Position numbers and translations under genes: made by a program. Positions 1 to 64,000 of a stretch of DNA of 64,000 nt are shown piece after piece. The stretch's first letter is position 1. The number at the start of each line of letters is the position of its first letter. The stretch is from Chondrosia reniformis (lineage: Eukaryota; Porifera; Demospongiae; Chondrillida; Chondrillidae), in NCBI GenBank assembly GCA_947172415.1, contig OX359201.1, positions 1,302,001-1,366,000 of the forward strand. The letters are read 5' to 3'. The notes below the pieces were generated by a model. That model had not been told where the DNA came from and did no database searches. It saw nothing but the letters and a program-made list of their open reading frames with translations.

Positions 1-86
1 CTATGACTATATAGTCATAGATAATCTATGGTATATAGTAAAATGGTGCTTTTTAGATTAATGTCTTAATGAACTTTTTTCTTCAG

Positions 87-3000
87 ATGAACCGCCAGCT
101 GATGGGACCAAAGCCGTTTCCATTGGACAGGCTCATGGCAATATTCTACAGCATTGTAGGCAAGCCTGTGTTGCCGACCAGCTCTCTCTTCTCTCAGGTA
201 AATGCCACCACAAACAGCACACACAGTTTTAAGCTAAACTCTTAATCATACACAAATCCTTGGAGAACCTGACTGTGTTGCACGGACTATTTCAAAGTAT
301 TCTTCTTGTTTTTAATAACTTGTTTGGCACAGTGGAAATGGAACAAGTTTTGGTATGAAAATCTTAGCCTTTGCACACTTGTAAATCATATTAATGGAAA
401 AATTGAGTTTTACTGTTGATTATTCAAGTAAGATATTTGCCTGATAGAGGCATGCACCTTTTGAAAAACAAAAATGTTATCCCTCTCTGTCAATATGATA
501 GGCTTCTTGCCCCCCCTCTCTCTCCCCCCAGTTAACCAATGAGAGAGGTGAATATTTTAGATATTTGATTAAAGATGACGATTCAAAAATGTAGCTGCTT
601 GTTATAAGAGAAGTCTGTCATTTATTTGTTGTATGTGTGTACTGAAGTACTACAGAATGTATGAAACCGTATTTGCTTACTAGCAGGCAAAATATACATT
701 TTTTTATCACATTCCTGTGGTTAGAATGGCATGCCATTCAATCAGAATCAGTGACGATGTCAATGTGTTCATACGCTTCAGAAGTATAATTTCCTTACTT
801 ACAGGATATGTTATAATTGTAAGGTAGTAATGTATCAATTCCTGACCCTGAAGACATCTTTAATACCTATGTCATCTTCGCTACTGTCTCTGAGAACAAC
901 TTTGATTTTTTTTTTAATTTTTGTGTTTCCTTTATAATGCCTATGTCATCTAACCCTGAAGACATCTTAGAATATTTTTTTGAATCAACTTTTGTACCAG
1001 AAATAGCTGATTGTACTCACGATCCAGGCCATAGATTGCTTGCTATGGGTGGCGATGCCATGGCCAAGCATTTCCAAGGCATCCATTGTTGTTCAGTAAA
1101 GAAACGCTATTGCCTTATTTGGACTCATTTCATCTTACTTGGCTAATTATTTGACTGCCATCTTGCATGTATTGTATCTGGGGGTTGAACATGAAGCCCA
1201 CATTAGAAGTTAAAATATAATGAACAATGACTGTTTATGATTATTATTTTCTACTGTTAATACACTTACGTATACCATCATGTTATATATAATTGTTCAC
1301 CATATGTGTGTAGGTTGCATCACTGGTCACCCTTCAGTTTGTATCTCAGATGAGTTCTGCAGAATACCTTGATGCTCCGCGGTACAAAGTAAGTCGATCA
1401 GTTCATTGTTCCATTGCTCACAGAAAGTGTTTTACAAGTAATATAGCTGCATACCACGTGTATATGTAATATTATGTTCTGTACACCATTCAGGCATATC
1501 ACCTAATTGTGGTAGTAGCTGATCTATCGTATCACTATATTTTACAACTTGCTAATTAGTATTATTCTATCCTTGTTTTGTACGTACGTATTGATGTGGG
1601 TACATAAGATCAGATACTGAAAAACTTCTTATTATGAGTTTCAAGAAAGAGGAATTTTATTATACACTACTTTTGAATGATAGTATGTTTATTTATTATA
1701 CTTAGAAGTTTAGTTTGATTAATTTTATCACAATATTTTATATACAGCATCCATTTAAATGCCAATTATTACATATGCACTGAACTCTCACCTTGTAGTA
1801 ATAGTATTACTCTAATTGGGAGAGTAAATCTTATACATTTCGGTAGTGCAAATATTATCATGTATGCTTTGCATATTTTGTGTAAATGGTGTTTTACAAA
1901 GCAAATAACTTATTTTATAAAGTATTTCATTTGTGACTATTTTTACAGTAATCACTTACAGTGTGTATGTGTCGTAATAGTGTTAGGGTGTGTGAATCGT
2001 ATATGTAATGCATGTTTCTATTTTCTACATATACTTGTATTCCCTTATTGTGAACCTAAACATGTCAGCTATGAGAAGTATGTCATCACGTTAATAGAAC
2101 ATGTACCTTTTATAGTAGTCGAGATATGTGTAATGGATTTGAATGTGACTGGAATGTTATTTTATACAAATAGTCTATCCATTTATAAGAAATTACTAGG
2201 TTGTCATATAGATTCTGTGTAGAGTTTAATAACTTTAGTTTGATCCCAGTTCCGGTTGTTTTGCCTTCAGTGCAATTTTGTCATTTTTCCTATCCTCACA
2301 GTGTCTCGTGACCTTGGATGTAGCCAGAAGTGTTGCAAGGTCAGCGTATTTATTACTATATGTATATATGTAAATATACACATACGTATGAGTGTGTACT
2401 TCTAGAAGCATGCAAACTACTGGATGCATGCACACACACCATTCAAGTGTATCACCTAATTACGGTAGTAGCTGATCTATCTTCCCTTCATTGCTGCTTT
2501 AATTAAATAATACGTATGTACACTTCCATTTAGCAGGCTTGCAATTACTAATTTAGTAGTTGAAACTGATTCAGAAGTCATTAGTTAACATTGTATTCAG
2601 AAAAAGTATAGAATGTTAGCCATTTTGGGACATTGGAATAGTAACTACATCTTTATACTATCACATCATCAAAGTATCACTATATTTTACAACTTGCTAT
2701 TTAGTATTGTTCCATTCTTGTTTTGTACATACATTGACCCGTAGATTGAAGATTTATTGACAATCTAATTTTTGCAGTGGTTGTTACTGTACAAGTGTTC
2801 TGTTGCAAGCCTTTTCATTAAATGTTAAGTTAACTTGAGTTTTACTTCCAATATGTGGAACGTTTCAGTTCTCTTAAGTGTAGTGTGCTATAGTGTCTTG
2901 AGTTCATTATTTTATATGATTAGTAGTTCATTTTTAAGATATGGTAGGTCAGAAAGTGATAGTGTCACCTCTACTTCGAATTCATTGTTCATTTTTCAAA

Positions 3001-3280
3001 TATACTGTTAGTAATATTGTATTATATTAACTTTGAATTCTGAATCACTAGACTAAGTGTTATACAGTAATTCTGTTGGCACAGTAAGGACTCTATATAA
3101 TGGGGCTAGACAGATCTGTTTATCAATCAAGAAAGTCTTTTTTACTGGTAGTGTTAGATATGTATACACTTTTAAGTGGTTGTCTATTGTGGAGATGGTG
3201 TTTTGATTACTGTCTTTCTTCTTTGTGGTGATAGGTCTGTTGGTTTGGATTTGTTCAGGTATCTTTATGACTACATTTGA
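87..3280 (+). CDS. ORC5: Origin recognition complex subunit 5, 3' end (last four exons)
   Basis: ORC5 is a subunit of the nuclear origin recognition complex that marks replication origins. Four exons are visible: 87-197, 1314-1388, 2302-2339 and 3235-3280, each bounded by AG and GT, with phases that join cleanly (0, 0, 2). The first carries GPKPFPLDRLMAIFYSIV, very close to the ORC5 C-terminal domain as I recall it from vertebrates. The second reads VASLVTLQFVSQ then DAPRYK, the third CLVTLDVARSVAR, and the last ends LFRYLYDYI before a TGA at 3278-3280, matching the family's KYLYDFL-type ending. The N-terminal AAA+ part lies upstream of the window, so the gene is partial only because of the window edge. 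The stop codon is about 160 bases before the TATA box of the next gene, leaving little room for a separate 3' UTR. Identification rests on remembered family sequence. Confidence 0.9.
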
Positions 3281-3438
3281 ATTTAAATTTTTGCTTGTCT
3301 AATGTCATCACTCTATGTAAACAAAGGAGAAGTGTTATTGTCACCCTCTGCAACCTTTTTGTGATCCAATACTTGTGGGCTATAATGATGTCACGCGCGA
3401 TCGCTTCCGTTTGCTTGTTTGACTACGCAATCGATGAC

Positions 3439-3446
3439 TATATAAG
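3439..3446 (+). promoter_or_regulatory. TATA box of small PDZ-ligand gene 1
   Basis: TATATAAG lies 75 bases before the ATG at 3514. A CRE-like TGATGTCA (one base off the TGACGTCA consensus) is at 3386-3393, and a reverse ETS-type CTTCCG follows it. All four paralogues have a TATA element 60-95 bases before the start, which supports this as the core promoter. Confidence 0.6.
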
Positions 3447-3513
3447 AGGCGATTTACCTCACCAATGCATAAGAAAGAGTTTGGAAGCCGTATACACAAC
3501 GAATATATACAAA

Positions 3514-4023
3514 ATGAGTACCTGGTCTGCCAAGAAAGCTGTTTTTGGTAAGAAGTCGAATCTTTTGAAAAAACTTTCAAGTTCCAAAGAATCTTTACTG
3601 GAGGTGACAACAGTAAGGACCGATTCAGGATCGGAGGCTGCAATCGATGCTCAAATGCAGAGAATTAAGGAGCAATTGAGTAAATTGCGACTACAAAGAA
3701 CTGATTTAAAACGTGGAATCGAAAATGTTAACTCCAATCTAGCTGATTTAAGAGGCGAATATGCCACTCGAGTATCTTTGAGTGGTAGCATTAGCGACCT
3801 GTCTTCAGTTGCAGGTAGCATGGCTAGTCTCGTCAGTGACGGGTCTTCTTGTTTCAGTGATTGTTATTTAATCGAAGATGAAGGAGTGACAAGTGATTCG
3901 ACAAGATCGGCCGATGAAGACATAAGGCCTACAAGTAGTTCGTCTATCATCAGCGAATCTTATGAGGATAGGATTGAAGCGAGCAGTGACATGCTTAAAG
4001 ACCAAGAGTTCACTTATTTATAA
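3514..4023 (+). CDS. Unrecognised small protein, paralogue 1 (coiled-coil, PDZ-ligand C-terminus)
   Basis: Intronless, 169 residues. The frame is open further upstream to 3277, but the start at 3514 is chosen because it follows the TATA box by a normal distance and gives the same length as paralogue 2. Seen: a basic Lys/Ser-rich N-terminus (residues 7-25), a helical heptad-like block at about 43-80, the family signature RGEYATRVSL at about 80-89, a Ser-rich segment, CFSDCYLIEDE at 113-123, a second Ser run, and DRIEAS before the C-terminal EFTYL. The last three residues (T-Y-L) fit a class I PDZ ligand. There is no signal peptide or membrane segment, so it is probably cytoplasmic. A polyadenylation signal AATAAA is at 4203-4208. 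I do not recognise the family; an adaptor or scaffold role is inference from the motifs only. Confidence 0.75.
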   Translation: MSTWSAKKAVFGKKSNLLKKLSSSKESLLEVTTVRTDSGSEAAIDAQMQRIKEQLSKLRLQRTDLKRGIENVNSNLADLRGEYATRVSLSGSISDLSSVAGSMASLVSDGSSCFSDCYLIEDEGVTSDSTRSADEDIRPTSSSSIISESYEDRIEASSDMLKDQEFTYL

Positions 4024-4217
4024 TTCTTCGCAAAAACACTTAACTATCATGCAAATCGCACACATTTGTGGTGTAATATGTATGTTTTTTTATATAACGA
4101 CTGTTTCATCTGAAATTGATCTCGTACGTACGTATATACGCGAATATATACTAGCTCTCGAAGGTATATTCGTGAGATTTTGAATTTTACATCGCAACAT
4201 GAAATAAAAACTACTAT

Positions 4218-4330
4218 ATCAATCAATCAATCAATCAATATTATTAGAGTGCACCGTGCCCATTGGCACTAGGGTACGGATTGGCCCCATGCAGCACTTA
4301 CAACAAGACAAAATAAATAATAAGAATAAG
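4218..4330 (-). repeat. Retroposon 3' tail with (TCAA)n
   Basis: A (ATCA)n run at 4218-4239 is followed by a GC-richer block (GTGCCCATTGGCAC and around). Read on the minus strand this is a block ending in (ATTG)n, the usual look of a non-LTR retrotransposon or SINE 3' end. A second tail with the same microsatellite lies at 19457. The family is not identified. Confidence 0.4.
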
Positions 4331-5632
4331 AACATGCAATTATATTGCAAGTGTTATACGCTTGACTTAAAAACGGTATACGTAGATGAGATGTAGATTG
4401 ATTTATAACTACGTTCACAATCGATGCCATCAGAGGCTCCAAATCTAGTAAACTAATAAGTTCGATGCCTGTCTGTATAATTAGACTTAACTGAATAAAG
4501 GATATTCTATTAATTACCGTAAGAACTAGTTGATTGTTAGTTAACCTTTAATGATATTCATCGATAATTTCCCTTTGATGTAACACATGACCTATCCATG
4601 GTATGAAGTAGCTGTCGTCACCTATCATTAAAATGTGAAAGGAAGTATTTTCTTAATATGTATATACATAACCACCTATAGTACATCTCATGACTTCAAG
4701 AGGAAGCTTGCAATTGGTCTATATAGGATTTAAACTATATCCTGGAAGTATTATAAGAGGCAGTCATGTGATTGTACATACAGTACATATATAGTAGTTT
4801 CAATTGTGTAATGTGTTTAGGACCAATTTAGAGAATTAAAAGGCTCCATAATCAAGCAAAGTAAAATTTATGATGCAACATTTAATTTCTCAACTATATT
4901 TATATATAGACATGTCCTGCATTTTTGATCTATAAAGGTATACATAATTCCAATTTCATTCATTCATGGATCTGGGTAATTCTTGTTGATATAGTACTGC
5001 AGCAATATGAAATTCAGCAATTAGTGATTTGCATATTGCTCATAGCTAATTAAGTAAACAAAATTATGTACCTAATATTACATATTACATTTATAGATCT
5101 TATATACCATGTAAACTTACTTACACATTATATACACATACTTTTTATTAATAAGTTATAATATACCAAAGCAAAGGTGCTTTCAATTAAGGAGACATCT
5201 GAGAGGTTTATGCGTATCATGATCAATGAACTGTCCAGTTGCATGTAACTTTTATAATTTTAGTATTTATTACAGATACATGTATACTGAAATATAATAT
5301 TTGTTATGTTTTGCATGGAGCCTATAAATAGTGTTAAAATTCTTGTCATAATAAGATCTTACTCCTCGCATACTTTTCATTTTATGTTACATGCTGGCAA
5401 CATATATAAAGCCTCTACATAAGTTATATATATATAGTGCCCAACTCCGGATCCGGGTACATCTGTCTCTATTAATTGGTAATTATAATGGATGTAAACA
5501 ATATTATTGCATGCACGATCAACGAATTAATTAAAGTTTAAAAATCCGTACTGAATAATCTTGAATTAATGTATAGTACAACTCAATTAACCACGTTTGA
5601 CGTGAAAAACATAAACTCATACATATACATAG
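4331..5632. other. AT-rich intergenic DNA, no gene seen
   Basis: The stretch separates paralogue 1 from the converging paralogue 2. It holds AT-rich sequence with scattered TATA and TACGTA words and no convincing open frame, splice pattern or terminal repeat. Confidence 0.5.
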
Positions 5633-6142
5633 TTATAAATAAGAAATCTCGTGGTCCTTTAGCATTTCAATGCTCGCTTCAATTCTGTCTTCACTAACGG
5701 TGGACGAACTACTTCCCGGCCTTTCAGAATCTTTAATAATGTTCGTTCTGCACTTTAATTTAGCTCCCGACTCGTCATCATCGAGCAAATAGCAATCACT
5801 GAAGTAGGAAAGGGAGCTGTCATCACTAGTGAGACTAGTTTTGCTAACGCACGATGTGATATCACTGAGACTATTGCTCAGCGATACTCGAGTCGCGTAC
5901 TCGCCTTTCAAATCAGTCAAGTTGGAAGAGACGTCCCCAACTCCTCGTTGTAGGTCTGTTCTCTGCAGTTGTAGCCCAGCCAGTTTATCTTTGATTTTCT
6001 GTAATTCTTCATCGATATCCATTAGAGGTTTTGTTTCACTCTTCTCTAGTAGTGAATCTTGAGAGAGAGATAATGTTTTAAGGAGTTTGGATTTCTTCCC
6101 CGTAATAGCTTTCTTCAGCGACTTGGTGTTTATTTTCGCCAT
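5633..6142 (-). CDS. Unrecognised small protein, paralogue 2 (coiled-coil, PDZ-ligand C-terminus)
   Basis: Intronless, 169 residues, on the opposite strand to and converging with paralogue 1. Order of parts: basic Lys-rich N-terminus (KKAITGKKSKLLK, about 10-22), SLSQDSLLE, helical block at about 43-80 with LQLQRTDLQRGV, the family signature GEYATRVSL at about 80-88, YFSDCYLLDDDES at about 113-125, a Ser run, EDRIEAS and the C-terminus HEISYL. S-Y-L again fits a class I PDZ ligand. Spacing from the DRIEAS motif to the C-terminus is the same as in paralogue 1, which argues that the tail is under constraint. The opposite-strand open frame at 5829-6062 is a shadow. Function unknown; it could be a signalling adaptor. 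Confidence 0.75.
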   Translation of the reverse strand: MAKINTKSLKKAITGKKSKLLKTLSLSQDSLLEKSETKPLMDIDEELQKIKDKLAGLQLQRTDLQRGVGDVSSNLTDLKGEYATRVSLSNSLSDITSCVSKTSLTSDDSSLSYFSDCYLLDDDESGAKLKCRTNIIKDSERPGSSSSTVSEDRIEASIEMLKDHEISYL

Positions 6143-6204
6143 CCTTATATATAATTAGATTGTACAGTCATGCAACTTGAATAGCCAAGGACCCAAGGTT
6201 CGCT

Positions 6205-6212
6205 CTTTTATA
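6205..6212 (-). promoter_or_regulatory. TATA box of paralogue 2
   Basis: On the minus strand TATAAAAG ends 62 bases before the ATG at 6142, in the same relative place as in the other three paralogues. Confidence 0.6.
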
Positions 6213-8535
6213 CCTTCTGTTACACACCTACTTACCCGCCCCATGTACACATATATATACCACGCGGCGCCGAGACTTTTGTACTACACTCGATAATACC
6301 TAATTTGCAGTTGTGGTTATTCATGCGACTGATACTAAGTCAGTTTACATAATAACATCAAGGATGTGGATTATGTAGATGTATACAGTAAAAGAAAAGT
6401 AACAAAGGGAAGTGACCCCATGCATGGCATATATATATACAAAAGGTACAATAAGCAATATCTGCCATGCAACTGTATATATGTAGTTAAAAGGCACGTA
6501 TAGGCCATCACCACTTAAGGCTACCATGCAGGGGAGGGAACCCATGGGGTGATTTGCCAGTTGAGTTCCGTCTATTCCACATTTTTAATATTATAGACCA
6601 CATTTTGCTACATACTCCTACATGCCTCAGTCAATGCCACTATCTAGTTTACTATATATATGAAATCCAGGAAACCTCTCTCTTATTTCCCAACCCAAAC
6701 TACTCCTAATGTCATGCTGACATAGATGTTCACTCCTCTCTAATCTACGTATATATATAGCCCCACATCTACCCTCTTCTACTCTTAATCTAACTGTACC
6801 CCCTCTTATCTTAGTAGATAATAAGGCTTCTAACTTTATATATATTCATTTATTCATATGTATCAATCTATTGAATATAATACACAACACTTATATGGCA
6901 TTGTTACTAAACTAACTTAATATATATAGCCAATACAATACTTCACACTCTAAATTGTGAGTACATAACATACTCTCATGATATTACTGTAATAAATAGA
7001 GCCAATAGGATCGAGTTGTTGCTTGTCAATGGATAATTTATTAACTGTTTCCAAACATTTCAACAATAAAACAATTGTATATGAGTGCATGAGTTTGTAA
7101 ACACTGCTTCAATACTAGCTTGTCTCCAATAGAAGCCCACCTTACGAGTTATAAAAGCCCGGGTTCAAAGGGGTTTTAAATATACAAGCCCCGGGCTTAT
7201 ATTAGAGATAATACGGTATATGTGCATGTGTGTGATGTGTGTGTGTGTGATAATCTTTTATGTATGTAGCAAGACTATACGTATATACACCTTATCATGT
7301 GTGAGCATTATATATATGGAATCTGAAAAATTAATTATTCTCCTCATCCTATAGCTTTAATAGTAGTTAGACATTTAAACATTTCTTGGAATGGTACATG
7401 CACTGATCTGGGATTAACTTGAAACAATCCAACCACATTTTTTCAAAACTAGCGTATTCTTTAGTATGTAAAAGTGCAAACCACAATGGTTTCCTTTAGA
7501 AATTTTGTTATTTAAGCCATAAATCTTCCATGTTTAAACAGAAGAGTGAACCCCATATGTAAATACACGTATCGTAATGTCACCAAAAGGCACAGAAGGC
7601 TTCTGTGCCTTTTGGTGCCTAAAGGCTACAATGCTTTAGATCCATACATATATACGTATGTATTCTAACAAACATAGACCTACCTACCTATATACAATAC
7701 TATATAACTATATATGCAAACAGCTACAATATTGTAATCCATAGATATTTGTGTGTAGTTATGTGTATTCACTTGTATACGTATATGCTATATATACATT
7801 ATATTGCAATTGGTGGATATAGTAATGATCAACATTATACAAATATACCTGCATGACTAGACTATAGTGAATTTAAAAAAGACCTAATGGTTACACAATG
7901 AGGTAGTACAAGGTTTATCTATATACATAAAGTATCCAGCCAAGTAAATGTATAGCAACCCTGAGGGAGGGAAAACTATAAGAGTGGCAGACTTGTATAC
8001 ACATACACATCAAACAGGTCCAACAGGAGGAGCTGGTTCACTTGTATTCAGTGGGTCACTTAAAATATGCATCAATGAATGTTTGGAAAGGTATATCTAT
8101 ATACCTCCGTTAGATGTACATATGTTTAGACAGTACAAAGGGCAAAGTGCATAAGTTCAAAGTTGCAATCCAGTTTGAATAGAGATACATCCATATCCCT
8201 TTCCAAAGTGTTAGTATGACTTTTTCACCATACATCTCATGAGTCAAGAATTTGAACAGTAACAGATTATTATATAATTATATTACAAAAAGTGAGAGCG
8301 TCAATGGTTTTATAGTTCATTGGATAGTAAAGGGATCATTAACTGTGTTTTAGCAATCATTATAGAGTACACAGGTCATGATCACATGCTTTAAGTTGAA
8401 GCTTGGAAGTGTAACTCTGTCAATGGAGAGATATGAAGCTGAAACATTATCTCAGCATTCACAGACATGTATTAAAGGTTTCCAATGAGTTTTGAAAATT
8501 TTGATAAATCTACCCAAATTCATGGGTCTTTATAG
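6213..8535. other. AT-rich region with palindromes, no firm gene
   Basis: No firm gene. At 7153-7199 there is an inverted repeat built on AAGCCCGGG; the block 7119-7215 shares TCTCCAATAGAAGCCCAC with 55897-55995, so it is a dispersed repeat. At 7581-7617 there is a perfect 18-base inverted repeat with a one-base loop. A possible exon at 8018-8090 (AG before, GTATAT after) is open in two frames and cannot be joined in phase to the next candidate. The stretch 8385-8535 is similar to 13040-13155 (shared GGTTTCCAATGAGTTTTG), another dispersed repeat. Confidence 0.45.
7581..7617. repeat. Perfect 18-base inverted repeat
   Basis: CACCAAAAGGCACAGAAG is followed after one base by its exact reverse complement. 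It would form a tight hairpin in RNA or a small cruciform in DNA. No gene is attached to it. Confidence 0.7.
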
Positions 8536-8815
8536 CTTGATCTTCCAGATTGTCAGTTTACAATTCCACCAAATGATGATGTCGCTGATGCCCTAGAGAC
8601 CTCCACCAATATAGAACAGTCAAAGTAAGTGCAGGACGACTCATTATATTAATACAGATTACTTTGTGTTGTTTGTGTCCAGCTTACAGACCTTGAATCA
8701 ACTGTATAGAAACTTGGTTATTCCTATAACTCTATATTATGTGGCTACTATAGTTTTGGTTTCCATTCTCATCAGTGATTTTGGAGTGATTTTGTTATCT
8801 AGACAAGCGTTTTAA
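8536..8815 (+). CDS. Candidate last two exons of an unidentified gene
   Basis: Exon 8536-8624 (AG before, GTAAGT after) reads LDLPDCQFTIPPNDD and onward, and ends in phase 2. Exon 8683-8815, after a TCCAG acceptor, continues in that phase: NLQTLNQLYRN, then a hydrophobic stretch with ITLYYVATIVLVSILIS that could cross a membrane, then TAA at 8813-8815. The two join without a stop over 73 codons, and only this frame works. Against it: no upstream exon with matching phase was found and the protein is not recognised. A nearby exon-like block (about 8970-9024, FLVLLKYTT then an Asp run) needs a different phase. It could be a gene remnant. Confidence 0.3.
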
Positions 8816-9295
8816 GGCCTTTAGTACGTATGTAATGATTACATAGGAAAGTGAAGTAGTATGTTCAGTGATTTCTTGCTGCATTTCAAATATAAATGTG
8901 ACAGGTTAGGTCTATAGTGAAGCCAGAAGTCTGTGATGTAGGCTTTCTCTTGTTTACTTTCAATGTAGTTCCTTGTTCTGCTGAAATATACAACATCAGA
9001 TGATGATGATTCTAACACACATCAGGTAGTAGTGCTGATTAACCCAAACAGCTAATGTGCCAGAGACCAAAGTGCATTGTATAGATTAGAGTTGATTCAG
9101 AGTTTATAGTAGAAAGTTTAAGAAGAAACCCTTTATGCAATAGTTGCCTTAACAATGTACATTCATAAATCACTATATAGAAAATGTAGTTATCCAACAA
9201 AATTGTATTTTGTTCACATTCACTATAATATTATGTTTACTTTACATTGTGGTTTGTCATGTACGTATAATATATTATATTATTGCCATGAATCA

Positions 9296-9574
9296 ATGGA
9301 GTTTCGGGTGAGGAGAGGCAGAACTCTCTGTTTGGCCATCTTTTTGGTATCCCTGTTGGTCTGCTACGCTAACAAGAGTGGCAGAGATAACTTAGAGAGG
9401 TGCGTATCTATGGCTGAAAATCCCGATGATAGCTCATCCGATCGCCACCTACTGGTACATGGCATCCTTGGTATAGCCGTGTCTACACTCGTGAGTATGG
9501 AAACATTTCAGTGTTTGATGAAGACGGAAAATATACAACATGCAATCGTCCGAGCTTATCGAAGCATTGGTTAG
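9296..9574 (+). CDS. Small putative secreted protein or signal-peptide exon
   Basis: The frame from ATG 9296 gives 92 residues. The N-terminus is a textbook signal peptide: MEFRVRRGR, then a hydrophobic core TLCLAIFLVSLLVCYA, followed by a polar mature part with ERCVSMAENPDDSSSD, then a second mildly hydrophobic stretch (HLLVHGILGIAVSTL). A good donor, GTGAGT, sits in frame at about 9491 after STL, so this may be only the first coding exon of a longer secreted or membrane protein; I found no convincing partner exon downstream. The surrounding sequence is AT-rich, while this block has more GC and CpG, as expected of coding DNA. The frame is open upstream to 9155 but that part is low-complexity. 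Function unknown. Confidence 0.4.
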   Translation: MEFRVRRGRTLCLAIFLVSLLVCYANKSGRDNLERCVSMAENPDDSSSDRHLLVHGILGIAVSTLVSMETFQCLMKTENIQHAIVRAYRSIG

Positions 9575-9829
9575 TTGATTTAGAAGACTAAACGTGGCTA
9601 TAGTTAGTGCAGTTGTACACCTATAGGCCTTCTATAATAGATTTGCCTTATATATTTATTTTCTAAATCTAGTTAATTTTTCATACATGTGAATGCTGAC
9701 ACCAATCATATAATAATAAATTGTAAAGTACAGCAAGAGTAAAAATATAGTCTACATCCTGTAAAAAGTTTTTTTTGAATTTTCTTCGATATTAATTTTA
9801 CCATAGATTACGTTACGTAGTCTATATAA

Positions 9830-10420
9830 TCTATGATTTTACATATCACAACGAGAAAAAAGAAGAAAAAACGACCCAAGCGTGTTTGGATCCTGATGGG
9901 TTCCCAGACCCTTCAACAAATATCGCGATATGCTAACGATAAGGAAAAAAGAGAAAAACGTCCATTCTCAGTGGGTTACAACAAGTATCGCGATATACTG
10001 ACGATAAGAAAAAAATAACCAGTCACGTTAGCCAGCAGAGATCTGCTGTTACCGTCGAGCACCACGAGGAGGTGTGACTTGGATTTTGCTCGACGCAGGG
10101 AGTTCACGTTTACCATCCACAATGCGAGCCGTCCTTCCATCGCTGGTCGTCTGGGGCCAGGATCGTTGGTAACGCCTAACTCGTGCAGTTTCGGCTTTGG
10201 TAGTCACAGAGTGACAGAACCGGCCTTATCCCTCCCCGGGTTCCGTTGTATCGATAAATCGATAATTGGTGAGCACATCCCCATGGCACCAACCGATACA
10301 GGGCAGCTACGGAACCTAGACACTACCAAGCCAACGAGTTAGGACTTACTTCCTTACCCGAGGCTCCACGCTGGCAGGCCTGAATGGTCATGTTAAAATG
10401 GACTATTTATATGCAACTAC
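9830..10420. other. GC-richer island, unassigned
   Basis: Base composition and CpG rise sharply here compared with both flanks. TATCGCGATAT occurs twice, near 9920 and 9988, in a roughly 70-base imperfect direct repeat. An 87-residue frame at 10079-10342 is open but looks like no family I know. It is not rRNA as far as I can tell. It could be the 5' part or terminal region of a mobile element. Confidence 0.35.
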
Positions 10421-10621
10421 GTTGTGAAATGATAGAGAAAAAAAGGAAAAAAACTGATTACCGTTGTAATTGATCTAATTCCAGAAGCTTCCTTTTATTC
10501 TATACGCTTCTCACTCGCATCACTCTGCCACCAGCGCGGTGGTGATGGAAGTGGAAATATACTAGTTATAAATGTACAGTTCCTAAGTATGGCTGGTGCT
10601 TAACATTTTATACATATAGTA

Positions 10622-10975
10622 TGTGATTTGGGGAAGGTGGAAGATGTACAACATTGGCTGCTGGAGTGCGAGAGATGGAAGGATGAGCGGGTGGACCTTT
10701 TTCAGTCTTTGTCACGGGTAGCACTGGGGTTTGATTTGATGACTGATGATGATAAACTATTTGCCATTCTGGATCAAGGATGCAAGCATCACTCAATCCT
10801 TAAGATTATTTTGAAGATGTGGACTGCTAGATTTAGTTGACCCTTTTGATTGATGACTTGATGTTTTGTTGAACTGATTTATTTGTCATGATGTATTGGT
10901 GTGTGCCTCATAGGACAGTCTGTCCTAGTGCTATGCATGTGGCACGTTAAATAATAATAATAATAATAATATACA
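10622..10975 (+). mobile_element. LINE-type retrotransposon 3' end
   Basis: The frame 10628-10840 reads VEDVQHWLLECERW and onward, resembling the short Cys/His-bearing C-terminal segment after the reverse transcriptase of many non-LTR retrotransposons (E-D-V-x-H-x-L-x-x-C). It is followed by about 110 bases of UTR and then a (AAT)n tail at about 10950-10970, the usual 3' signature. The rest of the element is missing, so this is a 5'-truncated copy. Family assignment is by recalled motif only. Confidence 0.5.
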
Positions 10976-11037
10976 ATAATAGAGCTATAGTTTATTATAT
11001 TAATTTAAGCACCAGCTATACTTCCTGTACTAATACC

Positions 11038-11093
11038 GACGGTGCTTAACCACTTTTTGCAGGTATTGAATACAAAAGTGGTTAAGCATCGTC
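11038..11093. repeat. Inverted repeat with GGTGCTTAACCACTTTT arms
   Basis: GACGGTGCTTAACCACTTTT at 11038-11057 is matched, after a short loop, by its near-perfect reverse complement ending at 11093. The same words recur at 10588, 11010, 11146, 12797 and 12857 and inside the satellite at 12136-12680, in both orientations. Confidence 0.6.
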
Positions 11094-11557
11094 AAATATA
11101 GTACACATTTAGTACACAGACTACAACTATATAATAGTATAAATTTAAGCACCAGCTATACTTAATAAAAGTATTTATTATAAGTAACAACGCCGAGTTA
11201 GCATACTCACGCCAAGTTACTCGAGGTTTTTCGTTTGTATTTTCTTTCTTTAATAGCCTGCAGCAAATCCAGAGTTGACTTAAATAGGAAGAACAATAGA
11301 TTTTGGAAGCGTTAGCTATGTTTGACGGTTCGATTAATAACCCAGGGTCTAGCTGTTCTTCAAGCGATGATTAAAGCTTTTACTTCTGTATTTATAGGTT
11401 TGTAAATGGAACGAAACCTTGAACGACTATGTAGACAGTTTTGTTTTAATCCGTTTCGGACAGAAAAGTGTCGAATTTGCCTGCTAATCTTCAATGTCTA
11501 CCATAATGATGATGAGCAAGATGACTGATGATAAAAGTAGATAAGGTACAAATTAAT

Positions 11558-12059
11558 GGTCCGGTATATTTTTCGGACCGCGTCGGACCGACCGGACTGG
11601 TCCGGTCAGTAAAAATGGTGGTCTATTTTTCTGACCAATGCCCACCAACAGGTGCACGTAGTTGTGTGACCTTCGTGGATGCTGTTAAGCGACTCACTGC
11701 ATGGATAATTAAGGCTGCTATCTCTTTAGGACTCGGCACTGGTCGGTCTACGCTGTGACAGTTTGTCATGTGAAACCTGGTTTACACCACGATGAGTGTG
11801 AAGTTACGTTCTAGGAGACTCGCAATAACATGAGTTTCACTTCTTCGCGCCGGGTTCGCGCATGTGCATGCATGTATTGGGTTGTGCAGAACTAGCGCGA
11901 GAGTACTTCATATCTCCGGTTAACGTCTACATGGTCTGACCACGGTCAGAAATTTATACCGGTGGTCCGACATTTATACCGGTTACGCAATAATTTGGAC
12001 CGTCCTATCTTTTGTATTGGTCGGTCCGGTCCGACGCGGTCCGAAAAATATACCCGACC
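11558..12059. mobile_element. hAT-like MITE with 8-base target duplication
   Basis: The 502-base element has long terminal inverted repeats. The left end reads GGTCCGGTATATTTTTCGGA and the right end is its imperfect reverse complement; both continue into CCGCGTCGGACCG. It is flanked by AAATTAAT at 11550-11557 and again at 12060-12067, an exact 8-base duplication as made by hAT transposases. There is no transposase frame, so it is non-autonomous. It is GC-richer than its surroundings. The intact target duplication and good terminal repeats suggest a fairly recent insertion. Confidence 0.75.
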
Positions 12060-12135
12060 AAATTAATCGTGTATACGTATATAGCATATATAGGATGGTG
12101 CTTTGGGGGCGATTGCAATTGGTAGACACCTAAAT

Positions 12136-12680
12136 ACACTTAACTGTTATGTTAGTGCTTGCTGGTGCTTAGAGCAAAAAGTGACTTAAGCACCGGCAAG
12201 CTTATAAGATGGGTGTAGGACAGTTGGCAGACACCTGGACCCTCTTAACTGTCAGTTTGGGGCTTGCCGGTGCTTAGAGCAAAAAGTGACTTAAGCACCG
12301 GCAAGCTTATAAGATGGGTGTAGGACAGTTGGCAGACACCTGGACCCTCGATCTTAACTGTCAGTTTGGGGCTTGCCGGTGCTTAGAGCAAAAAGTGACT
12401 TGAGGACTGGCAAGCTTATAAGATGGGCATAGGACAGTTGGCAGACACCTGGACCCCCTTAACTGTCAGTTTGGGGCTTGCCGGTGCTTAGAGTAAAAAG
12501 TGACTTAAGCACCGGCAAGCTTATTAGATGGGCGTAGGACAGTTGGCAGACACCTGGACCCCCTTAACTGTCAGTTTGGGGCTTGCCGGTGCTTAGAGTA
12601 AAAAGTGACTTAAGCACCGCAAGCCTATTAGATGGGCGTAGGACAATTGGCAGACACCTGGACCCCCTTAACTGTCAGTC
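12136..12680. repeat. Hairpin-forming satellite, about five units of 104-109 bases
   Basis: CTTAACTG marks recur at about 12136, 12244, 12353, 12458, 12563 and 12667, giving a period of 104-109. Each full unit contains GCTTGCCGGTGCTTA and, 15 bases later, TAAGCACCGGCAAGC (12262-12276 and 12292-12306 in one unit), a perfect 15-base inverted repeat. The arms are mostly kept from unit to unit while spacers vary slightly. The remainder of the unit reads GACAGTTGGCAGACACCTGG and similar. No coding frame is evident. Confidence 0.85.
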
Positions 12681-13989
12681 TCTTTCCTTTCCCTTTTGCC
12701 ATTCGCCGAGCGTAAGAGATAATAAGATGTTCCATAGATAGCGTTTTGTTTATTATAGCTACTTTAACACAGCTATGTGTACAGAGTTAGTATAAGCTGG
12801 TGCTTATCGATGTACCGTTATTTATTTATATAAATGTAATATAATTCTTAACAGTGCTTAACCACTTTTGTTTACACTTTAATAGCTCACTTTTTGTGTA
12901 CCGCGGTACCGGCACCTTAACGCAATAGATTCCGTTACCAGTACCGGTACTCTAGCCACTGCATTTTGCAAATTTGCCCTTAGGCTATCTCTCACCATAC
13001 ATTAGTATAACTTTGCATACCAGTAATTTAATGTACATTTACTGTTGTAACTCTGTCAAATATGAAACTGCAACATTTTGTCAGCATTTACAGACATGTA
13101 TGAAAGGTTTCCAATGAGTTTTGCAATTTTGGTATATATCTACCCAAATTTGCCCTATCTCTCACCATACACTGCATATACCATGCAGAGTAGGCCTAGC
13201 ATGTATGAAAATGGTGTAATATATATAATACGATTTTTCATGTCTGTACAATGCTTAGATTAAGTTTCGAATTTGTATCTGAACATTTGCGGCACTAACT
13301 AAATACAGCACTAAATATACTTTATTATGTACCCTAGTGCTAATTTGTTTTTGCACGTATGCACTATAATATCAATAATAATAATATTTTCATTTTAAGA
13401 TTAATTTCATGACTACATGACTACAATAAAATAGATAATAATAGTAATATAAATAATAGTATTAGTAGGAAAGTATAATAATAATATAATAATAATAATA
13501 ATAATAATAAAAATAAAAAAATTGTTGCATATGTGAGATATATGTGCATGAGTGAACCAAATTGTTCATTGTTTCTATTTGCTGGTGAATTGATAGACTA
13601 TAGGATTACTTTGTTTATATAATTGAGGATCAATATATACTCCCACTTGTTATAGGCCATTAACACATTTAATTATCTTTAATATAATTATACATTACAA
13701 ACCTAAACAAAGCAACAAACATACATTACAAACCGAGACTAATATGTTAATTACATTTTCAAATCATATTGTTATAGGGAAGTTAAGAAAGTGGTTAATT
13801 GTGAACTAGGAAGAGAAAAGTACTAAACAGGCTAGCCAGTTACAACGTGATAATTAATCGACCGATACAAGAACTGTATAATCGGAAATATTAATAATTT
13901 TATCGATTATTCTATTTATATCGCTGAGAACCCGGAAGTATAAAATAACCTACGTAGCCATCCACACCTTGCGCAAAGCAATGCGAAGG
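12681..13989. other. Intergenic DNA with repeat fragments
   Basis: It contains two more GGTGCTTA words (about 12797 and 12857), a dispersed-repeat fragment at 13040-13155 that matches 8385-8535, and an AAT-rich simple stretch at about 13370-13510. CCGGAAGT, an ETS-type site, is at 13932-13939, 50 bases before the TATA box of paralogue 3. I see no gene. Confidence 0.5.
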
Positions 13990-13997
13990 TATAAAAG
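13990..13997 (+). promoter_or_regulatory. TATA box of paralogue 3
   Basis: TATAAAAG lies 92 bases before the ATG at 14082. From here to the start codon the sequence is almost identical to the leader of paralogue 4, where the spacing is also 92; further upstream the two soon diverge. Confidence 0.7.
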
Positions 13998-14081
13998 GAC
14001 AGATCTGTCGAAGAATGATTCAATCTAGATCTGCAGTGATTAATATAAGCACTCTATTGATTCGAGAGAATTGTAACAGTC

Positions 14082-14663
14082 ATGAACAACAGCACGAGAT
14101 CCTGGAGCGTGTCAAAGTACCTGACGATCCGACGTCGCTCCAATCAGGTTGAATATGCGACGGTCGACAAGAAAGCTTTACCTGCTCTTCCGAAGAGAAA
14201 ATTTTCTTCTGGTGAACAGCCTAACGCTAGCGCAACAGAAAGCGATATTGACGCTCAAATGAAGCGAATCAAGGAACAACTGAGCGGACTTAAACTTCAG
14301 CGTACAAGCATTCAAAAGGGTATCGAAGAGATGGGAACGAACTTGTCAGATATTAGAGGCGAATATGCAGCTCGTGTATCTCTCAATGGAAGCATCAGTG
14401 ATCTCTCTTCACTAAGCAGTTTTGCTAGCATAGGAGATAGATCGTCCGTATCTAGTAATTTAAGTCAATGCTACCTCATTGAAGAGAGTGATGAATGTAT
14501 CAGTTTTTACGAAAATGATGTTTACGAGCAAGACACCGACTGCATCCCTGATCCTTTAAGCATTACTACTCTAGCTCCCGAAACACCAGTGGAACAAAAG
14601 GAATCGGCTACTACCTCACAAACCACGGAATTATTCAACGTAACAGAAGTCACCTATCTCTAG
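14082..14663 (+). CDS. Unrecognised small protein, paralogue 3 (ITIM-like, SH3-like and PDZ-ligand motifs)
   Basis: Intronless, 193 residues. N-terminal half: RRRSN at about 17-21 (PKA-type site), VEYATV at 23-28, which fits the ITIM pattern (I/V/L/S)xYxx(I/V/L), then LPALPKRK at 33-40, containing PxxPx(K/R) of class II SH3 ligands. Then comes the family helix at about 55-92 (DIDAQMKRIKEQL, LKLQRTSIQKGIEEM) and the signature RGEYAARVSL, followed by Ser-rich sequence, SQCYLIEESDE, an acidic patch and the C-terminus TEVTYL. The T-Y-L end fits a class I PDZ ligand, as in all four paralogues. Start chosen by TATA spacing and identity with paralogue 4. AATAAA is at about 14827. No membrane segment. 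The motif set suggests a cytoplasmic signalling adaptor, but short motifs are weak evidence and the family is not recognised. Confidence 0.75.
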   Translation: MNNSTRSWSVSKYLTIRRRSNQVEYATVDKKALPALPKRKFSSGEQPNASATESDIDAQMKRIKEQLSGLKLQRTSIQKGIEEMGTNLSDIRGEYAARVSLNGSISDLSSLSSFASIGDRSSVSSNLSQCYLIEESDECISFYENDVYEQDTDCIPDPLSITTLAPETPVEQKESATTSQTTELFNVTEVTYL

Positions 14664-15371
14664 AAACGCAATGAATTCTTGCAGCAACTTTTGTCCTTTT
14701 TAATTCGATGGCATTTGTGTATCTGTTACAGTATAACTGTATAATCGATGACTGTTACTTTTTCTCTATATAAATGTTTGTTGTAATAATTGTGATATGT
14801 CATGATAATTAAAGTCCATGATCAGTAATAAATGCTCATCGATGCAAGCGTATATATTATTATTAAAATTGTGTGCCCAAGGCACAAAATAAAAGAAGAT
14901 AATTGCAACCAGTGGCCATGGGGCACATGCAGGGATGCACCTGGGCACGTATAAGCCATCACCACTTGCAAGGCTATAGACCAGATCGTCCACTCACCCA
15001 GGTGCACAGCCCAGCTGACTGGGAGTATGTCATACAGTTGTTCATGTGATTTCTAATTATTGATAATTGTTATTTGGGGATATATAGCCATATAGCCAGA
15101 AATGTCATAGGTTGCATGCATATACGCATATAATATTAATTGAACATCGTACATGAAAGACTCATCCACATGATCAGATTCTGCATAATTGTGCAAATAA
15201 ATTAAACTTAACCAATTATACACGCAAGCATAAGCTGCATGATCATAATACGTATACACTTGCATTGTGGTTCAAAAATTATATCTTTGAATTCTAGCTA
15301 TAATATGTGTTTTATATTTTGCTTGCCAAAAATGTGGGCCATACATGTACTAACCTATATAGGTTAGTATA
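14664..15371. other. Intergenic DNA between paralogues 3 and 4
   Basis: It holds the 3' UTR of paralogue 3 and AT-rich sequence. The short open frames on the minus strand here (14766-15265) overlap each other in different frames and look like chance. Confidence 0.4.
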
Positions 15372-15545
15372 TCTGAATAAAGGGAGTTTATTGCACTTGG
15401 CCTGTGCAAAGGCTATGATGATAAGCAGAAAATAACCATGGTTGCCAATTTAATAGGACGTCGGTCCCCGGCCCAGCCAAGATTAGACTTTAGTCACTCA
15501 GCTGGTTGGTGTAATACTTTCCAGTGATTATATTTGGCTTATTAT
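15372..15545 (+). repeat. Dispersed repeat, family D fragment
   Basis: GGAGTTTATTGCACTTGGCC, then TGTGCAAAGGCTATGATGATAAGCA, and later TAGGACGTCGGTCCC match the inverted-repeat element in the P450 gene at 57198-57740 and a fragment at 56236-56300. No coding capacity. Confidence 0.6.
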
Positions 15546-15968
15546 ATTAATTTTTGCTATATATATATTATAACGTCCATTGATGTGGAAGTGTTCTAAT
15601 GCCATATGCATGCAACTGATCAACAAACAAGGGGATAGACACTGTGTCTGCACAAGTATTTATATATCACATTAATGATATTAGGAAAGGATTGTGCATA
15701 TATACGTGAGGTTATATATGAAATTATTAAATTAATAATAAGGAGCTATAAGTTAATTATTCTGGCAAAGCGTATATATACTTGTTTGATGACTTGCTTG
15801 GTTATGCATAATTACCACTACTGATGACACATATGAAGAAATGTATATCGCAAATTAAACTGCTAATCTGTCGACATCATCGGACATTCCTGTAACAGTT
15901 CCTGTATATGTAGCCTTTCATTTTAGCCGGAAGTAAGGAAGTAGTAACGAAAATCTTCTGAGCGACGA

Positions 15969-15976
15969 TATAAAAG
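15969..15976 (+). promoter_or_regulatory. TATA box of paralogue 4
   Basis: TATAAAAG lies 92 bases before the ATG at 16061, with the leader nearly identical to that of paralogue 3. An ETS-type CCGGAAGT is at 15927-15934. Confidence 0.7.
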
Positions 15977-16060
15977 GACAGATCTGTCGAAGAATGATTC
16001 AATCTAGATCTGCAGTGATTAATATAAGCACTCTATTGATTCGAGAGAATTGTAACAGTC

Positions 16061-16666
16061 ATGAACAACAGCACGAGATCCTGGAGCGTGTCAAAGTACC
16101 TGACGATCCGACGTCGCTCCAATCAGGTTGAGTATGCGACGGTCGACAAGAAAGCTAATACATTACCTGCTCTTCCGAAGAGAAAATTTTCTTCTGGTGA
16201 ACAGCCTAACGCTAGCGCAACAGCAAGCGATATTGACGCTCAAATGAAGCGAATCAAGGAACAACTGAGCGGACTTAAACTTCAGCGTACAAGCATTCAA
16301 AAGGGCATCGAAGAGATGGGAACGAACTTGTCAGATATTAGAGGCGAATATGCAGCTCGTGTATCTCTCAACGGAAGTATCAGCGACCTCTCTTCTCTTG
16401 GCAGTTTCGCAAGTATTTTCAGCGACAGATCGTCCGTATCTAGTAGCTTAAGTCAATGCTACCTCATTGAAGAGAGTGATGAATGTATCAGTTGTTGCGA
16501 AAATGATGTTTACGAGCAAGACACCGACACGGACTGCAGCAGCTCTGGATCTACTCCTTCAAGCATTACTACTCTAGCTCCCGAAACACCCGTGGAACAA
16601 AAGGAATTGGCTACTACCTCACAAACCACGGAATTATTCAACGTGACAGAAGTCACCTATCTCTGA
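16061..16666 (+). CDS. Unrecognised small protein, paralogue 4 (recent duplicate of paralogue 3)
   Basis: Intronless, 201 residues, the nearest relative of paralogue 3, about 1.4 kb upstream on the same strand. It has the same VEYATV, PxxP (TLPALPKRK), helix, RGEYAARVSL, SQCYLIEESDE and C-terminal TEVTYL. Differences are in-frame: two residues added before LPALP, FSDRSS against GDRSS, and a different stretch after YEQDTD (here Ser-rich, CSSSGSTPSS). All indels keep the frame and both ends are identical, so both copies look functional. The leader from the TATA box onward is also shared. ATTAAA at about 16791 may be the polyadenylation signal. The TMC gene converges on it from the other side, with only about 300 bases between stop codons. 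Confidence 0.75.
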   Translation: MNNSTRSWSVSKYLTIRRRSNQVEYATVDKKANTLPALPKRKFSSGEQPNASATASDIDAQMKRIKEQLSGLKLQRTSIQKGIEEMGTNLSDIRGEYAARVSLNGSISDLSSLGSFASIFSDRSSVSSSLSQCYLIEESDECISCCENDVYEQDTDTDCSSSGSTPSSITTLAPETPVEQKELATTSQTTELFNVTEVTYL

Positions 16667-16967
16667 AACGCAAGATTCTTAACTTTTTGTCGATTTTAAA
16701 TCCTCTATGTTATTGTGTATATGTTTACTTGATGACTGTTTACTTTTCTCTCGTTAACTTTTCATGCTTCGTTGTAATTGTACAATGCTCATTAAATGTT
16801 TCTTAATCAAATCAATGCTACATTACAAAAGGTGACGTGTCAAAACATCTGCACATGCATACAGATTCACTCACTAAAGACTGTCATAGCTGAATACAAG
16901 GGTGCTTGCATAGTATAAACAAGAAAGGTCTATTTTCTATATAACAACACTTTGAAAGAATCTCACA

Positions 16968-19900
16968 CTATAAAATTGGTTCATCAATGTTGATGTTATT
17001 CTCATCAATGTGGACTTTTCTTGGCATGCGAGTTTGCTCATCATAATAGTAGACAATACCGGAAGGTGGTCCCTCCACTGGAAGTGGGTTGTGAGCCAGA
17101 AATTCCTGAGGAGTTATCTGCGCTTGTGGGTTTACATAATCCATCTCTGGGTATGCCATGCCTTCCCCCTCAAAATAAGTAGGATCATAGGGTGGTATAA
17201 GTGACACTAAACGGAGCATTTAGAACCACCTAAAAATGACATCTAATCTATGCATTAATACTATATGTTGGAAGTATGGATATTTGATATAAACTGACAG
17301 TGATAGACAAATTTTAATGCACTGTGTGTATGTAAGTCTTTTCTAAGAAATTTTGGAGGTAAAAACCCTTTTATGCAAACCAGAAAGCTATACTAAGCAG
17401 TATAGAGTTAGTCCCTTTTGCAGCTGGTATATAACTTGTATTGTTTTTGTTTACATAGAGTAGCTAACCATGAATATTGACTGCTAATAAAGAATCCCTA
17501 TGACTTGTTTACATAAGCATGTTTTCAAAAGGTCATGAATTCAATTATAATCAGTTCATTAGCTTCATAGGCATGAAGAAAGAATAGATGTAGTGTGTTG
17601 AAAATGGTGTGTTAGATTATTCATACGGATAGTATATATCCTTAGGAGAGGGAGTTATACATTAAGTATACCTCATTTTCTAGGCACTTGCCCAACACTA
17701 TAATATCATACTATCTATTAAGCTGAATACCTACAAAGTGGATATAAATTCTTTACCCCCTTGCATATTTGTTGGAATTATTTCATACATGAAAAATATC
17801 AACTGAAAACTAACAAATCATATAGCCCACACAACTTTAAACATATAAGACTCAAAGATTCCCAAGATTACTGATGAAGGGTGGAATTCCCAGAAACAGC
17901 TGTCTAGCCCAATGAAGAAGAATCTTGTATCCTCATTCAAAGCTCTCACTAGGTTTAGTTCTCTATAGGCCTTTTATTCTACAGCACATGTAGCAGGTTG
18001 AAATACTGTATACATATATATCCTTAGGAGTTTTACATTAAAGTGAACTCCATTTTCTAGGCACTTGAATAGCAAAGCAGCCTTATAATATCTCAACCTT
18101 ATTTGTTTAAAATTGTGTGGGCTATATCTACCATTTTGTAGTTTTCAGTGGATATTTTTCATGTATGAAATAATTCCAACAAATATGTGAGGGCTAAGGA
18201 ATTTATCCACTTTGTAGGTATTCAGCTTATTGGATAGTCTTGTAGGGCTACTAATTCCATTCACACACATGAAAAATCTAATACATCATTTTCCTACATA
18301 TATATGCTGTGACTATTCTGTAAAAAAGCCTATAGGGGAGCTGGAGAGAGTTTTGTACAAATGTACAAATGGTATAGAAGATATAAGTGCCATCTTTGCA
18401 AAGATACACTGTAGAGAGGCTTGGTGAAGGTGCTTCAAAGAAGAAGTACGTAATAAAATGGCTTTTGGTCTTGAGTCTAATTATGAGGGTTATACCTTAA
18501 AATACACATACATAGGTGGTGCAAAGGGAAAACCCCTTGTACCTTCTATATACGTAGATATGGGTCAATATAGCTACTGTAGGTGGTTGTGACTTTTGAT
18601 AAAATTTCTTTCCTTGTAGTTTGTAGAGTTGTTAAGAACCAATATATGGGGGTTCTCATTAACCTTGGCAATATTTAGCACATTCAGCATATACTGGTCC
18701 CCAATATATACAATACCAATAAGACACCCACTAGAAGCAGCAAGTTCAATTAGGTAATTACAGGATAGTTATACTTCAAAGCCTAAACAGTGAGACAATA
18801 TTACAATTATATACAGCCTCGTGCATCAGGAGACGTTTGGTGAATGCAGGAATGGTGGTAAATGAAAGACAGATCTACACACATACGTACCTGCTGTAAC
18901 TAGTCTTTCGTACGCCACCCTCTGACCCTATGTGATAGGGATATGTGAATTAGGTTATGGATTACTCACCAACACAGTTGTAATTGCTAAAAGCAAAGGT
19001 TAATGAATTAGTGGGCAACCTCTCCTGCTTCTAATAAATATATAACTGTCCTTAGGCTAATCTTTGCTAGGTACTTTCAGATATAAGAAGTATGAATTCT
19101 CAATGTAATCATCATCTCATGAGTTGACATGGAGCAAATTTTGCCACTTAGACCTTTTCCAATAAGTTAAACATGAACTGATACACTCACGAGTCATTAT
19201 TTACAGACATACACTGTGCTAAATACTCACTGCATCAAGTTGTATGAGGTAGTCTTTATTCTGCTTTTGTAACTTCCTATTCTTTGCACGATAATATATC
19301 ACTACAATACTGATATTTGAAATACAATTAAAAAATAAATATAATGTACAAGAAGACTATAATAGTAGTTACGATATTGACTACATATATAAGAATACTG
19401 ATACAAAAGAGAACTATTATAAAACGTATAAATTTATGAAATTGTGATAAAGTAGTATCAATCAATCAATCACCCATGGGCTTTATCCCCTTTGCAGGGA
19501 GTAGACACAAACACAGTAGTTAACATGGCGAAAATAAGATACAATCTCTATATCTCTATATATAAAGTAGTATCTCTCTGCAAAGTGTACATGAAAGTAC
19601 ATTAATCACATACATTAACATGTATGTGAAATATACCTTATTAGAAATATGAATGGTAGAGTTACAGCTGATGATTGCAGACCCTTAACAAACAGTCCTA
19701 GTCCTCTTAAAGCACCTTCTGAGGCAGCCCAAGAATTAAGAGTGATAGTGATAGCGTCAATCATATGAGACTGATTGCTGTATTAAGAAGAAAAGTATTT
19801 ACTTCAGACAATGAAGAACATTACAACAATTTAGCAGATACCATACAATGTGTAATTTCACTGATAATTCTAATCTATGAATTGTAAGCATGTGGCATAT

Positions 19901-22900
19901 TTTATTCAGTGCTATATATGTACGTATAAGCTTAAGTACTTGTGTAATCAAATTGCCCCATTTACTATATATTAGAATGTGTTGGCTATCGAATTCATAG
20001 CAGTCTTACTGGTAAGGAATCTTGTATATCAAAATATTACAGATAACAGTCTCCGAATCTTAATACTCTGACAGCTATTGAAATATCAACAAAACACTGC
20101 TTTTTACAAACTCTTCACATAACTCCTAAGATATGCATATCATAGGGATATACACTAATGATATAATACTTTCATATAAGTGAGTAATTATGGTGTTGTT
20201 AGTATATACAAAACTCTCACAAGTGTATATACATACGTATACGCAGCTAGTACATTGTTTAAAAGGGATAGGGAAAGGGATAGGATTAGAGAAGAAGAGA
20301 AGAAGACAACCCCCGAAATTCACTGATGAAGGAATAGCTGTCTGGCCTAGTGAAAAAAGAAAGATATGTATCCTCCTCCAAAGCTCTATAGTTTTTCCCT
20401 AATTAGAATTCTAGAAAAACAGTCTATATTATAGCATCACGTCAATCGTATCTTTAGGAAAAGTGTGTTTTAGATTATTCATGCATTAAATAATAATATC
20501 TCTATTAAAGGCTTCTTGTAGTATATAAGTATATACAGTAAGTGTATACACACAATACTATTTGGATAATCCCACAAAAATGCAGACTAAAAAATCTTCA
20601 AAGACCTTTACATTATGCAACTAATACAACTAGTACTTGGTAAGAATGAATATCTCATTGATTTAATCAACCTAAATTTCAGAGCTGAGTAAATATCAAA
20701 GACTCTCAATGCTTAGTGTGTCATACATGATCTCATTAAAATATTGATGACTTAAAACAGGGAAGGCTATGCATATTAGTAGTAGGAGTTCAGACTCTAA
20801 GTGTGATAAGAACAGAATCTATCTGTATTTCATGCCTAGCCAGGGAGTTTATAAATTATTCTTCCTTCGACTTGAGATTCTCACAAATAAGTCACATAAG
20901 GAATGCTAAACCGCCCACCAGACACATCTTACCTGAAAGGGCCGCATAATTTTGATGGTGGCAATCTATAGAGAAAGAGCAGTTATCATCAATGTATACA
21001 CACTGTACAAAAACATATGAATAATGGGAAGTGAGAATGTGTGTATTTGCTATATTTATGGTATGGCGTACATACTGACTATATATCTATATAGCAAGCA
21101 TGGTACTTACTGAAGTGATACCATTTTGATGTAACAACTGAATATAAAACATAAGTGACTATACAATAAAACCTATTGAATTTTGAAGGCTATCTTAAAG
21201 CTATTAACATTGTCATAAACAATCTAAAAATGCCATTTTCCTAAATACATTGTGGACATCAGTATTAGGTTAATACTTATAATATATAGACTATAGATCT
21301 ACGTATTTAGGAAAACCTAAAGTTCATAACAAAGGCTCCCAGGGTCACTGATAAAGGGTGGAATTCCCAGAAATAGCTGTCTGGCCCAGTGGAGAATAAT
21401 TAGAAGGAGAAGACTCTTGTATCCTCATCCAAAGTTCTCACTAGGTTTAGTTCCCTATAGGCCTTTTACTCTAGAATAAGATGTAGCATGTTGAAAATGA
21501 TGTTTTAGACTATATTCATGTAAGTATAAATCTAACTTAATTCAATATTCCCATCAGACATTTCAGAAGGATTTGTAAGATATCAGGCTATTGTTAGCTT
21601 ACAAGGGTGACTGAGAATTAAGTGATGATTTAATGGAATACACATTATCCACATACTTAAACAATGGTACAGAAAACATAATAATCTTCAAGCCAATGAA
21701 CATGATTTCATTTGAAACATTTGTCACATTAATGGATAAATCAAGCATGCCATCTAGAACATATATACGTACGTATGTACAGGGATAAAGATACATATGT
21801 ATGGCATACAGAAATGTAGAGATTTTTTTAGTTGAGGGTGGGGGTTGGGTGGGGGAAGGCCTACAACTAAACTTTTCAATGGCCTTCGCCTGGCTGTCTA
21901 TACTTACCAATATACAGCATATCACTCAAGCATGTATGACTGCAATATTCTGAGATAGTTAAGGAAGTGGAGAAGTGGTGTGGTTTTAGTAACCAAAGCC
22001 TTCCTTTGAATACACCTTTGATCTATACATGTAGCTCTATGTATTACTGCTAAGGTATGTAAGTATACACATGCATAATATTATGTGTATACAACTATAT
22101 AAACATTAAAATAGAATATCTTAGCAAGGATCACTACTGGTGCATGCATTGTTAAACACGTTAGCACTCCTCCAAATGAAGCATAACAGTAGGAAGGTGA
22201 AGAATAAAACTAGTTATTTAAATATGGTCACGTAACAACCACAACATCACCAATGGTAAGGTGGCATATAGATTTTGACCTCCTCTTAAATATGTGTGAA
22301 CCCGTTCAAAGGTATAGGTTCCACATAGTTTGATAGTATCATTAATAATCTAATACACCACTTTCCTACATGCTATACAAGCCTAATTCTGTAATAATTT
22401 AAAAGCCTATAGGGTATCTGGTGAGAGCTTTGGATGAGGATACAAGAGTCTTTTCTTTCTTATTATGCTCCACTGGGCCAGACACCTGTTTCTGGAAATT
22501 TACTCTTCATTAGTGACCCTGGGAATCTTGTCATTTTCTGATCTTTTGTGAATCCTTGTCATCAATTAGTTGATCATTGAACTGAATAGTATTTTTATGA
22601 TTTTTACTCTTATGTACGTACATACGTATACATATGTATGCTAATATGTACGTGAGGCTAAAGTATAACGGTGTATACGGGTCATCATTGGACAGTCTTT
22701 AGTTCCTAGTTCAATCTGGATGTGTCTGTGATGGTGAGAATGTGTTGAACAAATGTTTCAAGAATGTTCAAATGGGCTGGATAGGATTTAAATGTAGTAT
22801 GCCATAGACACACTAGAATCCTTAAAAGTGTAAGGGACTATTGCTAGTCATCTAAAGATTGACAAAATTGCATTTCACCTTTACAGATTGTCAAAATAAG

Positions 22901-25900
22901 ATGGCATTCCTCTCCTAATACTGAATGGATAGGAAATAGCTTTTTCCATGACTATACACTCCTTAAGACTGTATAATGGATTTTCCAGATGTGTGACTCC
23001 ATAAATGAGCCAGCTTGCTATTGTTACCAATAATATGTATTAGCTGTTAAATATGATTAAGAGACGGAAAGAGATGCAGGATCTGTTAATTAGATCATAC
23101 AAATTAGTTATGCTAAGATTTAATATTGAAATAATTTAGAACAAAAGAACACTGTAATAATTAAGTAAGCTACATCACTGTGAAACTCAATATATAGTGA
23201 ACAGACATATTAAAAATGTACACACTTGATATTATACATATGTACTATCCCTTAATTAGGTATATTTACATAAGAACTTAGTAAAGGATATCATAAAATA
23301 ACACTTTGATCATTCAATACGGAGCCCACCAAATATCATGCCAAGAATTTTTCTCATGTAACTTAAGCAACCTAAAGTCATCACATTCTTTCATAAGAGA
23401 GTGTGACTATCAGCTTATGTGAGGCGGAGACTTTGCCAAAACATCTGTCTTTCTGCTGTATTGTTAAAGCAGATGTAACACATCAGTGTATAGCAAAAAG
23501 TGTAAACTTTGTATAATTAACACCAAAAATATGTGAACAATTACAAAACAGTCAATCATCGCCCACCATTACCTGAGCATTATGAAGCACGATTAAGTGC
23601 CAAATCTCAACTGTTATAGTGGCACACTCATACATCCTGTCCTTAGGGGGAATTGAATCTATACTTATACTGTACGTTTTTAGATAAGACTACTACAAAT
23701 ATATGTAAGAACGCTACTACAGTACACAATTCTAAACTCATTTCTCCCAAATCCTACCTTTCCTAAAATCTTTTAGACTCAAATTGTACAATTGCATGTA
23801 TTTTTTGACCCATTGGAGAAGAAGAAGAAGGAGAATACTCTTGTATCCTCATCCAAAGCTCTAACTAGGTTTACGTACAGATTTACTCTAACGTAGATGC
23901 ACGTAGCATGTTGAAAAATGTTGTGTTAGATTATTCACACGTGCATTATCTCCTCCACACATTACAGTTAGCTATAGGCCATTTAACAGAACTAACAATT
24001 CTTTGAATATACCTCCATACTGACCCTAATCAAGGCAAATGACTAAAAAATAAATAATTGTCAGATGTAGTAGGTGACATTCCTATCTCTATGACAGTGA
24101 TAATTGTAAAGAGAAAGGCTATTTAACAAAACTAACGAGTCGTTAGATATTATCCTCCCTTCCGCTACAACACAGCAGTTAACCAATCGGCAAAGCTTAT
24201 CCAACACTTAAACCAGACTAATACAATGAGTGTCCCAATATATTCCCACGTACAGACATTATATCAACTCCTTAGTGATTGAGAGATAATCATATTATAT
24301 GGTAATAATGATTGCCTAAACGCAGCCCCCCCTTGTCCATACCACTAGCCAACTTAACCATTAGAAATTATGAAATGATAGTAATACAAGCAATACAATA
24401 ATAGTAATACAAGGATTCACCGAAGATCAAGATAAAGAAAAAGACAAAGACTCCCAGGATCACTGATGAAGGGTGGAATTCCCAGAAACAGCTGTCTGAC
24501 CCAGTGGAGAAGAAGATGAAAGAAGGGAAAAGAAGGAAGAAAAGACTCCTGTATCTTCATCCAAAGCTCTCTTCAGGTTTAGTTCCCCTATAGGCTCTTT
24601 TACAGAATAGGCATAGCATGTAGGAAAATGGTATCTTAGATTTTTCAAGCATAACCTTTCCTTCTTCCTATACATATACGTATATACACACAGAAAGACA
24701 TACTGCCCAAAGTGTGAAAATTATATAATAAACTATAAAGTCTTGCTGACAAATTGTGAGTGATGTCAGTAAACTATTTCACACGAGAATTTGGAACAAT
24801 AAAACATGTGTCATCAGTTTACTATATCCCACACAAGGAGAGCTGAGGGGTGTGAAAATTATATGAGGTAGAATTAAACCTGATGCAACTGGATTGCAAA
24901 ACCTACACTAAATTGTTTGTACAAGTAGAATCTAAGGCTCGCTGCACTTTGCAATAACAAAGATACAGAATGCTTAGCAACAACAGATATGGCTTCTTGG
25001 CTCTAGTTTCCTTCAATTGAAAGTAATTGGTTATTCATGCAGCATAGTATATTGAGCATCTAATGTATACACATCCCATACAAGATGGCATACATATATA
25101 GTTGTACGTATACAAGTGAACAAATTCAAATATTATACATGAATGATCTGAGGATTTCGAGTACTTCCAAGGTCTGCTGATGTGAAGTTGCTGGCCAAGT
25201 GGAGAAGAAGAACAAAGAACAAAGAAGACTGTAATCCCTCTTTATCACTGAAAATGTAACTTTTAAGTAAGTCAAAGATGTTAAAACATGCTAACTTATT
25301 ACAGTCACAGTCTAATACACATTATCACATGACCGAATACCATATTTATGAGATCAATTAGTCTATGCACAGTTTATAACACAATAATTGGTGAAGCCCT
25401 TAAAATGTACCAAGATATAGGTATATACCTTAATTGGTCAATTACAGAAATGATTACATTCGATATGTACCAGTGTGATATGTACCAGTGTGATATGTAC
25501 CAGTGTGATATGTACCAGTGTGATATGTACCAGTGTGATATGTACCAGTGTGATATGTACCAATGTGATATGTACCAGTGTGATATGTACCAGTGTGATA
25601 TGTACCAGTGTGATACATACTATGCAGATCACAGGCAGAGAAAGGAAGCTAGCTAATATGTGATCATCACCCAATCCCACTCAGTTACATGTGTGTTATG
25701 AGGATCTCACTAGCAAATATATAGATATACAAACATAGCCTCCACAGAATACTACAGTCAAATTAAACTCCCCCTGAAACTAATTGGAAAAACCCAATCT
25801 CAGATTCTCCCCCGTCATCTAGAATAGTCTTTGACATTTAAGGAGTCTTCACACTCCATTAGGCAGATGAGGTTTTGGTCATTGACACTCAATTTAGGGT

Positions 25901-28900
25901 TTAACCAGTGAACATCAGTTAACACATTTGACACACAATAATTGCCTATAGGGTATCTATTTGTACTTCAGAATGATGTAATATGATGCCTTTAAAGAGA
26001 GAATAATGCATTAGAAATGAAGCAAACATAATTAGCTGTTGCGTATACGTACGTAAATATACCAATACACAGTCAATACTATGCTATACTGAAAGATATA
26101 TAATATAAACAATATTCACGCATATTATAAATGAAATGGTGCATACAGTATTGCAATTAAGGGAACAAGTATATACGTATGTACATAAGTATATCTGCAT
26201 AATATTACGTATGTACATTGTAAATATATCATGAACAATATTAATATAGTTAAGCTACTATTTTATACTACACAGAGAAAGAAAAATGGTTAAACATATA
26301 TATACGCCGTTACCGGGGCAACGCTGAGGCGTGTAAACATATATACGTGTATGTACATATATGTATGTACGCATATAGGTACACAGGTACAAAGTGTTAA
26401 TAAATGATTATTGAATCAACATTGCCAAATCAGGGATTACTTTGAAAATTAACATGTCCTTTAATCACAAGCAAGCTTGGGGAGCCACAAATATCATACA
26501 AGGACTTGTTAACTATTAAAACTTCAACAAATTTATATAGTAACAAAATCCAGTTCAAGAGATTGTGTAAACCAAGAGTGCAAATAGGATGAAATCCCTC
26601 TAATTTGTTCAATTAGGGAAGAAAGGCTTCTGGACTGTCTATTTGAAAATGACTATATGGAGAGCAACAACAAATAGATTTCCTTTGTTTTGAATTTTAA
26701 GTTGTAATTAATGAATATAGTATTTCCTGAGTTCACAAACCTTCAACAAAACAGACCAAACACTTAAGATTCCAGCGGCAAAATAGGAGTAATTGAAATA
26801 CACAACTAAATCAATATAGGTAGCCCTATAGTCATAACAGGTGGTGTAGTAAAGGATGGCTTGAACTTGCTTGGGAAGTGGCATTGAGGTAGTAGGAGGT
26901 GACTCCTAATGGATAACATTAGGTGAGTACCAAACAGTGACAAAATTTATTTTCAATATCCTTCATTAATATAATAGATGTGAGGTTAAAATGTCCTTGC
27001 AACAGAACATAAATACAACATCATGTTTACATGTTTACAAATGTAATGCTGAAAAGGAAGTAATATTTCAAAAACAGGGGATGTAAATTAAAGGTAAATT
27101 CATTTTTACACATTTAAAAAGCACAATATATAGCATGAAACGTACACTTTTTACAATTTAGTAAACATAATTAATTAAGAGCATCATTTGCTGTGTAAGC
27201 GACTATCGGCAAATCCTATATACAGCTTTTGATGAGACTAAAGCCCAATATGTAATAGTTATATGTATACGTAAGCCAGAAGACTTTAACTATTATACTA
27301 TACGTACGTATATCCAAGTTTATTAGTACACTTATGGATCTTATAGGTGTATATGTACGTATATGCAGCACATAGTGCTGTGATAAATACATAGCTGTAA
27401 ATCACAAAAATGATTAGATGATCATCAATCGGGTTTTCTTCTATATATAATGGCCTTTAGTAGATCAGCAAAGGAATTCATAAAAAGGTAATTGTATTTC
27501 CTGAATACATTTTCACAACATTTTTTTACAATTTTGAGCATTCAGTTATGAATTGGTTTACTCATACAGCCATCACACATTGATATCATACACTCCATCA
27601 ACATCCATCATATTCTCCATTCAACTGACTATATACCTACGTACTGTGTAACAGTCCATCCCAGGGGTACCATGAGGGATAGTAGTATACCCAGCAAAAT
27701 GGTTGAGTAATATGCAACATTTCCACGAGACAGGAACAGCTGGGATGGAGGGAGGTTGGTGAGTCGAGAAATCCAGCTCTGAAATAAGAACATGGCAAAC
27801 ATCCTCAAAGCAGCCAACAGAGGAAGAAGCGGACAAAAGAAGAGTCCGAACCTAAAAAATAAAACAGAATGTAATGTGAATTGACACAACTGCATTGGTA
27901 CACTGTTTTCCCATAGGACAGCCAGGAAATTAAAAGGTCAAGAAATAAGGTCAAGAGTGGAAAAATGCTAGCTATATGTACAGTCTGGTAGAAGCAAGTT
28001 TATTAGTTGCGAGTTAGTTATAACTACAAATGACTATGCAAAGGTTATGATGTATTATGCAATATTTTCTAGTGATTATCCATACAGAATATTGTGCTAA
28101 AGTCAACTACGTACAAATTGGAAATGTATATTTGACATTTTTCATAGTTAACAAAATTGTGGTACGTATATGTCTGTCGCTTAGAATCTACCTACTTCTT
28201 AGGTTTAGGAAAATGTTCTATCTTTATATAGATAGAGAGTGAGATTTTACTGCATTAGACTGTGTAGCTATATAATTCTAAATCTCCTAAGCATTGCACA
28301 AGAAATACTACCACTACATACGTATATGAGGTATGTAGAGATTAATCATATATACAGTATGTAGAGATTATTCATATATGCAGTATGTAGAGATTAATCA
28401 TATGCAAACATACAGGCTTATATACATGTGGATTGGTGTGATATTAAGGAACATGTGCACAATATATATGTACCTGCATAGCTTGAGAATTGTCAACATT
28501 AACACAGATACCAGCAAACAAGCAAAAAGTTTACATTTTCATAAAATGTATCAACAGTTGTGGTACCAACTGAACACATCATAGCCACCTGTCCAATTAC
28601 TTGAATATGGTAGGTACATATTGGTGATAGCCAGGTGTTCATGCAGTGTAAACAGAATACTTACCATACAATCACTTGGGTGTACATGAGGTCAAGGGTC
28701 ATCCTTGATATATTGAACCTCCTATAGCCTATCTAAAGAATTAAAAATATCTGTGTTGTAAACAAGGTACACTTAGGCAAATACACAGTGTAAAATACAT
28801 AATATGTCACAAATAATAAATATTATCAACATAAGATTGTATATGCACATATAATATACTATAAACATATATATTACATAGACCATACTTATACTATATG

Positions 28901-31900
28901 TACATATGAAAATGATATTAATCTTAAAACTACGTATATATGTATGTACGTACATTTCCTTTACTGTTAGCATTGCTTAAAGTGTAATTGTAAAAATGAT
29001 ATAAATATTATGTACAGTTCGACAGGGAAATACTAATACTAGGCGATTGGGCTATAATATTGCGCAAAAGGTTTGAAATATATGGCTAATTATAAACTCA
29101 AACTCAGAGGGCGTGCTTCAACACCCAAAACACCCCCCCTCCCACAAATTCACTACTGATGCAGATTCATAAAATAGTAAGACAATATCTTTATATTCAA
29201 ATTACAATCAACTAATCAGCAATTCTTGGCATTCACTGGTACACATATTATAGATAACAAATACATGTTTCCACATATGTATGTACACAGTAAAACATTT
29301 CAGAGCATTAGAGAAATAAAGAATTTGGATGCAGTACGTCATAAACAGAATCACGATAAATGTTAAGAATGATGAAACACCATGTCTACAAGTCTACTAA
29401 CAATAGTAGGTATTGCAAGCTTTCTGTAGAAACCATATATCACTGGCAACAAGCTTCTAAGGATCAGCCAGGTTCAGAATTAGTTACACTAGCACTGTAC
29501 CTATACAGCTCAATTAACTTACTGCATGAAACAAATTAAGTCATGATCCATAGAACTGCTCTAGGAAAATGTTAATATTCCTATTGCTGAATTATGATTG
29601 TATATGCATGTGGATTTATCCTTTGACAAGGAATGTCTGTTATTACAAAGAATTCATGTGCATACCATGTTGGTCCATTGCATGATGAAGTATGGACTTG
29701 ACATGCGCTTGAATGTATGCATGTTAGTACATAAGTGTAGTATGCATGTTCAGGCAGGTATGTTTGCAAGTACAAAGGTAGGTATATGTACATGTGATTT
29801 CTGCATGATCTGACACTGTAATGGAATTGACATATAAAATGTACATTGCTAAATATGTAAAACAATTACACCAACAAACACATGAACACATTTCTCTGTA
29901 GTTCATTGGCTGAACTATTTCAACTATGAGAGTTACAGAAGTTATGTAATAAAGTTAAGCAGTATAGTAGAAATACAAAGTGCTAAACATCAAGAAAATA
30001 TGCCAGCTAATATTACCAGCTTTGAAAGAAGAGGAGCTTTAAGTAAATCATGGCATACATTATGGAATGTTTTAATATTTTTATTTGCTCAAAAATTCCT
30101 CTACTTTCATTGTTGACGTAGCTCTGAGGTTCTCCTATCTATTGCTACCAGCTTTGATCATACATATATCATAACTGATCATATTATATATACAGTGCAA
30201 GTTACAATATACTAAGGTAATCTAATATAAATAATATAAATAATATAAATAATATAAATAATTAAATAATTCATATGGCTCCAAGAAAGGACCTAGAAAC
30301 AAAATGGGCATATTATCATAAAGTTTAGGGTATAAAACTCATTTTAAAAGAAGGGATTTTTGATTTAGGCCTCCGTTTGTTAGAAAACGGAGGACAAAGT
30401 CGGCATATAAAAGGCCATAGGACTATAGAAAACCTATGGGAAATTTATATTGAAACAATGTGTTATATTAATAAAAATTATCAATTGGTCAGATCATTTT
30501 GAAACCAACATATATCATGGTACATGTGCATAGGAAACGTCTGGCGAAGTTTTGCTTAATTAAATGAGCAAAATAATCAAGATATAATGAAGAATTCAAA
30601 GTTACGATTGCGCAAGCTGGTGATGTATTGTGATGTTTTTCTAATGCGTCACCAACACCTTCGTATGTCGCTCCGTACACACATTTTGTGAATCATGTGA
30701 CGTTATATTATATTATAGATATTAATCAATATACTATATATATACTGTATGTAAAGGTTTCAAAAGTGGTTTCTAAAGTTGGTTTCTAAAGTTGGTTTCA
30801 AAAGTGGTTACTAAAGTTGGTTTCAAAAGTGGTTACTAAAGTTGGTTTCTAAAGTTGGTTTCAAAAGTTGGTTTCAAAAGTTGGTTTCAAAAGTTGGTTG
30901 CTAAAGTTGGTTTCTAAAGTTGGTTTCAAAAGTGGTTGCTAAAGTTGGTTTCTAAAGTTGGTTTCTAAAGTTGGTTTCTAAGTTGGTTTCAAAAGTGGTT
31001 GCTAAAGCTAGTTTCTAAAATTGGTTTCAAAAGTGGTTGCTAGAGCTAGTTACCAAGCAATGAGACATTTAAAATTACTTGCTCAAGATTAACTATTTAT
31101 GACAAATCTCATGCACCAAGAGGGGGAAAGGGACTAAGGGACGCGTGCATGCGGAGAAAACCAATTAGTACCATCCCATATGATAAGGATTACTATACTA
31201 ACAGGTTTGAATGCCTACCATATCGGATAGCCGACACAGCAACCGACATCTAACAAGAACCCCTCTGAATACGTCAAACACAAGAATTCCAAGCACTTGA
31301 ACAATAAGGTCAAACCAGAAAAGTCTGTAAAACTCTTGTCCAACTCTTGTTTCCCAGCAGCAATATCCAGTATCCTACGCAAGCAAAGGGAAATATATTA
31401 ACAGTGTAGAAAAATGGAGGAATCTAAGATCTAATGCCAATCTTAAAGTTTTGATCATAGTCAACATTTTGACTTGGATTTTACCCCCAACCACTCATGT
31501 CTCCTGAGGAGCCAGTGAGCCAGTAGGTGGAACAGAAGTTCACTTAATAGGAACTACAGTCAAATGATGAGGATGGGTTAACAATGCACCCTAGCAATCC
31601 TATAAAAGGGTATTAACAGACATCCAGCCATTGATTGGGTAGTTGGGGAGTTCTTCCCTAGCTCTTTTATGTCTGCCTGCAACTACTTGTGGTTTGAGTT
31701 TTATCACCTGATTTTATATGAGAAGGCTAGCTTACCTGACATTCACATTCTGCACTCAAAGCCAGCAGAGAGTACAGCAACACAGAAGTGTTCACCAAAT
31801 ACATGAAGAAGTACCTACACACAGAAAAGAACACAAATAAAACACATCACATCCATGAAAAACAGTCTGCCAACAGTCAAACAGTCTGTACTCTTATTAG

Positions 31901-34900
31901 AGACTGTGGCACAACTGCTTAGCAGCTAAATAAACTATTGAATGACTGTTTAACATGCATGCAGTTGGGGCACAGAATTGGGGCTTACGTATATAGACCT
32001 GAAATGATCATATCTTGAGAGTATTACCACATTTTTATATATGCAACTGTCAATGAACAATCAATATTAATCAATAAATTTACATATATTAAACATACAC
32101 ATGTACAGTTCTGCCTTATAAATAAAGCTGATACGTATATATGTACTCTGTAAATGTGTTTGCATAGTGACTTAAAATTTTTACAATATGTACTACTCTT
32201 TCCTGAGAACATGCTAACATGAATAATCTAATACATCATTTTGAACATGCTACAACTATTTTAGAGTAAAGGCCTATAGGGAACTAATACTAGTGAGAGC
32301 TTTGGATGAGGATGCAAGATTCTTTATATTCTTCTACTGTGTTAAGCCTGGGCAAACATGCATGTGGAATAAGTTCATATACTAAAGTTATGCCTCTGAT
32401 GATTCATTCTTCATTCTTCAACTTTTTGAGTGTCTAGAGATGCAGTTTTGATGTTAAAGGTCACTGAAGAAGACCCCCAGGGTCGGAACATCTGACTAAA
32501 GTTTAACAACAAAACTGCCTCTCTAGACACTCAAAAAGTGGAAGGATGAACCATCCAAAAGATAAGTTATAGATGCAGTAGGAATCCTTATTTTAAAGTT
32601 ATGTCTTGGGACAACTTTATATAAGAATATACATATGTACGTAGTATAATTCTTTTCCACCTTCTTTACTGGATCCACCTTTAATACTATTTTAAGAAGC
32701 CTTTGATATTAATAGCTTCCTAGCATTCCCTTGTACTTATAAAATCACCATATACTACAGTATGTATATGATTTACCTCACTACCTAAGCTATATATATT
32801 GACATTCTTCACTAACTCAATGATAATTACATTTCATATGTCAGAAAGAGATAACTATAAAAAATATCTACCTTCAGGATAGCTCACTTCCGGACTAAGT
32901 ACCTAGTACAATAAAGTGCTTCAAAAATACAATGAAATGATATAAGCCATTCTGTAGATAAGTTCAATACTGCAGTGAAAGATAGCACCTACTCATGAAC
33001 TAAGATGAAGAAAAATGTGGCAAATCTATTATTCTAATTGATGTCTCATAAGTACATACTTACGTATATGCCTACGTATGTAGCTACCAATTTAAATAAA
33101 TATAATATGGATGGCAAGGAGAGCACATTTGTATGCGGTAGTTAACACATAGCAACACAATTAAAATGCTGTATATCATATGTAGTACATGTATGTAAAA
33201 GAGAAAAAGATATTGCCATTCCGTTATCCATATGACACCAATTGTGCTACCATTTATACATCAGAGAGGGTTTAGCACAGGTAAAAATCCTTTTTCTATT
33301 GTCAAAGATATTGCCATTCCGTTATCCATATGACACCAATTGTGCTACCATTTATACATCAGAGAGGGTTTAGCACAGGTAAAAATCCTTTTTCTATTGT
33401 CAAAAGTACAATATATTGTGTTTCAAAAGGAATTCCTTTGAAATATATTAATAAATAATGCCACTCCTCAGAGGTCTTGCCACTTTGTAAAGTTAACAAA
33501 CATGCTAATAGGCAAGACATTAGAGATTAACTTTCACTGGCATGCCATGTATTAACAGCAGATATAGGTAGGTAGGTAATGCTATAAGTTAAGTGACAAA
33601 AGATTTGTCTCACAAGTAAATGAATTTCAGTAACCCCTTTTGACAACAATAATGACTGATTTGTAATAAGACGTTGACACTCACTAAACACCAAATAACA
33701 GCTTTATAGATTCAAATAAAAAGCTATCAAATATCTTTGATAGTGTGCCAATGTCCAATGGGTAATAATCACTTCCTTTCTTCCAAAGAGAGGAATGTAC
33801 AGGTATTGTTTTAAGTGTGCCCTCTGGTCCTGTATCACAAGCCACATACAAAACTGTAAAAAGAGGTGCTGATCAAGTTTGAATTCTACAATATCTATTT
33901 AGGTGTATATACTTTTGTTTCTATACTCAGTATATTATTTGTATGTGTATACAAATCTGTGTCTAATGTCTAATTAGTTGTATGAGTAGATCAACAATTC
34001 ATAAGGATGACACTGATTACATTGCAAGCTAAGTTGGAGTGTTGCTTTCTCATTTTAACTAAAAGTCTATTTTAATTTACAACAACCTCTGTCCGATCCA
34101 CATTATTAACTGCTCAAAGAAATGAAACCTGCCAGTCCACAGTACCAACTGCTCAAAGAAATGAAACCTGCCAGTCCACCATACCAACTGTTCCAAGTTT
34201 GGTCCAAAGTTCAATTGTAGAGACAGGTTGATGCGATCATAACAGGCTTCATTTGAAACAAATTCTTAACAAGTTCTCCCAACAAGGTTGCCCAAAGGGC
34301 AGATTCCAAAAAGTAGAATTTCAATCAACTGCAAACTAGTGGAACTTCTACTTTTGAATATACGTATGTATGTCTATACCGACTATAAATGGTGCATTAG
34401 TTATCAACTGACTGTATATACTTTATACACTATAGTGTAGGATATGTCCAACTAACTTTATATAGTAAATATCAAGGCATGCAATTGTTGCTAAAGTATA
34501 TGGAAAGTTAACTTTCCCTGACCAGCTGATGCATTACTACAAAACAACAACAGTTTATTACTAAGTGAAGCTAAGGCAGATGAAAAAGAATTGAAAGTCC
34601 TAGAACCACATTGAAGGATTTAAGGATTAAGTACACATGCAATAAGTAAAAAATCCAAGCCTCTAATAAGATTAGTTAATACGTAGATTACAAAATCTTG
34701 GTTATATTAATTTATAAAATATCCTGGCACATTCCTTTACTAAATTAGTTGATATCACAGTATTCTTATAGTTGCTTATATCAGCAAGTGATTGAATGAC
34801 AACATTTATAGTTTTATATACTTAATAATATAATATAAAGAAATCTAAATGAATAAAAGCACTTCTATGAATATATACAGGAAGTGTTCAGAGAATGCAT

Positions 34901-37900
34901 ATGATTACTGGACTATGAAAGGAGACAAGATGGCAGGTGTAAGATAAACTAGCATTTTATGGCTGCCATAGTTGAAACACAAAGAGAAATATTTGCTATT
35001 AAATGCTATCATCCATTTACTTGACACCTTAGAATTAATAAGCATATTTACACACATCTACAACAAATAATTACATATGTAAAATTCAGGTTTTGAACTA
35101 CTATAAATATATATACAGGAATTAAATTGCAACGTTGGCATTAGACGCACAACAGAATACTATATTAGAAGTGTCATTAAACAATAGTGAAAGATTCCAT
35201 TAGAATTATAGACAAGGTCTGTGTTGTGTTTTAGTTACAAATGCAGTAAATAAAGATATACACTGTGTCATTTAATCACTAGAGAATATATTCAATTAGA
35301 CTTTCTAGGATCATTGCAATTAACTCATGTCATGCATCATACAAAGCTATCTCACCTAATATTGGTAGTCACCATTTTAGCATGAATTGTATAACACTCC
35401 AGTTTAATGACCAGTTCATTTAGAAAAGGAAGGAAAATCTGTAGAGCAGTGATCACCATGGCAACACGGAACAGCAGAATGAAGTTCAGGACCTCAGAAT
35501 TGGTAAGTTCTTCATGTAAGAAGTGTGTAGCACAAGTGTCTGTAGAGAATTTCACAGAGAGAGACAGAGAAAGTGTGTGTGTGAGAGAGAGAGAGTAAGA
35601 ATTTCTTGTTTATAGGGTATTTGAAGTGCACATACACATATACAGTATAATGCAATATTTATTAATTTAAGGTATTTCTACTTAAACTGAATGATGTTAA
35701 TTTCACCTGAATGTTGATTTATTACACTATATTACACATATGTATGTATGTAGACTTTATATATACATACCACTCTTAAGAGTTTGCACTATAAAATATA
35801 CTGCCACTCCACCTCCAATGATGAGCATTGCCATCAGAATGGTTATGAGAATTCGAGCTACATAAACTCCAACACTGCATGTAGTGATAACAAGAAGATT
35901 AGTAAATACATAAAAAATAAAAACAGATAAATCAGATTCTATATAAACCAAATATGTAAATGTAAATGTAACACAGTTTTGATAAGATGTTGAACAAAAA
36001 GGTTATGTTTTACGTACCATTTACACTTTGTTGACTGAGCAGCACCAGTTTTTGAAACTAAAACCTGTAAATAAATCAAAATGGCTGCTATATGCAATCT
36101 CTTAGTTAGTACTACATATGTGATATTTTTACCTAATGTAGACAGTATAAGTGTATTCTGTATGTAATGTACTGTAGACCAATACTTTGGTAAATGTAGA
36201 TGAGTGCATCAGAAATATAATTGAATATATAGCAAACCACATGAACCGCTATCTCATGTAGACGATTTATGGTAGTCTATATGTACGTACGTATATCACT
36301 ATGACTCATAAAAAAATCAAACAATGATTATATACGTACGTATGTACATACGTATATGTAGATATGTAATATATAGAAATAATCACTGCGAGATATTACA
36401 CCTGACAACTTAATTAAGTTACCGAAGTCTGATTCGGCAGTATAGCATGCATGCTTGTAGACATGTATGTATGTACATGCATTGGTATGACCTGCATTGT
36501 ATGCCTAATGTAAACAGTAGATTGAAAACGGGAGAAGGCTATCAGAAGAAACTAGAATATTCTAAAATAACAGTTGTCTTTGATCAAAGCGTTAGCACTT
36601 GAAAATGGAAGGTTACGAATGCTCACAGAATAGAACACTACTCATCCCTCTAATTTGGTTCAATTATTGTGCATTGTTAGAGAAATGAGGCAATCGAAGA
36701 TTAGTGTAGTTCTAGTAAAATTCCAATTGAAAGTCTTAAAAACCTTCCAACATCTAAATACTTGAGAAACTATTAAGGTAAATTAGTTGTGGTAATAAGG
36801 CATATTTGGAGATATAGGGCAGAAAAGAATGTTAGGACTACATTCTTACAGTATATCCATTTCTATACACCTGGTGCTATCCATTTTTTACCCAAACCTG
36901 CCTTATCTCATACAGCAAAGGATTCACAGAAGATCAAGATAAAGAAAAAGACAAAGACTCCCAGGATCACTGATGAAGGGTGGAATTCCCAGAAATGGCT
37001 GTCTGACCCAGTGGAGAAGAAGATGAAAGAAGGAAGAAAAGACTCCTGTATCTTCATATCCAAAGCTCACTTCAGGTTTAGTTCCCCTATAGGCTCTTTT
37101 ACAGAATAGGCATAGCATGTAGGAAAATGGTATCTTAGATTTTTCATATGTACAATAGTAAAATTCTGAATGCAATTTAGTATAGCCATGAAAGTATACT
37201 TCAGTTATACCTATTATTATCAATTAAGAGTCCCATTGAGTTAATTGGATTAGCAGCTACACTATCAGTTAAAACCTAACCATCCATTCACCATAACATC
37301 TGCTACTAGAATCCTCTCAGACTGTCATTACCACAAAATTGTGGTACGTACATCTGTATAGATATGTACACCAAAGTATTTGAACTCCTTTACGTATGGT
37401 ATTTAGGAACATAAAAAGAAAATGCTTATGTATGTAATTACAGTACTGATAATAGGATAAGAAAGCTATATCTTAATTTACTTTCAAAAAACTAATATTA
37501 GGACCCAAATGACTACAAATCATATAGTAACTTCTGGTCTGTCAGTTTTGGATGTAAGCTAAGCTGGTAAGAAACATGTTGCTAGAACAAAGAATCACAA
37601 TTGCTACAAGCCAATCACGAATAAAAACAGTCATTTCACCCGTATATATGAAGTAGTACATTGATAATAATACACCATTCCAAGTGAATCTGTTGCAGCT
37701 ATACTGCAGGTGAGGTGAGAAAGGTTTAGAAGAGAAGGAATATTATACATATATGTATGTTACCTTTGCATTACTTCAGAATGCAAAAATCTGCCAACAC
37801 CCTGAAACCTGCTTAACTAGCTTCCCAATGTGTTTACCCCCAAAATTCTTTAAATACTTACACATATTATGTAACAATCTCTGGATTGCAAGGCAAACAT

Positions 37901-40900
37901 ATAGCTACTTTAGATTATGGTTTCCATAGCAACCTCATATATATTTAAGATTATGGTTTCCCTAGCAACCATTCCAAAAGATTAATAAAACAGATGTGAT
38001 CACAATGTTTAACATATGTGCACAAAGCACTTGTAATTAGACATCATTCACACCATACATTTAATGGATGGAGACAGAAGTCTGGATATTTCATTCCCAG
38101 CCTAATAAATCCAATAATTGCTTAAGCACTAGTACACAGATTAAACAGCAGACAATTTAGGGAATTAATCATGAGGATCTTAATGACATTGGAGAATACA
38201 GGTTATTGTATTCAGTCTCAATAATTGGAACAAAATATAGGATGGACAGCAGACAGTTTAACTTTACAATTAACTTAATTGCCTGTGTTGTTGGGTCTTC
38301 ACACATTTTCATGTTTCACAGTCAACCATGGCTTTGCTATTTTGCTCCCAATGGATTCAAAAAGACTGGAATTCTCAATGCACTAAATACCAATGGACAG
38401 TGAAATACTTGCATTCTTTACTCTAATAAATTATGTGTACATTTCTGTTTATTTCACTACCATGCTATTAGTAGCATTCACCATGTAATGTATTGAACAT
38501 GTTTATGTATGAGGTGGAACCGCAAACATTAAATATGCAGACATCATTTTTGGCTACAAATCGCAAAATATTATTCCCGCAAACATTTCTGGCTATACAT
38601 TAGTAGTATATACGTATTGTACATATAACAATTAACAATATCAATTTTCTTGCAATAAAATAAAAGGCTGGGAAACATTGAATGGATCAGTCATATATAT
38701 ACACACGTGTAAGCTCATATTCTAATTTAAAACCATATCCCAACCTTGCACATCATGAGCCAAGGATTCACAGAAGATCAAGATAAAGAAAAAGACAAAG
38801 ACTCCCAGGATCACTGATGAAGGGTGGAATTCCCAGAAACGGCTGTCTGACCCAGTGGAGAAGATGAAAGAAGGGTAAAGAAGGAAGAAAAGACTCCTGT
38901 ATCTTCATCCAAAGCTCTCTTCAGGTTTAGTTCCCCTATAGGCTCTTTTACAGAATAGGCATAGCATGTAGGAAAATGGTATCTTAGATTTTTCATGATC
39001 AGAATGTCCCAAAGTACAACTTCAATAAACATGCACTCTGATTAACTAGTCGGATTGTCCAAAGTATTGTAGGTTATCAAAATGGATCCAGATTGACCAT
39101 ATACAAGGTATATGTTTTGAGATACAAACAGTTGCTAAGAGACCTTAGTTCTAAATACATAGTGAATCATTCATTTATCAATCTTCAGAGTTTATTTAAT
39201 GATAAAAAGAGGTATTAGATACCAATATAATAACATCAAATCATAAAACAGGCAGATAATCAGCAGGTTAATGACTGCTACAACAGTAACTAATACTAAA
39301 TTATGGTGATAACATTAACAGTTTGTTAATCTTCCAATACTCTTAACTTAAGAGCAGTTTGTTATAATCAGTGATTGCATAAATAATCTAGAAACTTCCT
39401 GGTGACCTCGTTGGTAACACTAATATACTCCAAAGGGACTATCTGTACTCCTGTGAAGTCATGTAACCTTTAATCGAAACATTCGTAAATTGTTACGAAC
39501 TGTTGAATAAGTTTTCTTGTTTATTAAGTTCGCCAGTATCAATAGGTTAATCATGCCAAATTAGCAATCACAAATTATGGGAATTTGTACACAATTTCTA
39601 ATCAGGTACAGAGGGCACCAAATCCTATTAAGTGCTGGGGGACCAGGTCCTATTGACTGACAGCCATAGCAGACATTTTGGAAACTGCAATTTATATTAC
39701 ATGTGGAATTCCCAGAAACGGCTGTCTGACCCAGTGGAGAAGAAGATGAAAGAAGGGAAAAGAAGGAAGAAAAGACTCCTATATCTTCATCCAAAGCTCT
39801 CTTCAGGTTTAGTTCCCCTATAGGCTCTTTTACAGAATATATAGGCATAGCATGTAGGAAAATGGTATCTTAGAATTTTCATGTAAAATAAATACATACC
39901 ACCTTATAGTGGGAGATTTTAATGGGTATATATTTTCCACAGAAAGGCAAGCAAGATCTTCCATTTAGTTTTCACAGATTAATTTTGAGGATTACTCACT
40001 TACTGTGTATTGTGTTACTACATGTATGTAGAAATGTTTGTAATTTAAAATAACAGACTCCACAAAAGTAGTAAAAGTTATTCCCATTAGCTACGTACGT
40101 ACGTAGGCATTTATCTAAAGTGGGCCAGTAGAGAAAAAAAAAAAAGAGAATACTCTTTATAAATCTTCATCCAAAGCTCTCACTAGGTTTACTTTCCTAT
40201 AGGGCCTTTACTGTAGAATGGATGTAGTACGTATATAGGCCAATGGGGTTTAGATTACTTATGCCAACTATCACAGAACTTCTAACGTTTTATATAAAGA
40301 AAAAGAAGATTGATTGAGCACCTTCAACTCTTTAGATAAATTTGATCTTGCTTCTAAAGCTGAAATCTTTGAGGTAAGATTAAAGTCCCAGGTTGTTAGT
40401 GTCCTCCATGAAAATGGAGTAGAATCCTGTAACTGCATCTTATCTGCTAAGAAACACATCTCAGACCTGAAGATATGACAATTTAGAGAGATTTACGTTA
40501 ATCTCCACTGAAATTATTGTAGTTTTCTAAGAATATTTTGCTTGACTACGTACATATTTCAATGACAAATTTGAATATGATGAAAGGTTGATACAAGTAC
40601 ATGTATTTAGTATGTACGTACATATGTACATAGAATGTGTAGAAATATTAGTCCCAAATAAAGCCTTTAATAAATTTAGATACTTCAGTAAGTCTTCAGA
40701 ATACATATACGTATATACCAGCTTTTCTTATATACAGTATGTATATGCTAGCTCTTCTACAAATATTCCCATTAGAGATCATTAAAAAGTCAAGTAAAAA
40801 AAGAAAAAAAAAGAAAAAAAAGAAAAAAGTGTTATATATATCATTCAGACATAAGAGATTGAGTCACATGTATGTACAGGAATAAGAACAATAAAATGAA

Positions 40901-43900
40901 TGTGTATATCTTTAACTGCTGCTCACTTGAAAATCAACCACACAAGGCAGACCAGGAGACCCCAAAATGTGACAACCAGGTACACTACCGGGAGCTGATA
41001 GACTTGACCCAAAAATGGAGCAGAGGTGTTGGAATAATAACCAATGAACAATATGGAGTGCTCCAAGTCCAGACCCTATATACCAAATGGAAAAATAGAA
41101 AGATGAAAGATAAAATTGTATGCATATTTTACCTCAATACTAACCAATTCATAACTAATACTAAACCATATGTTCTGAAAGCTATCCATTTTTTACCCAA
41201 ACCTGCCTTATCTCATACAACAAAGGATTCACAGAAGATCAAGATAAAGAAAAAGACAACGACTCCCAGGATCACTGATGAAGGGTGGAATTCCCAGAAA
41301 CGGCTGTCTGACCCAGTGGAGAAGAAGATGAAAGAAGGGAAAAGAAGGAAGAAAAAAAGACTCCTGTATCTTCATCCAAAGCTCTCTTCAGGTTTAGTTC
41401 CCCTATAGGCTCTTTTACAGAATAGGCATATAGCATGTAGGAAAATGGTATCTTAGATTTTTCAGGTATGTTATTTACTGTACATTATCTTACTCTGCAC
41501 TACGTATATATGGATATATGTAGAAATGTTTGGTTTTATAATTGCATGGTTAGTGTGGTGCTAAAGTACAATATAATTGTGGATCGTCTCAACCACCAAG
41601 GGTTTTACATGAAAGACAATAGTTGAAGAATAATGCAGATGGTAAATTGTGATTTTAACACAAGCCTGGATATGCACTCTGTAGTTTTGGATTAAAATAT
41701 GCAAATAAGACGAGAACAGATACAGCCAACATTATAATATTGACATACAAACATTTGAACTATATACACATTATATATCCCTATATATCCGGTCAAGTAT
41801 GAGTCTTTAAATAATAGAAAATGGAGTACGACTCCCACCTGTCCATCTATCAGCAATGTAAATGAGCTATTTCCATCAGAAGGAATATCACTGTGTTCGG
41901 ATCCATGTGCCAGCTGCAATAGAATAATATATGCAATAGATAATTTAATGATGGAAATCTAAATAAATACGCATATACATCTTCTAGGTATTTTCTCTTT
42001 CAACCTTCTTGAGCATACTGTAGATGCCCAGATACTAAAATTAGTCAAAAGATGACTTATTCTACATTTCTCCCAATCTTGTATACTCTTAAATAATCTT
42101 GTATTTTCAAATTTTTCAACAAAAATATTAATATTCCAGTAATTATACAATCTAGCCACCATGCCATCCCATGTCGTCTGATGTAGCCTAGACCACAGTT
42201 CTGCCTCCATTTTGCTATGACATTGTTGGTCAGAATAGTGGTCTGGCTACGTCAGATTAATTCCCAATTAGTTGGTATCAGTGAGGTACTGTTACTCCTC
42301 AGGGAGCTGAGAATTATGAGCCATCAAGTGATAATCAAACCACAAGTTTAATGTTTGTAAGAGTCAAGGAGACATATGAATGTATGTTTGCACTTAAAAA
42401 AAATTAAGAAATTCAATCCATTTAGTAAATATGACAGCCGATTTAGTAAATAAGCAAGAATTAAACCTCAGGATAAAATGGGTTAAGACCTCCAGTAATC
42501 TGCCACTGAGATACATATACATACATACATGTGGTCAATGTATGCAGCAATAGCATGTTTAATGATCAACTCACCTGAGGAATGCAAATGAAGCAAAAAG
42601 TCATCAGAAATAAAATGAAATTTAGGAACCACAAAAATCGAAGGAACTTAAAGTATGAAGCAGCAGTTGCTCCGAGAGAGGCTACAATAGAAAACCATTT
42701 ATTACCACACAATTATTATCATTACAGTAAAACCCTTAATATTAACGTCCATTATATTTAGCGTTTTACCATATATGACTTATTAGCGTCCATTAAATTT
42801 AGCGTTTTTTGCAAATACTTGCTCCACACTACTGCACATGCGTAATAATAAACATTTTAGTGATCTTAAATGTTAGCAAATGATATTGCATCGCTAATTT
42901 CGCTAACATTTATGGTGTGTTAATATTAAGGGCTTTATAGTATGTACACCATCTCTAAGATCAGGTATTTGATACACATATATACATCTAAACTTCATTA
43001 TCTAGATTGTATTCTTGAATATATGTACCTCTACTAGTGCAAAGTCCTTGTACAATACATACGTATGTTGTACAAGCACTTTGCACATATGCACTGTACA
43101 TATTTTCTGATCAAGTACATATATATAAATACAATACACAATACTACATGAACACACTGCATATACGTATACACACATATTTCCTGTTGTAGTATGTGCA
43201 TATGTATGTACATAAAATAAAGTTGCAATTAACAGCAGGAGTGTTATTATGCACAGTACATAGGTCTATGGATCTTTTCCATATTTTGCAAAACTGGAAT
43301 CTTAATTACAGTGACATGGATAAATAACAGTTGCATAACTACTAATTCTCTTCCTTCATATGTACGCATGTAAGCTAACATTAGCATGTATGTAAAAACC
43401 TGACAAAATTAAGGCTATAATAAAAGTATACATGAATAATCACTAATCAATAATAGTACCAATATCTAAATATTACACTTACAATACAGTCCAAAAGTAA
43501 TTAATGCTTACACTCGCGAGATTTGAGTGTGAGTCACTCGAAAACGTGAGTGGTATGATAGTTGAATAATTCAATATTGTCTCGATTCCCAAGTGGTGCT
43601 TTCAAGGGGCTCTCAAGTATTTTTGACACCTTTTAATAGCAATATAAATTTTTTAATGCCTTTGATGTCCTAAGCACTCATTTTACTCCTCGTTATATTC
43701 TCGATATGATTACCACTCGCGAGTTCGAGGCACTCACACTAATAATAGTACCAATATTTAAATATTGCACTTATTAAGAGTAGAAGTCATACTTGTTACG
43801 ATATGAATTCTCTGTTCTCCAAACAACCAAAAGACAATTGACATAATGCGACTACTGCTCCTTTTGAAATCAGTGAAGTACTAAAAGAAAACCAAGGCAA

Positions 43901-46900
43901 TTATAGTAAGGAATTAGAATTGGAATTTGTGTATGAATAATCCAAAGTACCATTATCATATATGGATGATTGATATGCATACGAGGCAAAGAAAAAAGAA
44001 AAATGAAACAGAATACTTATTAATAATAGAATAAGGATTTCTTCTAACTGCGTCTAACTTATTTTTGGAAAGGGTCATCTTGCGACTTTGGGAGCGTCTA
44101 GAGATGCAGTTTTTCTGATTCTTCTTTCTGTCAAACGTTTCGACCCTGGGGGTTGAAAGATGACCCTTTCCAAAGATAGAATACTTATTACTAGGAAAAG
44201 CCTATAGAGCTTTGGATGAGGATACAGTACATCTTCCTTTCTCATCTGGGCCAGCCAGAATTACATGTGCACCAATATCCTTTAGCACGATAAATAGATT
44301 TGAACTCAATCTTATATACTTTCTGTATCTTATTAACTTACCTATTAATGCATAGTATGTATGTATGTATGTATGTATGTATGTATGTATACCTGTAATT
44401 CAGGAAGTACCTGTGCTATAGCTATAATGTAATATGGATGATAACTGGGAACTATATATTATGCGCCAGAGCAGCCAATCAATAGGACTTGGCTGGTTTG
44501 GCATAATAGGTTCCAGGTATACACAGAACCTATACATGTAAGTACGTACGTATATTCCTATAATTAAATATTTTGTATTATTGCTATATAAATATTCAGT
44601 AACTCTTTAAAAGATTCCATAGGAATCTGTGATTAGTCATAGGGTCTAAAGGCTAAACTAACATCTGTACATATATAACAAGGGATAATTCTCCAATCCT
44701 TAATTAGACAGAATTAGACACAAAGGTTCATGGAAAGTGGCATAAGAATAATATAGAATGTACGTAAATTAAATTTTAATATATGTATACATGTATGTGT
44801 AACACCAGCCCTGTCGTTCTTTTAATAATAACAGCAACTATACAACCTCAATAAGAGAGCTGATCAAAAACTGTCTAATCTAACTGAGACTCTTTTTTTA
44901 TATGTCACATAAAACCACAAGTAATTAATTAATAATGTTACTTCACATACAATCGTTGTGTAATGTACTACTCACAACAACATAATCAAACTTCCTTACA
45001 TCATATATATATACATTATATGCAGCTACATAAATCATGTACCTTTCTCATTTTTAGTTTCATTTTAACTGCAACATTACTGTCATTTGAATTCAATCTT
45101 ACGTAACTCAATCTACATATAAAATGTGAAAGGGTAATTCATAAAGACTATACTGCACATTAGATGAAAGGGATTTCTTCAAACTCTGCAAGCTCTTTGC
45201 AAACACCTTCCCCTAACAACCAGCGCTAGCTCACCATGTACCCATGTATTCCCTTTCCACAATAAAAAATTATGTAGTGAATATTTTGTGGATTGTATAC
45301 TACATATCCGGATATAACTGATACTATATTCTTTGACTATTTAGGATACAAATGCCTACATATTTCCCATGTTGTATAGGTATACACACTTTCTAATTTG
45401 GCAATGCTATGTGAGCACAAGAACTACAATGCTAGGTACGGAATTTATATTTGTGTACCAATTACAGTACTTTTTGGGTCAGTTGTCCAGACTGGACATT
45501 GCAGTTAGTAATCGGTTAGCACTCGACTATCTGACTGACTATCATTTGAACAAACTTTCCCTCTAGAATGACTTCACCATGGAGTAATAACCCTTTTACC
45601 GAATTCTGATTGCAACATCCGATAACTTTAAAATAGCTACATAAAATATTTGACCAGTCTCGCTTCTAGCCCTTATCCTCCACATTCATCATTATTGCAC
45701 AATCACACTTATACTCTGTGATTGTGCAACATACCAAGATAGAGGCGAGACTAATATTTGACCCCTATCCTCACTCATGAGCATGCTTCTTCCGAGCCAT
45801 AGGCAGGGGTGTTCGTCTGATCTGTTCAATTATGCTCATTTCCTGTCCCTCACAAGGATTGTCTACTTTGACTGCAGGGGTGTCAGTGTCCCCAAATAAC
45901 TCTCCCATCTCATAGGGATACCTACATATATACATAAGGTACCAGATGCAAGGTTACAGCTAAAAGTGTACACTAATGTATAGAATTAGCTTGTAATGAT
46001 AGAATAAGGATTCTTCTAACTGCGTCGAATTTATCTTTGGAAAGGGTCATCTTTCGACTTTGGGAGCGTCTAGAGACGCAGTTTTTTGCCAAAGTTGAAA
46101 GATGACCCTTTCCAAAGATAGCTTGTAATGATTGCAATAGTACTATATAATACTAAAATACCTATTTCCTGTAGGAGGTGAATACAGTACTTGTGGGTCG
46201 GTTGTCCAGACCGGATATTGCAATCGGTAATCAGTTAGCACTCGAGACTACCATTTGAACAAACATTCCCACTAGAATGACGTCACCATGCAGCGATAAC
46301 CCTTTACCGATTACTGATTGCAAAATGCAATGTCCGGTCGGAACAACCAATCCAAAAAGTAGAGTATTATTATTGATTTGGCTTAGTAGATAGTGCCATA
46401 ATTATCAGGCTAGAAGGATTTAAATATAGCACAGTGGGAATATTTGAGACTTGATTGAACTAGCCAATTAAAAGCCAGCAACTTTCTAGCTATAGAGAAG
46501 GGCTTTATACTGCATAAATAGTAGTTAAAACATTTCCTAACCATCAATATAAATTTCTATTTTAGGTTTAGGGAGAAAAACCGTTCTACCACAGAAAACT
46601 GAAATAAAGTTCAACTATTACAAACAGCTAGTCATACATTATGCATCGCGATCTCAGTGATGAATATACTTAAAAGATAATTAGTTCTGTAACAAGGAGT
46701 GCAATACACAATCTGTATTCAACAAATATAAAGTATATATTATATCATAGATGCTCACTGCTGCATAGATTGAAATAGTTTATATTAAGTCAAACAGTAA
46801 CATTAGCTACTTAAATAAACAAATGAACAATTCCAAAAGTCTTTTAGAGAGTCTAAAGATGCAGTTTTGTAGTCTCTCTTGGGCGCCAGACATTTTGATC

Positions 46901-47527
46901 CCAAGGGTCTTCTTCAGTATCTTTAGACGCTCTAAAAGTCAAAAGATGAACCTTTCAAAAGTTAAGTTTGACGTAGCTAGAAGAAATCCTTATTCTATTA
47001 ATTTCCAAAAGTTTTCACTCCAGGGAAGTATCTTAATCTAAAAAATGCTTTATTAAGAGAAGTAATGTATTAAAATATCCAAGCTACCCAAAAATATTAA
47101 CTGAATCGAATTATAATTGGAAAAATTACTTAATAATATATATAAATACAAAAACTTTAAATAATACAATCTGATGAATAGATCAATTGCTCATTGTTCA
47201 GTAGAAGGCTCTTCCATTTAATTTAAAAAAATTTTTTTTTTTTCAAAAAGTTAATTAATGTGTATACTTACAACGTCCAACTTATATACTGGTACCTATA
47301 ATACGTGGATGGTTTATAGTACACGCTATTCAAAGGCTTACTTGAGATAGACGGAATACAATAAATAAAGAGAGAGTGAGTGAGGGAGGGAGGGAGGGAA
47401 AAAGGAAAGTAATTTCGTTATGTACATACCCTTCAGCTTCGTAGTATCTCTGCCTTGCCATGACATCTTCGGGTGGTATGCCATTTCCGGGCACAAACTT
47501 GCGTCTCTGCTGTAAAACAGAATCCAT
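16968..47527 (-). CDS. Transmembrane channel-like (TMC) protein, 20 exons found
   Basis: TMC proteins are multi-pass channel-family membrane proteins; some form the hair-cell mechanotransduction channel. Exons in transcript order: 47430-47527, 45775-45921, 45043-45097, 43793-43880, 42575-42681, 41839-41913, 40927-41075, 40322-40466, 36018-36064, 35771-35874, 35356-35509, 31736-31814, 31219-31374, 28665-28721, 27645-27851, 20933-20965, 19637-19777, 19231-19309, 18891-18927, 16968-17206. All have AG/GT borders and phases agree, except that a small exon (phase 0 in, 2 out) seems missing between 31219 and 28721. Hallmarks: SYFKFLRFLWFLN; YQLPVVYLVV; TLTTWDFNLTS; the family signature CWETRVGQEFYRL (exon 31219-31374); LMYTQVIVW then FGLFFCPLLP; LPPSKLCGPF. 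The total is about 735 residues plus the gap, in the usual TMC range. Start: the first ATG after an in-frame TGA. The subfamily is not resolved. Confidence 0.88.
17848..18000 (+). repeat. Family A repeat, older copy
   Basis: Diverged copy of the dispersed repeat with ACTGATGAAGGGTGG, then CCCAGAAACAGCTGTC and CTCACTAGGTTTAG. It lies in a TMC intron. A reverse fragment of the same family is at about 18260-18350. Confidence 0.7.
19457..19545 (-). repeat. Retroposon 3' tail with (TCAA)n
   Basis: A (TCAA)n run followed by CCCATGGGCTTTATCCCC. On the minus strand it reads as a 3' end with an (ATTG)n tail. Same microsatellite as at 4218, different body. Confidence 0.35.
20266..20405 (+). repeat. 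Family A repeat, decayed copy
   Basis: CACTGATGAAGGAATAGCTGTC shows loss of the hairpin found in other copies; the downstream TATCCTCCTCCAAAGCTCT keeps the family sequence. Confidence 0.55.
21111..21137 (-). other. Candidate 27-base cassette exon of the TMC gene
   Basis: On the minus strand it is bordered by TATTCAG and a perfect GTAAGT donor. It enters and leaves in phase 2, the phase at which exons 27645-27851 and 20933-20965 join, and would add nine residues (CYIKMVSLQ-like) just before LPPSKLCGPF. Direct joining without it gives the better family match, so if real it is optional. Confidence 0.35.
21322..21524 (+). repeat. Family A repeat, older copy
   Basis: GGGTCACTGATAAAGGGTGG, then CCCAGAAATAGCTGTCTGGC and the CTCACTAGGTTTAG block, in a TMC intron. 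Confidence 0.7.
22343..22560 (-). repeat. Family A repeat, older copy, reverse
   Basis: The reverse complement carries CCAGAAACAGGTGTCTGGCC and GAGGATACAAGAG. It lies in a TMC intron in the same sense as that gene. Confidence 0.7.
23805..23944 (+). repeat. Family A repeat, 5'-truncated copy
   Basis: It starts near CCCATTGGAGAAGAAG and continues through TATCCTCATCCAAAGCTCT to the usual end; the hairpin part is missing. Confidence 0.6.
24411..24647 (+). repeat. Family A repeat, near-consensus copy
   Basis: Full-length copy, starting AAGGATTCACCGAAGATCAA and ending TATCTTAGATTTTTCA. It contains CTGATGAAGGGTGGAATTCC, then CAGAAACAGCTGTC. It is nearly identical to the copies at 36.9, 38.8 and 41.2 kb. 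Confidence 0.8.
25462..25616. repeat. 15-base tandem repeat, about ten units
   Basis: The unit GATATGTACCAGTGT is repeated almost without change; one unit has a single substitution. Because the period is a multiple of three, several frames stay open on both strands (for example a MYQCD repeat), but nothing else suggests coding. It lies in a TMC intron. Confidence 0.9.
28331..28408. repeat. 26-base tandem repeat, three units
   Basis: GTATGTAGAGATTAATCATA starts at 28331, 28357 and 28383 with slight changes. It is intronic. Confidence 0.7.
30191..30704 (+). repeat. Family B repeat, copy 1
   Basis: It starts ACAGTGCAAGTTACAATATA and ends CATGTGACGTT. It shares with the copies at 50.3 and 51.7 kb an internal inverted pair (CCTCCGTTTG against AACGGAGG) and a conserved open frame on the minus strand (about 60 codons, GATYEGVGDA and onward). 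It lies in a TMC intron. Confidence 0.75.
30751..31050. repeat. Degenerate 11-13-base tandem array
   Basis: Variants of TGGTTTCAAAAGT and TGGTTTCTAAAGT are repeated more than 20 times. Intronic, directly downstream of a family B copy. Confidence 0.85.
32220..32332 (-). repeat. Family A repeat fragment, reverse
   Basis: The minus strand carries the 3' half of family A (CATCCTCATCCAAAGCTCTC, then CCTATAGGCC). Confidence 0.6.
32395..32600. repeat. Foldback element, family C
   Basis: Inverted repeats around CTTTTTGAGTGTCTAGAGA and its complement enclose CACTGAAGAAGACCCCCAGG, then GTCGGAAC. Relatives lie at 44058-44183, 46003-46121 and 46835-47003. Confidence 0.6.
33207..33402. repeat. Exact 98-base tandem duplication
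   Basis: Two copies of 98 bases, each starting at AAAGATATTGCCATTCCG, follow one another with no difference that I can see. Very recent event, in a TMC intron. Confidence 0.9.
36876..37146 (+). repeat. Family A repeat, near-consensus copy with 5' extension
   Basis: Full-length copy. It shares an extra 40 bases at the 5' side (TATCCATTTTTTACCCAAAC and onward) with the copy at 41179, so the true element is longer than the shorter copies show. Confidence 0.8.
38761..38995 (+). repeat. Family A repeat, near-consensus copy
   Basis: CTGATGA at 38814-38820, GGG/CCC hairpin, GAAAC at 38836-38840 and GTC ending at 38847 outline a hammerhead-like core in this copy. Confidence 0.8.
39702..39882 (+). 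repeat. Family A repeat, 5'-truncated copy
   Basis: It starts inside the hairpin (GTGGAATTCCCAGAAACGG) and runs to the normal 3' end; nearly identical to the other young copies. Confidence 0.75.
40119..40262 (+). repeat. Family A repeat, older truncated copy
   Basis: The 3' half only, from CCAGTAGAGAAAAAAAA through CCAAAGCTCTCACTAGG to TTTAGATTACTTATG. Confidence 0.55.
41179..41465 (+). repeat. Family A repeat, near-consensus copy with 5' extension
   Basis: Full-length copy with the same 5' extension as at 36876. It lies about 100 bases from the TMC exon 40927-41075. Confidence 0.8.
42725..42940. mobile_element. Tc1/mariner-like MITE, copy 1
   Basis: Ends CAGTAAAACCCTTAATATTA and TAATATTAAGGGCTTTATAG are near-complementary and flanked by TA on both sides (42723-42724 and 42941-42942), the mariner target site. 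216 bases, no coding capacity. Confidence 0.65.
43449..43775. repeat. Insertion between 30-base direct repeats
   Basis: AATAGTACCAATATCTAAAT at the left recurs slightly changed at 43743. The roughly 260 bases between carry CACTCGCGAG in inverted positions near both ends. It could be a small foldback element with an unusually long flanking duplication. Confidence 0.4.
44058..44183. repeat. Foldback element, family C
   Basis: TTTGGAAAGGGTCATCTT and its reverse complement form the ends; the inside holds GACCCTGGGGGTTGAAAG. The left flank TTCTTCTAACTGCGTC is shared with the copy at 46003. Confidence 0.7.
44354..44391. repeat. (ATGT)n microsatellite
   Basis: About nine units of GTAT/ATGT, intronic. 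Confidence 0.9.
45480..45620. repeat. MITE, family G, decayed copy
   Basis: CAGTTGTCCAGACTGGACATTGCA at the left and TTTACCGAATTCTGATTGCA at the right match the copy at 46200. Confidence 0.55.
46003..46121. repeat. Foldback element, family C
   Basis: ATCTTTGGAAAGGGTCATCT and its complement form the ends, with AGCGTCTAGAGACGCAG inside; same left flank as the copy at 44058. Confidence 0.7.
46200..46348. mobile_element. MITE, family G, with terminal inverted repeats
   Basis: GGTTGTCCAGACCGGATATT at the left is the near reverse complement of the right end (AATGTCCGGTCGGAACAACC), and the repeat extends inward through the AATCGGTAATCAG block. About 150 bases, no coding frame. Confidence 0.65.
46835..47003. 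repeat. Foldback element, family C
   Basis: GAGTCTAAAGATGCAGTTTT and AGTATCTTTAGACGCTC are the arms; the AAGAAATCCTTATTCTA at the right end matches, in reverse, the left flank of the other copies. Confidence 0.6.
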
Positions 47528-47903
47528 TATGAACAAACAAATCAATCAAGTTCAATATCCTTCTCAGTATCAGTTCCAAGTACTTATACATGAAATGTCA
47601 CCGTACGAAATACATATCATACGCCCTATTTACCGTACATATGTTAGTCAGAGTGTTTAAGGAATGTGTGCGCATCGGCCTACGTACCACAAGCGCCTAC
47701 TTGCTACTGTTTATAGTATTATATCGTGGGGATGGCATCTCTCGGCTATCGAAGGAAAATTTTTGATAAACGACGATAGCCGGAAACTTCGCGTTATATG
47801 CCGACATCCGTCCGTTTACCAACAGGGCAACGATATCTCGATCGCGAACGGCTTCCGAAACTGCATTCATGGGACAATCAAGGTAAAAGGCGCCAAGCAT
47901 CCA

Positions 47904-47915
47904 CCATTGGCCAAT
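47904..47915. promoter_or_regulatory. Palindromic CCAAT element upstream of the TMC gene
   Basis: CCATTGGCCAAT, a CCAAT box in both orientations, lies about 380 bases upstream of the TMC start codon in a CpG-richer stretch (47640-47940). It is the best promoter candidate for that gene; a TATA box is not evident. Confidence 0.35.
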
Positions 47916-47982
47916 ATTACAGGCTACAGCAACTCTTAGAGGTACCTAAAATTTAAAGCCCATCTCTATATCTAACAGCAGT

Positions 47983-48435
47983 ATGCCCCTCACCTCTTGC
48001 TACAGGAAACATGAAAATGAGAAACGCAGAAACTATGAAGCACGAATACGTGAAATTGAACACAGCACTTTTAACCCCCTTGTATTGTCAACCTCAGGGA
48101 CTATGGCCCAAGCAGCTAAAGTCACCTACAATCGCCTAGCCTCTTTAATCGCTGAAAAACATCAACAACCATACAGCCTCACAGTCAACTGGTTAAGATG
48201 CAAGCTAAGTTTCTCCCTCATTAGATCTGCAGTGATGTGTTTGCGTGGAGCAAGATCCAGCTACCTTCGTCCTTCAAATCTCTCAGAGTCACCAATGGAT
48301 CTTGCAATCAATGAAGGAGGACTCTCAGTCTAATTATTACTATTTTTAACATATTTTATCTATTGTTGTTCACTAAAATATGTATTTATATATAATACTA
48401 TTGTAACACTATTGTATTGTATTGTATTGTATTAT
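47983..48435 (+). mobile_element. LINE-type retrotransposon 3' end
   Basis: The 116-residue frame (47983-48333) reads REIEHSTFNPLVLSTSG and later WLRCKLSFSLIRSAVMCLRG, a segment I recall from the extreme C-terminus of reverse-transcriptase proteins in cnidarian and sponge non-LTR elements. A short UTR and a (TATTG)n tail at about 48413-48432 follow. The element is 5'-truncated; the rest of the reverse transcriptase is absent. Confidence 0.5.
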
Positions 48436-48798
48436 TATTATCTCTATATCTATTGTTGCTGAAATCAACCAACAATGTGAAGCCTGATAGGACAGCTTAA
48501 GGCCTTATCTATAAGTATTATTATGATGAGGGAGAAGGAAGATAATATAGAAGACAAAGAAAAAATGAAGGAAGAAAGGAAAAGACAAAGGGATATGAAA
48601 AAGAAAAGAATGAGGGAACCTATTCTGTGTATTCATCCATGCAGTTATTATCATGCAGTTTTAAATTTTTAGTGTAGTCTATGTGGTATACTCCTAATAG
48701 GCCCTCACATTATGTGACCTTACTGTGGTATGTATCCCTCATAGTTATATCACTAGACAGATGATTATCATCGTGGGGGCGAGCATACCTTTCCGAGC

Positions 48799-49330
48799 AT
48801 AGCACCTGAACACAGTAGTCGATTAGCCGTATTTTAGACTGCAGGAGGGCGAATGCGAAGTAGCCTTCCCTGCATTGCCTTCCTCTGAGCGTAGCACCTG
48901 AACACAGTAGTCGATTAGCCGTATTTTAGACTGCAGGAGGGCGAATGCGAAGTAGCCTTCCCTGCATTGCCTTCCTCGGAGCGTAGCACCTGAACACAGT
49001 AGTCGATTAGCCGTGCTTTAGACTGCAGGAGGGCGAATGCGAAGTAGCCTTCCCCGCATTGCCTTCCTCGGAGCGTAGCACCTGAACACAGTAGTCGATT
49101 AGCCGTGCTTTAGACTGCAGGAGGGCGAATGCGAAGTAGCCTTCCCCGCATTGCCTTCCTATGAGTGTAGCACCCGAACACAGTAGTCGGTTAGCCGTGT
49201 TTGGTGCGATTAGCCGTGTTTTAGACTGTAGGAGGGCGAATGCGAAGTAGCCTTCCCCGCATTGCCTTCCTCTGAGTGTAGCACCTGAACACAGTAGTCG
49301 ATTAGCCGTGTTTGGTGCGCATCCTCTTTC
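48799..49330. repeat. 92-base satellite, six units
   Basis: AGCACCTGAACACAGTAG recurs at 48801, 48893, 48985, 49077 and 49169 (the last with one change), exactly 92 apart, then at 49280 after a 19-base insertion. Each unit carries TAGTCGATTAGCCGT and GGAGGGCGAATGCGAAGTAG. A 113-residue minus-strand frame is a by-product of the repeat, since 92 is not a multiple of three. Confidence 0.9.
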
Positions 49331-49441
49331 CTCAGAAGCCTTCCGCACCAGCTAGTCTACAGAGGTTTGCTAGCGGCAGCCATTGTGAATGAGTAAATAG
49401 AACTATACGGCATGACGTACGGCACATATATACATATATAC

Positions 49442-50249
49442 AGTACAAGTTACAATATACTAAGGTAATCTAATATAATATAAATAAATAAATAAATAAT
49501 ATAATTAATTCATATGGCTCTAAGAAAGAACCTAGAAACAAAATGGGCATATCATCATAAAGTTTAGGGTATAAAACTCATTTGAAATTAAGGGATTTTT
49601 TATTTAGGCCTCCGTTTGTTAGAAAACAGAGGACAAAGTCTGCATATAAAAGGCCATAGGACTATAGAAAACCTATGGGAAATTTATATGCAAACCACGT
49701 GTTATATTGATAAGGCCTTTATATACGTATATGATGTCCCTTGTGTACAAGTTACAAAATGGTCTCTAACCCTGTTGATTATGCCAATGCATGCAACCAA
49801 CCGTCGGTGTTCTTAGCTCCCTCACAAGGCAAATCAAATCTGCTGTGGTTATTAGCTGAGACCCCTTTAATACTGGAGCCTTTGTTGATATATGGCATGC
49901 AGATGCATCATCTTCAGTCTATACTAAGGTGTGAAAAGGTAATTGGTAGGCCATGTGTTCTACCTTGCAATTGGATGATCTGTATCAACTACTACTCTCT
50001 ATGCAGTAGTTGAGGATTTCAAAGCCTGCAACAGTACTAGTGTGACTAAAGTCTTGTACTGTTTAAAATACTGATTATCCTAGGGGTCACTTGGATCTCT
50101 TTAAATTTGTAACTTGCACTGTGTAGCTAGTACTTGATTGTAATTTTAATATTACATAGTCACTTGGATCTCTTAAATTTGTAACTTGTACTGTGTAGTA
50201 CTTGATTGTAATTTAATATTTTATATATTTGCTAGTAACTTGCACTGTG
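49442..50249. repeat. Family B element with terminal inverted repeats, copy 2
   Basis: It begins with CAGTACAAGTTACAATATAC and ends GTAACTTGCACTGT, its near complement. The left 270 bases match the other family B copies; the right part (49715-50249, with an open frame of about 90 codons) is found inverted at 52747-53283. Confidence 0.65.
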
Positions 50250-50287
50250 TAGTGTACTTGAGTGTAATTAGCTATACATATATATAT

Positions 50288-51070
50288 ACAGTGCAAGTTA
50301 CAATATACTAAGGTAATCTAATATAATATAATATAAATAATATAATTAATTCATATGGCTCCAAGAAAGGACCTAGAAACAAAATGGGCATATAATCATA
50401 AAGATTAGGGTATAAAACTCATTTTAAAAGAAGGGATTTTTTATTCAGGTCTCCGTTTGTTAGAAAACGGAGGACAAAGTCTGCATATAAAAGGCCATAG
50501 GACTATAGAAAACCTATGGGAAATTTATATGCAAACCATGTGTTATATTAATAAAAAATTTCAATTTGTCAGATAACTGTGAAATCAACATACATCATGG
50601 TCCATGTGTATAAGAAACGTCTGACGAAGTTTTGCTTAATTAAATGAGCAAAATAATCAAGATATAATGAAGAATTCAAAGTTACGATTGCGCAAGCTGG
50701 TGATGTATTGTGATGTTTTTCTATTGCGTCACCAACACCTTCGTATGTCGCTCCGTACACACATTTTGTGAATCATGTGACGTTGGGTAAACGTCACCGA
50801 CTCGTTGCTAAAGAAGATCATCCTTTCGAGAACGGCTATGACAAGTCGACGCTCTCCTACGAGAAGGAGCTACCGAATAAGCGAGTTGTAGCGAAGGTTA
50901 GATAAAACGTATTTGTATACGTTCATGCTAAGTTTAAGCCTAAAGTGTTGCTATATATATTGATGTAAAGAAATAAAAGAAATTCGTTTAGACGACCGTA
51001 GTAAAACTGTGGTACTTTAAGCTCCGTCATAATCTGCTTATGTTTTCTATTACTTATCCATGTGTGTACG
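50288..51070. repeat. Family B repeat copy 3 plus flank, tandem duplicate
   Basis: The family B part ends near 50784 (CATGTGACGTT). The next 280 bases are shared only with copy 4, and begin with a GC-richer frame open for about 60 codons (LGKRHRLVAKEDHPFENG and onward) ending TAA. This frame has no ATG and I do not recognise it. Confidence 0.6.
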
Positions 51071-51657
51071 TGTGCAGGAGTGTAATTGGATACGTAGGGG
51101 TGGATTTGGATAAATATGCGTGCGTGCAAGCTCATGAGTTGAGCTGAGATGAGTTGAGATAACGAGTTTCACTATAATGAGACTCCACTCTATATACAGT
51201 GCAAGTAAATTCATGTACACATTCATCCATGGGCTCCTGTGTACCTATTTCCTCATTTAGAGCATTTTAAAAGTCTTTGAATATGACTGTGTGTTCTGTT
51301 TGAGTTCTAGAGGTACATTCTAAGGCAAAGTCTACAATTAGTAATTTGTGTCTCAAGAAAACGTAAATGGTAGCTTTCAAAGTTCATTCATTTGCACATG
51401 TATAAGGAAACGAAATAATCGCTACCATCCCTTGCAGATTCCATACACATTAATGCTCTACATAAGAGTATATACCACCGTATATGCGTAACTCTGATAA
51501 GAACAGCAATTTTTACATACCCAATACGCAAACACATGTCTCGCTTCTTAATCATGCAGAAAGCTGATCAAGGTAAGTAAAGCTAGATCGAATCGGCTTA
51601 CGCAATTATCAAATCTCGAATAGAACGTTTACGCTGTCCAGGACACTTAATATATAT

Positions 51658-52445
51658 ACAGTACAAGTTACAATATACTAAGGTAATCTAATATAATATA
51701 AATAATATAATATAATATAATTAATTAATTCATATGGCTCCAAGAAAGGACTTAGAAACAAAATGGGCATATCATCATAAAGTTTAGGGTATAAAACTCA
51801 TTTTAAAAGAAGGGATTTTTTATTCAGGTCTCCGTTTGTTAGAAAACAGAGGACAAAGTCTGCATATAAAAGGCCATAGGACTATAGAAAACCTATGGGA
51901 AATTTATATGCAAACAATGTGTTATATTGATAAAAAATTTCAATTTGTCAGATAACTGTGAAATCAACATATATCATGGTACATGTGTATAAGAAACGTC
52001 TGGCGAAGTTTTGCTTAATTAAATGAGCAAAATAATCAAGATATAATGAAGAATTCAAAGTTACGATTGCGCAAGCTGGTGATGTATTGTGATGTTTTTC
52101 TATTGCGTCACCAACACCTTCGTATGTCGCTCCGTACACACATTTTGTGAATCATGTGACGTTGGGTAAACGTCACCGACTCGTTGCTAAAGAAGATCAT
52201 CCTTCGAGAACGGCTATGACAAGTCGACGCTCTCCTACGAGAAGGAGCTACCGAACAGGCGAGTTGTAGCGAAGGTTAGATAAAGCGTTTTTGTATACGT
52301 TCCCGTCAAGTTTGAGGCAGAGTTGTTCCTATATTGATGCGAAAGACTGGATTCGTTTGGTCGACCGTATTACTTTGGTAATTTAAGCTCTGTCTTCTCT
52401 TCTTACGTTATCTGTTAATATTTTTACTTGTCCATGTGTAGGAAT
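51658..52445. repeat. Family B repeat copy 4 plus flank, tandem duplicate
   Basis: Partner of 50288-51070, 1.37 kb downstream in the same orientation, highly similar through the family B part and more diverged after about 52290. The plus-strand frame seen in copy 3 is shifted here by a one-base difference. Confidence 0.6.
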
Positions 52446-52489
52446 TAGGAGTGTTTGTTGCGATCATTACGAGAATAAAGCTTTGTTGA

Positions 52490-52640
52490 GTGTCAGCAAC
52501 ATGAATTTACTAATTTCCTATTTATACTGAATTGTATTCCCACTCCTCATATATTGCTGATGCATGAAGACCTCTGGGTCGAAACGTCCAGAATTAGTAA
52601 ATTCATATTGCTGACTTTCAACTAGGCTTTATTCTTATCC
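52490..52640. repeat. Small foldback element, family E
   Basis: TTTGTTGAGTGTCAGCAACATG and its complement flank a core with GAAGACCTCTGGGTCGAAAC, then GTCC. A relative lies at 54945-55075. Confidence 0.6.
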
Positions 52641-52746
52641 ATGTTAGTACGTTTTCCATGTGTACTACATACAGTAACGAAATTGCTTATAGCGAATGTC
52701 TATAAGTATAGTGAAATACTTTGTTAGCTAATTACGCTCAAGTACA

Positions 52747-53440
52747 CTACACAGTGCAAGTTACTAGCAAATATATAAAATATTAAATTACAATCAAGTA
52801 CTACACAGTACAAGTTACAAATTTAAGAGATCCAAGTGACTATGTAATATTAAAATTACAATCAAGTACTAGCTACACAGTGCAAGTTACAAATTTAAAG
52901 AGATCCAAGTGACCCCTAGGATAATCAGTATTTTAAACAGTACAAGACTTTAGTCACACTAGTACTGTTGCAGGCTTTGAAATCCTCAACTACTGCATAG
53001 AGAGTAGTAGTTGATACAGATCATCCAATTGCAAGGTAGAACACATGGCCTACCAATTACCTTTTCACACCTTAGTATAGACTGAAGATGATGCATATGC
53101 ATCTGCATGCCATATATCAACAAAGGCTTCAGTATTAAAGGGGTCTCAGCTAATAACCACAGCAGATTTGATTTGCCTTGTGAGGGAGCTAAGAACACCG
53201 ACGGTTGGTTGCATGCATTGGCATAATCAACAGGGTTAGAGACCATTTTGTAACTTGTACACAAGGGACATAAAAGGCCAAGGCCTTTATATATGTATAT
53301 GATGTCCCTTGTGTACAAGTTACAAAATGGTCTCTAACCCTGTTGATTATGCCAATGCATGCAACCAACCGTCGGTGTTCTTAGCTCCCTCACAAGGCAA
53401 ATCAAATCTGCTGTGGTTATTAGCTGAGACCCCTTATATA
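52747..53440. repeat. Inverted then direct copy of 49715-50249
   Basis: 52747-53283 is the near-perfect reverse complement of 49715-50249, and 53284-53440 repeats the first part in direct orientation, meeting head to head at GGCCAAGGCC. The open frames here are mirror images of the one at 49741. Confidence 0.75.
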
Positions 53441-53699
53441 TATATATATACACATACAGACAGCGGAAGCGTACTCACGTAAGTGTGGGGCTCGCTCAGG
53501 CTCGCCCCAATTATATATCATTTAGTATTGCTTCATACCTCATCAACCAATATATATACCCACTGTATAACAATTATTATTATTATTATTATTATTATAT
53601 TACCCTGATCTTGGCATGTAACCAGTTATGATTATTGAGTTGGCCACAGTGAACTAGTATAATATACGACAGTCTAATTCATATTTGATTATTGTGACA
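53441..53699. other. P450 upstream flank
   Basis: It contains a (TA)n run, a (TTA)n run at about 53575-53598 and the presumed P450 5' UTR. No clear TATA box at the expected place. Confidence 0.4.
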
Positions 53700-56600
53700 A
53701 TGTCAAAGCAAGTTCAATTCTCTTTGAGGTTTTCAAAAACTCTGTCTACTTCTATTGCAAGTAAACCGTCCAAATCGCTGATTTGGAGAAGTACTGGAAT
53801 GAAGAAGCCTGAAATCACGTACACGGTTCCACTAAGAAAGGGTTTAGAAGATTTACCTGTACCGGGAAATAAATGGAAGATACTGGAAAATTTTTTGCTT
53901 CCAGGAAATAAGGATCTGAAAACCCTTTACAATTCGATCAACGAGGGGCCTCCGTTTTCTATTTATCGTTTGCCGCTACCCTTCACTCCATGGCCGCTGG
54001 TGTTCGTACGCTCTATCGAATATGTTGACCTATTAATGAAAAATGAGGGATCGCTTCCGAAAAGGAGGGAAGGAGAGCTGTGCAATTTTATGAAACGCAA
54101 AGGGCTTGGTGCTGGCATGTTCATATCGTAAGTTTATTTAACATGCATGCACGCTTCGAATTATAATCCAAAGAAAATTTATTAATTCGAAACATTTCAA
54201 CATCTCTGCATATTTTGCATTATGTTAAATTCAAAATGCAAACTTTAAGATGTTTTATATTAGAGAGTAGTATATAGGGATGGCATGCACGAAGGCGATA
54301 TGCTTGAACAAAGGTGTGATGTTATAGAGAGTGGTACGGCCTGAATTCATGCATATAATATAAACGGAAAAGGCCATTTTAACGTCCACACGTGTCCATA
54401 CCAAAATGGCTGTCTTCAATCGCGACGTGTGTCGATTCCTGGATCAACTCGATTTCCTAAGGGAATAGGCACCTATATGTTGGCTGCGTACGTAAGTGCA
54501 CTACTAATGACTTATGGTAGAATAGTTACTACACTTTTCAATTAAAATATAGTCTAGTAATTCTATTCTGCCTTGTGGCAACAGTAGCTAGCTATTTTAA
54601 AATTTTAAGTTGAAGTGTAAAAAGTGGTGCGGCCATGGCCGTAGCAGCCGCACCGGAGGCGCCGGCCCTGTTTAATTATCTCAAGTAATTTAGTTTTCAT
54701 CTATTTTATATATAGGCAGACTTTGTCCTCCGTATACGCATTTTCTACCAAACGGAGGCCTAAATAAAAAAATCCCTTTATTTTAATACCCTGAATTTTA
54801 TGCTAATGTGCCCATCCTGTTTCTAAGTCCTTTCTTGGAGCCATATATATATATTTACTTATTTAATTATTTATATTACGTATGTTACCTTATATAAATA
54901 TATTGTAACTTACACTGTATATAATGAAGTGATATAAGGGTTGTTTGTTGCGATCATGATTTAATCCAGAGGTATTATTGAGCAACAGCAACATAAATTA
55001 TTGATAATAGGACGTTTCAACCCGTAGGTCTTCATCAGCAAACATGCTCTGGATTAAAACTGTATATAATATATGCATGCAGGAACTGGGAAGAATGGCA
55101 AACTCTGAGATCTAAAGCTACACCCCAGGTCATACCTCGGAGGATAACTGAGTTTGTTTCTCCAATCTGTCAAGTAGCAGATGACTTAATAAACCACCTC
55201 CTTACAGAGAGGGGGCTTGATGGAAACGTTTTTGACATAAGGGAACCCATGATTAATTGGGCTATGGAAGGTACAGACCTATATAATACATTTACGTATA
55301 TAATATGAATTGTAAAAACAGATCTGATCTAGGATCGCATTATTTTTCTGTTATTTTAAATCCAAAAGGGCCAGTCTTCTTAATTAAAGGCGGGGGTCTC
55401 AGTTAACAACCATACTGTGGTATTTAGACGTTCCACTTGAGGGTCGGTTTAGAGTAGTCACGATCACTGTTATAACACTACCGTATATGCTATATATATA
55501 TGTACTATTTCTAGTAACAATTAAATCCTAACAATCAGTCACAAGTATGCCACACATACATGCACAGAAAATTATGTCAAAGTATATGAGCTAAGATCAT
55601 AATGCTTCACTATATATATGCATGGCTTCTTGGTTCTAGACCATCTGCACAAGATTATTAGTAGATATACATAATGTATATGCAATAAAATATATATAGA
55701 TTACCAAGATAAAGGGTGATGCTCCACTGTAATCTGAGATTTGCCATACTATATAGATGTATAAGTAATTTTAAAAGTTTTCTTGATCAGTGTGACATGC
55801 ATATGCATGGCATGCAAGTCTAAATTATATATATAGATCTTCATGAAACAGTTTCTACAGCTATATATTACTAACTGACCATTTACCATATTATCTCTAA
55901 TATAAGCCCATATCTCTAATGCTAGCCCATCTCCAATAGAAGCCCACTTTTACGAGTCACTGAAAAAATAGAAGTCCAATCCCCAATATAAGCCCACTGA
56001 CAACCAGCCAGAAAAAACTGAACGATTTCCGTAGCCGTATGTTAAATGATTGGCTCTCACTATATATATATATAGTCACAGTGACTGTTAACTTCTATTT
56101 CCTATATATGACATAATAATAGTTGCATGACATTAAAATGTTAGTTAGTGTTTAAAATTTATTTTGAACTAGTATTCTGTATATTAAATCTCTTTAATTA
56201 AAGGTGCCTGGAATATACAATACTGCATTTAAAAAGGGGAGTTTATTGCACTTGAGCCTGTGCTAGGCTATTGTTGCAAATAATAATTATCCAGTGTTGT
56301 TTACTATTTGCAATACTATGTATTTGTATCATGTTATAATTAAGGTATGTTGGCAATATAGGAGTGCTTTACGTGATTTATGGCACCAGACCCATGCATG
56401 AACCAAGTATAATTATTATGTATTATAGGAATGGGAGTTTTCCTTTTTGGAAAAAGGTTGGAAATGCTGAATAATCCAACTTCAAAGATGTTACAGTTGA
56501 GAAAATCTGGAATTACTTTCGTTGAAGGCCTTGCTCCCCTGTTTACGTTCCCACAGCTGTTTAAGTACTTTCCAACACCGAGAAGTGTTGGGTTTGAAAA

Positions 56601-59600
56601 GGCCATTCGATGTCAGCAAAAAATTTTAAAGGAATTAATAGAAGATAAGATTGCACATTTAGTACAAGCTGTAAACACGGGAAATGTAGCTGAACATGTG
56701 AAAGTTGATAATTTCCTAGATCAGTGGCTAAGGAACGACAACATCAGTAGTGAGGATATTCTAATTCTGACAAGGGAACTGTTAGCAATTGGAACAGAAA
56801 CGGTACATGTTACCTCTAGATTTTTCTTTTTAGGGGCTGCCGCAGACCAGCGCTAGCCCCCTCATATTGTTTTCATTTGCCCATTTCGACTTTATATACG
56901 TCAATATATATAGGTTTTGCAAATGGTGGCGTTCAGGGAGCTTTAGTTAACGAAGCTTTTCTATCGTTATTTATAATGTTTAGGACATTTAAACATCCTC
57001 AATCGTTAAGATTAAAGCCCAACGATACGACCAAGTAGTTCGAGTGCAGGGGCTCGAAATATATACTTGTTTCTATATGTGATGATCCCAATGTCTCAAT
57101 GTCACATTTTGCTGGTAGTAGGAATACATTGGTGTCAATATATACTATAGACAGTACTAGATCTACATAATATGAAATAATAATACACATATATATTATA
57201 TATGTGAAAAAGGGAGTTAATTGCAGTGAGCCGTGCAAAGGCTAGGATGATAAGCAAAAATATTCACTGGAAGATATTAGCTATGCCAAACCATCCAAGT
57301 GACAGAAGTCTAATCTTGGCTGGGGGACCGAAGTCCTATTAAAAATGGCAACCAGTGATCAATATCTTCCCGGTGAATATTTTTGTTTATCATCCTAGCC
57401 TTTGCACGGCTCACTGCAATTAACTCCCTTTTTCATTGTGAGCACTCAGTCTCGCTTAGACTGCAGCCGATCTTCGCTTATTATGAAACACTTGTGGTTG
57501 ATTAATAAGTGGAGACAGTCATCCAACTCACCATCATTGAAGTGTACCACACTGATGAGCCCAAATGAGGGCGAAACAGCTGTCTGTGGTTCTTTGATGA
57601 AATTTTTTCCATCTTGGATGACTGGGAGGCCATCACTGGTTGCCATTTTTAATAGGACTTCGGTCCCCCAGAGAAAATTAGACTTCTGTCACTTGGCTGG
57701 TTTGGTGTAATATCTTCCAGTGAATATTTTTGCTTATCATATTATATATGTGTATTATTATTTTATTTAAAGACTTCCACTGCTGCAACATACATGCTCT
57801 TTGAATTGGCTAAGAACCAGGAAGTGCAAGAGAAATTAAAGCTGGAAATTTTGACAGCAATTGGTCCTCAAAATCCTCCAAGTGCACAGAACATTCAGAA
57901 GCTTCCTTATGCCAAAAATATTATCAAAGAAACTTTGAGGTATATACATACGTATACATGTAATACATGCCATGAAATAAACACTGCTAGTCTAGACTTT
58001 ATGTAATTTTAGGAACAATAGTGTGTAGATTTGTAGGATGTATGAATAATAGAGTGTAAATTTGTGGTAGAGACAGAGTGGGCAGCTTTAATCTTTTATG
58101 GACACTAAGCTTTTGTTTTAGTTTCCTATATAAGTTAGTTTTTTTATTTGTAAGAGAGAATTATTAGTGAAGTGATCTTGATCATATCACCAGCACCTAG
58201 TAAGGCTGGCTGACTTAGCTTGCAAATCGACTAACTTACATACATGCACATGGAAGATATGTATATAACTGTAGTACTGGTAATAAATTTGAATTGAGGT
58301 ATATATAATAAATTTGAATTGGGGCATTTTCAGGAAGTAAGTAGTTTTGGAATTTGAACTATGTACATGTCTATGCACTATATGGTATATACACACCTAT
58401 ATTTGTATACTATACCTTACAGATATCATCCGATTAACCGCGGTACTCTACGTCATTTACCAGAAGAAACACAGTTTGGTGAATACCTACTTCCCAAAGA
58501 GGTCTGTGCAACATGCATACAGGGCCATACTATAAGTCTTTCATTATACAAGAAGTTCCATATCCCTATAATATATGTATATATATAGTATATAGGTCAA
58601 TTACACTTTACATAATATTATATATAGGAGGCCCATATAGGAACATATATGTACACGAAAAATCTAATACAAAAATCTAATCTAATACAAAAATCTAATC
58701 TAAATCTAATAAAAAAGCCTATAGGGAACTAAACTTGGAACAGCTGTCTGGCTAGTGGAGCAGAAGAAGAAAGAAAAGAGAAAAGAAAAGACTCCTGTAT
58801 CTTCATCCAAAGCTCTCTCCCGGAATTCCACCCTTCATCAGTGACCCTGTGATCTTATGTGAATCCATGACTGTAGTTATGTACATATTATAATGATTAC
58901 ATAAATTAAAAGTATAATAATAATATTTTCTTACAGACTGTAGTTGTGATTCCAGCCTTAGCCTTCAATCACAACAGTTCCATTTTCAAAGATCCACACA
59001 TATTCAATCCAGATCGCTGGGAAGATAAAGAATTAATGCCATATTCAAATCTTCCATTTGGGCTGGCAGGACCAAGGGCGTGCTACGGTATATACTAATA
59101 TACGTATATAATAATATTAGACAGATATTATAATACTGTATTGTGGTATATACTGTAAATCCCTTATTATTAGCGTGCTATTAAATTTAGCCATATTAGT
59201 GATTTGACATTTACCGCTAAAATTAGAGTCCATTAAATATAGCACTAGTACTAGTACAATACTGTAATTATCTATTACTCTATTACTGTAATTAAGTAAC
59301 ACAACTTCCATACATCTGGCAATTGTAAGTCACTAATATTAAATTCCGCAATGTAGGTGTAAAATCCAGTTTCGCTAACTTTTGGTTCCGCTTGAATAAA
59401 GGGATTTTTACAGTATATGGTTTATTATTAATATAATAACTATCCAGGGAGTGGTATATAGAGGGGACTTATATACAGGAATGGCAAACCAGTAAATGGA
59501 TTAATACTGTATTTGGCGGAGAATTTATTTTCAAATTGGCTGATTGAGACCAATCCAGCAATATTTCAACAGCCAACCTACGTACACTGAAGATAGGAGA

Positions 59601-60054
59601 ATAAAGTTGCCAAATCCCCCAAATGCCATAATTTCAGCAATCTGCCAAATATTCTTCCTGCCAAAATTTCCAACCCTTCAGTATAATTATATAATAGCCA
59701 GAGTGTGTTATATTTGCTTTTACATTCTAACAGGTCGCAGAGCTGCAGAGTTTGAGTTATTGATATTGCTAATCAAGGTATGTATATATTTATACCATTT
59801 GCATGTGCAGTCATATAGTCATTACACTATATTTTTCATGTATGTACGTAAATATACATTAAAAAATTGTTACTTCCAGAATACCTGCCTGTTTACACTA
59901 TGTGTGCATAGCTACTCATATAAACATATTCCTTGTTCTTTAGGTAGCACAGAAGATTCATCTTGAAACAGACCAACAGAGCTTCCAAGTCAAAGGTACC
60001 ACAGTTTTGAAACCAGTTGAACCAATCAGATTGAAGATTTCTCAAAATCAATAA
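53700..60054 (+). CDS. Mitochondrial-clan cytochrome P450, complete, eight exons
   Basis: Heme-thiolate mono-oxygenase, of the clan that in animals takes electrons from mitochondrial ferredoxin and hydroxylates sterol-like or other lipophilic substrates. Exons: 53700-54127, 55083-55270, 56429-56802, 57773-57939, 58433 region (58423-58501), 58937-59087, 59734-59777, 59944-60054; all phases agree, giving 513 residues. The N-terminus (MSKQVQFSLRFSKTLSTSIA) is Arg/Ser-rich like a mitochondrial presequence, then LEDLPVPGNKW. NWEEWQTLRSK is the C-helix. I-helix: AIGTETTSTAA (G327, E329-T330). K-helix E383xxR386 (KETLR). FNPDRW at 435-440. Heme loop: FGLAGPRACYG with Cys461, one residue longer than the usual FxxGxRxCxG. 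The start is the first ATG in frame. Introns carry a family B copy, a hammerhead-bearing repeat, a family A copy and a MITE. Subfamily (CYP27/24/11-like) not resolved. Confidence 0.9.
54707..54924 (-). repeat. Family B repeat, reverse, in P450 intron 1
   Basis: The reverse complement of the family B left part (ACAGTGTAAGTTACAATATA, then GGACAAAGTCTGCC), older than the copies at 50-52 kb. Confidence 0.7.
54945..55075 (-). repeat. Small foldback element, family E
   Basis: On the minus strand: GCTGATGAAGACCTACGGG, then TTGAAACGTCC, flanked by inverted TTTAATCCAGAG arms. It ends just before P450 exon 2. Confidence 0.6.
55897..55995. repeat. Family F repeat fragment
   Basis: Several ATAAGCCCA/AGAAGCCCA words and TCTCCAATAGAAGCCCAC shared with 7119-7215. 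Confidence 0.45.
57198..57740. repeat. Family D inverted-repeat element in P450 intron 3
   Basis: GAGTTAATTGCAGTGAGCC to AAATATTCACTGGAAGATAT at the left recurs inverted at 57353-57430, and the GGCAACCAGTGA part recurs inverted at about 57636-57740, so the element folds on itself. Between the arms lies the hammerhead motif at 57546-57590. Related fragments: 15372-15545, 56236-56300. Confidence 0.7.
57546..57590 (+). ncRNA. Hammerhead ribozyme motif (type I)
   Basis: All conserved parts are visible in order. Stem I: ACCACA (57546-57551) pairs with TGTGGT (57585-57590). Core CTGATGA is 57552-57558. Stem II: GCCC (57559-57562), a six-base loop AAATGA, GGGC (57569-57572). Core GAA is at 57573-57575. 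Stem III: ACAG/CTGT (57576-57583), a loopless palindrome. The cleavage triplet GTC ends at 57584. Every stem pair is Watson-Crick and the G-C closing stem II is kept. Very short stem III is known from hammerheads in animal retroelements, which tend to work as dimers. It lies in sense in P450 intron 3, within a repeat. Activity is not shown. Confidence 0.75.
58657..58867. repeat. Family A rearranged copy in P450 intron 5
   Basis: One part (AAAAATCTAATACAAAAATC, CCTATAGGGAACTAAAC) is reverse, then direct family A sequence (GGAACAGCTGTCTGGC to CCAAAGCTCTC), then the hairpin part reverse (GGAATTCCACCCTTCATCAG). It is a chimera of inverted pieces. Confidence 0.55.
59153..59413. mobile_element. Tc1/mariner-like MITE, copy 2
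   Basis: Ends CTGTAAATCCCTTATTATTA and AATAAAGGGATTTTTACAG are near-complementary; TA flanks both sides (59151-59152, 59414-59415). It is related to 42725-42940 (shared TCCATTAAAT, CGCTAAC words). It lies in P450 intron 6. Confidence 0.65.
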
Positions 60055-60316
60055 ATTGGAATCAGAAATATTTTAGTATTGCGTAGTAGCTATGCACATT
60101 GCATTCGGTTATTGATGTTTTTCATTTAGAACAACCATATAATTTCAGACTTCTTTGTTCAATATGTACCCTTATTATATATGTAACATTATTCTGAAAA
60201 TTTAAAAATCCATTAAAATACATGTACACAACACTATACTGTATATACGAGAAGCGTTAATCATAAATCGAAACCGATTAACTTTTGCGTTTAACAGTCA
60301 CCGGTGCATCAGAGCG

Positions 60317-60616
60317 ATGAAGCGTTTACCGATGTGGAAATTGTTCAGCGGTGCTATATCGAGGAGACTCTTTGGACGAAGGTTGTTTGGTAATGAAATA
60401 ACTGAACGATCAAGTAATCACTACTTCCCGTGCCTGTACAAGTTAGTATATCTCCGGATCCGTATATTTCCGTGTTACTTTAACTATTCATCATGTGAAT
60501 AAGGATGTATACATGAAACGGTATGTAATTACGACTCTGCTAGCTAATCAATGTATTTATTGACACTCCATATAGTCAAGCATCATTGTCATCATCACCA
60601 TCACCATCATCATCAC

Positions 60617-60655
<39 letters not shown>

Positions 60656-63600
60656 TATCACCTCCAACACCTCCTTCCCAGTGCCATCTTGTGGCTGTCT
60701 ACATTTTAATCATTTTTACAGTAGTCACCTCATAGATTAATGTATTAAAGATGGTCATTTGTGGTGACTAAGAATGCCTCTTCAACCTACGCAGACTGAA
60801 AGAAGATGTCGGACCTGTTACAAAGATAACATCAATGTATGGTGATGAGATCAAAGGATTCCAGACTTTCAAGAACAATAATCCATTTCACTTCAAACAT
60901 GGCGGAACCATTTCCAAATTTGAGCTTGCTTACGAGACTTGGGGGATGCTAAATGAGTCCAAAAGCAACGCAATACTCCTGCATACAGGCCTTTCTCCGT
61001 CATCTCATGCCAAAAGTCATCCGGTGAGATAGACATCTTGTGCCCATCTTGTAACATTACCTGCTGTAAACAGTGGTTCAGTCAGTGCTTACATAATTAG
61101 CCTTACATATTTCATTTTTAGAGGCATGCTCTTGTTCCTTGTATTTTATGGTATCCCTTAATGACAAAAGTGCCAATTGTGTAAAGTATTCAACATGTTT
61201 AATTATAACAAAGTTTACTGAAGTAGACATTGACAATCGGTCTTTTTTGAGAAATTAATATTCCTTCAGGAGAGCATCTAAAAGCAATTGTTAGTTGCAA
61301 TCTAGTGGATGTTCATCAGGGTACTAGTTCAATATCTTTAGCCACAGTCAACTGTGTTAATCTAATCAGAAGAACTTGAATTATATTTGCAAGCTTTTTT
61401 GTTTAATGCTTTATTAAAGGTTTGGATATTTTCAGTAATTAATTTTTAATTCATCATTTGCTAGCTTAATTCAAGCCGAGGATGGTGGGAAAACTTTATA
61501 GGGCCTGGAGCTGCACTAAATACGGACAAGTATTACATAATATGCGTCAATGTACTTGGAGGATGCTTTGGATCCACGTAAGTAGTGTGCATGCAATATA
61601 CATAGGTTTGCTAATATAGCACACATTTAGAACCATATATCGGGAATCACACCATATATCGGGAATCAAAATTCGAGGTATATAATAGGTGGTGATTTAT
61701 CCAAATTACAGGTATAACTAAAACATTGTGATTAAAAGAATGCAAGAGGAAACTTAAGGTATATGGAATAGTATATAGAATTACTGAAGTGTCTAATCAG
61801 TGCATATCATGGGGGGAAACTCACAATCTTGCATTCTTTAGACACACATATTCAGTTCCTGATATACGGTATAGAAGTACAATTTATTACGTTAATATAC
61901 AGTATATAAGATTAGTAGCACCATAAAACCAGCTATACAGTTAAAATGAGAGAGCTATAACATTCTGAACCACTGCAGTAGTGTGAAGTTCTCTAAGTTA
62001 AAAGGTTGTTTTTGGGAATTCCCCCTTCACCAGTAAACTAGAAACTTGCAACTGACAAATGACCCAATATTATGGGCTCCCATCATATGGTTGTGGCATA
62101 ATAACTGTTTTGAAGACATATGGCAGACTCTTATTTAGCACAAACAGGTGTTTGAAGGTTTTTGTCATCACAGTTGAGTTATGTAGTTAACTGAATGTTT
62201 GGATTGCAAGTTATATTATTATCAAGGTGTTTGGTTGATATTAGTATGCATGATTATTATATACCATCTTGCACACATTTTTCAAGACTACATTAACATC
62301 CTGTGCTTCTCTTTGTTTACTGTCACTCATTGCACTGTATCCTGATCCTGTAGGGGCCCTTCTTCAATCAACCCAGACACCCAGAAGGTAGCTGAAGAAT
62401 AGTTGTACACATTTACTGGATTTGTAATGCAATTATTAACATTTTATCACTTGGTTGATCCAGTGTAATATGTCCAGTGATTAGCCTAGGGGTGGATGTG
62501 TACACTTTTAGTTGATAGTGGCAAATGTAGCAACCTCCATCTCATTAATTAATTAGTAAATTAGTTCATTAGCAGCTAAATTAGTAAATTTCTGTGTTCA
62601 TGTCGTTTGATTAACAATTTGATTCTTTGTTACTGGCAAGATTTATTACAAATGTTAAATGACTAAAATGGTAAAATGTGTAAATAGATACGTAAGATAT
62701 ATTAAATTGCACAATGGATTGCTTGTGGGCATATTTTTAGTTTTCCAATGCTATGTTCTATATACTTTTAGGTCTATGGAGTTTCCTTTCCACTGGTGTC
62801 AGTTGAAGATATCGTGAGGTCACAGTTTCTCCTGTTGGACCATTTTGGCATTAACAAGGTTTTCATTCAACTGCAGCATCCATGTTAAGTGTTGACATTT
62901 GCCTTTTGAGTAAATAGTAGGACATAGATAAGGATGTGGCTTTCCTTATTAGTAGCAAATATCAGCCAACTATGTCTCCATGTACGCAAATACAGTACAG
63001 TTTATAAATTAATCATCCGAGGCTTAACTGGGCCTGTTTTCATTTAAGAGGCAATAGAAAAGTGATAGCAATGTTATATTTTTTAATAAACCATAGCGTA
63101 CGTAGTTTTAGAGCGGATAATTAGACTGTTAATCGTCTAACAAGCACAGTTATCTGAAGTACTCTAATTTTAGTGCAAGAGTTGCATTAAATGCTACACC
63201 TAATACGTGCAGACTTCAAAGGACAGTGGAACAAGTTGATTCTGTTTGTTCAATGCTGTACTTTGATATGAAGGCTGAAACTCTTCTATCCCCATGAATT
63301 TATTCTCTAGAAGAGACAAGTGACATAGTATTGAAGATTGTAAAATCTTACATTTTAAAATTTCATACGCAAACATGACAACAAGCACATGCAGGGGCAG
63401 ATCTAATTTGTAAGGAGGGAGTGGGTGCTAAGTTATACAGGAATGCAACAGAGATATGAGGTGGTTTGGCTAGTCAGGGCTGCATGGCCCCTCCCCCTCC
63501 CCCTCCCCTCCCCCTCCCCCTCCCCCTCCCCCTCCCCCTCCCCCTCCCCCTCCCCCTCCCCTCCCTCTATGCAGCCCTGCTAGTATTTTGCCAAAAGTTT

Positions 63601-64000
63601 GAAACAGTTGTATAAAACTAGCTCCACTCAGAGTAGGTGGTTCACTTTAGTCTTGAGTCTCGACCCAATTTATTGCTCTTAAGATGGTGGGCAGTGTCTT
63701 ATTCCATTTTGGGAAATGATTTGTTATGTTATTCTATAGGTCCATGCTTGTGTTGGGAGCTCATTGGGAGGGATGCAGGCAATTTATGCTGCTGCAGCAT
63801 TCCCAGAACGGGTTGATCGGTATGTATGTACATATGTACATTGGGTAGGTTGAAGCTTGTAATCAGTGAATAGGGTGGCCATGTTTTTCATACATTCCCT
63901 ACTTAGATGCTCTCAGAAGGAAGTATTGTACTTTCCCATTGGTAGCTAGTGGCTAGATTATTGTATACGTATTGAGTGTTGATAATTTGTAATTTAGGTA
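60317..64000 (+). CDS. MetX-family homoserine/serine O-acyltransferase, 5' part
   Basis: Alpha/beta-hydrolase-fold enzyme that acylates homoserine (methionine route) or serine (cysteine route). Exons seen: 60317-60441, 60576-60680 (weak donor), 60795-61023, 61465-61577, 62354-62387, 62772-62858, 63740-63819; phases agree and the gene runs on past the window. The N-terminus [20 protein letters not shown] is Arg-rich and amphipathic like a mitochondrial presequence, followed by a poly-Ser stretch made by a TCA microsatellite. Family signatures: [22 protein letters not shown] with [28 protein letters not shown], and the nucleophile elbow GSSLGGMQ (Ser239 in this model). The catalytic Asp and His would lie downstream. 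It starts 262 bases after the P450 stop codon on the same strand. Substrate cannot be told from this part; fungal mitochondrial serine O-succinyltransferases are also of this family. Confidence 0.88.
60580..60660 (+). repeat. (TCA)n microsatellite inside a coding exon
   Basis: Nearly pure TCA/CCA triplets read in frame as Ser with a few Pro, in exon 2 of the MetX gene. Length is expected to vary between alleles. Confidence 0.75.
63475..63579. repeat. (CCCCCT)n array capped by an 11-base inverted repeat
   Basis: CAGGGCTGCAT at 63475-63485 and its exact complement ATGCAGCCCTG at 63569-63579 enclose about 13 units of a C-rich hexamer. The minus strand has the many G runs needed for a G-quadruplex. 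It lies in intron 6 of the MetX gene. Confidence 0.9.

Follow-up and report, generated by a model that had tools for sequence, protein, structure and literature searches.

A family of four small sponge proteins pairing a coiled coil with a constrained, PDZ ligand-like C terminus

What might a sponge do with four neighboring genes whose small protein products all end in nearly the same residues? The genes, called G1 to G4 here, lie in a 64,000-nucleotide stretch of the Chondrosia reniformis genome (the window, whose coordinates are used throughout; Table 1). An earlier note on this DNA reported four small intronless reading frames. All four are present at the lengths listed, each running from ATG to stop in what appears to be a single exon, though the note left unmentioned that the second gene lies on the minus strand. 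Both ends of each reading frame are conserved, so intronless coding is supported by comparison of the genes themselves. G1 to G4 are the sole members found in the 117-Mb genome by tblastn and pattern search. The mitochondrial contig indicates a sponge of demosponge type. Two weak matches from the same genome were not taken as members: L005 (E 0.47, 26% identity) is interrupted by a stop codon in frame, and L014 (E 2.95) falls within a long open reading frame resembling a coiled coil.

Table 1. Positions in the window of the four genes and of their principal features
Feature	Position	Strand	Description	Basis
G1	3514-4023	+	169 aa, tail QEFTYL	ORF, alignment, purifying selection
G2	5633-6142	-	169 aa, tail HEISYL	ORF, alignment, selection
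G3	14082-14663	+	193 aa, tail TEVTYL	ORF, alignment, motif scan
G4	16061-16666	+	201 aa, tail TEVTYL; forms a close pair with G3	ORF, alignment
TATA box of G1	3439-3447	+	TATATAAGA, -75 from ATG	
TATA box of G2	6204-6212	-	TATAAAAGA, -70 from ATG	
TATA box of G3	13990-13998	+	TATAAAAGG, -92 from ATG	
TATA box of G4	15969-15977	+	TATAAAAGG, -92 from ATG	
Coiled coil of G1	3643-3762	+	residues 44-83, ATRVSL next	
Coiled coil of G2	5897-6016	-	residues 43-82	
Coiled coil of G3	14247-14366	+	residues 56-95	
Coiled coil of G4	16232-16351	+	residues 58-97	
C-terminal five codons of G1	4006-4020	+	EFTYL, class I PDZ ligand pattern	C-anchored conservation test
C-terminal five codons of G2	5636-5650	-	EISYL	C-anchored conservation test
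C-terminal five codons of G3	14646-14660	+	EVTYL	C-anchored conservation test
C-terminal five codons of G4	16649-16663	+	EVTYL	C-anchored conservation test

Are these reading frames genuine, related proteins? Aligned to G1 as the reference, G2 is 56% identical and G3 and G4 are each 48% identical. When G1, G2, and the G3/G4 pair are compared, synonymous sites have come close to saturation or gone beyond it and replacement sites have not (for G1 and G2, pS is 0.75 and pN is 0.28), which argues that all four encode selected proteins. Judged from their sequences, then, G1 to G4 are homologous and under purifying selection. G3 and G4 are 94% alike, so the four genes amount to roughly three independent sequences. 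The core of G1 is identical to that of G2 at 49/79 positions and to those of G3 and G4 at 53/78 and 54/79 (G2 scores 40/80 and 41/81 against the same pair), making it closer to G3/G4 than to G2; the N-terminal and later parts of G1 are closer to G2. Conversion between paralogues is a possible source of these mixed affinities. The idea that G3 and G4 are retroposed copies was rejected, as their common tract starts at the TATA box, upstream of the start site.

The genes had also been described as TATA driven, and a box of the form TATAWAAGR does stand 70 to 92 bases upstream of the ATG in all four. This word was derived from the genes themselves; it occurs 20 times in 128 kb of strand with their own boxes counted in, a frequency at which it is expected within a given 35-base stretch with a chance of about 0.5%. 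Candidate promoter sites include a CRE-like element in G1, ETS in G3 and G4, C/EBP in G3, and Sp1 in G2, none of them common to all four genes. The compact, TATA-driven, intronless layout suggests that the genes could be rapidly induced, perhaps by a signal or stress.

Do the proteins belong to a known family? The earlier note knew of no family with this layout, and the searches likewise found none. Pfam gave no match above its cut-off for any of the four and no enzymatic domain. The two NCBIfam matches were far below threshold (13.6 bits versus 278.85 and 12.3 versus 200), and the best hits in PHROGs (E 0.02) and among five weak matches in a PDB profile search (a dehydrogenase, E 0.058) were taken as chance. 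Relatives were confirmed for 0 of 216 pattern matches among viral contigs and for 0 of 212 in a collection of genome contigs, and the titles and abstract openings of the open-licence papers retrieved contained nothing on such a family. G1 to G4 thus look like a family without a match in the databases searched (Pfam, NCBIfam, PHROGs, and PDB). Various other Pfam models appeared below threshold: ACBP4_C for G1, NPV_P10 and DUF7547 for G2, and Seryl_tRNA_N and APC_r for G4.

One sub-threshold match bears on kinship. The Tyr/Pro-rich N termini of G4 and G3 align with SCIMP (PF15050) at 16.5 and 12.5 bits, which would favor the view that these are sponge members of an animal family already described, diverged beyond the reach of Pfam profiles, such as an adaptor with SH2- and SH3-binding motifs. 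These scores are far under the cut-off of 27, however, and SCIMP is not listed for G1 or G2. SCIMP is a transmembrane adaptor, whereas a search for membrane segments in G1 to G4 found none: the 19-residue Kyte-Doolittle maxima are 1.05, 0.47, 0.81, and 0.83, and the usual threshold is 1.6. Descent from such a family is therefore improbable. It is a proposal about kinship that would be compatible with an adaptor function, and the odds given here to the four readings of the family overlap.

What, then, are the conserved parts? The shared central helix that had been claimed is borne out and can be described more exactly as a six-heptad coiled-coil pattern of 40 residues present in all four proteins. 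Within it, hydrophobic residues occupy 11 of 12 a/d positions and 1 of the 28 others in each protein, a pattern matched in none of 20,000 shuffles of each. The signature in which it ends, reported as RGEYA(T/A)RVSL, holds for the family except at its first residue, which is K in G2, and is better written (R/K)GEYA(T/A)RVSL. The CYL(I/L)(E/D) motif is found in all four, within a serine-rich acidic stretch. Several familiar functions were considered for these elements and set aside. bZIP factors carry a basic region, NxxAAxx(C/S)R, adjoining the zipper; it is in none of the four proteins, and no bZIP family is among the Pfam matches. A DxxLL sorting signal at CYL(L/I) would have its Asp in G1 and G2 only, and RVSL lacks the F/W of an RVxF PP1-docking site.

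The coil sits in the best-conserved long block of the proteins, and one of its core positions is Arg in every case; these features are what one might expect if the proteins were structural or assembly subunits. They would mainly hetero-oligomerize with other coiled-coil proteins, as in the cytoskeleton or vesicle tethering, and the tail would be a minor localization tag. The G1 coil also gives a Filament match (14.6 bits, cut-off 40), sub-threshold as coiled coils often produce. Such a role is nonetheless unlikely, given the lack of any Pfam match above cut-off, the weak PDB matches, and a tail that is constrained in its own right.

The C terminus lies about 85 to 105 residues beyond the coil. 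As had been claimed, all four proteins finish in (S/T)-Y-L (FTYL, ISYL, VTYL, and VTYL) and match the class I pattern x-(S/T)-x-hydrophobic, which about 7.6% of random C termini of matching composition would do. How constrained is this end? In a conservation test designed after the motif had already been seen, the terminal pentapeptide, E-(F/I/V)-(S/T)-Y-L-COOH, scores highest among the 40 windows that cover the C-terminal 45 residues, with a score reached in 0 of 50,000 position shuffles; the last four residues rank second of 41 (4 of 50,000). The tail before them changes fast; cross-group identity in the last 11 residues is 4/11, and the constraint is confined to the final five. The constrained C terminus fits a class I PDZ ligand.

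Would another protein read it instead? Y(-1) and E(-4) are invariant along with S/T(-2) and L(0), yet a class I ligand in its minimal form is defined without them, which makes another reader of the C terminus possible. The family would then be a coiled-coil regulator rather than a PDZ adaptor, its Ex(S/T)YL end being bound by, for example, a C-end-recognizing ligase, a TPR protein, a receptor serving transport or peroxisomes, or a protein that reads Y(-1) as phosphotyrosine. Class I PDZ domains require only positions -2 and 0, and a good many PDZ domains also recognize -1 and -4; many class I domains favor an acidic residue at -3, where these proteins have F, I, or V. The class I pattern nevertheless fits all four tails, and by the usual definitions they contain no canonical PTS1, no 14-3-3 mode III site (there is no upstream Arg), and no EEVD ending. 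A non-PDZ reader is fairly unlikely.

The earlier note proposed lineage-specific signaling adaptors that dock on a PDZ scaffold at the C terminus and recruit different partners at the N terminus. Of this, a homologous family, a conserved helix, and a C terminus more constrained than the tail before it are supported. The recruitment of different partners by the N termini has a possible basis in a few short motifs of G3 and G4, PxxPx(K/R) and VEYATV (VEYATV and PALPKR in the N-terminal extension of G3), which are absent from G1 and G2 and common by chance. The N termini are basic in all four proteins and differ among them. The preferred reading, to which we give a probability of about one-half, is that G1 to G4 are oligomeric cytosolic adaptors that present several PDZ ligands at once. 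The coil would form dimers or trimers, so that each complex would display two or three C termini. Through these, a complex could engage scaffolds of the membrane or of junctions at their class I PDZ domains, gaining avidity, and thereby cluster or cross-link the scaffolds, and the differing N termini, with SH3- and phosphotyrosine-like motifs in G3 and G4, might add partners specific to each paralogue.

Are suitable partners encoded? The genome has 71 PDZ matches at E<=0.001, counted as exon pieces. Thirty of the 71 were read by eye; the class-defining alpha-B1 residue is reached in 26 of these, being the class I His in 14 and another residue in 12. There are also 82 SH2 matches, again in pieces. 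In another sponge, Amphimedon, the scaffolds Dlg, Shank, PICK1, and GRIP, along with Homer, which lacks a PDZ domain, are reported (PMC1876816).

A bolder version, tentative at best, is that the four are sponge-restricted, signal-induced, free-standing PDZ cross-linkers made of coil and ligand and lacking any catalytic domain, a family that gene conversion and the divergence of its N termini would have shaped. If so, soluble proteins regulating Dlg/Shank-type scaffolds would have evolved in a nerveless animal, apart from the vertebrate post-synaptic ones. A family of little beyond an oligomerizer and a PDZ ligand would offer a direct handle on scaffold roles in sponge cells, and the cluster would be a clean example of a new adaptor family arising from local duplication.

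How do these proteins compare with known systems? Like SCIMP and other adaptors with SH2 and SH3 motifs, G3 and G4 have short Tyr/Pro motifs, but SCIMP spans the membrane, and the motifs are missing from G1 and G2. Beta-PIX, whose C-terminal coiled coil and PDZ ligand bind Shank, similarly presents its ligand from an oligomer; it is an SH3-DH-PH exchange factor, however, and Pfam found none of these domains in G1 to G4. A precedent for a coiled coil and a C-terminal PDZ ligand acting jointly is the binding of SynGAP-alpha1 to PSD-95; in SynGAP-alpha1 a class I ligand (QTRV) at a free C terminus accompanies the coiled coil, and oligomers thereby display several ligands (PMC7314543). SynGAP is a large GAP, in contrast to proteins of 169 to 201 aa in which Pfam showed no enzymatic domain, and the likeness drawn here is one of layout.

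The four small, apparently single-exon genes G1 to G4 (169, 169, 193, and 201 amino acids) are coding, are under selection as proteins, and share a coiled-coil pattern, a constrained C terminus of class I type, and a TATA box. All four reading frames lie within the 13 kb given in the earlier note, and their proteins align end to end. G1 is 56% identical to G2 and 48% to each of G3 and G4, a sister pair that is itself 94% identical. Among G1, G2, and G3/G4, synonymous change per site (pS, 0.75 to 0.83) is near or past saturation while replacement change (pN, 0.28 to 0.46) is not, which marks these frames as selected proteins, not chance open reading frames. For the G3-G4 pair, dN is 0.036 and dS is 0.148. 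The trend is the opposite between the coiled-coil core and the last 11 residues, where pN exceeds pS (0.109 and 0.050), an excess that fits loose or shifting constraint.

Features of the cluster and the rest of the window
Feature	Positions	Strand	Type
G1	3514-4023	+	open reading frame
G2	5633-6142	-	open reading frame
G3	14082-14663	+	open reading frame
G4	16061-16666	+	open reading frame
RF02682	10021-10094	-	HDV-like ribozyme match
105-base unit	12139-12679		tandem array
(MYQCD)n	25400-25620		short tandem repeat
Cytochrome P450	56413-56853		exon-sized frame
Type I hammerhead	57546-57590	+	ribozyme match

How many such genes does this sponge carry? Searching the whole genome (117.4 Mb, 15 contigs) by tblastn with G4, G2, and G1 as queries returned the four known places plus two weak matches, one to G4 (E 0.47) and one to G1 (E 2.95), whose sequences were read and not counted as members. 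A degenerate pattern built from (R/K)GEYAx(R/S)V, the codons of which admit a few further residues, matched genome-wide only at the four genes, and its reversed control matched nowhere. Genes in pieces flank the cluster on either side, as the exon at the left edge of the window belongs to ORC5 (Pfam ORC5_C) and the frame to the right to a cytochrome P450.

The central helix that had been described in these proteins holds up as a coiled-coil pattern. Within a 40-residue core, its limits chosen by eye from ID(A/E) to GEY, 11 of 12 a/d positions are hydrophobic under a single heptad register, as is 1 of the 28 others, and the counts do not differ among the four proteins. Each segment was shuffled 20,000 times, and no shuffle equaled this contrast even when scored in its best register of the seven. 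The sole polar a/d position is an invariant Arg. Oligomer formation is predicted from this pattern.

The core is followed by an acidic stretch that is rich in serine and carries CYL(I/L)(E/D), and then by a weakly conserved segment, where alignment of G1/G2 to G3/G4 takes 15 to 20 gaps and leaves 4/33 to 6/33 residues identical. A gap-free test, anchored at the C terminus and devised only once the motif was known, compared 40 windows of five residues over the final 45. The window formed by the last five, E-(F/I/V)-(S/T)-Y-L, had the top cross-group similarity, and no position shuffle in 50,000 matched its score. The last four rank second of 41 (4/50,000 shuffles), and the six residues preceding the five are not similarly conserved (4/11 identical across the last 11). 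The fixed (S/T)-Y-L ending claimed in the earlier note is thus borne out, and it fits a class I PDZ ligand. Tails of such composition would show the class I pattern by chance in about 7.6% of cases, and conservation across saturated synonymous divergence is a stronger argument than the pattern itself. Counting the C-terminal residue as 0, Y(-1) and E(-4) are also fixed, exceeding the minimal class I rule. No membrane-like segment was found in the four proteins (top 19-residue hydropathy means 1.05, 0.47, 0.81, and 0.83).

What might these proteins bind? The genome yields 71 PDZ matches at E<=0.001 and 82 SH2 matches, both being exon pieces and not domain or gene counts. Among 30 of the 71 PDZ loci read by eye, 26 extend to alpha-B1, where His marks class I domains; 14 have it and 12 do not. 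In Amphimedon, Dlg, Shank, Homer, PICK1, and GRIP are reported to be present, with the ligand-contacting residues of Dlg conserved (PMC1876816). At the other end of the proteins, the region before the coil is basic in all four (net +4 to +6). An extension specific to G3 and G4 carries VEYATV, which fits the pattern of an ITIM-like tyrosine motif, and PALPKR, which fits that of a class II SH3 ligand. Motifs of these types commonly arise by chance and, being identical in sister genes, give no independent sign of constraint.

That the genes are TATA driven also finds support. Each has a TATAWAAGR box, a word derived from the four genes themselves, 70 to 92 bases upstream of its ATG. Since the word occurs 20 times in the window (128 kb of strand, these boxes included), chance is an unlikely explanation for its placement in front of some three independent sequences. 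For the paired stretches 13990-14663 and 15969-16666, identity between G3 and G4 steps up abruptly at the TATA boxes (boundary judged by eye). Upstream, 7 to 24 of 50 aligned columns are identical per block; from 14006, two successive blocks are identical at 50/50 each; the coding region gives 33 to 50 of 50, and the sequence past the stop codon 17 to 33. The dS is uneven: it rises from 0.03 in the N-terminal block to 0.31 in the core and stands at 0.05 and 0.15 in the two later parts (small counts). This pattern suggests either gene conversion or a duplication restricted to the TATA box and gene, with upstream control probably separate. Retroposition is unlikely because the common tract begins at the TATA box.

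The window also holds repeats. The tandem array (5.1 copies) lies between G2 and G3, and the (MYQCD)n repeat reads so in one frame. The RF02682 match (44.2 bits; gathering score 44) sits in a repeat of about 470 bases, at about 10000-10476, that is found on all 14 large contigs; the 40 places scored of 115 candidates, the window copy included, were all 97 to 100% identical over 380 queried bases. The repeat resembles a mobile element with recent activity. The hammerhead match (34.6 bits against 34) lies in an interspersed element that gave 52 matches when 40 of its 766 candidates were scored, mostly at 93 to 97% identity, several being close pairs in opposite orientation. Contig 15 is the mitochondrial genome (17,451 bases; cox1 read with TGA as Trp). 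It carries a Pfam-confirmed atp9, a gene that can also occur in the mtDNA of fungi and choanoflagellates. Among 22 demosponge mtDNAs surveyed, atp9 is reported in all except that of Amphimedon queenslandica (PMC2444032). The gene on contig 15 thus hints at, but does not prove, a demosponge-type host. ARAGORN, with the bacterial code, finds nine tRNA-like genes on this contig, either because the tRNA set is reduced or because the scan is limited.

The proteins had been said to belong to no described family, and Pfam and NCBIfam indeed gave only subthreshold matches; these, like the best PHROGs (E 0.02) and PDB (E 0.058) matches, are taken as chance. SCIMP membership was rejected (G4 16.5 bits, G3 12.5 bits, cutoff 27). 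A coiled coil with a C-terminal PDZ ligand is an adaptor layout already known; a clustered, intronless, free-standing set of such adaptors is a variant that we could not match in the databases searched. We postulate that oligomers would display two or three PDZ ligands, which could bind or cross-link PDZ scaffolds through avidity, while the N termini might bring in other partners and expression may be inducible. For SynGAP-alpha1 with PSD-95, condensates in living cells are reported to have required the PDZ ligand together with a complete coiled coil (PMC7314543), a pairing that resembles the proposed mechanism in its working, not in kinship.
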